DNA of 64,000 nucleotides, taken from NCBI GenBank assembly GCA_947066815.1, contig CAMSZT010000002.1:1-64000 (forward strand). The letters are read 5' to 3'. The DNA comes from an uncultured Lachnotalea sp. (lineage in GTDB: Bacteria; Bacillota; Clostridia; Lachnospirales; Lachnospiraceae). The translations under genes were made by a program, and so were the position numbers. This document shows positions 1-64,000 of this stretch, one piece after another. The notes below the pieces were generated by a model. That model did no database searches and was not told the DNA's origin. It worked only from the letters and a program-made list of their open reading frames with translations. Positions within the stretch are counted from its first letter, which is position 1; each line of letters opens with the position of its first letter.

Positions 1-474
<474 letters not shown>

Positions 475-518
475 AGCAGAACCTGGCACATGGATATTGA
501 TAGAAGGGAGAATCACTC

Positions 519-3500
519 ATGCCTGAAACAACGAATGAAACCTATCAGCCGCTTTCGTTTGACGCGATCAAGATCGGCCTGGCATCTCCGGAAAAGATCC
601 TGGAGTGGTCAAAGGGTGAGGTGAAGAAGCCTGAAACCATCAATTACAGGACATTGAAGCCGGAGAAGGACGGACTGTTCTGCGAGCGTATTTTCGGGCC
701 CAGCAAAGACTGGGAGTGTCACTGCGGAAAATATAAAAAGATCAGATACAAGGGTGTCATCTGCGACCGATGCGGCGTGGAGGTCACCAAATCCAGTGTG
801 CGCAGAGAGCGGATGGGCCATATCGCCCTGGCGGCTCCCGTATCCCACATCTGGTATTTTAAGGGGATCCCCAGCCGGATGGGACTGATCCTGGACCTGT
901 CGCCGAGGACCCTGGAAAAGGTACTGTATTTTGCATCCTATATCGTTCTTGACAAGGGCGATACCGACCTGCAGTATAAGCAGGTGCTGTCTGAAAAGGA
1001 ATTCCGGGAGGCTTACGACAGATGGGGCAGCGCCTTCCGGGCCGGCATGGGAGCCGAAGCGATCCAGGAGCTCCTTAAGGCCATCGACCTGGAAAAGGAT
1101 TCCGCGGAGCTGCGGAAAGGACTCAAGGAATCCAGCGGTCAGAAGCGGGCCAGGATCATCAAGCGCCTGGAGGTGGTCGAGGCCTTCCGGGCATCGGGAA
1201 ACAAGCCGGAATGGATGGTCATGGACGTGATCCCCGTGATCCCGCCGGATCTCAGACCCATGGTCCAGCTGGACGGCGGACGCTTTGCCACCTCCGACTT
1301 AAACGACCTGTACCGGAGGATCATCAACCGGAACAACCGTCTGGCCAGGCTTCTGGAGCTTGGCGCGCCGGATATCATCGTCCGCAATGAGAAGCGCATG
1401 CTCCAGGAGGCAGTGGACGCCCTGATCGACAACGGAAGAAGGGGACGTCCCGTGACGGGCCCCGGAAACCGTCCCCTCAAATCCCTTTCCGATATGTTAA
1501 AGGGCAAACAGGGCCGGTTCCGCCAGAACCTCCTGGGAAAACGTGTGGATTATTCCGGCCGTTCCGTTATCGTGGTGGGGCCGGAGCTCAAGATCTACCA
1601 GTGCGGCCTGCCCAAGGAGATGGCCATCGAGCTGTTCAAGCCCTTTGTCATGAAGGAGCTGGTGGCAAACGGAAAGACCCATAATATCAAGAGCGCCAAG
1701 AAGATGGTGGAGCGGCTCCAGCCGGAGGTGTGGGATGTGCTGGAGGAGGTCATCAAGGAGCATCCGGTCATGTTAAACCGGGCCCCTACCCTTCACAGAC
1801 TGGGGATCCAGGCCTTTGAGCCGATCCTGGTGGAAGGAAAGGCCATCAAGCTGCATCCTCTGGTGTGCACGGCTTTCAACGCGGACTTCGACGGGGACCA
1901 GATGGCGGTCCATCTGCCCCTCTCCGTGGAGGCACAGGCGGAGTGCCGTTTCATGCTGCTCTCTCCCAACAACCTGTTAAAGCCCTCCGACGGCGGCCCT
2001 GTGGCGGTGCCTTCCCAGGACATGGTCCTCGGCATTTATTACCTGACCCAGGAGCGTCCCGGCTCCGAGGGAGAGGGGATGACCTTTAAGAATGTCAACG
2101 AGGCGATCCTCGCCTATGAAAATAAAGCGGTGACCCTTCATTCCCGCGTAAAGGTCCGGGTGGAGAAAAAGCTTCCCAACGGGACCTTGAAGCGCGGGAT
2201 CGTGGAATCCACGGTGGGGCGGTTCCTCTTTAACGAGATCATCCCCCAGGATCTGGGTTTTGTGGACAGGAGCGTTCCGGAGAATGAGTTAAAGCCGGAG
2301 ATTGATTTCCATGTGGGCAAGAAGGGGTTAAAGCAGATCCTGGAGCGGGTCATCAACAACCACGGCCCCATCCGCACGGCGGAGACCCTGGATGCCATCA
2401 AGGCCATGGGTTATAAATATTCCACCAGGGCGGCCATGACCGTATCCATCTCCGACATGACCGTGCCGGAGACAAAGAAACAGCTGATCGCCGACGCCCA
2501 AGCTACCGTAGACCGGATCGCGAAGAACTTCCGCAGGGGCCTGATCACGGAGGAAGAGCGCTATAAGGAAGTGATCGAGACCTGGAAGAATACGGACGAT
2601 ATCCTGACCCACGATCTGCTGTCCGGCCTGGATAAATACAACAATATCTACATGATGGCCGATTCCGGCGCCCGTGGTTCCGACAAACAGATCAAGCAGC
2701 TTGCCGGCATGCGGGGACTGATGGCCGACACGACGGGCCGCACCATCGAGCTGCCCATCAAGTCCAATTTCCGTGAGGGGCTGGACGTTCTGGAGTATTT
2801 CATCTCCGCCCACGGGGCCAGAAAGGGCCTGTCGGATACGGCCCTGCGTACTGCGGATTCCGGCTATCTGACCAGACGTCTGGTGGACGTCTCCCAGGAT
2901 CTGATCATCCGGGATGTGGACTGCTGTGAGGGGAAAGCCGTTCCCTACATGGAGATCCGGGGCTTCTCCGACGGCCGCGAGGTGATCGAGAGCCTGGAGG
3001 AGCGGCTGACCGGAAGGTATATCGCCGAGAGGATCGTCGACCCGGATACGGGAGAAATGATCATAGAAGAAAACGAGATGTGTACGCCGAAGCTTGCGGC
3101 GGAGGTGGTGAAGGTCCTGGAGAAGCTGGGCAGGAATTCGGTGAAGATCCGTACCATCCTGACCTGTAAATCTCATCTGGGCGTCTGCGCCAAATGTTAT
3201 GGTGCCAACATGGCCACCGGCCGGCCGGTGCAGGTGGGCGAGGCGGTCGGGATCATCGCGGCCCAGTCCATCGGGGAGCCCGGCACGCAGCTTACCATGC
3301 GGACCTTCCACACCGGCGGAGTGGCCGGAAACGATATCACCCAGGGTCTTCCCCGTGTGGAGGAGCTCTTCGAGGCGAGAAAACCCAAGGGGCTTGCGAT
3401 CATCGCGGAGTTCGGCGGCGTGGTCACCATCAAGGATACCAAGAAGAAGCGCGAGATCATCGTGACCGACAACGAGACCGGGAATTCCAAGACCTACCTG

Positions 3501-4277
3501 ATCCCCTACGGTTCCAGGATCAAGGTCCAGGACGGACAGGAGCTGGAGATCGGCGACGAGCTGACGGAGGGCAGTGTGAACCCCCATGATATCCTGAAGA
3601 TCAAGGGAGTCCGCGCCGTCCAGGATTACATGATCCAGGAAGTCCAGAGGGTATACCGGCTCCAGGGCGTGGAGATCAATGACAAGCACGTGGAGGTCAT
3701 TGTCCGGCAGATGCTCAAGAAGATCCGCGTGGAGAGCAGCGGGGACAGCGATGTACTCCCGGGCACTTCCATGGAGGTGCTGGATTTTGACGACATGAAC
3801 GAGGCGCTGACCGCCGAGGGGAAACAGCCTGCCGAGGGCAAGCAGATCCTGCTGGGGATCACGAAGGCTTCCCTGGCGACCAATTCGTTCCTGTCGGCGG
3901 CTTCCTTCCAGGAGACTACGAAAGTATTGACGGAGGCGGCCATCAACGGCAAGGTCGATCCGCTGATCGGACTGAAGGAGAATGTGCTGATCGGCCAGCT
4001 GATTCCCGCCGGGACCGGGATGAAACGTTACCGTTCCGTGCGCCTGAACACGGATCTGAAGGAGGATGACGAGCTGGTCCTCTCGGAGGAGTTTGAGGAC
4101 GATTTCGGGGAGGAGGATCCCGCCGTGGATCTGGATATGGAGACAGAAACAGAGCCGGAGGAGGCTGAAGATGCCTACGACGACGCGGAGACGGACGCGC
4201 TCCTGGAGGATGAGATCATCCAGTATTCCGAGGAAGAGGCCGAGGCGGATGCCGAGGAGATCCCGGTAGACGAATAA
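519..4277 (+). CDS. rpoC: DNA-directed RNA polymerase subunit beta'
   Basis: 1252 aa; contains [12 protein letters not shown] catalytic motif, zinc-finger [24 protein letters not shown]; acidic C-terminal tail. Confidence 0.99.
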
Positions 4278-4283
4278 ATCCGA

Positions 4284-4358
4284 TGAAACGCGTCACCGGC
4301 GCGTTTCCCTGGATACTTCGCAACAGAAAAAGCCCACGGGGATCCCCTGTGGGCTTTG
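4284..4358. terminator. Two consecutive hairpins after rpoC (AAACGCG..CGCGTTT; AAAGCCCACGGGGATCCCCTGTGGGCTTT)
   Basis: Strong inverted repeats directly downstream of the rpoC stop; the second has a T-tract only on the minus strand, so terminator role is tentative. Confidence 0.55.
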
Positions 4359-4383
4359 AACGATATAACAGGAGGAGAGACAG

Positions 4384-4974
4384 ATGAAGACCGAGATGAC
4401 GAGGGAAAAGGCCCTTGTCCTTTTAAAGAAATACAATCAGGAGGCGTTCCACATCCTTCACGGACTGACGGTGGAGGGGGTCATGCGTTATTATGCGAGG
4501 GAGCTGGGATACGGGGACGAGGAAGAATTCTGGGGGATCGCCGGGCTGCTCCACGACATTGACTTTGAACAGTACCCGGAGGAGCACTGTAAAAAAGCGC
4601 CGGAGCTCCTTTTGGAGGGAGGCGCGGAGGAGGAGCTGATCCACGCGGTGTGCAGCCATGGCTACGGCCTGGTGAGTGATGTGAAGCCGGAGCATGAGAT
4701 GGAGAAGGTACTCTTTGCCGCGGACGAGCTGACCGGCCTGATCGGAGCGGCGGCCAGGATGCGCCCTTCGAAGAGTGTGGCGGATATGGAGGTTTCCAGC
4801 CTGAAGAAAAAATTTAAAGACAAGCGTTTTGCCGCAGGCTGTTCCAGGGATGTGATCCGGGACGGCGCCGAGATGCTGGGCTGGACGCTGGAGGAACTGA
4901 TGGAAAAGACGATCCTCGCCATGCGTTCCTGTGAGGCGGGGGTCAATGAGGAAATGGCAGGCTGCGCCCCTTAA
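4384..4974 (+). CDS. HD domain-containing protein (putative hydrolase)
   Basis: GLLHDIDFEQYPEEHCKKAPELL...HAVCSHGYG HD-type motifs; RBS ggagga upstream. Confidence 0.85.
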   Translation: MKTEMTREKALVLLKKYNQEAFHILHGLTVEGVMRYYARELGYGDEEEFWGIAGLLHDIDFEQYPEEHCKKAPELLLEGGAEEELIHAVCSHGYGLVSDVKPEHEMEKVLFAADELTGLIGAAARMRPSKSVADMEVSSLKKKFKDKRFAAGCSRDVIRDGAEMLGWTLEELMEKTILAMRSCEAGVNEEMAGCAP

Positions 4975-4994
4975 CGGGAGAGATGCAGATATTC

Positions 4995-5023
4995 TTGTAA
5001 AGAATCTCCATTAATGGTATACT
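4995..5023 (+). promoter_or_regulatory. Sigma-A-like promoter upstream of gdpP-rplI-dnaB
   Basis: TTGTAA - 17 nt - TATACT. Confidence 0.6.
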
Positions 5024-5078
5024 ATTCAGGAAAGTGCCGGCGGGCGCGGGTATCGTAGTCCTGTACGAGGAGAGTCAT

Positions 5079-7121
5079 ATGAAGAATGATATGAAATTAA
5101 AGGGGTGGCTGCAGAGATTTTTGGGTTGGCCGCTTTATATGGGGATTCTGGTGCTGGCCATGACGGCGGCGGCCTACGTGTTTGAACTGAAGGCGGGACT
5201 GATCTGTACGGTCCTGGCGGCCGTTTATCTCGTGATCGCCTTCTGGTTTTATTTCGCGAAGCGTCCGCTTGTGATGCGGGAGCTCCTTCTATTTGCGGTC
5301 AACCACGCGCAGATCCAGAAGCAGCTCCTGTCAGATCTGGATGTGCCCTATGCCCTCCTGGACGAACAGGGGAGGGTACTCTGGATCAACAAAGCCTTCG
5401 GGATGGTCGTCCGGAAGGACAAGAGCCTCCGCAGGCGGATCACGGATCTTTTTCCGGAGCTTCCGCCCCGCCCCTTTTCCGATTCGGAGGAGGAGGCGGT
5501 CTGGGATGTGGCCTATGAGAACCGGTTTTACCGGCTGCATCTGAAGAACATCTACATGACTGCCGACGAGGAGGACGAGGGGGAGGAGGAGGGCGGTTTC
5601 CGTGTGGGACTGATCGCCGCCTATCTCTTCGACGAGACGGAGAAGATCCGGTTCCAGCAGGAGATCGAGAATCAGAAGCTGGTGGCGGGCCTGATCTACC
5701 TGGACAATTATGAGGAGGCGCTGGAGAGTATCGAGGAGGTGCGCCGTTCCCTGCTGGTGGCTCTGATCGACCGGAAGATCAACAAGTATTTCGCCAGCAT
5801 CGGCGGTGTGGTCCGAAAGACCGAGAAGGATAAGTATTTCCTCGCCATCAAAAAACGGTATATGGAGACCCTGACAGCCTCCCGGTTTTCGCTCCTGGAG
5901 GATGTGAAGACGGTCAACATCGGGAACGATATGGCGGTCACCCTGTCCATCGGCCTTGGCATGGGAGGCGGAAGCTATATCCAGAACTACGAGTACGCCA
6001 GGACGGCCATCGACATGGCGCTGGGGCGGGGCGGCGACCAGGCCGTGGTGAAGGACGGGGAGACCATCAATTATTACGGCGGAAAGTCCCAGTCCCAGGA
6101 GAAGAATACCCGCGTGAAGGCCCGCGTGAAGGCCCATGCCCTCCGGGAGCTTCTGGAGACCAGGGAGAAGATCTTCATCATGGGACACAAGATCGGCGAC
6201 GCGGATTCCCTGGGAGCCGGCGTCGGGATCTACCGGGCCTGTGCCACTCTGAATAAGAAGGCACATATCGTTCTGAACGATATCACCACCTCGGTCCGCC
6301 CGGTCCTGGAGCGGTTCAAGAACAATCCGGATTACCCGGAGGACATGTTCATCCGGGGAGAGCGGGCCATCGAGCTGGCCGACGACAGTGCCCTTCTGGT
6401 GGTGGTGGACGTGAACCGGCCCAGCCTCACGGAGTGCTCGCCCCTGCTGGGCATGATCCCCACGGTGGTGGTGCTGGACCATCATAGACAGACCAGCGAC
6501 AGCATTTCCGGCGCGGTGCTCTCCTACGTGGAGCCCTATGCGTCCTCGGCCTGCGAGATGGTGGCGGAGATCCTGCAGTATATCGGGGACAACATCCGGA
6601 TCCGCCAGGCGGAGGCGGATGCCATGTACTCCGGAATTGTGATCGATACCAACAATTTTATGAACAAGACGGGGGTCCGCACCTTCGAGGCGGCGGCCTT
6701 CCTGCGGAGGAACGGGGCCGATGTGACCAGGGTGCGGAAGATCTTCCGGGACAGCATGTCCGATTACAAGGCCAAGGCGGAGGCGGTGCGCCGCGCGGAG
6801 ATCTTCGAGGATGCTTTCGCCATCAGCGTGTGCCCGGCGGAGGGGGTAGAGAGCCCCACCATCATCGGCGCCCAGGCGGCCAACGAGCTTTTGAACATTG
6901 TGGGGATCAAGGCGTCCGTGGTCCTCACGGAATATCAGAACAAGATATATTTAAGCGCCCGTTCCATCGACGAGGTGAACGTGCAGGTCATGATGGAGAA
7001 GCTGGGCGGGGGCGGCCATATGAGCGTGGCCGGCGCACAGCTTAAGGGCTGTACCGTCGACGAGGCGAAGGCGCGGGTGAAAGAGACCATTAAAACGATG
7101 CTGGACGGAGGAGAGATCTGA
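5079..7121 (+). CDS. gdpP: DHH family phosphoesterase / cyclic-di-AMP phosphodiesterase GdpP-like
   Basis: N-terminal TM segments, degenerate GGDEF-like region, DHH motifs ([20 protein letters not shown]), [12 protein letters not shown]; followed by rplI. Confidence 0.93.
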
Positions 7122-7122
7122 C

Positions 7123-7569
7123 ATGGAAGTTGTATTATTGGAGGATGTAAAGTCCCTGGGGAAAAAGGGAGATGTCGTAAAAGTAAACGACGGGTATGCG
7201 AGGAACTTTATTTTGCCGAAGAAGCTCGGGGTGGAAGCCAACGCAAAGAACCTGAACGACCTGAAGCTCCAGCAGGCCCACGCGGACAAGGTGGCGGCGG
7301 AGCAGCTCGCCGCGGCGAAGGAGTTTGCGGTGAAGCTTGCGGACTGCACCGTGGAGCTGGCGGTGAAATCCGGCGAGGGCGGGAAGGTGTTCGGCTCTGT
7401 CTCCACCAAGGAGATCGCCGCGGCGGCAAAGGAACAGTACGGCATGGAGCTGGATAAGAAGAAACTGCAGATCGCGGAGCCCATCAAGGCCCTCGGGACC
7501 TATGAGGTGCAGGTGAAGCTCCACCGGGAGGTGACGGCCAAACTGAAGGTCCACGTGACGGAGGCGTAA
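7123..7569 (+). CDS. rplI: 50S ribosomal protein L9
   Basis: [39 protein letters not shown]. Confidence 0.98.
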
Positions 7570-7576
7570 AAGAGAC

Positions 7577-7791
7577 AAGGTAATTGCGAAACCGCAAAAT
7601 GTGGGAAGGATTCTGACAATTGCATCCAGGAAAAGCCCTCTGCGCCATGGAAAGGAGACCATGGAAAACGGGAGGGCCTCTGCCCGACTGTTTTCTGCGC
7701 TTATGGGCTCCTTGGAATGGTTGGCGCTGCAGGCTTTGGATGGATCAATTGTCAGAATCCACTCGACAATTCCACGTTTCGCAATTACCTG
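7577..7791. repeat. Palindromic intergenic element, copy A (MITE-like)
   Basis: TIR AGGTAATTGCGAAAC/GTTTCGCAATTACCT (15/15); inner arms GGATTCTGACAATTG/CAATTGTCAGAATCC; flanked by direct repeat TAAAAGAGAC (7567-7576 and 7792-7801); related to 24351-24536 and 53114-53330. Confidence 0.85.
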
Positions 7792-7844
7792 TAAAAGAGA
7801 CGGTAGAAAGGCGGCCCCGGAGCGGGTGCGGTAAGGAGGACTTC

Positions 7845-9176
7845 ATGGAGGAGGCGCTGATCAGGCGGATACAGCCACACAGCATCGAGGCGGAGCAGTC
7901 GGTTGTGGGCGCCATGCTGATGGACCGGGACGCCATCGTCACGGCGGTGGAGATCATCCACGCCGATGATTTTTATGACAGGCGGTTCGGCACGGTCTTC
8001 GAGGCCATGGTGGAGCTGTATACGGAGGGGAAACCGGTGGATCTGGTGACCCTCCAGGAGCGCCTGCGGGAAAAGAAGGCGCCGCCGGAGATCGGCAGCG
8101 TGGAGTTCCTGCGGGAGCTTATCGCAGGGGTCTCCATCTCGGCCAACGCCAGGCAGTATGCCCTTATCGTCTATGAGAAGGCGATGCTCCGCAGGCTGAT
8201 CCGGGCCGGAGAGGAGATTGCCGACGAATGCTATGCGGCCTCGGAGCCCCTGGATACGATCCTGGAGGAGACGGAAAAAAAGATCTTTGAGCTCCTCAAA
8301 AACCGGGGCAGCGGCGATTTTACGCCCATCCGGCAGATCGTCCTGGACACGCTGGAGCGGATCGAGAAGGCGTCGAGGAATAAGAGCGCCATCACCGGGA
8401 TCCCCACCGGGTTTACGGATCTGGACCAGAAGCTTTCCGGGCTGCAGCCCTCGGACCTGGTGCTGGTGGCAGCCCGTCCGTCCATGGGGAAGACGGCCTT
8501 TGTGCTGAACATTGCCCAGTATGTGGCTCTCCGGAAGGACTATACGACGGCGATCTTCAGCCTGGAGATGTCAAAGGAACAGCTGGTGAACCGTCTGTTT
8601 TCCATGGAATCCAGGGTGGATTCCATGGCCCTTCGGACCGGAAACCTGTCGGATTCCGACTGGGAGAAGCTGGTGGAGAGCGTGGGGGTCATCGGAAATT
8701 CCAGGCTGATCATCGACGATACGCCCGGCATTTCCGTGTCGGAGCTGCGTTCCAAGTGCAGGAAATTCAAGCTGGAGTTCGGCCTGGACCTGGTCATCAT
8801 CGATTATCTGCAGCTGATGTCCGGCAGCAGGAGGAATTCGGACAACCGGCAGCAGGAGATCTCGGAGATCTCCCGTTCTTTAAAAGGGCTTGCCAGGGAG
8901 GTGGGGGCCCCGGTCATCGCCCTGTCCCAGCTCTCCCGCGCGGTGGAGAGCCGCAACGACAAACGGCCCATGCTCTCGGACCTTCGGGAATCCGGTGCCA
9001 TCGAGCAGGACGCCGACGTGGTCATGTTCATCTACCGGGACGACTACTACAATAAGGACACGGAAAACCCCAACATTGCGGAGATCATCATCGCAAAGCA
9101 GAGGAACGGCCCCACGGGGACGGTGAACCTGGTGTGGCTGCCGGACTATACCAAATTTGTCAATATGGAGAAATAG
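7845..9176 (+). CDS. dnaB: Replicative DNA helicase DnaB
   Basis: MEEALIRRIQPHSIEAEQSVVGAML..., Walker A ARPSMGKTAF; start chosen after RBS aaggagg (the ORF extension to 7620 lies in the repeat). Confidence 0.97.
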   Translation: MEEALIRRIQPHSIEAEQSVVGAMLMDRDAIVTAVEIIHADDFYDRRFGTVFEAMVELYTEGKPVDLVTLQERLREKKAPPEIGSVEFLRELIAGVSISANARQYALIVYEKAMLRRLIRAGEEIADECYAASEPLDTILEETEKKIFELLKNRGSGDFTPIRQIVLDTLERIEKASRNKSAITGIPTGFTDLDQKLSGLQPSDLVLVAARPSMGKTAFVLNIAQYVALRKDYTTAIFSLEMSKEQLVNRLFSMESRVDSMALRTGNLSDSDWEKLVESVGVIGNSRLIIDDTPGISVSELRSKCRKFKLEFGLDLVIIDYLQLMSGSRRNSDNRQQEISEISRSLKGLAREVGAPVIALSQLSRAVESRNDKRPMLSDLRESGAIEQDADVVMFIYRDDYYNKDTENPNIAEIIIAKQRNGPTGTVNLVWLPDYTKFVNMEK

Positions 9177-9192
9177 AGCGGGAGGACGGGGC

Positions 9193-9804
9193 ATGGGAAA
9201 AGAGATCTGGAAGGCGGGCAATTTTGTCTATCCGGTTCCGGCGGTGCTGGTGAGCTGCCGGGACAAAGCGGGCCGGGAGAACCTGTTTACGGCGGCCGGG
9301 ACCGGGACCGTCTGCACCAATCCGCCCATGGCATACATTTCGGTGCGGCCGGAGCGGTACTCTTATCCGATGATCCGGGAGACCGGAGAGTTTGTGATCA
9401 ACCTGACCACGGAGGCCATGGCGAGGGCCGTGGATCTTTGCGGCGTGAAGAGCGGCAGGGACGTGGACAAATGGAAAGAGACGGGGCTTACCGCCGGGAG
9501 GGCCGCCGAGGTGGCGGCGCCCATCGTCCTGGAAAGCCCGGTGAACGTGGAATGTGCGGTGACGGAGGTCCTGGAGCTCGGTTCCCACCACATGTTCCTG
9601 GCCCTGGTGAAGGCCATCCAGGTGGAGGACGGCCTGATGGATGAGACGGGACGGTTCTGTTTTGAGCGGGCGAAGCCTCTGGCCTATTCCCACGGCGCTT
9701 ACTGCGGGCTCACGGAGGCAGTCGGAAGCTTCGGCTACAGTATTCGGAAAAAATCGACAGGAGTGAAGAAAAAGCAGAAAAAAACCTTCCGGAAACAGGG
9801 GTAA
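9193..9804 (+). CDS. Flavin reductase-like domain protein
   Basis: VYPVPAVLVSCRDKAGRENLFTAAGTGTVCTNPPMAYISVRPERYSYPMIRETGEFVINL. Confidence 0.85.
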   Translation: MGKEIWKAGNFVYPVPAVLVSCRDKAGRENLFTAAGTGTVCTNPPMAYISVRPERYSYPMIRETGEFVINLTTEAMARAVDLCGVKSGRDVDKWKETGLTAGRAAEVAAPIVLESPVNVECAVTEVLELGSHHMFLALVKAIQVEDGLMDETGRFCFERAKPLAYSHGAYCGLTEAVGSFGYSIRKKSTGVKKKQKKTFRKQG

Positions 9805-9809
9805 ACCCA

Positions 9810-9837
9810 TTGCAAACCGGCATAGTTTTGATATAAT
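9810..9837 (+). promoter_or_regulatory. Sigma-A-like promoter
   Basis: TTGCAA - 16 nt - TATAAT upstream of the MerR-like gene. Confidence 0.55.
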
Positions 9838-9895
9838 GGGCTTATCGCCGGGCGGAGTCCGCCCGGAAAGCAATCGGAAAGGAGCTTTCCCAAAG

Positions 9896-11140
9896 TTGAC
9901 TCATTATTTAATTTCCGAGGCTTCGCGGGAGCTTGCCGTGGAGGCCCATGTGTTACGGTATTGGGAGGAAGAGTTAAAACTGGAAATACCCAGGAACGAG
10001 TTGGGACATCGTTACTATACAGAGAAGCAGCTTGCGCTGTTTCGGCGGATAAAGGAATTAAAGGAACTAGGATACCAGCTAAAGGCCATCAAGACCAGTC
10101 TGAAGGAGGAGTACGGACCGGCGGAGGCAGACGAGGCTGGATTTTTATTGCAGAATATCCAGCAAAACGAGCCGGCGGCGCATTTTGTCGGATCGCACGG
10201 TACCCGGCAGGCAGAGCCGGCGGCGGAGGCTGGGGGGGAGGAGGCAAAGGGTACGGAGAAACGGTTCCAGGTCCTGACGGGACAGCCCGCCGGGAAGGCG
10301 GATGACGGATCCCTCTTACATAGCCATGGCCCGGAGCCGGCCGAGGGGGACAAGCAGGATCCCTCTGCGCGGGCAGAACGTCTGGACCGGCTGTCCGGGC
10401 GCCTGTCTGCCAGCTCGTCCGGCCCCATGACGGAGGCCGTACTGGAAAAGATCACCGGCAGGCTGGCCGAGGGCATCGGACAGGCCGGGATTGCCGGAGG
10501 GACCGGGGAGTCCGGACGGGAAAAGGACGCCGGGGGGCCGGAGGAGAGCAAAAGGGAAACGGGAGCCGTGGAGGCCGGGAGCGCCAAAGAGGCAGAGGCC
10601 GGCGGACGGCCGGAGACAGAGACGGCCGGGGCGTCTGCGGAGGAGCCGGAGGGCGCAGACAGACGCCGGGAGACGGCCAAAGCGGCACAGGAGGACGCGG
10701 AGAAAAGGGCAGGGAAGAAAAACGGACAGGCAGAGGACGGCCGGAGGGAGGATGTTTTGGAGACGGCGGGACAGGGTACGGAAGAGAGACGGGAGACGGC
10801 CCTGGAGCTGGTGGAGAGCAGCAGCCTGGCGGCCTCGCCGGAGAAACTGCAGCAGTTCCAGAACATCATGACGGACGTGCTGGCCGAGGCGCTCCGGAGA
10901 AATCAGGAGATCCTCAGCAAAGAAGTGGGTGGCAGCGTCTCCGAAAAGCTGGTGAAGGAAATGAATTATCTGATGAGGGACCGGGAGGAACGGGAGGAGG
11001 AGCGTTACCGGAAGCTGGATGAGACCATACGGGCCTGCCAGAGGGTGCAGCGGCAGAGGAGCGAGGCGGCGGCCACCAGGGTGCCGGTCCGCGGCATGAA
11101 AAAAAGCCGGTTCCCCTGGGGCCGGAGAAAAGATTCCTGA
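9896..11140 (+). CDS. MerR-like HTH protein with long low-complexity linker and C-terminal coiled-coil
   Basis: LISEASRELAVEAHVLRYWEEELKLEIPRNELGHRYYTEKQLALFRRIKELKELGYQLKAIK is MerR-type HTH; TTG start after ggagctttcc; G/A/E/R-rich middle. Confidence 0.75.
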   Translation: MTHYLISEASRELAVEAHVLRYWEEELKLEIPRNELGHRYYTEKQLALFRRIKELKELGYQLKAIKTSLKEEYGPAEADEAGFLLQNIQQNEPAAHFVGSHGTRQAEPAAEAGGEEAKGTEKRFQVLTGQPAGKADDGSLLHSHGPEPAEGDKQDPSARAERLDRLSGRLSASSSGPMTEAVLEKITGRLAEGIGQAGIAGGTGESGREKDAGGPEESKRETGAVEAGSAKEAEAGGRPETETAGASAEEPEGADRRRETAKAAQEDAEKRAGKKNGQAEDGRREDVLETAGQGTEERRETALELVESSSLAASPEKLQQFQNIMTDVLAEALRRNQEILSKEVGGSVSEKLVKEMNYLMRDREEREEERYRKLDETIRACQRVQRQRSEAAATRVPVRGMKKSRFPWGRRKDS

Positions 11141-11144
11141 GGGG

Positions 11145-12137
11145 TCAGGGATTTACGACATTTCCGGCGGGTATCGATCCGGTTTCGGATCCCTTCGCGT
11201 TGGACAGAGTGGTATCTGCGATGGCGTCCAATGCCTCCTGGGTGAAAAAGCCCTGGTGGGAGGTGATGATCACGTTGGGGAAGGAGAGGAGCCTTGCCGT
11301 GACGGAATGCTCCAGGATCTCGTCGGAGCGGTCCTCAAAGACATTTTTGGTCTCCTCCTCGTAGACATCCAGGCCCACGCCGAAAAATTTCCGGGCACGG
11401 ATCCCGAGGATCAGATCTTCCGTTTTGATCAGGCCGCCGCGGGAGGTGTTGATCAGGATCACGCCGTCCTTCATTTTTTCGATGGTGTCCCTGTTGATCA
11501 GATGATAGGTGGAATCCGTCAGGGGGCAGTGGAGGGAGATCAGGTCGCTGGAGGCCAGCAGCCGGTCCAGGTCCACATAGTCGGCAAAGCCCAGGTCCGG
11601 ATGTCTGTGCATGTCATAGGCCAGCACCTTCATGCCGAAGCCGTGGCAGAGTTTTGCCGTGGCGGCGCCGATCTTTCCGGTACCGATGATGCCGGCAGTT
11701 TTCTGATGGAGGTTGAAGCCCATGAGCCCCACCAGGCTGAAATTATTTTCACGTACTTTAATGTAGGATTTGTGCAGATGCCGGTTGACAGCGAGAGCGA
11801 GGGCCATGGCATGCTCGGCGACCGCCTCCGGAGAATAGCCGGGTACCCGCAGGATAGTCATACCGTAGTTTTTGGCCGTCTCCAGGTCGATGTTGTTGAA
11901 TCCGGCACAGCGCATGAGGAGCAGCCGGACGTGGCATCCATGGAGTACGTCGAGGGTGTCTTTTCCCAGATCGGAGCTTACAAAGGCACAGACGGCGTCG
12001 TAGCCCTTCGCCAGGGGCGCCGTCCTGGGAGAGATATCCGTTTTCAGAAAATCTATGGTGATGCCCGGAAATTTGGGAAGCTGTTCCTCGAAGGTTTCTT
12101 TGTCGTAAGGTTTGGTGTCGTAAAACAGAATTTTCAT
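11145..12137 (-). CDS. D-2-hydroxyacid / D-lactate dehydrogenase
   Basis: MKILFYDTKPYDKETFEEQLPKFPG..., NAD-binding GIIGTGKIG, LHCPLTDSTYHLIN. Confidence 0.93.
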   Translation of the reverse strand: MKILFYDTKPYDKETFEEQLPKFPGITIDFLKTDISPRTAPLAKGYDAVCAFVSSDLGKDTLDVLHGCHVRLLLMRCAGFNNIDLETAKNYGMTILRVPGYSPEAVAEHAMALALAVNRHLHKSYIKVRENNFSLVGLMGFNLHQKTAGIIGTGKIGAATAKLCHGFGMKVLAYDMHRHPDLGFADYVDLDRLLASSDLISLHCPLTDSTYHLINRDTIEKMKDGVILINTSRGGLIKTEDLILGIRARKFFGVGLDVYEEETKNVFEDRSDEILEHSVTARLLSFPNVIITSHQGFFTQEALDAIADTTLSNAKGSETGSIPAGNVVNP

Positions 12138-12257
12138 GGATCGTCCTCCTGTATTTTCATGGAACCGTTTTTCTGTGTTCCCTCTTACAGGTAGTATGGC
12201 ATGGACGGGCTTTTGATATGCAGTTTTTCTCCGGAATCGACCCATGTGTACAGAAAA

Positions 12258-12286
12258 AGAAACAGCCGGCGGATCCGCCGGCCATT
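12258..12286 (-). terminator. Rho-independent terminator of the ferredoxin gene
   Basis: GCCGGCGGATCCGCCGGC hairpin followed on the minus strand by TGTTTCTTTTT. Confidence 0.7.
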
Positions 12287-12304
12287 CTTATGTACGTGTT
12301 CCGA

Positions 12305-12475
12305 TCATTCGGCGGAGATAGCGCCGGTAGGACATACGGCCTCGCAGGAACCGCAGTCTACGCACTCATCGGCGTTGATCTCATACTTTCCGTCGCCCTC
12401 GGTGATCGCGGATACGGGACATTCGTCAGCGCAGGTACCGCAAGCTACACATTCGTCAGAAATTACGTGTGCCAT
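12305..12475 (-). CDS. 2[4Fe-4S] ferredoxin (56 aa; below the ORF-track cutoff)
   Basis: Manual translation MAHVISDECVACGTCADECPVSAITEGDGKYEINADECVDCGSCEAVCPTGAISAE*; two CxxCxxCxxxCP motifs. Confidence 0.95.
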   Translation of the reverse strand: MAHVISDECVACGTCADECPVSAITEGDGKYEINADECVDCGSCEAVCPTGAISAE

Positions 12476-12600
12476 AGTAGAAACCCTCCTTCTCTTAATT
12501 TAAAGATAGCGTACTGCCTGTGTGTATTGTAATACATGGCAGATAGAATTGCAAGTGCAAAATTCCGTGCAGGAAAGATTCCTGCCGCCGCCGCGCGGAT

Positions 12601-12993
12601 CTACAGGATCTGGCAGAATTCCAGCTGTTCTCCGGTGGGGCTTGCGATCTTGAAATAACGGACGCCTTTTTCCCAGAAGGTGGGCAGTTCCTCGATGCCG
12701 TCGGTGGTGACGGGATAGCCCTGCTCCACGCAGTATCTGTAATCGGCCTCGATATCGTCGGAATCAAAGCTGTAATGGTCGATCTTGCCTGCCGTCTCGG
12801 GAGAGAGGGGCGGGTCTGCCTGATACATCTCATAGACGACGTCGCGGTTCTTCAGAAAATAGACATTGTTGCCGGCCCCGTTGGGGAATTTGCCGATCAC
12901 CTCAAAGCCCAGCACGTCAACATACCATTTTGCGTCAGCCTCCACGTCGTTGGTGGCCAGCCCGATGTGGCCGTGTTTTCTGTTTTTGATCAT
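12601..12993 (-). CDS. VOC family / glyoxalase-like protein
   Basis: HIGLATNDVEADAKWYVDVLGFEVIGKF. Confidence 0.85.
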   Translation of the reverse strand: MIKNRKHGHIGLATNDVEADAKWYVDVLGFEVIGKFPNGAGNNVYFLKNRDVVYEMYQADPPLSPETAGKIDHYSFDSDDIEADYRYCVEQGYPVTTDGIEELPTFWEKGVRYFKIASPTGEQLEFCQIL

Positions 12994-13153
12994 AGAAATG
13001 CCTCCTTGGATCCTTTTTTCCTATTTTAATGCCTGGGAAAAGAATCTTCAAGTATAAATTGCCAGAAAGGAAAAAGTATAGTAGACTATAGGTGAATAGG
13101 AAGGGAACTGAGAGCGGATACTGAAAGAAATCAAACGATAAGGAGGGATTTTT

Positions 13154-13459
13154 ATGTCAGTGATCACGATTACGAAGGACAATTTCAAACAGGAGGTTCT
13201 GGAGAGCAGGGAACCGGTGCTGCTGGATTTCTGGGCGGCCTGGTGCGGGCCCTGCCGCATGGTGGCCCCTGTCCTTGAGGAGATCGCCGGGGAGCGGACG
13301 GATATCCGGGTGGGGAAGGTCAATGTGGACGAGCAGCCGGAGCTGGCTTCCGAGTTCGGTATCATGAGCATCCCGACCCTGGTGGTCATGAGGGAGGGGA
13401 AAGCGGCGGCAAAGTCTGTCGGAGCCCTGCCGAAGGAGGAAATCCTCGCAATGCTGTAA
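13154..13459 (+). CDS. trxA: Thioredoxin
   Basis: VLLDFWAAWCGPCRMVAPVLEEIA. Confidence 0.97.
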   Translation: MSVITITKDNFKQEVLESREPVLLDFWAAWCGPCRMVAPVLEEIAGERTDIRVGKVNVDEQPELASEFGIMSIPTLVVMREGKAAAKSVGALPKEEILAML

Positions 13460-13482
13460 AACCGGGGAAACGGTTGGGAAAA

Positions 13483-13514
13483 GGAGAGAAATGGCAGACG
13501 TTCTCTCCTTTTTT
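13483..13514 (+). terminator. Rho-independent terminator after trxA
   Basis: GGAGAGAA..TTCTCTCC + TTTTTT. Confidence 0.8.
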
Positions 13515-13576
13515 CGATGGAAAATATATGGTACAATGAGGGGGAAGGCGTAACGAGGACAAAAGGGGCGGATACG

Positions 13577-14572
13577 ATGGGAAAACGGAAAAAATGGAGG
13601 CGTCGGCTTGCCGTTTTGGCGGCAGTCCTTCTGATCCTATACATAGCAGCATGTAATATTCTGGTAAACGTGGCGCTGATCCCCGAAACGATGAAAAAGC
13701 TGCAGGCCTTTGAGGACGTGACGAAGGAGGGGATGGAGGCCCTTGTGCAGACAGACGATATCCGGGGAAATCATGCCCAGTCCAAGAGCGAGACGGAGGA
13801 ATGGCTGGAGACGGCCCTTTCGGAGCTCCTCACGGTGACGACGGAGGACGGCTATGAGCTGGTGGGAAGGATCTTCTACCAGCCGGAGGAGGGAAAAACC
13901 CATAAATGGGTGCTGCTGCTCCATGGCTATACCGGATGGAAGGAAGAAATGTACCCCATCGCCTGCCGGTATGCAAAGGAGGGCTACCAGATCCTGGTCC
14001 CGGACATGCGCTGCAGCGGAAAGAGCGGGGGCGATTTTATCGGCATGGGCTGGACGGACCGGCTGGACAATCTGCTCTGGCTGGAACTGATCCTGGAGAG
14101 GGATCCGGAGGCGGAGATCGCGCTCCACGGCCAGTCCATGGGGGCGGCCTGCGCGCTGATGATGTCCGGGGAGGAAAGGCTCCCGGAGGCGGTGAAGGCG
14201 GTGGTAGCGGACAGCGCCTATACGGACGCCTACCAGATGTTTGCCAAGCAGATGTGGGAATGGGCCCGTCTGCCGGCGTTTCCCCTGCTTCCGGGCGCGT
14301 CCCTCATGTTAAAGCTCCGGGGCGGCTACAGCCTGAGGGAGGCTTCCGCCCTGGAGGCAGTAAAAGAGACCGCCCTTCCGGTCCTGTTCATCCACGGGGA
14401 GGAGGATGTGTTTGTGCCGCCGGAAATGAGCCGGGAGCTCTATGAGGCGGCGGCAGGAGAGAAGGATCTTCTGATGGTGGAGGGCGCGGGCCATGTGCAG
14501 GTGCAGGATAAGGAGCCGGAACTGTATTACGGGACCGTGTTCTCCTTCCTGGAAGCCCACGGGATCCGGTGA
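13577..14572 (+). CDS. Membrane-anchored alpha/beta hydrolase
   Basis: N-terminal TM; VLLLHGYTGWKEEMYP, LHGQSMGAACAL, FIHGEEDVFVPPEMSREL. Confidence 0.88.
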   Translation: MGKRKKWRRRLAVLAAVLLILYIAACNILVNVALIPETMKKLQAFEDVTKEGMEALVQTDDIRGNHAQSKSETEEWLETALSELLTVTTEDGYELVGRIFYQPEEGKTHKWVLLLHGYTGWKEEMYPIACRYAKEGYQILVPDMRCSGKSGGDFIGMGWTDRLDNLLWLELILERDPEAEIALHGQSMGAACALMMSGEERLPEAVKAVVADSAYTDAYQMFAKQMWEWARLPAFPLLPGASLMLKLRGGYSLREASALEAVKETALPVLFIHGEEDVFVPPEMSRELYEAAAGEKDLLMVEGAGHVQVQDKEPELYYGTVFSFLEAHGIR

Positions 14573-14769
14573 ACCCACGGCCGGAGCGTGCCATGGAGGA
14601 AGCACTCGCGGGGAATGGTTTTGAAAAAAACTTTTGCCGGATCCGGCCCTTTACATTTGAAGGGGTCAGCCCTTATAATAGAGGGAAGGGCAGACGGATC
14701 AGCCCTTTGCGGCAGGAAAACAGGGAGGGACGGAGGATGTCCGGTCCCGGTATAGAAGGAGAACAGCGT

Positions 14770-15339
14770 ATGAACGGCGTATCAGAAGAAGCATTTGACA
14801 GAATAGAAGAGATCAAAAGCCAGGCCAGGCAGGTATTCGACGAGCTCTGGGAGGCGGCAGAGCTCTCGGAGGGGGAGATCCTGATCGTGGGATGTTCGTC
14901 CAGCGAGGTGGCCAGCCACAGGATCGGTTCCTGGTCCAGCGGGGAGATCGGAGAGGCCCTGTTTGAAACCTTTTATGGGGCATGCCGGGAGAAGGGGATC
15001 TATCTGGCGGCCCAGTGCTGTGAGCATTTAAACCGGGCCGTGATCCTTCCCGGGGAGGCGGCGAAGCGCTGCGGCCTTCCCATGGTCAACGTGGTGCCCC
15101 AGCTGAAGGCCGGGGGCGCCTTTGCCACGGCGGCTTATCGCGGGCTCCCCCAGGCGGTGGCCGTGGAGGAGGTGAAGGCCCAGGCCGGGATCGACATCGG
15201 TGACACGCTGATCGGCATGCATCTGCAGGCGGTGGCCGTCCCGGTGCGGACAAAGGTGAAGTGCATCGGGGGCGCCCATGTGGTGTGCGCGAGGACCAGG
15301 CTCAAGTATATCGGCGGGGCCAGAGCCGCCTATTTATAG
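14770..15339 (+). CDS. DUF436 / TIGR01440-like family protein
   Basis: ILIVGCSSSEVASHRIGSWSSGEIGEALF...LAAQCCEHLNRAVI. Confidence 0.85.
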   Translation: MNGVSEEAFDRIEEIKSQARQVFDELWEAAELSEGEILIVGCSSSEVASHRIGSWSSGEIGEALFETFYGACREKGIYLAAQCCEHLNRAVILPGEAAKRCGLPMVNVVPQLKAGGAFATAAYRGLPQAVAVEEVKAQAGIDIGDTLIGMHLQAVAVPVRTKVKCIGGAHVVCARTRLKYIGGARAAYL

Positions 15340-15426
15340 AAGTTCAGGGGGGAACGGTTTTCCCATTGCCATACGGTTAAAATGCACTCATGATCAACGA
15401 TAATATAACTCAGGAGGAAAAAGACA

Positions 15427-16029
15427 ATGTACATGATATGTTTGGATTTGGAGGGCGTGCTGGTGCCGGAGATCTGGATCGCATTTTCCGAGGCCAGCGG
15501 TATTCCGGAGCTCAAGCGGACCACCAGGGACGAGCCGGATTATGACAAACTGATGAGATGGCGGCTGGGGATCTTAAGGGAACACGGCCTGGGGCTTAAG
15601 GAGATCCAGGATACCATCGCGAAGATCGATCCGCTTCCGGGGGCAAAGGAGTTTCTGGACGAGCTCCGCTCCTTCACTCAGGCGGTGATCATCAGCGACA
15701 CCTTTACGGAATTTGCCTCCCCGCTTATGAAAAAGCTGGGATGGCCCACACTTTTGTGCAACAGCCTGGAGGTGGCAAAGGGCGGCGGGATCACCGGCTT
15801 TAAGATGCGGATCGCAGATTCCAAGCTGAGTACCGTGAGGGCGTTCCAATCCATCGGCTACGAGACGATCGCCATCGGCGACAGCTATAACGATCTGGCG
15901 ATGATAGAGGCGGGAAGATCGGGATTCCTGTTCCGGAGCACGGACAAGATCAAGGCGGATCATCCGGAACTTCCGGCCTTTGAGACCTATGAGGAACTGA
16001 TGGCCGGGATCCGGGGAGCCATGAAATGA
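15427..16029 (+). CDS. thrH: HAD-family phosphoserine phosphatase / homoserine phosphotransferase, ThrH-like
   Basis: MYMICLDLEGVLVPEIWIAFSEASGI...AIGDSYNDLAMIEAGRSGFLFRS. Confidence 0.85.
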   Translation: MYMICLDLEGVLVPEIWIAFSEASGIPELKRTTRDEPDYDKLMRWRLGILREHGLGLKEIQDTIAKIDPLPGAKEFLDELRSFTQAVIISDTFTEFASPLMKKLGWPTLLCNSLEVAKGGGITGFKMRIADSKLSTVRAFQSIGYETIAIGDSYNDLAMIEAGRSGFLFRSTDKIKADHPELPAFETYEELMAGIRGAMK

Positions 16030-16715
16030 TCCGGAAACTGAAGGTCATTGCGCATATCTACACGGACTTTGAGGAAAAGTTCGGTATTCCCAGGCAGAGC
16101 GGCCTGGTGAAAGGCCTGCGGGGCCGGATCGTGTTCGAGGAGGCGTACCGGTCGGCGGAGGCGGTGCGGGGGCTGGAGGGCTTCGACTACATCTGGCTCC
16201 TCTGGCAGTTCCAGGGGGTGGGGGAGGACTATTGGTCGCCCATGGTGAAGCCGCCCAGGCTTGGCGGGAAGATGCGGATGGGAGTGTTCGCCACAAGGTC
16301 GCCCTTCCGTCCCAACGCCATCGGCCTCTCCTCGGTAAGGCTTGAGGGGATCGAATCCAGGGAGGAAGGGCCGGTACTGCTGGTTTCGGGGGCCGACCTT
16401 AAGAACCGGACGCCCATCTACGACATCAAGCCCTATCTGGCCTACACGGACGCCCACCCGGAGGCGCGGGAGGGGTTTGCACGCGAGGGACGGGAGCATG
16501 TGCTTTCGGTGGAATTTCCGGAGGAGCTTCTGGAGCTCATTCCGGAGGAGAAGCGGGAGACGCTTCTGGAGGTGCTCAGACAGGATCCGCGGCCGGGCTA
16601 TCACGAGGATGAGGAGCGGAAATACGGGGTGGCTTTTGCGGGCCATGACGTGCATTTTCGGGTGAGGGAGAATATTCTGACAGTTTTTGAGGTTGTGCCG
16701 TATATTCCGGCATGA
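16026..16715 (+). CDS. TsaA-like / tRNA N6-methyltransferase TrmO-like protein
   Basis: SGLVKGLRGRIVFEEAYRSAEAVRGLEGFDYIWLLWQFQG...TRSPFRPNAIGLSSVRLEGI. Confidence 0.87.
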   Translation: MIRKLKVIAHIYTDFEEKFGIPRQSGLVKGLRGRIVFEEAYRSAEAVRGLEGFDYIWLLWQFQGVGEDYWSPMVKPPRLGGKMRMGVFATRSPFRPNAIGLSSVRLEGIESREEGPVLLVSGADLKNRTPIYDIKPYLAYTDAHPEAREGFAREGREHVLSVEFPEELLELIPEEKRETLLEVLRQDPRPGYHEDEERKYGVAFAGHDVHFRVRENILTVFEVVPYIPA

Positions 16716-16721
16716 TATAAT
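16693..16721 (+). promoter_or_regulatory. Sigma-A-like promoter for the uracil permease gene
   Basis: TTGTGC - 17 nt - TATAAT overlapping the 3' end of the tsaA-like gene. Confidence 0.5.
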
Positions 16722-16831
16722 TTGAAAATGGAAATTGATCGGCCGGGCCGGGAACCGGCATCGGCAGTATCCGTACCGGGAGAAAGCGGCGGGGATCGCC
16801 CGCGGATGCCGGTGGGAGGAAATGGGAGGGT

Positions 16832-18097
16832 ATGGGAATGGAAGGCAGAAAGATCATTCAGGTGGAAGAGAAGGTTCCTGTGAAGCTGTTGATCCCGTTA
16901 AGTATCCAGCATATGTTCGCCATGTTCGGCGCGTCGGTGCTGGTGCCGTTTTTGTTCGGGATCAGCCCGGCCATCGTGCTGTTCATGAACGGGGTGGGAA
17001 CGCTGCTCTTTATCTTGGTCACCAAGGGGAAGGCTCCGGCCTATCTGGGCTCCAGCTTTGCATTCCTGGCGCCGGCCGGGATCGTGATCGGCAAAATGGG
17101 CTATGAATACGCGCTGGGCGGTTTCGTGGCCGTCGGGGCCCTCGGCTGCGTGCTGGCCCTGATTGTCTACAAGTTCGGCTCCGACTGGATCGACGTGGTC
17201 CTGCCTCCGGCGGCCATGGGTCCGGTGGTGGCGCTCATCGGCCTGGAGCTCTCGGGAAACGCCGCTTCCAACGCGGGGCTTTTAGATGAGGTGATCGATC
17301 CTAAGAACGTCATCGTCTTTCTGGTGACGTTGGGCGTGGCCGTGTTCGGGAATATTTTATTCCGGGGATTTCTGTCGGTGATCCCCATCCTGATCGCGGT
17401 GATCGCGGGGTACGCGGCGGCCCTTGGCTGCGGGATCATCGATTTTGCCCAGGTGACGGCGGCCCCCCTCTTTGCGATGCCCAATTTCCAGACGCCGAAG
17501 TTTAACCTGGAGGCGATCCTCATCATCCTTCCGGTGATCCTCGTCATTGCCTCGGAGCATATCGGCCACCAGGTGGTCACCAGCAAGATCATCGGCAGGG
17601 ACTTGCTGAAGGATCCGGGACTGCACCGCTCCCTGTTCGGGGACAACTTCTCCACCATGCTGTCGGGCCTGATCGGTTCCGTGCCGACTACCACCTACGG
17701 GGAGAATATCGGCGTCATGGCGGTGACGAAGGTGTACAGCGTGCGGGTCATTGCCGGGGCGGCGGTGCTCTCCATCGTCTGCTCCTTTGTCGGAAAACTG
17801 TCCATGCTGATCCAGACCATTCCCGGCCCGGTCATCGGCGGTATCTCCTTCCTGCTCTACGGGATGATCGGGGCTTCCGGCCTCCGGATCCTGGTGGACT
17901 CCCGGGTGGACTACGGCCGCTCCAGAAATCTGACCCTGACCTCGGTGATCTTCGTGACGGGACTTTCGGGGATCTCCGTGAAGATCGGGCAGATCCAGCT
18001 CACGGGCATGGTGCTGGCCTGTGTGGTGGGGATGATCCTCAGTCTGGCCTTCTATGTGCTGGACCGTTTTGGGCTGACCAATGACCGGGAGGGATGA
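16832..18097 (+). CDS. uraA: Uracil-xanthine permease family transporter
   Basis: SIQHMFAMFGASVLVPFLFGISPAIVLFMNGVGTLLF...SVPTTTYGENIGVMAVTKVYS; start may be 16838. Confidence 0.93.
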   Translation: MGMEGRKIIQVEEKVPVKLLIPLSIQHMFAMFGASVLVPFLFGISPAIVLFMNGVGTLLFILVTKGKAPAYLGSSFAFLAPAGIVIGKMGYEYALGGFVAVGALGCVLALIVYKFGSDWIDVVLPPAAMGPVVALIGLELSGNAASNAGLLDEVIDPKNVIVFLVTLGVAVFGNILFRGFLSVIPILIAVIAGYAAALGCGIIDFAQVTAAPLFAMPNFQTPKFNLEAILIILPVILVIASEHIGHQVVTSKIIGRDLLKDPGLHRSLFGDNFSTMLSGLIGSVPTTTYGENIGVMAVTKVYSVRVIAGAAVLSIVCSFVGKLSMLIQTIPGPVIGGISFLLYGMIGASGLRILVDSRVDYGRSRNLTLTSVIFVTGLSGISVKIGQIQLTGMVLACVVGMILSLAFYVLDRFGLTNDREG

Positions 18098-18108
18098 GAA
18101 GGTATGAC

Positions 18109-18348
18109 GGCCGCCGCCTTCTGTCGATTTCCGATTCGTTTGTTCAGGCTCCCGGCGGTGTTCTCCGGCAGACGATAGGAGGTTTTGCGGATTTCACGAG
18201 CATAGCGCAGGCAATTTTAGCCGACCCGGTTTGATGGAGGTAAAATTGCCTGCAATAGGCGGCGCAGTGAAATCCATAAAACAGAACGTGTCTGCAGGAG
18301 AACACCGCCGGGGGCCGTCCCGACCAGAAAAGACAGAGGGCGGCGGCC
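18109..18348. repeat. Large nested imperfect palindrome (~240 bp)
   Basis: Ordered arm pairs: GGCCGCCGCCTTCTGTC/GACAGAGGGCGGCGGCC; GGCGGTGTTCTCC/GGAGAACACCGCC; GGATTTCAC/GTGAAATCC; GCAGGCAATTTTA/TAAAATTGCCTGC. Confidence 0.85.
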
Positions 18349-18356
18349 GGGCGGGA

Positions 18357-18614
18357 TCAGCCGGGCACGGCCATGTCGGGCCAGGTGAGGATCACGTCCG
18401 CGATCTCTGTCTCATAGTCGCCCAGGATGTCTTCGCTCCTTCCTGCACATTTCACGTTGGTCTCGGCGCCCCATAGGCCGTCGTCCAAAAACTCCCACAC
18501 ATGGTAGCGAAGTCCCCGGAACTGGAAATCCAGGCTGCCGCAGTCATCCTCTTCCGCATAGGTGAAGAGGATGTTTTTTGTTTTCAGAGCCTGCTGTACT
18601 TTTAAAAGCCGCAT
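18357..18614 (-). CDS. Conserved small protein of unknown function
   Basis: MRLLKVQQALKTKNILFTYAEEDDCGSLDFQFRGLRYHVWEFLDDGLWGAETNV; RBS upstream (aggaggt on minus strand). Confidence 0.65.
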   Translation of the reverse strand: MRLLKVQQALKTKNILFTYAEEDDCGSLDFQFRGLRYHVWEFLDDGLWGAETNVKCAGRSEDILGDYETEIADVILTWPDMAVPG

Positions 18615-18887
18615 GGGTTGACCTCCTGTCATATGATAAAACGTTTACTTCTTGCTGTCTTCATTGATAATGCGAAAACCTATCTGCCTCACAAAAATCG
18701 TGTGCCTCCACCGGAGGGCTTATAGTAAACGGCAGATACTTTTGTCATTTATTATAAGTATAACATGTTTTTCGCAATGTTGAATAAAAATCGTACGTTT
18801 ACGGATTTACGCAGGCTCTTTTTTGAGGACCGGACGTTTTTCCGTTTACTTTTTTGCAAAGCTGCGTTATGGTAGAGGGAGAAATTT

Positions 18888-21878
18888 TTGCGAAAAGGGG
18901 GGATGGCGCAGGAGGATGCGCCGGAGAAAATGAAACAGCAGAAGAAAACATGGCAGCAGATCCTGTATGCGCTTCTTTTTCTGACCGTTGTGCTGATCTT
19001 ATTTTATACATACACGATGCAGAACCAGGCGCGCATCCAGGAACAGAACAGGATCTATGCGGAGGACTGCGCCAGGCAGGTGGCAGAACGTATTGAGAGT
19101 GAGTTTGACAATGCCCTGCAGCGGATCCAGAACAGCGCTTATCTGATCAGTACGGACGGAGAGGAACTGAAGATCAACGCCGGAGTGCTACGGGAGATGG
19201 AGGAGAACACCACCTTTGACGCCATCCGTTTTACCAATGCGGACGGTCTGAACCTTGCCTCCAACGGAGAAACCAGCGACAGTTCGGACCGGGATTACTT
19301 TGCCCGCGGGATGCGGGGGGAGAGCGGCGTGGAAACCGTGGCCCAGTCCAGGATCACCGGAAGGCCCATGATGGTTTTTTATGCGCCCATATACCGGGGA
19401 AAAGAGGTTGCCGGAATGTTTCTGGGACTCTATTTTGCGGAGGATTATCTGCAGGACATGGTCTCCGCCAGTTATTTTGGCGAGGCGGCCGACGTCTTCC
19501 TCTGTACGCAGGAGGGCAAGGTGATCGCCGACTCAAACGGAAGCGGCTACGGGGTGGACCTGTTCGATTTCCTGACCGGATCGGGCGTGATCGATAACGG
19601 GACCGCCGAAAAGGCGAGGACCGTGTTCACGGACGGCGGCGAGATCGCCCTCTTGTGCGGAGGAGACTGCAAGACGGACAATCTCTGCGTCGTTGACCTG
19701 CCCGGGCACAAGTATGTCCTTGCGCAGGTATTTCCCAAAAATATCACGCAGGCGATGGTGAGGCGGGCGAATATGGCGGGGGTGAGACTGGAGATCTCCC
19801 TGCTGATCCTGTTTGTGGTCTATATCCTGTTTCTTGCGGTCCATGCGCAGAGGCAGCAGAAGAAGCTGGAAAGAGAGAACAGGCTGATCGGAGACGTGCT
19901 CCGCGGTATGAACATCATCTTCTCTTCCCGGTATCTCATGGTGGATCTGGAAAAGGACCATTATTCCTATATGGCCGGGATCGGCCCCTTAAATACCGGC
20001 ATCCCGATGACAGGCGTTTACAGCGAGATGATCGCGCTCCACGCCGCGGATATCATCGGGGACGACGGGAAAAAGGCATTCCTGGACTTCTGCCGGGCCG
20101 ATACCCTCAGGAAGACTCTTTCTTCCGGAGATTCTGCCGTTCATGAATGCCATGTTTCCCGCCGGGGGAAGGAGGAGTGGGAGCATCTGCTGGCAGTGTG
20201 CCTGGAGCGAAAGGGCGGGACGCCGATGAGGCTTCTATTTGTCCGCCAGAATGTCACGGAGCAGGTGAGCGAACAGCGGGAGCAGCGGCAGGCCCTGCAG
20301 GATGCCCTGATGCAGGCACAGCGTGCCAATCAGGCCAAGACCACCTTCCTGTCCAATATGAGCCATGACATCCGCACGCCCATGAACGCGATCATCGGCT
20401 TTGCCACCATTGCGGACAGCCATATGGAGAACAAGGATCAGGTGCGGGACTGCTTGAAGAAGATCCTCTCCGCCAGCAGCCATCTGCTGGGGCTGATCAA
20501 CGATATCCTGGATATGAGCCGCATCGAGAGCGGAAAGCTGCAGATCCATGAGCAGGAGTGCCATATCCCGGAACTGATGCATGATCTGGTCAATATCATC
20601 CAGCCGCAGGTAAAGGCCAAACAGCTGGAGCTGTCCATGGACACCTTCGGAGTGGTAAATGAGGATATCGTCGCCGACCCGCTGAAACTCAATCAGATCT
20701 TTATCAATCTGATGGGAAATGCGGTCAAATACACTCCCGCGGGAGGGAACGTGACTTTCCGGATCACCCAGCGCGCCTCCTGCCGGCCGGGGTGGGGCGA
20801 TTATATTTTCGCTGTCGAGGATAACGGGATCGGAATGTCGGAAGAGTTTGTGAAGAGGATCTTTGAACCCTTTGAGCGGGAATCGACGGCCACGAGGAGC
20901 GGGATCCAGGGGGCCGGGCTCGGCATGCCCATCACCAAGAGCATTGTCGATATGATGGGGGGAGAGATCACCGTGGAAAGTGAAGCGGGGAAGGGGAGTA
21001 TCTTCACGGTAAGGCTTCCCCTGCGGCTTCAGGAGGCAGAAAAAACCGAAGAACGGATCGGGGAACTGGAGGGACGGCGCCTGCTGGTGGTGGACGATGA
21101 CCGCAGCGTCTGTGAAAACATATGTAAAATGCTGGAAAGCATCGGTATGCGTTCTGAATGGACGACTTCCGGTGAAGAGGCGGTATACCGCGCCAAGTCG
21201 GCCCGCGAGGAGGGGGATCCCTACCACACCTGTCTCATCGACTGTCAGATGCCGGAGACAGACGGCATGGAAACCGCAAGAAGGATCCGCAGCGCGGCGG
21301 GACAGGATACGCCCGTCATCATTTTTACTGCCTACGACTGGACGGACATCGAGGAGGAGGCGAGGCGGGCGGGCGTCACCGCATTCTGCGCCAAGCCGCT
21401 GTTTCTGTCCGACCTTAAGGCGGCGCTTTTGGCGGCGGACCAGACCGGCAGTCCGGGGGCCTGTGCGGCCGGCGCCGCCTGGACGCAGGTGGATTACAGC
21501 GGGAAGAGGCTCCTTCTGGTGGAGGATAACGAGTTAAACCGGGAGATCGCGGAGGTGGTCCTTGAGGAGGCCGGCTTTATGGTCGAGACCGCACCGGACG
21601 GGACCGATGCGGTCGCCATGGTGGAACGGTCGGCGGAGGGGTATTATGACGCCGTGCTGATGGACGTACAGATGCCGGTCATGAACGGATACGAGGCCAC
21701 GAAGGCGATCCGCGGGATGGAGCGGCGGGATGTGAGGATCCTGCCCATCATCGCTATGACGGCCAACGCTATGGAGGAGGATAAGGAGACGGCGCTCAAG
21801 AGCGGGATGAATGCCCATGTGGCAAAGCCTCTGGACATGGAACTGCTCATGAACGTGCTCCGCCGGTTTCTGCATTAA
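18888..21878 (+). CDS. Hybrid sensor histidine kinase with two C-terminal receiver domains
   Basis: Extracellular Cache-like region between two TMs; SHDIRTPMNAIIGF H-box; HATPase; REC1 LIDCQMPETDG; REC2 LMDVQMPVMNG; exact start uncertain. Confidence 0.92.
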   Translation: MRKGGMAQEDAPEKMKQQKKTWQQILYALLFLTVVLILFYTYTMQNQARIQEQNRIYAEDCARQVAERIESEFDNALQRIQNSAYLISTDGEELKINAGVLREMEENTTFDAIRFTNADGLNLASNGETSDSSDRDYFARGMRGESGVETVAQSRITGRPMMVFYAPIYRGKEVAGMFLGLYFAEDYLQDMVSASYFGEAADVFLCTQEGKVIADSNGSGYGVDLFDFLTGSGVIDNGTAEKARTVFTDGGEIALLCGGDCKTDNLCVVDLPGHKYVLAQVFPKNITQAMVRRANMAGVRLEISLLILFVVYILFLAVHAQRQQKKLERENRLIGDVLRGMNIIFSSRYLMVDLEKDHYSYMAGIGPLNTGIPMTGVYSEMIALHAADIIGDDGKKAFLDFCRADTLRKTLSSGDSAVHECHVSRRGKEEWEHLLAVCLERKGGTPMRLLFVRQNVTEQVSEQREQRQALQDALMQAQRANQAKTTFLSNMSHDIRTPMNAIIGFATIADSHMENKDQVRDCLKKILSASSHLLGLINDILDMSRIESGKLQIHEQECHIPELMHDLVNIIQPQVKAKQLELSMDTFGVVNEDIVADPLKLNQIFINLMGNAVKYTPAGGNVTFRITQRASCRPGWGDYIFAVEDNGIGMSEEFVKRIFEPFERESTATRSGIQGAGLGMPITKSIVDMMGGEITVESEAGKGSIFTVRLPLRLQEAEKTEERIGELEGRRLLVVDDDRSVCENICKMLESIGMRSEWTTSGEEAVYRAKSAREEGDPYHTCLIDCQMPETDGMETARRIRSAAGQDTPVIIFTAYDWTDIEEEARRAGVTAFCAKPLFLSDLKAALLAADQTGSPGACAAGAAWTQVDYSGKRLLLVEDNELNREIAEVVLEEAGFMVETAPDGTDAVAMVERSAEGYYDAVLMDVQMPVMNGYEATKAIRGMERRDVRILPIIAMTANAMEEDKETALKSGMNAHVAKPLDMELLMNVLRRFLH

Positions 21879-21911
21879 ACGGGGTGCGGCCCGCCGGGGA
21901 ACGGCATGGGA

Positions 21912-22795
21912 TCATCTCCTGTTTTCTCCGATCGTCTGTAAAAGGCTTTTCTCCGGGTCGGAGGTGTCCTGGGTGAGTTCCCAGATCATGATGCCGCCCA
22001 GGTTTTCTCCGGCGTATCTGGTTTTTCGGGCGATGGTGTCCACGCCGTTGTAATGGACCTCCATGCCGCTAAAGGCGGTGTGGTCTTTGCTCCAGGCGCT
22101 TGGGTCGCTCTCCAGAATAGTTCCGTAGTCTGCCCAGCCGGGCCTGGAATAGAAAGGAACGCCCAGCACCACTTTGTGGGCGGGAAGTCCTCTTGTTTCT
22201 CTCCAGTAGGTTCCGCAGTCCACGGCGAACTGATACGGGGAGTGGCGCTCGCCGTCACCTCCGTCATAGGCCATGACATTGATGAAATCCACGGCGTTTA
22301 ACACGGCGTCTGTGTGGGTGGCGGCATCGTAGTAGATGTTGCCGTCGGCGGTGGCGCCGCTCAAGACCGCCGCCGTCAGGAGCTTGCCCCTGGCGTGGAG
22401 CTTTTCGGACAGCGTGAGCATCAGGGATTCGTACTGTCTGGCGCTGCTGCCGTCGGTCCGGGGATGCTCCCAGTCCATGTCCACGCCGTCGAAGCCGTAT
22501 TCTTCGCACATGGCGAGAATGTTCTCTGCAAGGCGTTCCGTGCCGGCCTCGTCGGCGGTGGCTTCCATGAATACCGGTTCCAGAGGGACGTCCTGATAGC
22601 TCCAGCCGCCCACCGAGAGCAGCACCTTGGCCCCGTTCTCGTGGGCGGAGCCGATCAATGCCGAGGCGGTGTCCGGGTTGTCCAAATCCCGCAGGTCCCC
22701 CTCTGCCGGCCGGCGCACAGCCACAGGGCGGAGGCAAACAGGATGCCGGCGAGAAAGCCGTACAGGATGTGGAGGAATCGCTGTTTTTTATCCAT
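21912..22795 (-). pseudogene. Glycoside hydrolase family 18 (chitinase-like), N-terminal deletion and frameshift
   Basis: FDGVDMDWEHPR catalytic DxxDxDxE-type motif in frame ending at 21912; signal-anchor MDKKQRFLHILYGFLAGILFASALWLCAG starts at 22795 in a different frame; first barrel strand missing. Confidence 0.75.
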
Positions 22796-22881
22796 GGGTC
22801 TCTGCCTCCTTTGGGCCTGTTTTTATTCACTGTCTTCATTATATCGTGGGTGCGGCACCGGCGCAATGGGAACTCAAAGAA

Positions 22882-24216
22882 TTACTGTTTGAGGGTCCGG
22901 CGGCCGGCGAGGAGACGGAGGGTCAGGAGGAAGGTGGACAGCTCCGAGGCGGGGATGACGAGCCACACGCCGTCTGTCCGCAGGAAGGGGGGCAGGATGA
23001 AGAGGCCGATGATCGGAAATCCGAAGGTCCGGAGGAAGGAGATGAGGGCGGAGGATTTCCCGTCGGAGAGGGCGGTGAAGCATGCGGAGGCAAAAATATT
23101 GCAGCCGGAGAAGAGGAAGCTGAAGGAGAAAAGGAAAAAGCCGGTCCGGGCGAGGGTACGGACGGTCTGGTTTTCTCCGGCGAAGATCCCGGCCACGGCC
23201 CCGCCGGCCAGGAGGGAGAACAGGAACAGGAGCAGGGAGACAGCCGTGACGAAGCGAAGGCTGGCCCGGATGATCTTGTTCCGTCTTTTTTTGTTGCCGC
23301 TCCCGCAGTTGTAGCTGATCACGGGGGCGGCTCCCATGGAAAAGCCGATGATCACGGAGGTGAGCAGAAACTGGGAGTAGATGATCACCGTGACGGCGGC
23401 CACGCCGTCTTCCCCGGCAAGCTTCATCATGACGGCGTTGTAGAGGAAGGTGGTGACGGCGGTCGCAAGCTGACTCACCAGCTCGGAGGCCCCGTTGGAA
23501 CTGCTTTTCAGGAGGAAGGACAGATTCAGGCCGGGTCTGCAAAAACGGAGTTCGCCGTGGCCGAGGGAGAAGTATGCGGTGCCAGCCAGAGTCGGGATCA
23601 GGTATCCGATCCCCGTGCCCAGGGCGGCTCCGGCGATCCCCATCTGCAGGCGGACGATGAACAGGTAGTCCAGGATGAGGTTGGCGGTCCCGGCGAGGAC
23701 GGAGAGGAACAGCCCCAGGGAGGGCCTCCCGGCTGTCACAAAGAGGTTCTGGTAGAGCACCTGCATCATGTTGCAGCCGGCGAAGAGGAGCTGGATTCGC
23801 AGATAGTCCCGGCAGTAGGGGAGCAGGAGCCGGCTGGCTCCCAGTCCCAGAATGATCTCGTCGGTGAACAGGAGGCCGACGGCGGTGACGGTCAGACCGA
23901 GAAAGGCTCCGGCTACTATGAGGAGGGTGAAGTTCCTGCGGGCCTCGTCGTTTTTTCCGCCGCCCATGTCTGCCGCAATGACGGCGCTGCCGCCTGCCGC
24001 AAGCATGGTCCCGAGCCCGACGATCAGGTTGATCACGGGGCAGACAATGTTGATGGCGGACAGGGCGTCCGTGTTCACGAAGCGGGCCACGAACAGGGTG
24101 TCCACGACGGTGTAGAGTCCCATGAACAGCATCATGACCATGCCGGGGAGGGCAAAGCGGATCAGGGAGAGGGTGCCGAAATCCCGGGCGAGGGGGTTGG
24201 TTTCAGTCTGGCTCAC
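22882..24216 (-). CDS. MATE family efflux transporter
   Basis: 12-TM-like; LARDFGTLSLIRFALPGMVMMLFMGLYTVVDTLFVARFVNTDALSAINIVCPV. Confidence 0.92.
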   Translation of the reverse strand: MSQTETNPLARDFGTLSLIRFALPGMVMMLFMGLYTVVDTLFVARFVNTDALSAINIVCPVINLIVGLGTMLAAGGSAVIAADMGGGKNDEARRNFTLLIVAGAFLGLTVTAVGLLFTDEIILGLGASRLLLPYCRDYLRIQLLFAGCNMMQVLYQNLFVTAGRPSLGLFLSVLAGTANLILDYLFIVRLQMGIAGAALGTGIGYLIPTLAGTAYFSLGHGELRFCRPGLNLSFLLKSSSNGASELVSQLATAVTTFLYNAVMMKLAGEDGVAAVTVIIYSQFLLTSVIIGFSMGAAPVISYNCGSGNKKRRNKIIRASLRFVTAVSLLLFLFSLLAGGAVAGIFAGENQTVRTLARTGFFLFSFSFLFSGCNIFASACFTALSDGKSSALISFLRTFGFPIIGLFILPPFLRTDGVWLVIPASELSTFLLTLRLLAGRRTLKQ

Positions 24217-24350
24217 GGCTGGTTTCCTCCTTATGTCTGGGGGCCGGTCCGGAACTATGTCCAGGTACCGGTTCTGTGTCTGGTGTGACGGCGTTTCCGG
24301 GCGGGAGTGTGAACTGCTGGACCGGGTATCCGTACTCGACGGACAGCTGT

Positions 24351-24536
24351 CGAATATTCTGACAATATTTCCGGTAAAAGCCCTCTGCGCCGTGGAAGCA
24401 AGACCAGAGAAGGCAGGAGGAACTCTTTTTCGAGTGACTTCTGCGGTTCTGGGCTTGCTGGAATGTTTGGGGCTGCAGGCTTTGGACGGACAAATTGTCA
24501 GGATATTCCTGCAATTTTACCTTTCGCAGTTACTTA
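24351..24536. repeat. Palindromic intergenic element, copy B (degenerate left end)
   Basis: Shares AAAAGCCCTCTGCGCC, GGAAGCAAGACCAGAGAAGGCAGGAGG, GACTTCTGCGGTTCTGGGCTTGCTGGA, CTGCAGGCTTTGGACGGA with copies A/C; GAATATTCTGACAAT pairs ATTGTCAGGATATTC. Confidence 0.8.
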
Positions 24537-24678
24537 GGATATTATAGCGCAAAATGTAAAGTTTTTTTTCATGATTCTTGCTCAAAGAACTTTTTGTTTA
24601 CTTTTGGCTGTCCTTGGGGTATGGTAGAGAGGAGTGATCTTGGCGTCGCGGAAAGGCGGGGCGGAATGGGGGGGGAGG

Positions 24679-25164
24679 ATGGATGTCGCAGGATACTTGA
24701 AAAAGGCCATGGGGCGTATTCACGGCGCCGGCAGGGACTGTCCGGAGAATGCGGACGGAAAACTCCGGATCCGTGCGGAGCGGGACAGTGTGTGCATGGG
24801 GGACGACTGCGATGCGCCCAACACCAGGTATCTGGACTACGGGCCGGATGAGCGGCTGTCGGAATTTATGGATTCCGTGGCAAACTATGTGCCTTTGATG
24901 AGGGAGGCCGTGTGGAGCGTCACATGGGAGGGCCGGACGATCGCCTACCTGGTCTTTGACGAGAAGGGGGATCATCTGTGTGAGCTTGCCGTGCCGGACG
25001 GCAGGGTATCGGAGCTTGCCGGGAAGCGCATCTATTGTCGGTATTACCACCGTTACAGCCTGCTGGATCACAAGGCCGTGCCGCCGGCTGAGTTATATCC
25101 GGAATGCGGGACGCTTCTGGAAAAGGTTAAGATCCATGAGAGGAAGGCCGAGGAGGGAATATGA
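24679..25164 (+). CDS. Hypothetical protein
   Basis: RBS ggggggagg before ATG; 161 aa with no family recognised. Confidence 0.55.
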   Translation: MDVAGYLKKAMGRIHGAGRDCPENADGKLRIRAERDSVCMGDDCDAPNTRYLDYGPDERLSEFMDSVANYVPLMREAVWSVTWEGRTIAYLVFDEKGDHLCELAVPDGRVSELAGKRIYCRYYHRYSLLDHKAVPPAELYPECGTLLEKVKIHERKAEEGI

Positions 25165-25538
25165 AATTAGTAAAGCTGACGCCTCACATTTATTACAGCG
25201 AGCCGGAACGGGAGACGGACCGTCCGGTGCTGGGATACATTGCGGGCGATAAAAGAGCCGTCATGGTGGACGCCGGCAATTCCAGGGCGCATTATGAAGC
25301 CTACCGGGAATTGCTGCGGGCGCATCGGCTGCGGATGCCGGAGGAGAGGATCGTATTTATCAGAGATATCTATGGGGACGACTGGTACCAGGGAAGAAAA
25401 CGGGATCGGATAAAACAAGGGCGCTTTATCAGGCGCTTGACGAGATTGATTTCGGACTCGCGGTTCCCGGACACAGTGAGCCCGTCTCCAAGGAATGGCT
25501 GATGGGATTTCTGGAGCAGTTTCTCAGGAAATGCTGAT
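25161..25538 (+). pseudogene. MBL-fold metallohydrolase remnant with internal deletion and frameshift
   Basis: N-term MKLVKLTPHIYYSEPERETDRPVLGYIAGDKRAVMVDAGNS; C-term RALYQALDEIDFGLAVPGHSEPVSKEWLMGFLEQFLRKC* in another frame; HxHxDH motif absent. Confidence 0.75.
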
Positions 25539-25761
25539 CAGATCATCGTTTTCCTAACCTGGATGAGACAGAACCGAAATTTTGCCATTCTGTGCAGGAT
25601 TTCATTGTTAAGTGTCTAAAGAACGGCTGACGGTATTTCGGTGAGGATATCCGGAGGCTTGGAGGGGTGGCAGGCACGGCAGGATAAGGGCCTGCCGGAT
25701 TTAAGGCGCCGCATCACGGAGTGATGGCAGGGCTTAGGACAGATGGAAGTGAGGGGAAACC

Positions 25762-26346
25762 ATGACAGAGAGGGAAAAGATGCTGGCCGGGGAGCTTTAT
25801 GACTGCGGGGATGCCGAATTGTTGTCGCGGTGGCATAAGGCAAAGGATCTGGTGAGGGCGTATAACCTTGTGGATTCAGAAGATCGTGAGGAAAAGGACA
25901 GGATTTTAGGGGAATTGCTGGGGGGAAGAGGGGAAAACCTCTGAATCACGGCCCCGTTTTTTGTCGACTATGGCAATAATATCTATTTCGGGAATCATTG
26001 TGAGGTGAATATGAACTGTACGTTTCTGGATGACAATGTCATTCAGATCGGGGATCATGTCCTGATCGCTCCCAACGTGCAGATCTATACGGCTTTTCAC
26101 CCGACCAATGCCCTTGACCGATTTGGGGAGCCGAAAGCGGATGGTTCCTTTGAGTTCTGCAAAACGCAGACGGCTCCTGTCAGGATCGGGAACGATGTGT
26201 GGATCGGCGGCGGGGCCATTATCCTGCCGGGGGTGACGATCGGGAACAATGTCGTGATCGGAGCGGGAAGTGTCGTCACAAGGGATGTCCCGGACCACAC
26301 CGTGGCCTGCGGCAATCCCTGCCGGGTGATGAGGGAGAATAAATAG
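25762..26346 (+). pseudogene. Maltose/sugar O-acetyltransferase interrupted by in-frame TGA
   Basis: MTEREKMLAGELYDCGDAELLSRWHKAKDLVRAYN...[35 protein letters not shown]...PCRVMRENK; both halves in the same frame, stop at 25942-25944. Confidence 0.85.
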
Positions 26347-26402
26347 GAAGAATGACCGGCGCATTGCTATGGAGTTTTTGATTTACATGGGGGGATGGCC
26401 GG

Positions 26403-26819
26403 ATGGCAACGTGGAGCGGGATTCGAAAAAAACTTGAGAGGGAATATTTGGCGCAATGTCTGCGGGGCCATATTCAATATTATGCAACATCTTATAGCAA
26501 AAGCCCGGATCATGAAGGGCGGGCGGCGATCCGGTATGACGGAAAAGAGATCATGAAGGGGTGCTATTGGAATAATTGGACGAAGGCGGAATAGTTTGAC
26601 AATCAGAGTATTGAGAAAAGCCTGATGAGCGATGACCTGATCGTGAGAATTTTTGCAATACTTGACCGAAGAGTCGGGAAGCGAAAACTGCGTTTGATCC
26701 AAAAGCAGATCGAGAAGGAGCCGGGGCCCTTCCGGGAGTTTTTTGCCATTCGTGCGAAGGCCGAGGGGCTTAAGCCGGAAGAGGACTTTGATAAAAAAGG
26801 AGTGGATTTTGATGAATGA
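26403..26819 (+). pseudogene. Hypothetical protein interrupted by in-frame TAG
   Basis: MATWSGIRKKLEREYLAQCLRGHIQYYATSYSKSPDHEGRAAIRYDGKEIMKG...WTKAE*FDNQSIEKSLMSDDLIVRIFAILDRRVGKRKL; same frame both sides, stop 26592-26594. Confidence 0.7.
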
Positions 26820-27372
26820 GGTTTTGACATTTGCGAGCAGGGAGGAATTCAGGGAATGGCTTTCCCGGAACTGTCTGTCGGAGGAGGGCGTCTGGCTGTT
26901 GTTTGGAAAGGTTGGCGGGCCAAAGACTATAAAGGCGGGGGAGGCGCTGGAGGAGGCGCTCTGCTTCGGATGGATCGACGGGCAGATGAAAAGCATCGAC
27001 GAGAAGTCTTACAGAAAGTATTTTTCCCTGCGCAGGGAGAAGAGCAAATGGTCGGAGAAGAATAAGGCCCTGGTCAGGAGCCTGGAGGAGCGGGGGCTTA
27101 TGACGGACTTCGGAAGGCGGAAAATCGAGGAGGCCAAACAGAACGGCCAGTGGGACGCTCCGAAGGCGGCGGCGGTCACGGAGGAGGATATCGCCGGGCT
27201 TTCGGCGCTGCTTTCGGGGTATGAGCCCGCCTTCACGAATTTTAAGGCCATGTCCCTGTCTGTGAAGAAGACCTACACACGGGCGTATTTTGAAGCAAAG
27301 ACGGATGCGGGGAGGGAGAAGCGGCTGGCCTGGATGGTAGACCGGCTGAACCGGAATCTGAAACCGATGTAG
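26812..27372 (+). CDS. YdeI/OmpD-associated family protein
   Basis: ALCFGWIDGQMKSIDEKSYRKYFSLRREKSKWSEKNKALVRSLEERGLMTDFGRRKIEEAKQNGQWD. Confidence 0.87.
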   Translation: MNEVLTFASREEFREWLSRNCLSEEGVWLLFGKVGGPKTIKAGEALEEALCFGWIDGQMKSIDEKSYRKYFSLRREKSKWSEKNKALVRSLEERGLMTDFGRRKIEEAKQNGQWDAPKAAAVTEEDIAGLSALLSGYEPAFTNFKAMSLSVKKTYTRAYFEAKTDAGREKRLAWMVDRLNRNLKPM

Positions 27373-27442
27373 GGGCTGGCACTGCCTTGAGTAAAACGGC
27401 AAAATTTTGGTTCCGGTTTATCCGGGTTAGCGTGGAGGGAGA

Positions 27443-28210
27443 ATGAAAGTGACGAGGGAAGAGCAGTTGATACGGTCCTGGAAGCGGGAGGAAGCCGAAG
27501 CTCATGTTCATGGATGGGATTTTTCTCATATCGAGGGACGGTATGAGGCGGGGGACGACCTTCCCTGGGATTATGACGGGATCGTCCGGGAATACCTGAG
27601 GGACGACATGACGCTCCTGGACTATGACACCGGAGGGGGAGAATATTTGCTGTCCCTGGGGCATCCTTATTCTAAGACGGCGGCCACGGAGGGGTATCCG
27701 CCCAATGTGGAGTTATGCGAACGGAGGCTTAAGCCTCTGGGAATTGACCTGCGCCGATGTGACGATCCCTCGGACATTCCCTTTCCGGACGGGTCCTTTG
27801 ACATCATGATCAACCGGCACGGGTCCTTTGACCCGCAGGAGATCTTCCGGCTGCTGCGAAAGGGCGGGATCTTCGTTACGCAGCAGGTCGGGAGCGACAA
27901 CGACAGGGAGCTGGTGGAACTGGTGCTGCCGGGATGTGAGAAGCCCTTTCCGCATCTGAATCTGAAAGAGCAGAGGCGGGCCTTCGAGGAGGCGGGCTTT
28001 GCCATCCTCAGGGCGGAGGAGGCGTACCGGCCCATCGTCTTTTACGACGTGGGAGCCTTTGTCTGGTTTGCACGCATCATCGCGTGGGAGTTTCCGGGCT
28101 TTTCGGTGGACGGATGCCTGGAGTGCCTGCTTGAACTGCAAAAAAAGGTAGACCAAGAGGGAAAGATCGAGGGGCGGATCCATAGGTATCTGATCGTCGC
28201 CGGAAAATAG
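27443..28210 (+). CDS. Class I SAM-dependent methyltransferase
   Basis: LLDYDTGGGEYLLSLGHPYSKTAATEGYPPNVELCERRL...FPDGSFDIMINRH. Confidence 0.87.
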   Translation: MKVTREEQLIRSWKREEAEAHVHGWDFSHIEGRYEAGDDLPWDYDGIVREYLRDDMTLLDYDTGGGEYLLSLGHPYSKTAATEGYPPNVELCERRLKPLGIDLRRCDDPSDIPFPDGSFDIMINRHGSFDPQEIFRLLRKGGIFVTQQVGSDNDRELVELVLPGCEKPFPHLNLKEQRRAFEEAGFAILRAEEAYRPIVFYDVGAFVWFARIIAWEFPGFSVDGCLECLLELQKKVDQEGKIEGRIHRYLIVAGK

Positions 28211-28236
28211 CGCATGTCCCCGGCGGGACGGGCACC

Positions 28237-28686
28237 ATGCACGTCGTGTTTGACCGGCTGAGATCGAAGGCGGGAGTGCCGCTGATTGGCATTCCGGAGA
28301 CGGCCGCCGAGGCGGCCCTGGCCAAAGGATATAAAAGAGTCGGACTTCTTGGGACGATCTTCACCATGGAGCAGGATTTTCTGAGCGGGGCCTTTGTCAC
28401 AAGGGGGATCGAGGTCATGGTTCCCCCTGCCGCGGGGCGTGCCCTCGTCCACCGGCGGATCTCGGAGGAACTGGAGTACGGGGTGGTGAAGGAGGAGTCT
28501 GTAAAGGAACTGCTCTTCGTCATTGAGAAGATGAGAAGGGAATCGGGCATCGAGGCGGTGATCCTGGGATGCACGGAGCTGCCGCTGGCGCTGAATGCGG
28601 GCAACTGCCCGGTGGACTGCCTGGACATCATGGAGCTTCACATCCAAAGGCTCGTGGAGCTGCTGGAGGAGCAGGCGATCGGGTAG
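28237..28686 (+). pseudogene. Aspartate/glutamate racemase, N-terminally truncated
   Basis: MHVVFDRL...VPLIGIPETAAEAALAKGYKRVGLLGTIFTMEQDFL...AVILGCTELPLAL; starts at the (N)TMH motif, N-terminal subdomain absent. Confidence 0.7.
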
Positions 28687-28717
28687 GGGAGAGTTCGTTT
28701 TTTCCTACGCACAAAAA

Positions 28718-28752
28718 AAGCAACGTCTCTGAAGGTGAAACAGAGACGTTAC
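28718..28752 (-). terminator. Rho-independent terminator
   Basis: AACGTCTCTG..CAGAGACGTT with T-run on the minus strand. Confidence 0.7.
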
Positions 28753-28787
28753 TCCCCGGTTTACAGGCTGTCCGTGAAGGCTCGCCG

Positions 28788-28970
28788 TCATTGCCGGTTG
28801 TCGGTCAGCGGTGGTTTTTGGTATAGCTTGCGGTTGATTTCTTTTTTCAGGATTTCAATCTCCTCTTTTACGGCTTCCAGATCTCCTTTTTTTACCTGGC
28901 GCTCGATCCGCTCCACGGCGGAGAGCTGGTCGAGAAGATAGTCGTTATACTCCTTTTCATTGATCGGCAT
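28788..28970 (-). CDS. Small coiled-coil protein (60 aa) of unknown function
   Basis: MPINEKEYNDYLLDQLSAVERIERQVKKGDLEAVKEEIEILKKEINRKLYQKPPLTDNRQ; RBS on minus strand (aggtgagc). Confidence 0.55.
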   Translation of the reverse strand: MPINEKEYNDYLLDQLSAVERIERQVKKGDLEAVKEEIEILKKEINRKLYQKPPLTDNRQ

Positions 28971-29183
28971 ATGCTCACCTACCTTTTTCGATGTTGCTGT
29001 TTTGACGTATCCACGGTGTTTTATGGTTTTATTATACCAGACATCCGGCTGTGGTGTAAAGAACTTCGTGGACTGCGGCGGGGATAGAGAAAATGGAGAA
29101 GCGTTATTTTTGGAGTGTTCACCTGTCGGCCGGGGACGGGAGATTGTGGCGATGAAGCAGAAGGAGAGCGACGGGCGTGATAC

Positions 29184-29766
29184 ATGATACAAAGGGGAAG
29201 TGATAGTTTGCAGTTTGCTGGATTTCCTATTATGTTTGACCCACAAGCAATTGCAGAGCAACATAATGTGGTGTTGAAGCATATGTTCAAGGGGAGGATA
29301 GAAGGTTATTTTCTGATAGACATAAAAGACAGGGTTATGAAAGCGCTGGGCCGGACAGGGCTTATAAAATATTATGATTTTCATTGGTCGGTTGAGCAGG
29401 TGGTGACCGGAATGGAGGAAGGCGCTGTTTCGGGGAAGGGAGTTCCTGTACTATCCGTTGCCGTATGAACTTTTTGCGATATCGATCAGGCTGGGAGAGG
29501 TGCTGGGGGAGTGTAATGATCTTGACCGTGGACAGCTTTACTATGGTATAATGTATAACGGGATTTCGGCTTTGTCGCTTATGGGGGATAATTTATACGG
29601 CAGTGCGTATCCCTTGTGTCGGGGCGCCATTGAACTGTATCCCAAGCTCCTGATCTTGAATATGCACACAGAAGCTTATGATCGGTATGACATGTTCAGG
29701 GAGTTTGAGATTGAGCAGTCTTGTTGTTCTCAAGAATATCCGGAAAAGTTTATTGAAAGGAATTAG
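29184..29766 (+). pseudogene. Hypothetical protein remnants (two overlapping ORFs in different frames)
   Basis: 29184-29468 and 29458-29766; more AT-rich than surroundings, abut without clear independent RBS. Confidence 0.35.
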
Positions 29767-29803
29767 TGGATTTTGCAGTTATTTGGTGAAAGCGAGGAGG
29801 ACC

Positions 29804-30433
29804 ATGATCATACGAAACGAAACAAAAGCGGACCACCGGGCGGTGGAGGAGCTGACAAGGCGGGCGTTTTACAATCTCTATGTTCCCGGGTGCGTGGAGC
29901 ATTACCTGGCCCATGTGATGCGGGAGCATGAGGACTTTATTCCGGAATTGGACTTCGTGGCGGAGCTTGACGGGAAGATCATCGGGAACATCATGTACAC
30001 GAAGGCGAGGCTGGTGGACGGGGGCGGCGTCGAAAAGGAGATCCTTACCTTCGGGCCGGTCTGCATCGCACCGGAATACCAGCGTAAGGGATATGGGAAG
30101 AGGCTGATGGAGCATTCCTTTGAGCAGGCGGTAAGACTGGGCTATGACGTGATCGTCATCTTCGGCAGTCCTGCCAATTACGTGGCCCGGGGCTTTAAAA
30201 GCTGTAAGCGGTACGGGGTCTGCTCGGAGGACGGGCGGTTTCCGGCGGCCATGATGGTGAAGGAGCTGGTCCCGGGCGTGCTGGACGGCAGGAGGCGGAC
30301 GTACCACGGGAGCCCCGTCATGGAGGTTTCCGAGGCGGAGGCGGAGCGCTACGACGGAAACTTTGACTTTATGGAAAAGAAATACAGGCCCAGTCAGGAG
30401 GAATTCTTTATCATGAGCCAGGCGTTTCTTTGA
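29804..30433 (+). CDS. GNAT family N-acetyltransferase
   Basis: MIIRNETKADHRAVEELTRRAFYN...FGPVCIAPEYQRKGYGKRLMEHSFEQAVRLGYDVIVIFGSPANYVARGF. Confidence 0.92.
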   Translation: MIIRNETKADHRAVEELTRRAFYNLYVPGCVEHYLAHVMREHEDFIPELDFVAELDGKIIGNIMYTKARLVDGGGVEKEILTFGPVCIAPEYQRKGYGKRLMEHSFEQAVRLGYDVIVIFGSPANYVARGFKSCKRYGVCSEDGRFPAAMMVKELVPGVLDGRRRTYHGSPVMEVSEAEAERYDGNFDFMEKKYRPSQEEFFIMSQAFL

Positions 30434-30466
30434 AAAAATTTTGCCCCCTTCCGTGGATGGAATGCG

Positions 30467-30880
30467 TCAGACTCCTCTTGCATGGCTGGCATTAAATAGC
30501 TGCATAAGTCCATCCTGGAGAACCTGGGAACAGTTCACTCCCCGTTTTTCCGCCAGTGTAGCCATCCATGCGGGAAGGGAGACATTTTTGCGGACAGCCC
30601 TGGTATCGGTTGCTGCTCTGTATGCGAATGTATCAATGCGGATAATTGAGCGGGCTGCGTTTTCTGGAATATCCAGATTATGTTGAGGAGTAGGAGCCGG
30701 GATTTCATTGCCTTCGTCCTCTGCCACCACAAGCCATCCGCTGGCGGCGTCGGTGATCATTTCAATGGCATCATCAATATCGTTTCCGGTGGTGATGCAT
30801 CCGGGGAGATCGGGCACCCGGCAGTAGTATTTGGTTCCGTCTTCATTTGGTACGAATGTCGCAGTATAGATATATTTCAT
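30467..30880 (-). CDS. hicB: HicB-family antitoxin
   Basis: YIYTATFVPNEDGTKYYCRVPDLPGCITTGNDIDDAIEMITDAASGWL...; C-terminal DNA-binding-like region. Confidence 0.88.
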   Translation of the reverse strand: MKYIYTATFVPNEDGTKYYCRVPDLPGCITTGNDIDDAIEMITDAASGWLVVAEDEGNEIPAPTPQHNLDIPENAARSIIRIDTFAYRAATDTRAVRKNVSLPAWMATLAEKRGVNCSQVLQDGLMQLFNASHARGV

Positions 30881-30913
30881 AGGTCGGTCTCCTTTACTGG
30901 CAGCAGGGAGGAT

Positions 30914-31098
30914 CTACCTCTTGCCCTGTTTGATTTCTTTGCGTATATAGCGGAGATCATCTTCATCAAAGTGGCCACGTTTCAGGGGGATGGAATACTT
31001 GGTTTCCGGATTGTAGTAGATATCGTGATTCCCCCGCTCCGTTTGAATTGATAGCCGCTATTGTTTAGATCCTTTATTGCCGTGTTTCGTGGGGTCAT
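30914..31098 (-). pseudogene. hicA: HicA-family toxin, frameshifted in a G5 run
   Basis: MTPRNTAIKDLNNSGYQFKRSGG then frame break; +1-nt frame continues NHDIYYNPETKYSIPLKRGHFDEDDLRYIRKEIKQGKR*; length 185 nt (one short of 62 codons); homopolymer at 31031-31035. Confidence 0.78.
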
Positions 31099-31186
31099 TG
31101 CTGTTCTCCTTATAAGAATATTATACACAACGATACACAATATATCAAGGGGGAATGAGAGAAAATACTTTTCTGGGAATTATAAC

Positions 31187-31216
31187 TTGTACACCCCGCC
31201 GCTTGTGTGGTATACT
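31187..31216 (+). promoter_or_regulatory. Sigma-A-like promoter upstream of pyrH
   Basis: TTGTAC - 18 nt - TATACT. Confidence 0.5.
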
Positions 31217-31252
31217 GGATAAGGATTATTTTGGAGATATGAGGGGGCTGTC

Positions 31253-31960
31253 ATGGAGAAAGCGAGAAGGGTGTTGCTGAAGCTCAGCGGAGAGGCGCTG
31301 GCGGGGCCTGCGGGCCGGGGATTTGACGAGGATACGGTGAAGGCGGTGGCCGCCCAGGTGGCGCCTTCGGTGAGGGAAGGGATCCAGATCGGCATTGTGA
31401 TCGGCGGCGGCAATTTCTGGCGGGGCCGCCAGAGCAAAGCCATCGACCGGACGAAGGCGGACCAGATCGGGATGCTTGCCACGGTCATGAACTGCATCTA
31501 CGTGTCGGAGATCTTCCGCTCGGCGGGTATGGAGACGGAGATCTTCACGCCCTTTGCCTGCGGTACCATGACGAAGCTTTTTTCCAAGGACGAGGCGAAC
31601 CGGTGTTTTCGGGAAGGCCGGGTGGTGTTTTTTGCCGGAGGGACAGGGCATCCGTATTTTTCCACCGATACGGGGATCGTGCTGCGGGCCATTGAGATGG
31701 ACGCCGACGTGATCCTTCTCGCCAAGGCCGTGGACGGGGTCTATGACTCGGATCCCAGGGAGAATCCTCTGGCGAAGAAGTACGACACGGTTTCGATCGG
31801 GGAGGTCATTGAGAAGAAGCTGGCGGTGGTGGATCTTACGGCGTCCATCATGTGCATGGAGCACCGGATGCCCATGGCGGTATTTGGGCTGGGCGAGAAG
31901 GACAGTATCGGAAATGCGCTGAAGGGTAAGATCACCGGAACGACGGTGACGGCAGAGTAG
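31253..31960 (+). CDS. pyrH: UMP kinase
   Basis: RRVLLKLSGEALAGPAGRGFDEDTV...GTGHPYFSTDTGIVLRAIEMDADVILLAKAVDGVYDSDP. Confidence 0.97.
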   Translation: MEKARRVLLKLSGEALAGPAGRGFDEDTVKAVAAQVAPSVREGIQIGIVIGGGNFWRGRQSKAIDRTKADQIGMLATVMNCIYVSEIFRSAGMETEIFTPFACGTMTKLFSKDEANRCFREGRVVFFAGGTGHPYFSTDTGIVLRAIEMDADVILLAKAVDGVYDSDPRENPLAKKYDTVSIGEVIEKKLAVVDLTASIMCMEHRMPMAVFGLGEKDSIGNALKGKITGTTVTAE

Positions 31961-32064
31961 CGGGAAGGGGATTTGGGGAAACGCGGATCAAAGCGTTTCC
32001 TTAGATGGTTTCTTTTGGGGCCGGGGAACCGGCGCATACTGAATAACAGGGAGGTTTTTGTGTT

Positions 32065-32619
32065 ATGGAAGACAGATTAAAGGGGTATGAGGACAAGATG
32101 GAGAAGACGGTGAGCGTGCTCCGGAGTGATTATGCGACGATCCGGGCGGGCCGGGCCAATCCCCATGTGCTGGACCAGATCACGGTGGATTACTACGGGG
32201 TGCCCAGCGGCATCCAGCAGGTGGCCAACGTGTCCGTGCCGGAGCCCAGGATGCTGCTGATCCAGCCCTGGGAGAAGAGCCTGATCAAGGCCATCGAGAA
32301 GGCGATCCTGACCTCGGATCTGGGGATCAATCCCAGCAACGACGGGAACGTGATCCGCCTGGTGTTCCCGGAGATGACGGAGGAGCGCAGAAAGGATCTT
32401 TCCAAGGACGTGAAGAAAAAGGGGGACAATGCGAAGGTCGCCATCCGGAATATCCGCAGGGATGCCAACGACGCCATCAAGAAGCTGCAGAAGGGCGGCG
32501 AGATCTCGGAGGATGAGCAGAAACAGTATGAGGACAAGATCCAGAAGCTGACGGACAAGTTCATCGAGAAGGTGGACGGGGAGATCGAGCTTAAGACCAA
32601 GGAGATCATGACAGTCTAA
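32065..32619 (+). CDS. frr: Ribosome recycling factor
   Basis: LRSDYATIRAGRANPHVLDQITVDYYGVPSGIQQVANVSVPEPRMLLIQPW. Confidence 0.98.
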   Translation: MEDRLKGYEDKMEKTVSVLRSDYATIRAGRANPHVLDQITVDYYGVPSGIQQVANVSVPEPRMLLIQPWEKSLIKAIEKAILTSDLGINPSNDGNVIRLVFPEMTEERRKDLSKDVKKKGDNAKVAIRNIRRDANDAIKKLQKGGEISEDEQKQYEDKIQKLTDKFIEKVDGEIELKTKEIMTV

Positions 32620-32763
32620 GGCCTTTTCGTTCAGGGCCGTTTTCGGTGGATTTTTTGTAAAAGAGCATAGGAACGATCAGGGGGCAGGGGCGTTGACGGA
32701 TTCTGCCCCCTTTGCGCACGGGAGTTTTCCGGACTTTTGTGCGGTTTGACGGAGGGTTTGTTT

Positions 32764-33480
32764 ATGGCAGAGGAGATGGGCCTGCGGGTTCCGAGGCATG
32801 TGGCGATCATTTTGGACGGGAACGGCCGCTGGGCGAAGAAGCGGGGTCTTCCCCGGAACATGGGCCACGTGGAGGGCTGCAAGGTGGTGGAGCGGACGGT
32901 GGAGGACGCCGCCGGGCTGGGCATCAAATACCTGACAGTCTATGGGTTTTCCACGGAGAACTGGAAGCGTTCCGCCGAGGAGGTGGGGGCGCTCATGCAG
33001 CTGTTCCGCTATTATATGAAGCGGCTTCTCAAGGTGGCGAAGAAAAATGACGTGCGGGTCATCATGATCGGCGAGCGGAGCCGGTTTGACGCGGACATCA
33101 TCGAGGGTCTTGACCGGCTGGAAAACGAGACGAAGGGGAATTCCCGCATGACGTTTACCATCGCCGTCAATTACGGGAGCCGGGATGAGATCACCCGGGC
33201 GGTGCGGCGGATGATGGAGGACTGTGCGGCGGGGAAGCTCTCGCCGAAGGACGTAAACGAGGAGCTCATAGGCAGTTACCTGGATACGAAGGAGCTTCCG
33301 GACCCGGACCTTCTGATCCGCACCAGCGGCGAGGAGCGGCTTTCCAATTATCTGCTCTGGCAGCTGGCTTATACGGAATTTTATTTTACGGATGTTTTGT
33401 GGCCGGATTTCAATAAAGAGGAATTGGTCAAAGCCATTGAGAAATACAATGGTAGAGACCGGAGGTTTGGAGGGGTGTAG
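32764..33480 (+). CDS. uppS: Isoprenyl transferase (undecaprenyl diphosphate synthase)
   Basis: VPRHVAIILDGNGRWAKKRGLPRNMGHVEG...SRDEITRAVR. Confidence 0.96.
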   Translation: MAEEMGLRVPRHVAIILDGNGRWAKKRGLPRNMGHVEGCKVVERTVEDAAGLGIKYLTVYGFSTENWKRSAEEVGALMQLFRYYMKRLLKVAKKNDVRVIMIGERSRFDADIIEGLDRLENETKGNSRMTFTIAVNYGSRDEITRAVRRMMEDCAAGKLSPKDVNEELIGSYLDTKELPDPDLLIRTSGEERLSNYLLWQLAYTEFYFTDVLWPDFNKEELVKAIEKYNGRDRRFGGV

Positions 33481-33481
33481 G

Positions 33482-34330
33482 ATGTTTAAGACGAGGCTTT
33501 TGAGCGGGATCGTCCTGGTGGCAGTGATCATCGGGCTTCTGGTCCTTGGAGGAAGTGTGCTGGCGGCTTCTCTCGGCCTGATCTCCCTCATCGGCATGTT
33601 TGAGCTTTACCGGACGGTGGGGGCGGAAAAGAGTCTTGTGGGGGCGGCCGGATATCTGGCGGGGGCCGTTTTTTATCTTCTGCTGTTCTTTTCCCGGGAT
33701 CCGGCGTCGGATTCCATGCCCATCCTGTTTTTCGTGGCGTTTTTGATCGTCCTCATGGCCGTCTATGTGTTCGCCTTTCCCAGGTATTCGGCCGGGCAGG
33801 TCATGACGGTGTTTTTCGGGCTGGTCTATGTGGCGGTCATGCTGTCTTATGTGTTCCGGACCCGCATGCTTTCGGGGGGCGCTCTTCTGGTGTGGCTGGT
33901 GTTCTTAAGCTCCTGGGGCTGCGACACCTGTGCCTACTGCGTGGGCATGCTCATCGGGAAGCACAAGATGGCGCCCAACTTAAGTCCGAAGAAGTCGGTG
34001 GAGGGCGGTGTCGGCGGCATCCTGGGAGCCGGTATCCTGGGAGCGGTTTTCGGCGCCGTCTTTGCGGATGGCCTTTCGGGGGCCCTGGGAAGCCCCACGC
34101 TCCACTGCGCCGTGATCTGCATGGTGGGGGCGGTCATATCCCAGATCGGGGATCTGGCGGCGTCGGCCATCAAGCGGAACCATGGCGTGAAGGATTACGG
34201 CAGACTGATCCCCGGCCACGGCGGGATCCTGGACCGGTTTGACAGCGTGATCTTTGTGGCGCCCGGCATTTATTATACGATCGTGCTTTTGACAGAGGGA
34301 ACGGAGGCGCTCAGCCGGTTTCTGGGATAA
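33482..34330 (+). CDS. cdsA: Phosphatidate cytidylyltransferase
   Basis: Multi-TM; SPKKSVEGGVGGILGA...GDLAASAIKRNHGVKDYGRLIPGHGGILDRFDS. Confidence 0.96.
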   Translation: MFKTRLLSGIVLVAVIIGLLVLGGSVLAASLGLISLIGMFELYRTVGAEKSLVGAAGYLAGAVFYLLLFFSRDPASDSMPILFFVAFLIVLMAVYVFAFPRYSAGQVMTVFFGLVYVAVMLSYVFRTRMLSGGALLVWLVFLSSWGCDTCAYCVGMLIGKHKMAPNLSPKKSVEGGVGGILGAGILGAVFGAVFADGLSGALGSPTLHCAVICMVGAVISQIGDLAASAIKRNHGVKDYGRLIPGHGGILDRFDSVIFVAPGIYYTIVLLTEGTEALSRFLG

Positions 34331-34429
34331 ACCTGTTTTTCGGCCCGCGGGACGACTTCCTGTCGGTTTGGGAATGCGGGCGGGGACGCGGACAGTGCAT
34401 GGATGCTTTGAAAATGGAGAATACTGATT

Positions 34430-35572
34430 ATGAAAAAAATATCGATACTGGGTTCTACGGGTTCCATCGGAACGCAGACTCTTGAGGTGGTCCGGGAAAA
34501 TCCGGAGCTTCGGGTGACGGCTCTGGCGGCGGGCAGGAATGCAGCGCTCCTGGAGGCGCAGGCCAGGGAGTTTCGGCCGGGGTTCGTGTGTCTCATGGAC
34601 GAGGCGGCAGCCGGGGACTTGAGAGTCCGGCTGGCGGATACGGATATCCGGGTACTGTCCGGCATGGAGGGCCTTTTGGAGGCGGCCGTGGCAGAGGAGG
34701 CAGATATGGTGGTGACGGCGGTGGTGGGGATGATCGGCATCCGCCCCACGATCGCCGCCATCGAGGCGGGGAAGGATATCGCCCTGGCAAACAAGGAGAC
34801 GCTGGTGACGGCGGGCCATCTGATCATGCCGTTTGCAAAGGAGCGGGGAGTGGATATTTTCCCGGTGGACAGTGAGCACAGCGCCATTTTCCAATGCCTG
34901 AACGGGGAGGAGGGGAACCGGATCGACAAGATCCTTCTCACGGCTTCCGGCGGCCCATTCCGGGGAAAGACCAGGAAGGAACTTGCAGGAGTCCGGCTGG
35001 AGGACGCCCTGAAGCACCCCAACTGGTCCATGGGCCACAAGATCACCATCGACTCTTCGACCCTGGTCAACAAGGGGCTGGAGGTCATGGAGGCGAAGTG
35101 GCTCTTCGGCGTGGGAGTGGACGATGTGCAGGTGGTGGTCCAGCCCCAGAGCGTCATCCATTCCATGGTGCAGTTTGAGGACGGGGCGGTCATGGCCCAG
35201 ATGGGGGTGCCGGATATGAAGCTTCCCATCCAGTATGCCCTTCTCTATCCCAAAAGACGGCGGATGCCGGGGAAAAGGCTGGATTTCTGGAGCCTTAGAT
35301 CCCTGGATTTTGAGAAGCCGGATCTTGAGAATTTCCCCGCGCTCTCCATGGCTTATGAGGCGGGCCGGGCGGGCGGCACTTTGCCCACGGTCTTCAATGC
35401 CGCCAACGAGTGGGCGGTGGCTGCGTTCCTTCAGGGAAGGATCGGCTACCTGGATATCACGGATATCATCGGGGAGGCCATGGCCCGCCATAAAAACATC
35501 GAGGCCCCGGGGCTGGAGGAGATCCTCCGGACGGAGGCGGAGACGTATCATTATATCAAGGACAGGTGGTAG
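34430..35572 (+). CDS. dxr: 1-deoxy-D-xylulose-5-phosphate reductoisomerase
   Basis: MKKISILGSTGSIGTQTLEVVRENP...LANKETLVTAGHLIM...PVDSEHSAIFQCL. Confidence 0.97.
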   Translation: MKKISILGSTGSIGTQTLEVVRENPELRVTALAAGRNAALLEAQAREFRPGFVCLMDEAAAGDLRVRLADTDIRVLSGMEGLLEAAVAEEADMVVTAVVGMIGIRPTIAAIEAGKDIALANKETLVTAGHLIMPFAKERGVDIFPVDSEHSAIFQCLNGEEGNRIDKILLTASGGPFRGKTRKELAGVRLEDALKHPNWSMGHKITIDSSTLVNKGLEVMEAKWLFGVGVDDVQVVVQPQSVIHSMVQFEDGAVMAQMGVPDMKLPIQYALLYPKRRRMPGKRLDFWSLRSLDFEKPDLENFPALSMAYEAGRAGGTLPTVFNAANEWAVAAFLQGRIGYLDITDIIGEAMARHKNIEAPGLEEILRTEAETYHYIKDRW

Positions 35573-35577
35573 GAAGC

Positions 35578-36876
35578 ATGATCTTTAGTATTTTGCTGGC
35601 AGTTTTGGTATTCAGCCTTCTGGTGGTGTCCCATGAATTCGGGCATTTCCTTCTGGCGAAGAAGAACGGGATCGGCGTCATCGAGTTTTCGGTGGGCATG
35701 GGCCCCAGGATCTTGAGCGGCGTCAGGGGAGGCACCAGGTATTCCCTGAAGGCGGTCCCCTTCGGAGGCTCCTGCCAGATGGTGGGGGAGGATGACGACG
35801 ACGACAGCGAAATTTCTTTTAACAGCAAGTCCCCTTTTGCCCGGTTTGCCGTGGTCGTCGGCGGGCCGCTGTTTAATTTTCTGCTGGCCTTTATCCTGTC
35901 GGTGGTGGTCTTAAGCCTGGCCGGGGTCAATGAGCCCAGGGTCTATTATGTGTCGGAGGGATACGGCGCCGAGAAGGCAGGGCTTGAGGAGGGGGACCTG
36001 ATCCGGTCCATCGACGGCCATAAAATGACTCTCGGCAGGGACATCGAGCTCTATTTTTTAAGCCATCCCATGGACGGGAGCCCCATCACTATTGAATATG
36101 AGCGGGACGGGGAACTTCGGGAGACGGTCCTCGACCCTTCCTACGAAGCCTATCTGACCGGCTTCTCCTACTATGCCTCCGAGGACGAGGCGGCCATCAC
36201 GGCCCTGACGGAGGGGCTTGCCATGGCCGAGGCGGGGGCGAAGGTGGGGGACGTGATCGTTTCCATCGACGGGACGCCCATCGCTTCGGGGCTGGAGGTG
36301 CAGTCTTATTTTGAGGAGCACCCGCTCCGGGGGGATACGTCGGTGAAATTTGTCTTGGAGCGGAGCGGGAAGACGCTGGAGCTTTCGGTGACGCCCACTT
36401 ATTATCAGGCTTCGACCCTCGGCATGGAGGCGGTCGCCTACCGGAATAAAGAGGCAGGGGCCCTGTCGGTGCTTCGGAACGGCTTTTCCGAGGTCCGCTA
36501 CTGGATGAGTTATACCCTGACATCTCTGAAGATGCTGGTGACGGGACGGGTGGGGGTGGAAAACCTCTCCGGTCCGGTGGGCATCGTCAACATGGTGGGC
36601 GAGGTGGTGGAGCAGAGCCGGTCGGACGGCGCCCTGTACGTGTTTTTGAATCTTTTGAATTTCAGTATCCTGCTGAGCGTGAACCTGGGAGTCCTGAACC
36701 TCCTGCCTCTGCCGGCGCTGGACGGGGGACGTCTCGTGTTCATCCTCATCGAGCTTGTCCGGGGGAAGCCGGTGTCCAGGGAGAAGGAGGGGATGGTCCA
36801 CACCATCGGGCTTCTGTTGCTCATGGCGCTCATGGTGTTCGTCATGTTCAATGACGTGCTGAAGATCTTCAGGTAG
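35578..36876 (+). CDS. rseP: RIP metalloprotease RseP/RasP (site-2 protease family)
   Basis: [28 protein letters not shown]; two PDZ-like segments; [23 protein letters not shown]. Confidence 0.95.
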
Positions 36877-36889
36877 GGGAGGAAGGAAT

Positions 36890-37948
36890 ATGACTCATCG
36901 GGAAGGTACAAAGGTGGTCCGTATCGGGGACCGGGTGATCGGCGGGGGAAATCCGGTGCTGATCCAGTCCATGACCAACACGAGGACGGAGGACGCAGCG
37001 GGTACCGTAGCCCAGATCAGGCGGCTGGAAGCGGCAGGCTGTGAGATCGTCCGCTGTACGGTGCCGACCATGGAGGCGGCAAAGGCCCTCGGGGAGATCA
37101 AAAAACGGATTTCCATTCCTCTGGTGGCAGATATCCACTTTGATCATAAGATGGCCATTGCGGCCATGGAGAACGGGGCGGACAAGATCCGTATCAATCC
37201 GGGCAATATCGGCAGTGAAGAGCGGGTGCGGGCCGTGGTGGACGCGGCGGGGGAGCGGCAGATCCCGATCCGTATCGGCGTCAACAGCGGTTCCCTGGAG
37301 AAGCGTTTTTTGGAAAAATACGGGAAGGTCACGGCAGAGGGCATCGTGGAGAGCGCCCTGGAAAAGATCCACGGGATCGAGGACATGGGTTACGACAATC
37401 TGGTGGTGAGCATCAAATCCTCGGATGTATTAATGTGTGCTAAGGCCCATGAGCTGATTGCAGGGCAGATGAATTATCCGCTCCACGTGGGCATCACGGA
37501 GTCGGGGACCCTTTATTCCGGCAACATCAAGTCGGCCCTGGGACTGGGGATCATCCTCTACCAGGGGATCGGCGACACGATCCGGGTGTCTTTGACCGGC
37601 GACCCGGTGGAGGAGATCAAGTCGGCGAAGCAGATTCTTCGGAATCTGGGACTTCGAAAAGGAGGCATCGAGGTGGTGTCCTGTCCCACCTGCGGGCGGA
37701 CGAAGATCGACCTGATCGGCCTGGCGAACCAAGTGGAGACCATGGTGGCCGGTATGGACCATCTGAACCTGAAAGTGGCCGTCATGGGCTGCGTGGTCAA
37801 CGGGCCCGGCGAGGCGAGGGAGGCCGACATCGGCATCGCCGGGGGAATCGGCGAAGGCCTCCTCATCAAGAAGGGCGAGATCGTCCGCAAGGTGCCGGAG
37901 GACGAGCTTCTGGAAACCCTGCGGCAGGAGCTGCTTAACTGGAACTGA
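36890..37948 (+). CDS. ispG: 4-hydroxy-3-methylbut-2-en-1-yl diphosphate synthase
   Basis: [38 protein letters not shown]...[12 protein letters not shown]...[11 protein letters not shown]. Confidence 0.97.
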
Positions 37949-37957
37949 CGAGGGATT

Positions 37958-38127
37958 TTTATCATTCCGCTTCTCTTTTTTGAAGAGTCAGGCTCTTTTC
38001 CTGCCATGTCTGGATTTGCGGAAACCGACGTGTCTGCGCAGAACCGGAGCGCCGGTTTCCGCACCGACTGATATGGCAGAAAAGAGCCGTCACTTCTCGC
38101 TCAGACCGAACGAAGCGGAACGATAAA
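37958..38127. repeat. Large nested palindrome between ispG and polC
   Basis: TTTATCATTCCGCTTC/GAAGCGGAACGATAAA; GGCTCTTTTCCTGCCATGTC/GATATGGCAGAAAAGAGCC; GCGGAAACCG/CGGTTTCCGC. Confidence 0.8.
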
Positions 38128-38146
38128 TAACAGGAAGGGGTAACAA

Positions 38147-41100
38147 ATGGCGAAGCAATTCTGGGAGGTTCTCCCCACGCTCCAGGTTTCCGACGAGATG
38201 CGGGAGCTTCTTTCTTTCGCGACGGTGGAAAAGGTGTCTGCCAGCCGGGACAGGAGCTCGCTCCGCATCTATCTGTGTTCGGAGCGGCTGATCCATAAGC
38301 GGAACATTTACATATTGGAGGCCAGCATCAAGAAGCAGCTGTTCTCCGGATATGAGACGGAGGTGAGGATCCAGGAGCGGTATCGGCTCTCCGGCCAGTA
38401 TACGCCGAAGCGGCTGATGCAGGTCTACCGGGACAGCATCCTCCTGGAGCTCAGGACCTACAGCCTGATCGAGTACAACGTGTTCCGCCGGGCGGAGTGG
38501 GAGTTCACGGAGCCGGACATCCTGACTTTGGAGGTGGAGAACGACCTGGTCACGAAGAGCCGGGTGGACGAGTTAAAGCGGGTGCTGGAGAAGATCTTCA
38601 ACGAGCGGTGCGGGTTCGGGATCGAGGTCCGCTATCTGTATAAGGAGCGCGAGCCCGGACAGCATGAGCGGGAGAAGGAACAGCTCACCAGGAGGCAGGC
38701 GGCCCAGGTTGTGAGGAATTCTTCCTTTGGAAGGGGTCTGTCCGGGGAGGGCGGCCAGGGAAAGGACGGGGATGGAGCGCTTTCACCGGAGCCCCTCAAG
38801 GTGCTGGACGAGAAGAAGGAGCCGGTGAAGCTTAACCGGCAGATCCAGCCGGAACGGCCGGCGAAGCCTGCCTTTAAGAAAAACAGCCACTACAGCCGGA
38901 AGGTGAAGGTCCACCACGACGACGTGGTCTTCGGCTATGATTTTGACGACGGGGACGAGGTCCCGATGGATCAGATCATCGGGGAGATGGGGGAGGTGGT
39001 GGTCTGCGGCCAGGTGATCCGCCTGGAGGAGCGGGAGCTCAGGAGCGGCAAGACCATCATGATCTTTGACCTGACGGATTTTACGGATACCATTACCGTG
39101 AAAATGTTCATCAAGCCGGAAATGCTTTCGGAGGTCCGGGAGTTTTTGAAGAAAGGGGCGTTTTTCAAGGTTAAGGGCGTGACCACCATCGACAAGTTTG
39201 ACGGGGAACTGACCATCGCCTCGGTGACCGGGATCCGAAGATCCGGGAATATCGCATCGAAGAGGCAGGATCTTGCCGAGGTGAAGCGGGTGGAGCTCCA
39301 CTGCCATACGAAGATGAGCGACATGGACGGAGTCTCCGACGTGAAGGACATCCTGAAACGGGCCAGGGAGTGGGGAATGCCGGCCCTGGCCATCACGGAC
39401 CACGGCTGCGTCCAGGCCTTTCCCGACGCCTTCCACACCTTTTCCGGCTACGGATACGAGACCATCAAGACGGACCCCTTCAAGGTGATATACGGGGTCG
39501 AGGGATATCTGGTGGACGACCTGAAGGAGGTGGTCGTCCGCTCGGAAAACCAGTCCCTGGCGGATACCTACGTGGTCTTTGACCTTGAGACCACGGGCCT
39601 TTCCGCCAAAAAGAACAGGATTATCGAGATCGGGGCGGTGAAGGTGGAAAAGGGGGAGATCACGGACCGGTTTTCCGCCTTCGTGAACCCGAAGATTCCC
39701 ATTCCCTTTGAGATCGAGAAGCTGACCGGGATCAACGACGGCATGGTCATGAATGAGCCGTCCGTGGAGGAGGTGCTCCCGAAATTCCTGGAATTTTGCG
39801 GGAACGCGGTCATGGTGGCCCACAATGCCTCCTTTGACATGGGGTTTGTCGAGCACAATGCGGCCCTCCTGGGGCGGGAATATAAGCCCACGGTGGTGGA
39901 CACGGTGGCCCTGGCCAGGATCTTACTGCCGGAGCTGAAGCGGTTCAAGCTGGACACGGTGGCGAAGGCCCTTGGCGTGTCCCTGGAGAACCATCACCGG
40001 GCCGTGGACGATGCGGAGGCTACGGCGTATATTTTCGTGGAGTTTGTGAAGAGGCTCCGAAAAAAACAGGTGGAAAGCCTAGATAAGCTCAATGAGTTCG
40101 GGGCATCCTCCGTGGAGAATATCCGCAAGCTCCCCACCTACCACGTGATCATCCTGGCGAAAAACGACGTGGGACGGGTGAATCTGTACCGGCTGGTCTC
40201 CATGTCCCACCTGACCTATTTTGCCAGGAGGCCGAGGATCCCCAAGAGCGAACTGGTGAAGCACAGGGAGGGGCTGATCGTCGGCTCAGCCTGCGAGGCG
40301 GGGGAACTGTTTCAGGCGGTGTTAGACGGCGCCCCCGACGAGGAGCTTGCCAGACTGGTGAAATTTTATGATTATCTGGAGATCCAGCCCATCGGCAACA
40401 ATGAGTTTATGCTGCGGGAGAGAAAGCATGGGATCGAGACCGTGGAGGATCTGCAGAATCTGAACCGGAAGATCATCGAGCTGGGGGACCAGTTCGGGAA
40501 GCCTGTGGTGGCCACCTGCGACGTCCATTTCCTGAACCCGGAGGACGAGATCTACCGGAGGATCATCATGGCGGGGCAGGGATTTTCGGACAGTGACAAC
40601 CAGCCGCCCCTTTACCTGCGGACCACGGAGGAGATGCTCCGGGAGTTTTCTTACCTGACGCCGGAGAAGGCCTACGAGGTGGTGGTGGAAAACAGCAACA
40701 AGATTGCCGACATGTGCGAGCGGATCGCACCCCTCCGGCCGGACAAGTGCCCGCCGGTGATCGAGAATTCCGACCGGGATCTTCGGGAGATGTGCTACAA
40801 AACGGCGAAGGATATTTACGGGGAGGAGCTTCCGAAGCCGGTGGAGGAGCGGCTGGAGCGGGAGCTTAATTCCATTATCACCAACGGCTTTGCCGTCATG
40901 TACATCATCGCCCACAAGCTGGTGAAAAAGTCCAACGACGACGGGTATCTGGTGGGTTCCAGAGGATCCGTCGGCTCTTCCTTCGTGGCGACTATGTCGG
41001 GGATCACCGAGGTGAATCCCCTCTCGCCCCATTATTACTGCCCGGAGTGCCACTACTGCGATTTCGAGTCGGAGGACGTGACGAGATTTGCCGGCGGCGC

Positions 41101-42649
41101 GGGCTGCGACATGCCGGACAAGTCCTGCCCGGTCTGCGGGAAGCCCTTAAAGAAGGAGGGCTTTGACATTCCCTTTGAGACCTTCCTGGGATTCAAGGGG
41201 GACAAGGAGCCGGATATCGACCTGAATTTTTCCGGGGAATATCAGTCCAAAGCCCACACCTATACGGAGGTGATCTTCGGGAAGGGGCACACCTTCAAGG
41301 CAGGCACCATCGGTACGCTGGCCGACAAGACGGCCTACGGCTACGTGAAAAAGTATTTTGAGGAGCGGGGGACCAGGAAGCGGAATGCGGAGATCAACCG
41401 GATCGTCCAGGGCTGCGTCGGCGTGCGGCGGACCACGGGACAGCATCCCGGCGGCATCGTGGTCATGCCCCACGGGGAAGAGATCCATTCCTTCACCCCC
41501 ATCCAGCATCCGGCCAACGACATGACCTCCGATATCGTGACCACCCATTTTGACTATCATTCCATTGACCACAATCTTCTGAAGCTGGACATTCTGGGGC
41601 ACGATGATCCCACTATGATCCGCATGCTGGAGGATCTGACGGGCTTAAACGCCAGGGAGATCCCTCTGGATTCGAAGGAGGTCATGAGCCTGTTCCAGAA
41701 CACGTCGGCCCTTAAGATCGAGCCGGAGGACATCGGCGGCTGCAAGCTGGGGGCCCTGGGGATCCCGGAGTTCGGCACGGATTTTGCCATGCAGATGTTG
41801 ATCGACGCGAAGCCCACCTGTTTTTCGGACCTGGTGCGGATCGCCGGGCTGGCCCACGGGACGGACGTGTGGCTGGGGAACGCCCAGGACCTGATCTTAA
41901 GCGGCCAGGCCACCATCCAGACGGCCATCTGTACCCGTGACGACATCATGATCTACCTGATCGGCATGGGCATGGACAAGAGCCTTTCCTTCACCATCAT
42001 GGAGTCGGTCCGGAAGGGGAAGGGGCTCAAGCCTGAATGGGAGACGGCCATGCGGGAGGCGAACGTGCCGGAGTGGTACATCGGATCCTGCAAGAAGATC
42101 AAGTATATGTTCCCCAAAGCCCATGCGGCGGCCTACGTGATGATGGCCTGGCGGATCGCCTACTGCAAGGTCTTTTATCCTCTGGCCTATTATGCCTCCT
42201 TCTTCAGCATCCGGGCATCGGGATTCTCCTACGAACTCATGTGCCAGGGGAGGGACCGGCTGGAATACCACCTCCAGGATTATAAGAACCGCTCCGACAG
42301 CCTGTCCCAGAAGGAGCAGGGAACTCTCCGGGACATGCGGATCGTCCAGGAGATGTATGCACGGGGCTTTGAATTCATGCCCCTGGACATTTACCGGGCG
42401 CAGGCCGACCGGTTCCAGATCATCGACGGGAAGCTGATGCCCTCTTTGAGTTCCATCGACGGGCTTGGCGGCAAGGCGGCGGAAGCCGTGGTGGAGGCGG
42501 TGAAGGCGGGAGAGCGTTTTCTGTCCCTGGAGGATTTCTGGCAGAAGACCAAGGTGCCCAAGGGGACCATCGACCTGATGGCGGACATGGGGATCTTCGG
42601 GGATCTGCCGAAGACCAACCAGATCTCGCTGTTTGACCTGGCTTTGTAA
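38147..42649 (+). CDS. polC: DNA polymerase III subunit alpha, PolC type
   Basis: 1500 aa; OB fold, PHP (ELHCHTKMSDMDG), embedded DnaQ exonuclease (VFDLETTGLSAKKNRIIEIGAV), polymerase motifs (PDIDLNFSGEYQ). Confidence 0.98.
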   Translation: MAKQFWEVLPTLQVSDEMRELLSFATVEKVSASRDRSSLRIYLCSERLIHKRNIYILEASIKKQLFSGYETEVRIQERYRLSGQYTPKRLMQVYRDSILLELRTYSLIEYNVFRRAEWEFTEPDILTLEVENDLVTKSRVDELKRVLEKIFNERCGFGIEVRYLYKEREPGQHEREKEQLTRRQAAQVVRNSSFGRGLSGEGGQGKDGDGALSPEPLKVLDEKKEPVKLNRQIQPERPAKPAFKKNSHYSRKVKVHHDDVVFGYDFDDGDEVPMDQIIGEMGEVVVCGQVIRLEERELRSGKTIMIFDLTDFTDTITVKMFIKPEMLSEVREFLKKGAFFKVKGVTTIDKFDGELTIASVTGIRRSGNIASKRQDLAEVKRVELHCHTKMSDMDGVSDVKDILKRAREWGMPALAITDHGCVQAFPDAFHTFSGYGYETIKTDPFKVIYGVEGYLVDDLKEVVVRSENQSLADTYVVFDLETTGLSAKKNRIIEIGAVKVEKGEITDRFSAFVNPKIPIPFEIEKLTGINDGMVMNEPSVEEVLPKFLEFCGNAVMVAHNASFDMGFVEHNAALLGREYKPTVVDTVALARILLPELKRFKLDTVAKALGVSLENHHRAVDDAEATAYIFVEFVKRLRKKQVESLDKLNEFGASSVENIRKLPTYHVIILAKNDVGRVNLYRLVSMSHLTYFARRPRIPKSELVKHREGLIVGSACEAGELFQAVLDGAPDEELARLVKFYDYLEIQPIGNNEFMLRERKHGIETVEDLQNLNRKIIELGDQFGKPVVATCDVHFLNPEDEIYRRIIMAGQGFSDSDNQPPLYLRTTEEMLREFSYLTPEKAYEVVVENSNKIADMCERIAPLRPDKCPPVIENSDRDLREMCYKTAKDIYGEELPKPVEERLERELNSIITNGFAVMYIIAHKLVKKSNDDGYLVGSRGSVGSSFVATMSGITEVNPLSPHYYCPECHYCDFESEDVTRFAGGAGCDMPDKSCPVCGKPLKKEGFDIPFETFLGFKGDKEPDIDLNFSGEYQSKAHTYTEVIFGKGHTFKAGTIGTLADKTAYGYVKKYFEERGTRKRNAEINRIVQGCVGVRRTTGQHPGGIVVMPHGEEIHSFTPIQHPANDMTSDIVTTHFDYHSIDHNLLKLDILGHDDPTMIRMLEDLTGLNAREIPLDSKEVMSLFQNTSALKIEPEDIGGCKLGALGIPEFGTDFAMQMLIDAKPTCFSDLVRIAGLAHGTDVWLGNAQDLILSGQATIQTAICTRDDIMIYLIGMGMDKSLSFTIMESVRKGKGLKPEWETAMREANVPEWYIGSCKKIKYMFPKAHAAAYVMMAWRIAYCKVFYPLAYYASFFSIRASGFSYELMCQGRDRLEYHLQDYKNRSDSLSQKEQGTLRDMRIVQEMYARGFEFMPLDIYRAQADRFQIIDGKLMPSLSSIDGLGGKAAEAVVEAVKAGERFLSLEDFWQKTKVPKGTIDLMADMGIFGDLPKTNQISLFDLAL

Positions 42650-42672
42650 AATGTGTTACAATAGACGGAAGG

Positions 42673-43008
42673 ATGATTGAGGAAAGGACTGGGAGAAGGA
42701 TGGATTGCGGAAAGGAATGTGCAAGCTGCAGGAAGCGGAAGCATCGGGATGAGAAGGAATACAAGGATCTGGTCCACCGCCTGAACCGGATGGAGGGGCA
42801 GATCCGGGGGATCCGGGCCATGGTGGAGGAGGACCGCTACTGCGTGGATATCTTAACTCAGGTGCAGGCCGTGAGCTCTGCCCTCAATGCGTTCAGCCGC
42901 ACGCTTCTGTCGAACCATATCAAGACCTGCGTGGTGGAGGATATCCGGGACGGCAAGGAGGAATCGGTGGACGAGTTGTGCCGGACGATCCAGAAGCTGA
43001 TGAAGTAG
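42673..43008 (+). CDS. Metal-sensitive CsoR/RcnR-family transcriptional regulator
   Basis: HRLNRMEGQIRGIRAMVEEDRYCVDILTQVQAVSSALNAFSRTLLSNHIKTCV; start may be 42700. Confidence 0.87.
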   Translation: MIEERTGRRMDCGKECASCRKRKHRDEKEYKDLVHRLNRMEGQIRGIRAMVEEDRYCVDILTQVQAVSSALNAFSRTLLSNHIKTCVVEDIRDGKEESVDELCRTIQKLMK

Positions 43009-43096
43009 GCGGAGCGAAAGCATGGCCTGCTCCATGGATGCGGCCGCCGGATATCCGGAGCCGGAGAAAAAAGTTGAAAAAGTTTTTAAAATATTC

Positions 43097-43125
43097 TTGA
43101 CAATATGAAAAATTTAGGCTATACT
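43097..43125 (+). promoter_or_regulatory. Near-consensus promoter of the tRNA-Pro/Glu genes
   Basis: TTGACA - 17 nt - TATACT, 12 nt before the tRNA. Confidence 0.8.
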
Positions 43126-43136
43126 TACGGAGGTAT

Positions 43137-43210
43137 CGAGGCGTGGCTCAGTTTGGTAGAGCGCCGTGTTCGGGACGCGGAGGCCGCAAGTTCGAATCTT
43201 GTCGCCTCGA
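43137..43210 (+). tRNA. tRNA-Pro (CGG)
   Basis: Acceptor CGAGGCG/CGCCTCG; T-loop GTTCGAATC; anticodon loop TTCGGGA. Confidence 0.93.
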
Positions 43211-43240
43211 TTATCCCTCTCATAACAGATACAAGGACAA

Positions 43241-43312
43241 GGCCTGTTGGTCAAGGGGTTAAGACGCCGCCCTCTCACGGCGGAAACAGGGGTTCGATTC
43301 CCCTACAGGCTA
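43241..43312 (+). tRNA. tRNA-Glu (CTC)
   Basis: GGCCTGT/ACAGGCT acceptor; anticodon stem CGCCG(CCCTCTCA)CGGCG with CTC; GGTTCGATTCC T-loop. Confidence 0.92.
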
Positions 43313-43331
43313 TTGAGGATTAAGTATCCCG

Positions 43332-43535
43332 ATGAAAAGATTCGTGAACGGTTGCGCTTGCGAATCTTTTTTTCTGTACACAGGGGTGCAAGATCGCACA
43401 CAGGGCAGAAAAGAGGAGACGGAGCCGGAGGAGCCGACCACGAAAACATGCCCTTACTGTCGGAGCGAGATCGCCCTGGAAGCGGTACGGTGCCCGCACT
43501 GCACTTCGGAGCCGGACAAAGAGTCTGCGCAATGA
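43332..43535 (+). pseudogene. Possible MscL C-terminal zinc-ribbon remnant
   Basis: ETEPEEPTTKTCPYCRSEIALEAVRCPHCTSEPDKESAQ* resembles the Cys4 tail seen on some clostridial MscL proteins; channel domain absent. Confidence 0.4.
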
Positions 43536-43592
43536 GGTGGGGCAGGGAAGAGAACCCTTGCTCCTGCCCTGAAAAATTTTTAAATTTACTAC

Positions 43593-43620
43593 TTGACTAT
43601 TTTCCAGAACGTGCTAAACT
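43593..43620 (+). promoter_or_regulatory. Promoter of tRNA-Val
   Basis: TTGACT - 16 nt - TAAACT. Confidence 0.6.
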
Positions 43621-43630
43621 AGAGAAGTAC

Positions 43631-43704
43631 GGAAGCATAGCTCAGCTGGGATGAGCGTTCGCCTCACACGCGAGAGGTCATGGGTTCGAGCCCCATTGCT
43701 TCCA
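43631..43704 (+). tRNA. tRNA-Val (CAC)
   Basis: GGAAGCA/TGCTTCC acceptor; anticodon loop CTCACAC; GGTTCGAGCC T-loop. Confidence 0.92.
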
Positions 43705-43795
43705 GGAGAGAAAAGCCGGAATTGTTGGTAGATCCAGCGAATTCCGGTTTTTCCTTGATGATAAGATTTGATAAGCGTCCAAAGCGAAGGAGTGC

Positions 43796-43984
43796 GTGGC
43801 GTCCTACCGCATGAGCGGCTTTGGCGTGGATGCTTTTTCCTCCTTCTGTGTCCTGGCCGGAAACAGCCTGTGGGCGATCCTCGGCCTCGGTACGGTGGTC
43901 AACGCCTTTTGCAGCGGACCTCTGATCCAGTTTTTCTGCGGCCGGATCGAAGGAGTATTTTTCCAAAAAGGAAAAAACAGTTGA
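43796..43984 (+). pseudogene. Membrane protein fragment
   Basis: GFGVDAFSSFCVLAGNSLWAILGLGTVVNAFCSGPLIQFFCGRIEGVFF; short hydrophobic fragment without clear own RBS. Confidence 0.3.
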
Positions 43985-44009
43985 AAGAAAACTTTTTTTC
44001 AGGTATAAT
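43981..44009 (+). promoter_or_regulatory. Promoter of the mcp gene
   Basis: TTGAAA - 17 nt - TATAAT. Confidence 0.65.
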
Positions 44010-44070
44010 AGAAAAATACGAGAGATGTTCAGGATGTAAGGCTGTCTGAGCTTTTAGGCGGCCTTAAAAA

Positions 44071-45762
44071 ATGAGAAGAAGAGGGATGGATGTTATGAAC
44101 AATTCGATCAAAAAATCGGTGTGGGTACGGATGGCAGTGATCTTTGTTGCGATTGTGATCTGCGGGGTGGCTACTTCCGTGGGATTGTCGATGATCCGGG
44201 GCTATACGGATTCCACCGAGTCGGCCACCGAGATCCATGCAGTGGCTCTGGCGGCAGAGAAGGCGCATTACAGCTGGCTGGAAAATCTGAGTTCTTCCAT
44301 CAGCTTCGGCACGGAGTTTACGGGAAGCACGGATTATACGGCCTGTGACCTGGGGCATTGGCTCTATGACACGGACCGCTCCACGCTCAAAGATTCGGAC
44401 ATTACCGATCTGATGGATCAGATGATCCCGATCCATCAGGAGATCCATGAGTCGGCCACCGAGATCCTCACTCTGAACGAGACGGATCCGGATGCGGCGC
44501 ATGAGATGTATGTGAATCAGACAAAGAAAAACGTCAGCACTCTGGTCGGCCTGCTGGAGCAGGTGGTCAGCGACGCGAGTGCGGACATGGAAGATTACCA
44601 GGCGGCTCTCCGCAATGCGATCCTTATCACGACGGTCGTGGCGCTGGGAACGGTTCTGATCATCATCATCGCCAGCCTGACGCTGATCCGTTACGTCATG
44701 TCCAAGATCGTCCGTCCCATCGTGGCTATCACGGAAGACAGTAAACTGCTTTCCCAGGGTAAGCTGGATTTTGAGATCAAGGTTGACAATACGGATGAGA
44801 TCGGCGTGCTGGCTCAGAGCCTGAATCAGGCGGCCAAGACGCTGTCCATGTACATATCGGATATTTCGGAAAACCTGAATGCGATCGCCCAGGGGAACTT
44901 GGCGAGAGACCCTCAGCTCAGTTATATCGGGGATTTCGTGGAGATCCAGAATTCCACGGACATCATCCTGCAGCAGTTAAATGACACCATGTCCCAGATC
45001 CAGATGGTCGCCGTCCAGGTGGGCAGCGGTGCGGAGCATGTATCCAGCGGCGCGCAGGCATTGGCTCAGGGGGCGACGGAGCAGGCCAACGAGGTTGACA
45101 CTCTGGTCGAGACGGTGGAGCGGGTCTCGACGCAGATCGGCGACAATGCGAAGAATGCGGGTGAGACCAGCCACAAGGTGGACCGGGTGAATCAGCAGGT
45201 GGGGCTCTGCAACCAGCAGATGCATGAGATGTCCAGGGCGATGGATGAGATCAGCGACTGCTCCAAGGAGATCGAGCATATCATCAAGACCATCGACGAC
45301 ATCGCATTCCAGACCAATATCCTCGCGCTGAATGCGGCTGTCGAGGCGGCCCGGGCGGGTACGGCCGGAAAGGGCTTTGCGGTGGTCGCGGACGAAGTCC
45401 GGAACCTGGCGGCCAAGAGTAGCGAGGCGGTGCAGAGCACTTCCGAACTGATCACCAAGACGCTGAATGCGGTTGCCAACGGTGTCCAGCTGACGGAATC
45501 GACGCAGAAGGCGCTGAGCGACGTGGTGGAGGGGACGCAGACCGTGATCGGACAGATCCATGCGATCTCCCAGGCTTCGGCGGAGCAGGCAGAGTCCATT
45601 GGCGGGGTCAGCGAGGGGATCTCCCAGATCTCCAGTGTGGTCCAGAGCAATTCTGCTACCTCTGAGGAGAGCGCTGCGGCCAGTGAGGAGCTGTCCAGCC
45701 AGGCACAGGTGCTTCGAAACCTTCTGGAGAAGTTCCAGTTGAAAGAGGGCGGCAATTATTAA
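44071..45762 (+). CDS. Methyl-accepting chemotaxis protein with CZB-like extracytoplasmic sensor
   Basis: TM-sensor-TM-HAMP-signalling domain; [39 protein letters not shown]; sensor AHYSW...ACDLGHW...PIHQEIH. Start may be 44095. Confidence 0.93.
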
Positions 45763-45810
45763 ACCTCTTTTGTGAAGAGATAGAAAGATCCGGATGATCA
45801 AAGAATAGAA

Positions 45811-45859
45811 AACGAAGGCCCGCATCTTCCACTGGCAGGAAGATGCGGGCCTTCGTTTG
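45811..45859. terminator. Bidirectional terminator between mcp and the C39-like peptidase gene
   Basis: AACGAAGGCCCGCATCTTCC..GGAAGATGCGGGCCTTCGTT, perfect 20-bp stem. Confidence 0.85.
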
Positions 45860-45875
45860 TACGGAAATACTTGCT

Positions 45876-46886
45876 TTATGGAGCAGAGACGGCCCACAGG
45901 GGGGCGCCGTCGTCCCGGGAATGCTTTAATTCAGAGAGGAGAAGATTTAAATCCCATTCCATTTTGGTATTCTCAAGGCTATAACAGTCTGCGATGTGGA
46001 CATTTCCGTTTTCCAGGATATCCGTTATGATCACGAAATGCCCGTCGCTGGAAAAGGTCCCTTTTCCCATCAGTGCGACCAGGATGTGGCCGGAACGGAG
46101 CAGCCCGGCGGCCGTGTCATAGTCGGCGCCGGCGGCGCTTTCTACCTGAAGCCCGTAGGCGGAGAGGGCGCCGGGAATGATCCCGTGCCGGGAACCGTTG
46201 CGGGGAGAATGATAACCGTTGACTGCGGCCCATTCCGCCAGGTTCGGGGGTATGACCACATATTCTGAAAAAGCATTGATCAGCATGGCGGCGACGGTGG
46301 GACCGCAGCCATATTGGGACATGGGATCCGTGCCGCCGTAGAGATAATCCCTCCAGCGGTTGTCTCCCTGGTTATAATAAAGCATGGGACCCATCGTGGA
46401 ATCCAGCATGACCAGATAGTCGTCATTGGTAAACACCCCTTTATCTGACTGGCCGAGCTGGTCGATATCCCCCTGGGAGGAAGAGAAGGTGATCAGGGGG
46501 ATCTCCGGTTCGGCAGCCGTCGGCTCTTCCTGTGGCGGCGGAACCGTTTGGGAAGCCGCAACCACCAGGGGGACTGCATTTACGGCAGAAGCCGCGGCCG
46601 ACGGATGTGACGGGCTCTGCTGCAGGTTCCGGGGAGCGGAAGCACTCTGCAGGGGAGGGTCTTCCTCCGGCTCCGCGATCCCTGCGAGTTGTTTGGCAAA
46701 ATCCTGGACCGCAAGGGCGGTACGGGCAGCTTCGGAAGGATAATAATAAAAAAACAGGCTGATCACGATGGTGGCGGAAGCGATAAAGCAGCCGCCGACT
46801 AAAAATATGCGAAGCAAACGGCTTCCGAGCGAATGTCCGGAAGCCCTATCTTTTTTTTCATAATCCCAAAATTCTTTTTTTCTCAT
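45876..46886 (-). CDS. Membrane-anchored C39-like cysteine peptidase family protein
   Basis: N-terminal TM; YNQGDNRWRDYLYGGTDPMSQYGCGPTVAAMLINAF...DGHFVIITDILENGNVHIADCYS (Cys/His pair). Confidence 0.82.
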   Translation of the reverse strand: MRKKEFWDYEKKDRASGHSLGSRLLRIFLVGGCFIASATIVISLFFYYYPSEAARTALAVQDFAKQLAGIAEPEEDPPLQSASAPRNLQQSPSHPSAAASAVNAVPLVVAASQTVPPPQEEPTAAEPEIPLITFSSSQGDIDQLGQSDKGVFTNDDYLVMLDSTMGPMLYYNQGDNRWRDYLYGGTDPMSQYGCGPTVAAMLINAFSEYVVIPPNLAEWAAVNGYHSPRNGSRHGIIPGALSAYGLQVESAAGADYDTAAGLLRSGHILVALMGKGTFSSDGHFVIITDILENGNVHIADCYSLENTKMEWDLNLLLSELKHSRDDGAPLWAVSAP

Positions 46887-46982
46887 AGGTCAGAGTCATC
46901 CTTGTGGGGCTGAACCTGTATACATGGTGGTATCTGCAATGCCAGGGAAACGATTTGATCGGCGTTTCCCTAATATGGAGGT

Positions 46983-48110
46983 TTACTTTTGAGAGGCCAG
47001 TCTGGCGATCACAGTGGAAGCGACCGCGTTCAGGGAGACCTGCGTACATACGGCGCCGATCTTGTAGGCTTCCATGGGCATTCCATAAACGACACAGGAT
47101 TCCTTATCCTGCCCGATGGTGTAAGCGCCGTTTTTCCGCATCCGGAGCATCCCGGCGGCGCCGTCGGCACCCATTCCGGTGAGGATCACGCCGATCGCCT
47201 TATTGCGGGCGATGCTGGCGACGGAATCAAATAGGACATCCACGGAGGGGCAGTGCCCGCTGACTTTTTCCGTCCCCATACAGCTGACAGAGTAACCGTT
47301 TCCCATACGGACAAGACGCATCTGCATCCCGCCGGGGGCAAGCAGCGCCAGTCCGGGCTGGACCCGGTCTCCGTGCTTGGCCTCCCGCACCTCCACTTTG
47401 CAGAGACGGTTCAGACGTTCTGCATACATGGCCGTAAATCCCGGAGGCATGTGCTGGGTGATGACAATGCCGGGCATCTTTGCGGGAAACTGCTGCATAA
47501 CGGCAAGGATTGCCTCCGTGCCTCCTGTGGAGGCCCCGATGGCAAGGACCATGTCGTCACTGAAACTGGCTCCCTTTAAGGGAAGATTTCCGACCGTTCT
47601 GCCGCCCGCCGTCAGGCCGGTTGCAGGAGCAGGGGCAGAAAAACGGCGCATTCCGCCGGAAGTTTTTTGAGTGACCGCGCCGTCGGCAATGATGAACCCC
47701 TCCGCCGTGGGGAGACGGACACGAGAATGAGAGGCAACCACGACCTTATTGATCAGCGTTGCGAGGAATGCGTCTCTGCGGATATGATTCTGGTCATCCG
47801 GCTTCCGCACAAAATCAACGGCGCCCGCCGCTAGAGCATCAAAGACCTTCACGTTGAGCGAAGATACGAGAACGACGGGAATCGGATGCTTGGGCAGGAG
47901 CTTTTTTAAAAACTCCAGTCCCGTCATTCCGGGCATCTCGATATCCAGAGTCAGGACCTCCGGCTTATAGAGAGAAATTTTGTTCATAGCATCCATGGCG
48001 TTGATCGCAAAGCCCACCACGTCGAAACGGGGATCGGCAGACAAGGCGTTGATCAATAACGTTCGAAACATAACGGAATCGTCAACGACCATTACCCTGG
48101 TTTTCTTCAT
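46983..48110 (-). CDS. cheB: Protein-glutamate methylesterase CheB
   Basis: REC (MKKTRVMVVDDSVMFRTLL) plus methylesterase (AIGASTGGTEAI, ITQHMPPGFT). Confidence 0.95.
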   Translation of the reverse strand: MKKTRVMVVDDSVMFRTLLINALSADPRFDVVGFAINAMDAMNKISLYKPEVLTLDIEMPGMTGLEFLKKLLPKHPIPVVLVSSLNVKVFDALAAGAVDFVRKPDDQNHIRRDAFLATLINKVVVASHSRVRLPTAEGFIIADGAVTQKTSGGMRRFSAPAPATGLTAGGRTVGNLPLKGASFSDDMVLAIGASTGGTEAILAVMQQFPAKMPGIVITQHMPPGFTAMYAERLNRLCKVEVREAKHGDRVQPGLALLAPGGMQMRLVRMGNGYSVSCMGTEKVSGHCPSVDVLFDSVASIARNKAIGVILTGMGADGAAGMLRMRKNGAYTIGQDKESCVVYGMPMEAYKIGAVCTQVSLNAVASTVIARLASQK

Positions 48111-48175
48111 AATATCTATGCCCCCTTGCATGTAAAAATCCTGTTGAGTTTATCCAATCTGAAAACTGCCTGCGG

Positions 48176-48994
48176 TCAGACCTTCTGGTAAATGGCGGGA
48201 AGTATATACTTATAAGGACAGGTGGCCTTGTTGAGTCCCTCGGAATGCCCGATAAAGAGATAACCGTTGGGCACGGTCACGTTATAAAAGCGGCGGACCA
48301 GAGCCTCTTTGGTGGGCTGGTCAAAATAGATCATGACATTTCTGCAGAAGATCAGGTCAAAAGGTCTGCGGAACTGGATCGGATCCATCAGATTAAAGGT
48401 GCGGAAGATCACATTGTTCCGGATCTGGGGGGCGATCGTAAAGGAGCCGTCCGTCTTTTTGGTAAAATACTTGCGCTGCCAGGCGGCGGGAAGTTTTGAC
48501 AGGGCTTCCGCCTCGTAGGAAGGATTCATGGCTGAGCTTAAGATATTCTGAGAGATATCCGTGGCCAGGATCCTCGTGTCCCAGGAACCGACCTTATTTG
48601 CAAAATATTCTTTCAGATACATGGAGATTGTGTAAGGCTCTTCTCCGGAAGAGCAGCCCGCACTCCAGATGGAGATGGAATGATCCGTCTGATGCCTGCG
48701 CTCGATGGCAGGGAGTACCGTCTTTTGTAAAAAGTCGAAGTGTTCTTCCTCGCGCAGGAAATATGTGTAGTTGGTAGTCAGCTTATTGAGCAGCACCGTC
48801 GTGCGGTCTTTGTCCCGGCCGGATACGATCTCATCCACATAAGCCGTGAAACTGGAATAGCCTTCCCCACGCAGGGTGTTGGACAGACGGCTGACGATCA
48901 GCTGCTTTTTTTTGCTTAAGTCAATCCCGTAATTTTTTTGTATGTAGGTATATAAACGGTGAAAATCGGCATCACTTAAACTCAAGGTTATCAT
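48176..48994 (-). CDS. cheR: Chemotaxis protein methyltransferase CheR
   Basis: SIWSAGCSSGEEPYTISMYLKEYF...DLIFCRNVMIYFDQPTKEALV. Confidence 0.96.
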   Translation of the reverse strand: MITLSLSDADFHRLYTYIQKNYGIDLSKKKQLIVSRLSNTLRGEGYSSFTAYVDEIVSGRDKDRTTVLLNKLTTNYTYFLREEEHFDFLQKTVLPAIERRHQTDHSISIWSAGCSSGEEPYTISMYLKEYFANKVGSWDTRILATDISQNILSSAMNPSYEAEALSKLPAAWQRKYFTKKTDGSFTIAPQIRNNVIFRTFNLMDPIQFRRPFDLIFCRNVMIYFDQPTKEALVRRFYNVTVPNGYLFIGHSEGLNKATCPYKYILPAIYQKV

Positions 48995-49040
48995 AAATCA
49001 GCACTCCTTTTTTATCCTCTGAAAAAGGAGGAAAAGCGGA

Positions 49041-49526
49041 TCAATACCGCTTTTCCAATAAGACGTTGCAGTCAAAGGACATCATTACTTTCCCGTCTCC
49101 CAGATCGATCATTCCGTTTAGCAGTTTCTGCTGCCGTTTGACCGGAATGGGACGGACTTCCTTAAAATCAATATCCAGAACCTGGCATACGGAATCGATG
49201 ACGATGCACAAAGGCGCCGAGTCGATATCCAGGCGGATCACGCAGGTCTTGCCGGTGTACTCTGCCGGGGGTTTATCCATGCACAGGCGCATATCCAGGA
49301 CCGGGAGGATCTGTCCCCGCAGATTGATCATTCCTTTCACAAAGGAAGGAACCATGGGAAGGGGCGTGATCGGGTAATCATTTACAATCTCTACAATATA
49401 ATCCGTACTGAGAAACAGGATAAGATCATCTACCTGGAACGAAAGGCAGCGCTCGACGGTAGTTGCTTCTTCCTGGGCAGACGTCTCTTCCGCATCTAAA
49501 TTCACATTGGTCGTTTGTTCTGACAT
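49041..49526 (-). CDS. cheW: Chemotaxis protein CheW
   Basis: FVKGMINLRGQILPVLDMRLCM. Confidence 0.93.
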   Translation of the reverse strand: MSEQTTNVNLDAEETSAQEEATTVERCLSFQVDDLILFLSTDYIVEIVNDYPITPLPMVPSFVKGMINLRGQILPVLDMRLCMDKPPAEYTGKTCVIRLDIDSAPLCIVIDSVCQVLDIDFKEVRPIPVKRQQKLLNGMIDLGDGKVMMSFDCNVLLEKRY

Positions 49527-49541
49527 GGTTTCTTCCTCCTG

Positions 49542-51662
49542 CTATTTTTCATTGACGGCGGCGCCGTAAAGGCCAAGTACGTCGAGAATGATGCTGATGC
49601 TGCCGTCTCCCAGGATCGTGCAGCCGTTGATGCCGAAGTTCTTGAGTTCAAAGGAATTTAAGTAAGTGGGGAAAGGCTTCACCACGACCTGCTGTTCTCC
49701 AATCAGCTGATCGACGAAAATGCAGTAGGAGCGGTCGTTTGCCTCTACCCAGAGCAGGATTCCATCCTCCAGATTTTCGACCTCCGTCTCCAGATTGAAG
49801 AAACGGTGCAGGCGGACGATGGGATAAAAGCTGTCCATGCGGGCTACCATCTCATTACCATAATCGTCATAGATGATCTCGTCCGTAGTGATCTTAAAGG
49901 ACTGCATGATGTTGGCGATGGGGATCGTGAAGATGGATCTGCCAACGGTCACTTTCATACCGTCCATGATCGCAAGGGTGAGCGGGATCCGCATGGTGAC
50001 GGTGGTGCCGGAACCAAGCTCGCTGTCCAGGGCAAAGGTGCCGCCGACGGACTCGATGTTCTTCTTCACCACGTCCATACCGACACCCCGACCGGAAAAC
50101 TCTGTAACCGTCTGATTGGTGGAAAACCCGGGAAGCATGATCAGGTTCAGGGCTTCCTTCTTGGTGTACTCTTCCGCAGGTTTGGTGAGCAGGCCCTTCT
50201 CTGAGGCCTTGGCCAGAAGCTTGGCAGGATCCATGCCGTAACCGTCGTCGGTCACGGTGATGACGACTTCGCTACTGGTGTGGGTGGCGGCGAGGATCAG
50301 GGTACCCTGGGGATCCTTGCCGGCGCGGATTCTTTCATCCTGGGTCTCCTCGATGCCGTGGTCCATGCTGTTGCGGACGATGTGCATGATGGGATCCTGG
50401 ATGCTGTCTACGATATTCTTATCCATCTCGGTGTTTTCCCCTTCGATGATGAGACGGACGTCTTTATTTAATTTCTGTTTCATATCCCGCACGATCCGGT
50501 TCATCTTCTGGAATACGCCGGAGATGGGGACCATCCGCAGGGACATGGCGATATCCTGCAGATCGTCGGTCAGTTTCCGAAGCTGTCTGGCAGACTTCAT
50601 GAAATTGTCGAAGCTGTCTCTGGAGAGCTGGTTTAACTCCGGTGCGGAGGTGACCATGGATTCGGTGATCACCAGCTCGCCGACGATGTCGAGCAGGCTG
50701 TCTAATTTCATGACATTGACACTGATCAGGTTCTGTTTGACAGGCGCATGGGCTTTGGCCGGAACAGCTGCGGGCGCCTTGGCCGGAGCGGCCGCCGGTT
50801 TGCTGTCCGAAACGGGGGGCTCCTGTTTTGCGGGAGGCGCCTCCTGCGTTTTGACATCGGATGCTGCCGGTGCGGGAGCGGCCGTCTTCTTCCCGGGATT
50901 TTCCAGGATCTCGTAGGAGCGGATATGTGCCTGGGATTTTAACATGGATTCTGCCTGTTCCACATCCTCCCGGGAATCAAAGGCCACGTAAAATCCGTTT
51001 TCGATGATCTCCGCGCTGGTATCCGGATTGGTCTCCACATCCGGCGGATAGCAGCGGAACACGAAAGCGTCCTGGAGCGCATTGATGATCATAAATGCGT
51101 ACAGGTTCTCCATGCCGCTTCCCTCTTCCAGATAAATGTGAAGGAAGGCGGCGGCATCCGGATCCTCCGGCATGCCGGGTGCGGCGGATTTTTCCTCAGG
51201 TGCGGGGGTCTCGTCCGCCGTCTCCTCGGGAGCCTCGTCCGCCGTATTGCTGATCTTTTTCAGAAATGCGTTGATCTCGCTGGCAAAGGAGTCGATCTCT
51301 GCCTCTGCCGACAGGGGGGAACCCTCCTCGACCTTCTGTACTTCGCTTCTCAGATAATCGCCGGAACGGAACATCAGATCAAAAAGCTCTTTCTTATGCT
51401 CCGAGTCCAGAGACTCGATGCCCTTATCACGGATATAGAAGAATAGATCTTCGATGTGGTGGGCAATCGTGGCAAGGGAATTGAACTCCATCATAGCAGA
51501 GGAGCCCTTGATCGTATGCATACTGCGGAAAATTTCATTTACGTCGTCTGATGAGAAATCTCCGATTTTTTCATCATTCACCAACAGTTCATCCAGAGCG
51601 TCCAGCAAAGAGTTGGTCTCGTAAAGGTATGTTTCGAGCATGGCTTCCATACCATTATCCAT
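49542..51662 (-). CDS. cheA: Chemotaxis histidine kinase CheA
   Basis: Hpt (RSMHTIKGSSAMM), P3-P5; HIVRNSMDHGIE; FSTNQTVTEFSGRGVGMDVVKKNIESVGG. Confidence 0.96.
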   Translation of the reverse strand: MDNGMEAMLETYLYETNSLLDALDELLVNDEKIGDFSSDDVNEIFRSMHTIKGSSAMMEFNSLATIAHHIEDLFFYIRDKGIESLDSEHKKELFDLMFRSGDYLRSEVQKVEEGSPLSAEAEIDSFASEINAFLKKISNTADEAPEETADETPAPEEKSAAPGMPEDPDAAAFLHIYLEEGSGMENLYAFMIINALQDAFVFRCYPPDVETNPDTSAEIIENGFYVAFDSREDVEQAESMLKSQAHIRSYEILENPGKKTAAPAPAASDVKTQEAPPAKQEPPVSDSKPAAAPAKAPAAVPAKAHAPVKQNLISVNVMKLDSLLDIVGELVITESMVTSAPELNQLSRDSFDNFMKSARQLRKLTDDLQDIAMSLRMVPISGVFQKMNRIVRDMKQKLNKDVRLIIEGENTEMDKNIVDSIQDPIMHIVRNSMDHGIEETQDERIRAGKDPQGTLILAATHTSSEVVITVTDDGYGMDPAKLLAKASEKGLLTKPAEEYTKKEALNLIMLPGFSTNQTVTEFSGRGVGMDVVKKNIESVGGTFALDSELGSGTTVTMRIPLTLAIMDGMKVTVGRSIFTIPIANIMQSFKITTDEIIYDDYGNEMVARMDSFYPIVRLHRFFNLETEVENLEDGILLWVEANDRSYCIFVDQLIGEQQVVVKPFPTYLNSFELKNFGINGCTILGDGSISIILDVLGLYGAAVNEK

Positions 51663-51921
51663 TACATAACACCGCCTTCATTCGTTTTTTTGTGTTCTCA
51701 GAAAAAATAGTCCTTCTAAAAAGATATCGACAAAAACTGAGAATATATAAGGAAAACGCAGAGCCTTCCCTTTTTTGCCTCTGCTACCATTGTATACGAT
51801 ACGGAGGAATTTTTCAATGAGAAAATGAAGCTTAGATCCCGGAGGCCGCCTTGAATTTGGATCTGACTTGTAGTATGATATGGAAGAGACAGAATATCTT
51901 TGGAGAAAGGAAGCGTTTCGT

Positions 51922-53082
51922 ATGACCAAAATAGATATTTTTTCCGGGTTTCTGGGAGCGGGGAAGACGACGCTGATCAGAAAACTGATCGAGGAGGCTT
52001 TTCAGGGAGAGAAGCTGGTGCTTATTGAAAATGAATTTGGCGAGATCGCCATCGACGGCGGCTTTCTGAGGGACGCGGGGATCGAGATCACAGAGATGAA
52101 TTCCGGCTGCATCTGCTGCAGCCTGGTGGGGGATTTCGGGGAGGCCCTTAAGAAGGTGCTGGGGCAGTTCCACCCGGACCGGATCCTCATCGAGCCCTCC
52201 GGCGTCGGGAAATTGAGCGACGTGATCCGGGCGGTGCAGAACCTGCACATGGAGGGGGTATCTCTAAACAGCTTCACAACCGTGGCCGACGCGGGGAAAT
52301 GCAAAATGTACATGAAGAATTTCGGCGAGTTCTACAACGACCAGGTGGAGCATGCAAATTCCATTATTTTGAGTCGGACCGGAGGGATCTCGGAGAAGAA
52401 GCTTTCCGAATGCGTGGCGCTCCTCAGGGAGCATAATCAGACGGCCACCATTATCACGACCCCCTGGGAGAAGCTTTCCGGAGGGCAGATCCTGGAAGCC
52501 ATGGAGCAGAGGAATACCCTGGAGCAGGAGCTTAGGGAGCTGGAGGCGGAGGCCCACGGGCACCATCACCATGATGAGGAATGCGGCTGCCATCACCACG
52601 ATGGGGAACACGAGCACCACCACCACGACGGGGAATGCGGCTGCCATCACCATGACGAGGAGCACCACCACCACGACGGGGAATGCGGCTGCCATCACCA
52701 TGACGAGGAGCACCATCATCATGACGGGGAATGCGGCTGTCATCATCACGAGGAGGAACACGGGCACCACCACCACGATGGGGAACACGAGCATCACCAC
52801 CATCATGCCGACGAGATCTTTACCAGCTGGGGCATGGAGACTGCCCGCAAATTTACGGCGGAGGAGCTTGACGGGGCGCTTGCGGGCCTTTCGGACAGCG
52901 AGACCTACGGCATGGTCCTTAGGGCCAAGGGCATCGTGGAGGGAACAGACGGAAGCTTCCTTCATTTTGACTTTGTGCCGGAGGAGAGGAACGTCCGCAC
53001 CGGCCCCTCGATCGTCATGGGCCGCCTGTGCGTGATCGGCTCCCATATCAATGAGGAGGCCCTTAAGAAGCTGTTCGCCTGA
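51922..53082 (+). CDS. CobW/COG0523-family GTPase with large His/Cys-rich repeat insertion
   Basis: FSGFLGAGKTTLIRKL; NSGCICCSL; DVIEPSGVGKLSDV-type motifs (IEPSGVGKLSDV); His-rich repeats 52556-52812. Confidence 0.93.
   Translation: MTKIDIFSGFLGAGKTTLIRKLIEEAFQGEKLVLIENEFGEIAIDGGFLRDAGIEITEMNSGCICCSLVGDFGEALKKVLGQFHPDRILIEPSGVGKLSDVIRAVQNLHMEGVSLNSFTTVADAGKCKMYMKNFGEFYNDQVEHANSIILSRTGGISEKKLSECVALLREHNQTATIITTPWEKLSGGQILEAMEQRNTLEQELRELEAEAHGHHHHDEECGCHHHDGEHEHHHHDGECGCHHHDEEHHHHDGECGCHHHDEEHHHHDGECGCHHHEEEHGHHHHDGEHEHHHHHADEIFTSWGMETARKFTAEELDGALAGLSDSETYGMVLRAKGIVEGTDGSFLHFDFVPEERNVRTGPSIVMGRLCVIGSHINEEALKKLFA
52556..52812 (+). repeat. In-frame tandem repeats encoding HHHDGECGCHHHDEEH-type metal-binding units
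   Basis: 48-bp unit (caccaccacgacggggaatgcggctgccatcaccatgacgaggag) repeated about 3 times, plus GHHHHDGEHEHHHH variants. Confidence 0.9.
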
Positions 53083-53113
53083 GCGGCTTTTGGGGCGGTT
53101 GTCAGTAAATGGA

Positions 53114-53330
53114 CAGGTAATTGCGAAACCGAAAAATCTTGGAAAGGATTCTGACGGTTGCTTCCGGGAAAAGCCCTCTGCGCCGCGGAAGCAAGACCAG
53201 AGAAGGCAGGAGGGACGAATCCCGAGTGACTTCTGCGGTTCTGGGCTTGCTGGAGCGTTTGGCGCTGCAGGCTTGGGACGGACGCAGCCGTCAGAAGCCG
53301 CTCTATAATCTGGTGTTTCGCAATTACCTG
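53114..53330. repeat. Palindromic intergenic element, copy C (MITE-like)
   Basis: TIR CAGGTAATTGCGAAAC / GTTTCGCAATTACCTG (16-mer ends); flanking AGTAAATGGA (53104-53113) and GGTAAATGGT (53331-53340), 8/10 identical. Confidence 0.85.
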
Positions 53331-53356
53331 GGTAAATGGTTGGAAGGAGGAGACAG

Positions 53357-54301
53357 ATGGAAGACTTTCCGGTTTATCTGTTTACGGGTTTTTTAGAATC
53401 GGGAAAGACCAGGTTCATCAAGGAGACCCTGGAGGATCCCAGGTTCAACGGAGGGGAGAGGACGCTCCTCCTTCTCTGTGAGGAGGGAGAAGTCGAATAC
53501 GATACGGACCTTCCCTGTATGGAGAATGTGTTCATCGAGGTGATAGAGAATGAGTCGGACTTAACGCCCAGGGTGCTCGACTATCTGGAAAAGAAGCACC
53601 GGGCGGAGCGGGTCATGGTGGAATACAACGGCATGTGGATGCTTTCCTCTCTTTATGACAATATGCCGGACGCCTGGGCCATCTACCAGGAATTCCTGTT
53701 CATCGACGCAGGGACTTTTCTGAGCTACAATGCCAACATGCGGGGGCTTGTGGTGGATAAGCTCACCACCTGCGAGCTGGCGGTCTTCAACCGGTTTGGG
53801 GCAGGCATGGACAAGATGGAATTCCACAAGATCGTCCGGGGAGTGAGCCGCCGCACGGCCATCGTCTATGAATCGCTGGACGGGAACGTGGAGTACGACG
53901 ATATCGAGGATCCCCTTCCCTATGACATCGACGCTCCCATCGTCGCGGTCGGGGACGAGGACTATGCCATCTGGTACCGGGATGTGTCGGAGGAACCGAA
54001 GAAGTATCACAAAAAGACGGTGGAGTGCCTGGGGATGGCCGTGGTCAATTCCCGGTTCAAGGCGGGGAGCTTCGCCTTTGGCAGAAAGGTCATGACCTGC
54101 TGCGCGGACGACATCCAGTTTGCCAGCTTTCTGGCCCTGTGTGGCCCGGAGCATATGCCGGAAAACAAGAAATGGTACCGGCTGCGCTTCGAGATGGAGT
54201 TTAAGTTCCACAAGCTTTACGGGCGGAGAGGTCCGGTACTCACAGTCTGCTCCATGGAGGAGGCCGGGCCGCCGGAAGATCCGGTGGCGACGTTCTATTA
54301 A
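53357..54301 (+). CDS. Second CobW/COG0523-like GTPase
   Basis: MEDFPVYLFTGFLESGKTRFIKETL; NRFGAGMDKMEFHKIVRGVSRRTAIVYE. Confidence 0.82.
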   Translation: MEDFPVYLFTGFLESGKTRFIKETLEDPRFNGGERTLLLLCEEGEVEYDTDLPCMENVFIEVIENESDLTPRVLDYLEKKHRAERVMVEYNGMWMLSSLYDNMPDAWAIYQEFLFIDAGTFLSYNANMRGLVVDKLTTCELAVFNRFGAGMDKMEFHKIVRGVSRRTAIVYESLDGNVEYDDIEDPLPYDIDAPIVAVGDEDYAIWYRDVSEEPKKYHKKTVECLGMAVVNSRFKAGSFAFGRKVMTCCADDIQFASFLALCGPEHMPENKKWYRLRFEMEFKFHKLYGRRGPVLTVCSMEEAGPPEDPVATFY

Positions 54302-54342
54302 TGCTTGGAGCACCGGACTAAGAAGAATCTGGGGGAGATGAA

Positions 54343-55158
54343 ATGCTTGCGAAGATTTTAATTGACAATCAGTCGAAAAATGAGCTGGCCTGTGAATGGG
54401 GGCTGGCGGTGTATCTGGAATATGAGGGCCGCAGAATTCTTCTGGACACGGGGACGACGGGCGTATTTGTGAAAAATGCGGAGGCCATGGGCGTTCCCCT
54501 GGAAAAAGTAGAATACGGTGTGTTGTCCCACGCCCATTACGACCATTCCGACGGGCTGGAGGCGTTTTTTGAGAAAAACGATACGGCAAAGTTCTATCTG
54601 AGGAAGGGTGCCAGAGAGAACTGCTATGGCAAGCGGTGGATTTTTTATAAGTATATCGGCATTGCGAGGGGCATTCTGGAAAAATTCCGGGATCGGATCG
54701 TTTACGTGGACGGAACCTTCGAGCTGCTTCCCGGCGTCTGGCTCCTGCCCCACACCACGCCGGGCCTGGAGAAGATCGGAAAACGGGCGGGGCTTTATGT
54801 GAAGGATGGGCGGAAGCTGGTTCCGGACTTTTTTGCCCACGAGCAGAGTCTGGTCCTTGACACGAAGGAGGGCCTTGTGATCTTTAACAGCTGTTCCCAC
54901 GGCGGCGCCGACAATATCATCCGGGAGGTCTCGGAGGCCTTTTTGGGGAAGTCCATCTGCGCCCTGATCGGCGGGCTTCATCTGTACCGTTCCACCGGGG
55001 AGGAGGTGCGGGCTCTGGCCGGCCGGATCCGGGAAACGGGGATCAGGAAGGTCATCACCGGACACTGCACCGGGGAGAGGGCATTTGGGCTCCTGAAGGA
55101 AGAACTGGGCGATGTGGTGGAGGGACTGTATACGGGGATGGAGTTTGAAATCGGGTGA
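54343..55158 (+). CDS. MBL-fold metallohydrolase (dihydropterin phosphate synthase-like)
   Basis: LLDTGTTGVFVKNAEAMGVPLEKVEYGVLSHAHYDHSDGLEAFF...NSCSHGGADNIIREV...GGLHL...VITGHCTG. Confidence 0.88.
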   Translation: MLAKILIDNQSKNELACEWGLAVYLEYEGRRILLDTGTTGVFVKNAEAMGVPLEKVEYGVLSHAHYDHSDGLEAFFEKNDTAKFYLRKGARENCYGKRWIFYKYIGIARGILEKFRDRIVYVDGTFELLPGVWLLPHTTPGLEKIGKRAGLYVKDGRKLVPDFFAHEQSLVLDTKEGLVIFNSCSHGGADNIIREVSEAFLGKSICALIGGLHLYRSTGEEVRALAGRIRETGIRKVITGHCTGERAFGLLKEELGDVVEGLYTGMEFEIG

Positions 55159-55164
55159 TGTTTT

Positions 55165-55341
55165 ATGAAGGAACAATATCAGGAGATTTATGAGGATCAG
55201 ACCTGTCCTCTTGACGGCCGGGCGGCGGTCCATACCCTTTGGCTTACCAAAAGCACCTGCACCAGATGTGCAGATGAGGTGCTGAATTTTTCCTGTAGTC
55301 TGGACGGAGAGTGCAGGGAATGCGTCTCAGAATATCCGTAG
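55165..55341 (+). CDS. Small Cys-rich protein (58 aa; below the ORF-track cutoff)
   Basis: Manual translation MKEQYQEIYEDQTCPLDGRAAVHTLWLTKSTCTRCADEVLNFSCSLDGECRECVSEYP*. Confidence 0.5.
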   Translation: MKEQYQEIYEDQTCPLDGRAAVHTLWLTKSTCTRCADEVLNFSCSLDGECRECVSEYP

Positions 55342-55349
55342 GGGCCGGG

Positions 55350-56135
55350 ATGGAGATTTCTTTGCACTATGAGGAGACGGGGGAAGGAGAGCCCTTGGTG
55401 CTGCTCCACGGGAACGGGGAGGACGGCAGTTATTTTTCTGCTCAGACCGCCTTTTTTCAGAAGTATTATCGGGTGATCGCCGTTGACACCAGAGGGCACG
55501 GGAAGTCGCCCCGGGGGACGGCCCCCTTTACCATGGCGCAGTTTGCCGCAGACTTGAAGGGCCTGCTGGATGGTCTGGGCATCCGGACGGCGCACCTTCT
55601 GGGCTTCAGCGACGGAGCCAACATTGCCATGACTTTTGCCCTGCGTTATCCGGAGTATCTGAAAAGCCTGATCTTAAACGGCGGGAATATAAGTCCCTGG
55701 GGCGTGAAGCTTTCCGTTCAGATTCCGATCCTGCTGGGATACGGCCTTGTATCTGTGATTGCCCTGTTTGACAGAAAAGCAGTACTCAAAAAGGAGATCC
55801 TGGGGCTGATGGTCCACGAGCCGGACATCCGCCCGGAGGAACTTGGGCGGATATCGGCGCCGGCCCTTGTCATTGCCGGAAGAAAGGACATGATCCGTGA
55901 GTCCCACACAAGGCTGATCCAGAAGAGCATACCGGGAAGCCGCCTCTGCATCATGGAAGGAACCCATTTCATAGCCGCAGAAAAGCCAGAAGAATTCAAC
56001 CAACACATCCTCGGATTTTTGGAGCCGCCCGGTCGGAATCTGTTTTCGAGAGCAGGCGATAGCGGAAGCGAGTCTGTGGAGAGCGAAAGCCCCGGAGCCG
56101 CCTGGTCGGAATCTGTTTTCGAGAGCCGCCGATAG
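55350..56135 (+). CDS. Alpha/beta hydrolase with repeat-derived C-terminus
   Basis: LVLLHGNGEDGSYFSAQTAFFQKYYRVIAVDTRGHGKSPRG...LLGFSDGANIAM; last ~34 residues encoded by the 73-bp repeats. Confidence 0.87.
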   Translation: MEISLHYEETGEGEPLVLLHGNGEDGSYFSAQTAFFQKYYRVIAVDTRGHGKSPRGTAPFTMAQFAADLKGLLDGLGIRTAHLLGFSDGANIAMTFALRYPEYLKSLILNGGNISPWGVKLSVQIPILLGYGLVSVIALFDRKAVLKKEILGLMVHEPDIRPEELGRISAPALVIAGRKDMIRESHTRLIQKSIPGSRLCIMEGTHFIAAEKPEEFNQHILGFLEPPGRNLFSRAGDSGSESVESESPGAAWSESVFESRR

Positions 56136-56253
56136 CGGAAGCGAGTCTGTGGAGAGCGAAAGCCCCGGAGCCGCCTGGTCGGAATCTGTTTTCGTGAGCA
56201 GACGATAGCGGGAGCGTGTCTGCGATGAAAAGCAGATTCCGACCAGGCGGCGA
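56021..56253. repeat. 73-bp tandem repeat (2 full units plus variant third ending in a hairpin)
   Basis: Units 56021-56093, 56094-56166, partial 56167-56253; perfect 18-bp IR CCGCCTGGTCGGAATCTG (56171-56188) / CAGATTCCGACCAGGCGG (56233-56250). Confidence 0.9.
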
Positions 56254-56272
56254 CTTAAAGGAGAGAGATTTT

Positions 56273-57130
56273 ATGGAAAATGTAAAGATCATCGCAGACA
56301 GTACCTGCGACTTAAGCGACGAGCTGTTTGCGGAGTACGACATCGGTATGCTCCCCCTAAGCATTGTCATGGACGAAAAGAGCTATTTTGACAGAAGCGA
56401 GGTCACGCCGGAGGAGATCTTCAAATGGGCGGACGAGAATAAGACCACGCCCAAGACGGCGGCTATTTCCATGGAGATGGCGGTGGAGACGGCGATGCCC
56501 TACGTGGAGGCGGGGCGGGACATCATCTTCTTCGGGATCTCCGAGGACATGAGCACCACCTGCAACGTGATGCGGCTGGCGGCAGGGGAGCTTCAGACGG
56601 ACCGGATCTTCGTGATCGATTCCAGGAACCTTTCCACCGGGATCGGGCTCCAGGTGCTCCGGGCTGCCGAGATGGCCGGGGAGGGAAAGGCGGCGGAGGA
56701 GATCGTGGCAGAGATCGAGGCGGCCAGAGATCTTGTGCGGGCCAGCTTCGTGGTGGATACGCTCACCTATCTGGCCAGGGGCGGACGCTGCTCTTCCGCG
56801 ACGGCCCTGCTCGCCAACACCCTGAAATTAAAGCCCCGGATCGCGGTGAAGGACGGGAAGATGGGGGTGGACAAGAAGTACAGAGGGACGCTCTCCAAGG
56901 TCATCCTCAAATACACGAAGGATATGGAGGAGGAACTTCTGCGTGCGGACGGAAAGAGGGTGTTCATCACCCATTCCGGCTGTGACCGGGCGGTGGTAGA
57001 GCAGGTGCGGGCTTACCTTGAGGGCCTCGGGGTCTTTGAGCAGGTCATCGAGACCAGGGCAGGGGGCGTGATCTCCAGCCACTGCGGGCCGGGAACCCTG
57101 GGTGTTTTGTTCTATGTGAAAGAGGCATGA
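56273..57130 (+). CDS. DegV family fatty-acid-binding protein
   Basis: VKIIADSTCDLSDELFAEYDIGMLPLSIVMDEKSYFDRSEVTPEEIF. Confidence 0.94.
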   Translation: MENVKIIADSTCDLSDELFAEYDIGMLPLSIVMDEKSYFDRSEVTPEEIFKWADENKTTPKTAAISMEMAVETAMPYVEAGRDIIFFGISEDMSTTCNVMRLAAGELQTDRIFVIDSRNLSTGIGLQVLRAAEMAGEGKAAEEIVAEIEAARDLVRASFVVDTLTYLARGGRCSSATALLANTLKLKPRIAVKDGKMGVDKKYRGTLSKVILKYTKDMEEELLRADGKRVFITHSGCDRAVVEQVRAYLEGLGVFEQVIETRAGGVISSHCGPGTLGVLFYVKEA

Positions 57131-57193
57131 CACGCGGGATACGGCAAAACGCATGAAAGATAAAATCTGGCGGAAAGTGGGAGGCGGAATGCC

Positions 57194-59614
57194 ATGACGA
57201 TCAAAGATCTGGAGATCGGCCAGTCGGCGGTGGTGAAAACCGTCGGCGGAGCCGGTTCCCTGAGACAGCATTTTCTGGATATGGGAGTGATCCCGGGAGC
57301 GGAGGTGACCCTTGTAAAGTATGCGCCCATGGGCGATCCCATGGAGCTCAGGCTCCACGGGTACGAGCTGACTCTGCGGGTTGCGGATGCCAAACAGATC
57401 GAGGTGGAACCCATAAGGGAGGCCGGCGCGCCCGGCGTAAAAGAAAAAAGAGGCGGAGACGACGCGTGGGTGGACGGGAACAGAGCCTTCGGAAGGAAAA
57501 CGGAACCCGCCCGGTCCTTTACAAGGATCAGCAGCAGAGAACATCCGGGTTTCGGCGAGGGCGGACGCTACCATGTGAAGGAGGGGGAGAATCCGCTTCC
57601 GAAAGAAACCTGCCTGACCTTTGCCCTGGCGGGAAATCAGAACTGCGGGAAGACGACTCTGTTCAACCGGCTGACCGGGGCCAGTCAGCACGTGGGGAAT
57701 TTCCCCGGTGTGACGGTGGACCGCAAGAGCGGGACCATCAAGAGCCATGAGAATACGCTGGTGACGGATCTGCCGGGGATCTATTCCCTGTCGCCCTACA
57801 GCAGCGAGGAGATCGTGTCCAGGCGGTTCATCCTGGAGGAAAAGCCGACAGGGATCATCAATATCGTGGATGCCACCAATATCGAGCGGAACCTGTATCT
57901 GACCATGCAGCTCATGGAACTTCAGGTGCCCATGGTCCTGGCCCTCAACATGATGGACGAGGTGAAGGGCAACGGCGGCGCCGTCTACATCAATGAGATG
58001 GAGGCCATGCTGGGGATCCCGGTGGTGCCCATCTCGGCGGCGAAGAACGAGGGGACGGAGGAACTTGTGAACCACGCCCTCCATATCGCCAGGTATCAGG
58101 AGCGGCCGGGGAGATTGGATTTCTGCGGCCCGGAGGAGATGGGCGGCGCGGTGCACCGGTGCCTGCACAGCATCAGCCACCTGATCGAGGACCACGCGAA
58201 GGCGGCGGGGATCCCGGTCCGCTTCGGGGCGACGAAACTGGTGGAGGGGGATCCCAGGGTCATGGAGGCCCTGCGCCTTTCCCAGAATGAGAAGGAGACC
58301 ATTGAGCATATCATCTGCCAGATGGAGGAGGAGCGGGGCCTTGACCGGGCGGCAGCCATTGCCGATATGCGTTTTTCCTTTATCGAGCGGCTGGTAAAAA
58401 AGACGGTGGTGAAGCCGAGGGAGAGTAAAGAGCGGGAGAGGAGCCGGAGGATCGACCGGCTTTTGACGGGGAAATATACGGCGATCCCGGCCTTCGCGGC
58501 CATCATGGGGCTGGTGTTTTTCCTGACCTTCAACGTGGTCGGCGCCTGGCTTCAGGACATCATGGCTTCCGGCATCGACCGGCTGGCGGTGTATGTGGAC
58601 GGGACCCTCGCCGCCTGGAATGTGAACCGGGTGCTTCATTCCCTGATCATTGACGGGATCTTCAACGGCGTGGGAAGCATCTTAAGCTTCCTGCCCATCA
58701 TCGTGACCCTGTTTTTCTTCCTGTCCCTTCTGGAGGACACCGGGTACATGGCCAGGGTCGCCTTTGTCATGGATAAGCTTCTCAGGAAGATCGGCCTGTC
58801 CGGGCGGAGCATCGTGCCCATGCTGGTCGGCTTCGGATGCACGGTGCCGGGAGTCATGGCCAGCCGGACCCTCCCCTCGGAGCGGGACCGGAAGATGACC
58901 ATCCTCCTGACGCCTTTTATGAGCTGCACGGCGAAGCTCCCCATTTACGGATTTTTCACGGCGGCATTCTTTCCGAAATACAGTGGTCTGATCATGGTGG
59001 GGCTTTATTTCTTCGGGATCTTCATGGGGATCTTGCTGGCGCTCCTGCTCAAAAACAGCATGTTCCGGGGGGAGGCGGTGCCCTTTGTCATGGAGCTTCC
59101 CAATTATCGGATGCCGGGTCTTAAAAACGTGGCCAGGCTTCTGTGGGAAAAGGCCAAGGATTTCCTCCAGCGGGCCTTTACCGTGATCTTCGTGGCCACC
59201 ATCGTGATCTGGTTTTTGCAGACCTTTGACATCCGGCTGAACGTGGTGACCGACTCGAAGGACAGCATTCTGGCGGCTGCGGCCGGCCGGATCGCCCCCC
59301 TGTTTGCGCCGCTGGGCTTTGGCGACTGGAGGGTCTGCACGGCCCTGATCGCCGGATTCATGGCCAAGGAGAGCGTGGTCTCCACCCTGTCGGTGTTATT
59401 CGGGGCGACCACGGCCCTCCTGGCTGCCATCACCCCGGCGGCGGCAGGAGCCCTTCTGGTGTTCTGCCTGCTGTATACGCCCTGCGTGGCGGCCGTCGCC
59501 TCCATCAAGCGGGAGCTGGGCGGAAAATGGGCGGCGGGCGTGGTCGTCGGCCAGTGCCTGATCGCCTGGGCATGTGCGTTCCTTACCCATCTGGTCATGG
59601 GAATATGGGGATAG
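57194..59614 (+). CDS. feoB: Fused FeoA-FeoB ferrous iron transporter
   Basis: FeoA domain (DLEIGQSAVVKTVGGAGSLRQHFLDMGVIPGAEVTLVKYAPMGDPMELRLHGYELTLR); linker; FeoB GTPase GNQNCGKTTLFNRLTGASQHVGNFPGVTVDRK; Gate domains. Confidence 0.95.
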   Translation: MTIKDLEIGQSAVVKTVGGAGSLRQHFLDMGVIPGAEVTLVKYAPMGDPMELRLHGYELTLRVADAKQIEVEPIREAGAPGVKEKRGGDDAWVDGNRAFGRKTEPARSFTRISSREHPGFGEGGRYHVKEGENPLPKETCLTFALAGNQNCGKTTLFNRLTGASQHVGNFPGVTVDRKSGTIKSHENTLVTDLPGIYSLSPYSSEEIVSRRFILEEKPTGIINIVDATNIERNLYLTMQLMELQVPMVLALNMMDEVKGNGGAVYINEMEAMLGIPVVPISAAKNEGTEELVNHALHIARYQERPGRLDFCGPEEMGGAVHRCLHSISHLIEDHAKAAGIPVRFGATKLVEGDPRVMEALRLSQNEKETIEHIICQMEEERGLDRAAAIADMRFSFIERLVKKTVVKPRESKERERSRRIDRLLTGKYTAIPAFAAIMGLVFFLTFNVVGAWLQDIMASGIDRLAVYVDGTLAAWNVNRVLHSLIIDGIFNGVGSILSFLPIIVTLFFFLSLLEDTGYMARVAFVMDKLLRKIGLSGRSIVPMLVGFGCTVPGVMASRTLPSERDRKMTILLTPFMSCTAKLPIYGFFTAAFFPKYSGLIMVGLYFFGIFMGILLALLLKNSMFRGEAVPFVMELPNYRMPGLKNVARLLWEKAKDFLQRAFTVIFVATIVIWFLQTFDIRLNVVTDSKDSILAAAAGRIAPLFAPLGFGDWRVCTALIAGFMAKESVVSTLSVLFGATTALLAAITPAAAGALLVFCLLYTPCVAAVASIKRELGGKWAAGVVVGQCLIAWACAFLTHLVMGIWG

Positions 59615-59750
59615 CCGGTAAAAAGCAACGTGGGTTTTATGTTAAATTATTAAGAGGCTTATGCTTTCAGAAACAGAATTAAAAACGGTCCCGCCTTTGG
59701 CGGAGGGGGATCAAAAACAATCTTTTTTTGAAGATCAAGGAGTGAAGAAT

Positions 59751-60122
59751 ATGAATTTTAAATTTGCCCACAACAACCTGAATGTGTTTGATCTGCAGAA
59801 ATCCCTGGAGTTTTATGAGAAGGCCCTGGGGCTCAAGGAGGTCCGGAGGAAGGAGAAGGAGGACGGGAGCTTTATCCTGGTGTACCTGGGGGACGGGCAG
59901 ACGCCTCACCAGCTGGAGCTGACCTGGCTGAGGGACATGGACAGGCCCTACAACCTGGGGGACAACGAGATCCATCTGGCTTTTTCCGTGGACGACTTTG
60001 AGGCGGCCCATGAGAAGCATAAGGAGATGGGGTGCATCTGTTTTGAGAATCCGGCCATGGGGATCTATTTTATCTCGGATCCGGACGGGTACTGGCTGGA
60101 GATCATACCGGAAAGAAAGTAA
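59751..60122 (+). CDS. VOC family / lactoylglutathione lyase-like protein
   Basis: MNFKFAHNNLNVFDLQKSLEFYEKALGLKEVRRKEKEDGSFILVYLGDG. Confidence 0.9.
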   Translation: MNFKFAHNNLNVFDLQKSLEFYEKALGLKEVRRKEKEDGSFILVYLGDGQTPHQLELTWLRDMDRPYNLGDNEIHLAFSVDDFEAAHEKHKEMGCICFENPAMGIYFISDPDGYWLEIIPERK

Positions 60123-60128
60123 GGGATC

Positions 60129-61664
60129 ATGGCGATGGATATCGAGACGAGGAAAAAGGAGCCGGAGGTGAGGCAGTCCGGGGAGACGAGGGAGCAGGAC
60201 GGCGTGGCGGGTCTGCTCGCGCTTCTTTCCCGGGAAGGGCTTCTCCTGGAGGCGTCGGAGGGGATCGAAGAACTTCTGCCGTTTTTTTTCACGGCCAATT
60301 CAAAGGAGGCGAAGGCGGGCACGTTCTTTGTCTGCAAGGGCTACACGTTTAAAAAAGAATATCTGGAGATGGCAGAGAGGCAGGGGGCCATCCTCTATAT
60401 GGCTGAGACGGATTACGGCGTCTCGCTGCCGAAGATCCTGGTGACGGACATCCGGCGGGCGGCCTCCCTGGCGGCCCGGTGGTTTTACGGGAATCCGGGG
60501 GAGGAGCTTTTTGTGACTGGCATCACCGGGACAAAGGGAAAGACCACCACGGCCTATATTTTAAAGTCGATCCTGGATACGGCACGGCCGGGAAGGACGG
60601 CGGTCTTTTCCACCATGGAGGTGTTCACGGGGAAGGAATCCCGGGTGAGCCACCTGACGACTCCGGAGCCTGCGGAACTTCAGTCCTATTTCCGGGAGGC
60701 GGTGGAAAACGGCTGTGACCACGTGGTCATGGAGGTGTCCTCACAGGCCATGAAGCTGTCCCGCGTCTACGGGGAGCCCTTCCCCATAGGGATCTTCCTC
60801 AATGTGGACGAGGACCATATCGGCGGGAAGGAGCATGCTACCCTGGAGGAATACGTGGGCTGCAAGATCGCCTTTTTGGCACAGTGCGATACGGTGATCG
60901 TCAACCGGGAGACCCGCTTTTTCGACCAGGTCATGGCCGGATGCGCAGGGAAACGGGTGATCCTCTACGGCCGTGACGTTTCCTGTGACGGGGCCATCCG
61001 GAACACAGCGTCGGATGCGTCGGGGAGCCGGTTTGAGCTGGGCTATGGGGGGGAATGGTACGCTTTTTCGTCCAGCCTGGTGGGCCGGTTCAACGTGGAG
61101 AATCTGACGGCAGCCATTTTGGCGGCTCTTGTGATGGGGATCGACGCGGGAACGATCCAGGAGGGGATCCGTTCGGTCCATGTGCCCGGACGGATGATGG
61201 TGATGGAGCATGACGGGATCCATATCGTGGTGGATTACGCCCACAATTATCTGAGCTTCCTGAATGTCTATCAGGCGGTGAAGGAAGCCTTTTCACCGAG
61301 GCATATCCATGCCGTGTTCGGGAGCCAGGGGGAGCGGTCCCCGGTGCGCAGAAGGGACGTGGGCGTGCTGGCGGAAAAATACGCGGACTACGTCTATCTG
61401 ACCGCCGACGATCCCGGCTATGAGAGGGTGGAGGATATCTGCGGGGAGATCCGGCGCCACATCACAAAGCCCTGTAAGATCATCCCGGACCGGGAAGCGG
61501 CCGTGTGGACGGCCCTCTCGGCGGCAGAGCCGGGGGATGTGGTGATCCTGGCGGGGAAGGGGGCGGAGGTGACCCAGCGGGTGAGAGACGGGTTCGTCCC
61601 CTATATTTCGGATATCAAAGCGGCCCAGCAATGGATCGCCGCACAAAAAGAGAAGGGCCGGTGA
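60129..61664 (+). CDS. UDP-N-acetylmuramyl-tripeptide synthetase (MurE-like Mur ligase)
   Basis: GITGTKGKTTTAYILKSIL; TTPEPAELQSYFREAVENGCDHVVMEVSSQAMKLSRV; VVDYAHNYLSF; GSQGERSPVRRRDVGVLAEKYADYVYLTADDPGYE. Confidence 0.9.
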   Translation: MAMDIETRKKEPEVRQSGETREQDGVAGLLALLSREGLLLEASEGIEELLPFFFTANSKEAKAGTFFVCKGYTFKKEYLEMAERQGAILYMAETDYGVSLPKILVTDIRRAASLAARWFYGNPGEELFVTGITGTKGKTTTAYILKSILDTARPGRTAVFSTMEVFTGKESRVSHLTTPEPAELQSYFREAVENGCDHVVMEVSSQAMKLSRVYGEPFPIGIFLNVDEDHIGGKEHATLEEYVGCKIAFLAQCDTVIVNRETRFFDQVMAGCAGKRVILYGRDVSCDGAIRNTASDASGSRFELGYGGEWYAFSSSLVGRFNVENLTAAILAALVMGIDAGTIQEGIRSVHVPGRMMVMEHDGIHIVVDYAHNYLSFLNVYQAVKEAFSPRHIHAVFGSQGERSPVRRRDVGVLAEKYADYVYLTADDPGYERVEDICGEIRRHITKPCKIIPDREAAVWTALSAAEPGDVVILAGKGAEVTQRVRDGFVPYISDIKAAQQWIAAQKEKGR

Positions 61665-61682
61665 GCAGATCCACCGGCCTTT
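61653..61682 (-). terminator. Terminator of the glycosyltransferase gene, overlapping the murE-like stop
   Basis: AAGGCCGGTGgatctgctCACCGGCCCTT followed by CTCTTTTT on the minus strand. Confidence 0.6.
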
Positions 61683-61704
61683 CCGCAAGGAAAAAAGAAA
61701 ATGA

Positions 61705-62730
61705 TCAGTTGAAACCATAGATTTTCTGAGTGATGTTGTAGGCGATCACGGAGATCATCCGCCCTACGGAGCCCGGCAGGTTCATGAAGATGCCGAGGAT
61801 CGTGCGGAAGCGGAACTTCCGGTAGAGGGAGGGGTTCGCCTCCTTCAAATACTGCCACAGTTCCCTTTTCCAGCGAAGGTGTTCGGGGGTGCCGGACTTG
61901 ATCGCCATGATGGAGGAGACGCTCATGATGATGTTCAGATAGGAACACATGTTTTTGCACTGGGTGTCGCTCTTAAAATGAACGCCGGATTTCAGCAGCA
62001 CGTCGATCATCCGGTAATTGACCCGGTACTGCTGATCCAGTCTGGAGATCATGACGGACTCGTTGACCGACTGATCCTCCCTGCCGATGAGATAGCGGTA
62101 AAAATCCACGTCGATATAATAGATGGTGTGGACATAAGGCATGGGCTGGAACACGAACAGGTTGTCCACGTAGAAGGTGTGCTCCGGAAGCTTCAGGCCG
62201 CAGACGCGGAGCACGTTGGTCCGGTAGATGACCGAATGCATCAGGATATAGGTGGTGGGCGGCAGAGGCTTCACGTCGTCCCAGGTAAAATAGGTGTCCG
62301 TGGGGAAATACTTCCGGTAGTGCATGATCTTCTTATGGGAAGCCCCCTGCTTTTCATAGACGTAGTTGGAGAGCAGCAGGTCCGGCAGACGGTCTTCGCG
62401 TGCGGCGGTGCGCAGGAAATCTAAAATGCTCCGGTAAGCGTCCGCGTCCACCCAGTCGTCGCTGTCCACCACTTTGAAAAAGAGGCCGGAAGCATGGGCG
62501 AGCCCCGTGTTGACGGCGCCGCCGTGGCCGGCGTTCTCCTGGTGGATAGCCCGGATCATATCAGGATGCTCTGCCGCCAGCCGGTCGGCGATCGCGGCGG
62601 TACCGTCCTTCGATCCGTCGTCGACGATCAGGATCTCAACCTGGCTGCCGCCCGGAAGGAGGGAGGCGATGCAGTGTTCCATATAGTCCTGCGAGTTATA
62701 GCAGGGAACCACGATTGATAGTAATTTCAT
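61705..62730 (-). CDS. Family 2 glycosyltransferase
   Basis: LLSIVVPCYNSQDYMEHCIASLL...EILIVDDGSKDGTAAIADRLAAEHPDMIRAIHQENAGHGGAVNTGLAHASGLFFKVVDSDDWVD. Confidence 0.95.
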   Translation of the reverse strand: MKLLSIVVPCYNSQDYMEHCIASLLPGGSQVEILIVDDGSKDGTAAIADRLAAEHPDMIRAIHQENAGHGGAVNTGLAHASGLFFKVVDSDDWVDADAYRSILDFLRTAAREDRLPDLLLSNYVYEKQGASHKKIMHYRKYFPTDTYFTWDDVKPLPPTTYILMHSVIYRTNVLRVCGLKLPEHTFYVDNLFVFQPMPYVHTIYYIDVDFYRYLIGREDQSVNESVMISRLDQQYRVNYRMIDVLLKSGVHFKSDTQCKNMCSYLNIIMSVSSIMAIKSGTPEHLRWKRELWQYLKEANPSLYRKFRFRTILGIFMNLPGSVGRMISVIAYNITQKIYGFN

Positions 62731-62964
62731 GAAGTATGCTCCTTAGAGAACGAGTTTTGTATGTCACTCTGAGGTTTAGTATACTCCCTTTTTTTAAAAG
62801 TTGCAACGGGGCCCGGAGAGAGAATTTTTCGTCTGCAGGGCGGACCGTGATAGTTTTCGGGGAAATTGTGCATAATGGGACAGAGGAAAAAACGTCAAAA
62901 CTCAGGAAAATTTGAGAATTGACAAACGAAGCTTCCTATTATAAAATACGGTAATATAAGAAAA

Positions 62965-63235
62965 AGGCGATGACAAAGAGAAGTAGTGCGAAAGATCGCT
63001 CCCAGTGAGCGGGGGACAGTGGGAACCCTGCAGAATGAGTCCGCATGAATAACACTTTCGAGCTGCAATCTGAACCCCGCAGGAGACGGGCAGTAGGTGC
63101 GACGCAGGCCGGGCGTTAACCGACAAGCCATGAGGGGACTGCTTTCGGGCAGTAAATCAGGTGGTACCGCGGACAGAGAGCTGTTCGTCCTGAAAGAGAT
63201 TTTGAGGACGGACGGCTCTGTTTTTACATTTTATC
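62965..63235 (+). promoter_or_regulatory. T-box riboswitch leader upstream of aspS
   Basis: AGTAG motif 62982-62986; antiterminator T-box AGGTGGTACCGCGG 63159-63172; terminator hairpin GAGAGC..GTTCGTCC/GGACGGAC..GGCTCTG + TTTTT. Confidence 0.93.
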
Positions 63236-63255
63236 TCGGAAAGGAGAAGACGACG

Positions 63256-64000
63256 ATGTCAGATATTTACCGCAGCAAGACCATGGATCAGATGGGAGAG
63301 GGGGATGTGGGAAAGGAGCTTCGGATCGCCGGATGGGTGGAAAATATCCGGGACCATGGCGGCGTGTCCTTCCTCGACCTGCGCGACATGTACGGGGTCA
63401 TGCAGGTGGTGTTCCGGGATACGGAGCTTTTGAGGGGGATCCGCAAGGAGGAATGCATCCGTGTGGAGGGCCTGGTGGAGCACAGGAGTGAGGAAACCTA
63501 CAATCCCAAGATCCCCACGGGGACCATTGAGCTGGAGGCCCATAAGGTCGATATCCTCGGGAAGGTCTACCGGGATCTGCCCTTTGAGGTGGCGGCCTCC
63601 AAGGAGATCCGGGAGGATGTCCGTCTGAAATACCGTTATCTGGACCTCCGGAACCATAAAGTGAAGGAGAATATCATTTTCCGCTCCAGAGTGATCAACT
63701 ATTTAAGGGAAAAGATGACGGATATGGGATTTCTGGAGATCCAGACACCGATCCTCTGTGCCTCTTCCCCGGAGGGCGCCAGGGATTACATCGTCCCCTC
63801 CAGAAAGTACAAAGGGAAATTTTACGCCCTGCCCCAGGCTCCCCAGCAGTATAAGCAGCTCCTCATGGCTTCCGGATTTGACAAGTATTTCCAGATCGCT
63901 CCCTGTTTCCGGGACGAGGACGCCCGGGCGGACCGCTCGCCGGGAGAGTTCTATCAGCTTGATTTTGAGATGAGCTTCGCCACAGAGGAGGATGTGTTCC
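63256..64000 (+). CDS. aspS: Aspartate--tRNA ligase, bacterial type (3' truncated by window)
   Basis: RIAGWVENIRDHGGVSFLDLRDMYGVMQVVF...RLKYRYLDLRNHKVKENIIFRSRVINYLREKM...GKFYALPQAPQQYKQLLM; open to end of window. Confidence 0.95.
   Translation, partial: MSDIYRSKTMDQMGEGDVGKELRIAGWVENIRDHGGVSFLDLRDMYGVMQVVFRDTELLRGIRKEECIRVEGLVEHRSEETYNPKIPTGTIELEAHKVDILGKVYRDLPFEVAASKEIREDVRLKYRYLDLRNHKVKENIIFRSRVINYLREKMTDMGFLEIQTPILCASSPEGARDYIVPSRKYKGKFYALPQAPQQYKQLLMASGFDKYFQIAPCFRDEDARADRSPGEFYQLDFEMSFATEEDVF

Follow-up and report, generated by a model that had tools for sequence, protein, structure and literature searches.

How did a palindrome of 215 bp that holds no gene come to lie between rplI and dnaB in an uncultured Lachnotalea sp., and what, if anything, does it do there? 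That insertion sequences can move MITEs is well established (PMC6382973, PMC3049150), and the earlier note on this DNA had proposed such an element, with 15-bp terminal inverted repeats, perfect 10-bp direct repeats at its flanks, a single hairpin fold and no transposase reading frame inside. Each of these claims was borne out when the sequence and its reading frames were inspected and the fold was compared to shuffles. The window, by which we mean the whole stretch of 64,000 nucleotides analysed, contains the following features.

7123-7569, plus strand: rplI, intact.
7567-7576, no strand: left target-site duplication TAAAAGAGAC, its first three bases being the rplI stop codon.
7577-7791, plus strand: complete MITE copy, with 1 bp of uncertainty in its boundary.
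7578-7592, plus strand: left terminal inverted repeat AGGTAATTGCGAAAC, matching the end of IS1182-like elements exactly.
7640-7729, plus strand: core module with a conserved fold, at the tip of the hairpin (83.3 bits with the core-only model R2; covariation).
7776-7790, minus strand: right terminal inverted repeat, GTTTCGCAATTACCT as read at 7776-7790.
7792-7801, no strand: right target-site duplication TAAAAGAGAC.
7806-7811, plus strand: putative target motif GAAAGG, with its GG at 19 nt from the end of the element.
7832-7839: dnaB Shine-Dalgarno sequence TAAGGAGG, distinct from the GAAAGG at 7806-7811.
24323-24536, plus strand: third copy in the window, left end degenerate.
53114-53330, plus strand: second copy in the window, its site empty in G007.

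The terminal inverted repeats of the rplI-dnaB element matched at 15/15 bp. Its flanking repeat has an alternative reading of 11 bp (GTAAAAGAGAC, 7566-7576 and 7791-7801), and it is these two readings that leave the boundary uncertain. Since the left copy of the duplication opens with the TAA stop of rplI, that gene is unbroken; dnaB starts at 7845. The whole element folds as one hairpin of -110 kcal/mol compared to -63 +/- 4.5 for shuffled sequences (z = -10.4; 0/200 shuffles as good), and no transposase gene was present in its 215 bp by inspection of sequence and reading frames. There is a 57-codon frame (7661-7834) with an RBS-like start, AAAGGAG followed by the ATG at 7661, that ends inside the dnaB Shine-Dalgarno region. 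A coding role was rejected, as the frame is not conserved in other copies and the ATG is absent from a second subfamily and from other genera. Viral contigs gave no exact match, so phage carriage was not supported.

The element belongs to a family with about 40 copies in its own genome (G000), where 59 stretches matched, some of them second-strand matches to a palindrome or fragments of one copy. Matches numbered 65 in G007, the closest relative, whose RplI is 95% identical to that of the window, and 58 in G010; there were none in eight other members of the genus. Duplications of 9-13 bp flanked 30 of the 69 full-length copies, compared to 0.5% when flanks were swapped (p 4e-50; duplications counted at a score of 7 or more, with one copy, L085, drawn from another genus). 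Target duplications are not expected of a REP/BIME with RAYT system. Truncated copies also exist, as does a separate subfamily of about 63 bp. The 63-bp copies were considered as empty outer elements whose interior was separately mobile, an idea that was dropped because some short copies are deletion derivatives and others form the distinct subfamily. Copies were also seen in pairs or clusters about 10-30 bp apart, in the same or opposite orientation (L006, L065, L072, L118, L133, L138).

We compared insertion sites among relatives. The genes rplI and dnaB are closely spaced, without insert, in G001, G004, G005, G006, G008, G009 and G010 (G002 and G003, with these loci on the other strand, are left out of this comparison), and the empty site of G010 has a single, diverged copy of the target. 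G007 retains a 55-bp remnant between imperfect duplications, which makes the insertion older than the divergence of G007 and the window's species; whether G007 lost the interior or G000 gained it is left undecided by the data. At the second window site G007 is empty and G010 has an element of another subfamily at the same place. The empty-site alleles and duplication-flanked copies that the earlier note had proposed to look for were therefore both found. These results bear on the possibility that the hairpin is a regulatory RNA, an attenuator or riboswitch, recruited by the rplI-dnaB operon and not a mobile repeat. Its position inside the operon and very strong fold are what such an RNA would have, but G007 has only the remnant, the other relatives shown have nothing, and dozens of copies lie at unrelated genes; we consider this origin very improbable.

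An autonomous insertion sequence with matching ends, which the earlier note had wanted sought, was found in G007 and G328, not in the window's own draft genome. This parent insertion sequence is about 1.75 kb long, has an IS1182-like transposase and the same 15-base end, and makes duplications of at least 10 bp. The complete genome G328 has an element of 1745 bp that encodes a transposase of 487 aa, is flanked by duplications of 10-12 bp and terminates on the right in the exact end AGGYRATTGCGAAAC. A relative of this element in G007, from the same genus as the window, shares that right end and has an open frame of 494 aa, with no clear duplication around the element. Duplications of parent-type insertion sequences spanned 10-13 bp, and the ends TAGGCGTTTGCGAAACGCC...GTTTCGCAATTACCTA were common to many copies in other genera. 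Across the family the exact end was present in 82/397 genomes and the transposase in 39/397; the end occurred in 28 of the 39 carriers compared to 54 of the 358 others (p 3e-13), an association that is partly trivial because the insertion sequences themselves carry the end. The transposase was not found in the window's draft genome at E <= 0.001, which makes present mobility in this strain doubtful. In G328 a tandem pair of insertion sequences (L180:2136-5634) was seen, each flanked by CTATAGTAAT, as if a duplicated target had been reused.

The transposase met the Pfam threshold for DUF772 and fell just under that for DDE_Tnp_1. Its likeness to the IS1182 family lies in its best NCBIfam score, 82.8 bits, which is far under the cut-off of 270, so the family name is only approximate. 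IS1272, which is assigned to the IS1182 family, inserts by replacing inverted repeats, without duplicating its target (PMC5678879), whereas the parent family here duplicates at least 10 bp upstream of GAAAGGAG and does not meet that description of an inverted-repeat target without duplication. Because the ends are shared, duplications occur and the insertion sequence is present in the same genus, we infer that the element was moved in trans by an IS1182-like transposase, although movement was not observed. The interpretation as a MITE that transposes non-autonomously thus gained support from copies flanked by duplications, from empty sites and from an insertion sequence that shares its ends. 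Bacterial MITEs mobilised in trans, such as MITEAba12 (PMC6382973), are similarly short and geneless, with inverted ends, duplications and a parent with matching ends; the present element differs in its fixed Shine-Dalgarno spacing and in a core common to many genera.

Neither that spacing nor the wider distribution of the core had been mentioned in the first description of the locus. In a histogram of 92 distinct MITE sites, which include some orthologous sites in different genomes, GGAG clustered, to the left or the right of the element, 18-21 nt from its end. A Shine-Dalgarno-like 5-mer lay at offset 14-22 in 74/92 sites, compared to 4-8 in control windows of equal size, and the motif was absent at that distance from the other 18. 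Aligned target sites gave the consensus GAAAGGAG. The rule was repeated in other genera, with the motif at offset 14-22 in 28/74 outward element flanks and in 0-2 for other windows; the ceiling is about half of outward flanks, since only one end per insertion faces the motif. Copies in G000 and G007 that do not overlap a called gene lay between co-directional genes in 61/65 cases, typically 26-41 nt upstream of the start codon, and insertion sequences in other genera were mostly about 30 nt upstream of start codons. Insertion is non-random and occurs at a fixed spacing to GAAAGGAG.

The same placement could in principle arise if insertion were random and selection retained only copies in short gaps within operons, downstream of a stop codon and upstream of a Shine-Dalgarno sequence, with no recognition of a target. 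That nearly all copies are intergenic is what one would expect if genic insertions were lost. Selection of this kind predicts broad distances, however, whereas most sites fall at 18-21 nt, and of the window's intergenic bases, a small sample with simple gene calls, only 4.8% belong to co-directional gaps of 10-70 bp. The target motif is also unlike the average host Shine-Dalgarno sequence: GAAA precedes the GG at 49% of sites compared to 18% of host Shine-Dalgarno regions (p 2e-5), and the G that follows GGAG in 63% of host sequences is not favoured at target sites (32%). Finally, full 1.75-kb insertion sequences obey the same spacing rule. Random insertion with later selection therefore seems a poor explanation, if not one that can be dismissed. 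At rplI-dnaB the motif amounts only to the GAAAGG at 7806-7811, which weakens the case; it is not the dnaB Shine-Dalgarno sequence, and this separation favours the reading of a DNA motif. That the transposase recognises GAAAGGAG as DNA is nevertheless an inference; spacing alone has been demonstrated.

Other small repeats offer partial parallels. The pneumococcal BOX, RUP and SPRITE repeats are likewise small, structured and intergenic, are thought parasitic and form co-transcribed hairpins, but they are enriched between convergent genes (PMC3049150), the reverse of the co-directional setting found here. The bcr1 and other stem-loop repeat families (PMC2267715) resemble the present one in size, intergenic position and conserved secondary structure; bcr1 comes from a different host group.

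Taken jointly, a MITE, an IS1182-like transposase, placement about 20 nt upstream of the GG of GAAAGGAG, a folded tip and a hairpin in the operon transcript make up the explanation that we favour, at a probability of roughly 80%. Under this explanation the IS1182-like transposase would move the non-autonomous element through the shared ends, and the duplicated target of 10-11 bp would be placed about 20 nt upstream of the GG in a GAAAGGAG-like motif. Because GAAAGGAG is mainly the Shine-Dalgarno sequence of a gene, insertions land in leaders or in gaps within operons, leaving intact both the upstream stop codon and the downstream ribosome-binding site. At this locus the element would be co-transcribed with rplI and dnaB, giving a strong hairpin ahead of the dnaB leader that would most likely uncouple rplI from dnaB and offer an RNase or processing site; both steps are inferred without RNA data. 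Sense copies outnumbered antisense copies by 44 to 17 when orientation was taken from gene calls (p 0.0007) and by 43 to 26 when it was taken from the motif (p 0.053), an excess compatible with a role of the transcribed strand but no proof of one.

We also examined the hairpin interior. Among 60 copies, the inner 49 pairs were 96.2% standard, with changes on both sides in 23/49, and interior pairing beat all shuffle and slide controls. Tree inference gave 53 double changes from one Watson-Crick pair to another, although mosaic copies may inflate substitution counts in the interior. The earlier note had allowed for a structured RNA: its central part does have a conserved, covarying fold, while neither transcription nor function has been established. 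Rfam (4227 models) gave no match at the window site, and over the core of seven related loci its matches were either at chance level or to the hairpin alone.

The full-element model matched in 15/348 genomes of the family, the weakest of these, G166, appearing to have a different interior. Because long hairpins could score on pairing alone, the core-only model R2 was built from the cores of these matches. The central 90 nt then had covariance-model matches in about 15 genera, at the tips of unrelated inverted repeats. Copies by R2 numbered 30 in G000, 39 in G007, 96 in G010, 68 in G116, 50 in G328, 52 in G185, 15 in G207 and 8 in G105, with none in G001 or G003; among 379 genomes sampled across the phylum, under stricter filters, the window's own genome alone matched. 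Across genera 97.0% of core cells were paired and double changes occurred in 25/28 pairs, in an alignment that was fitted to the structure and is thereby biased towards it.

The arms around this core differ. They are MITE arms with terminal inverted repeats in the window's genus and in G185, those of another repeat family in G328, and in G116 near-perfect arms of about 87-139 bp that differ in each copy; core copies without terminal repeats occur in G010 and G007. Different arms around a shared core make the core a module common to unrelated palindromes. The second repeat family of G328 (L306, L316, L325, L382-L387, L404-L406), with the same core and other arms (GCTGAATTGTA...), shares its genome with intact IS1182-like elements. 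The G116 cores examined (L326-L330, L368-L381) sit at the tips of palindromes whose arms run to about 90-160 bp, and some of these arms overlap open frames; the origin or upkeep of the arm complementarity is unexplained, and a contig fold-back artefact is unlikely, since the arms are bounded. In G010 core units recur in tandem about every 170 bp, without terminal inverted repeats (L134:310-697). In G324 a TwoAYGGAY RNA (RF01731, 89.6 bits, above the gathering score) lies about 1 kb from a core copy (L297:2659-2819), with no evident relation.

Covariation could partly reflect arm-to-arm copying in palindromes or recombination between copies and not selection. In its strong form this makes the interior a by-product of the palindrome, its arms copying each other at replication and its paired changes without function. 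Two observations are as this would have it, namely the G116 arms that are near-perfectly complementary within copies yet different between them, and the rarity of G-U pairs relative to double changes in the cross-genus core. Such copying would, however, erase the internal-loop and bulge bases of the core, yet GGA/GGA and GAC..GGC are constant across genera. Tree-inferred changes on one strand also led to G-U more often than to A-C (76 to 40). Unpaired columns themselves show an excess of C-to-T, yet in them A-to-G and T-to-C are balanced the opposite way, so this strand signal is suggestive only. We regard the by-product explanation as rather unlikely, while keeping it in play. The core could be an RNA, a signal in single-stranded DNA or an independently mobile unit, and the choice is undecided. 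It is a candidate new class of structured RNA or DNA, present dozens of times in a genome.

A search of open-licence titles and abstracts found no insertion sequence that targets Shine-Dalgarno sequences, and within the open-licence literature the combination of a mobile hairpin, Shine-Dalgarno-spaced targets and a widespread core was not found described, although a prior description is not excluded. The broader proposal is that this transposase family reads the host Shine-Dalgarno consensus at a fixed distance and is thereby guided into translation leaders, and that its MITEs carry an undescribed structured class, found in about 15 genera of Lachnospiraceae on the tips of unrelated inverted repeats and acting in mRNA or in mobility; we offer it tentatively, at somewhat less than even odds. 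Targeting predicts that the GG of the motif lies about 20 nt from the insertion point. Transposons that recognise a safe address and spare their host are few and instructive, and targeting of a ribosome-binding motif, if true, would account for the entry of small hairpins into operons with the genes left intact.
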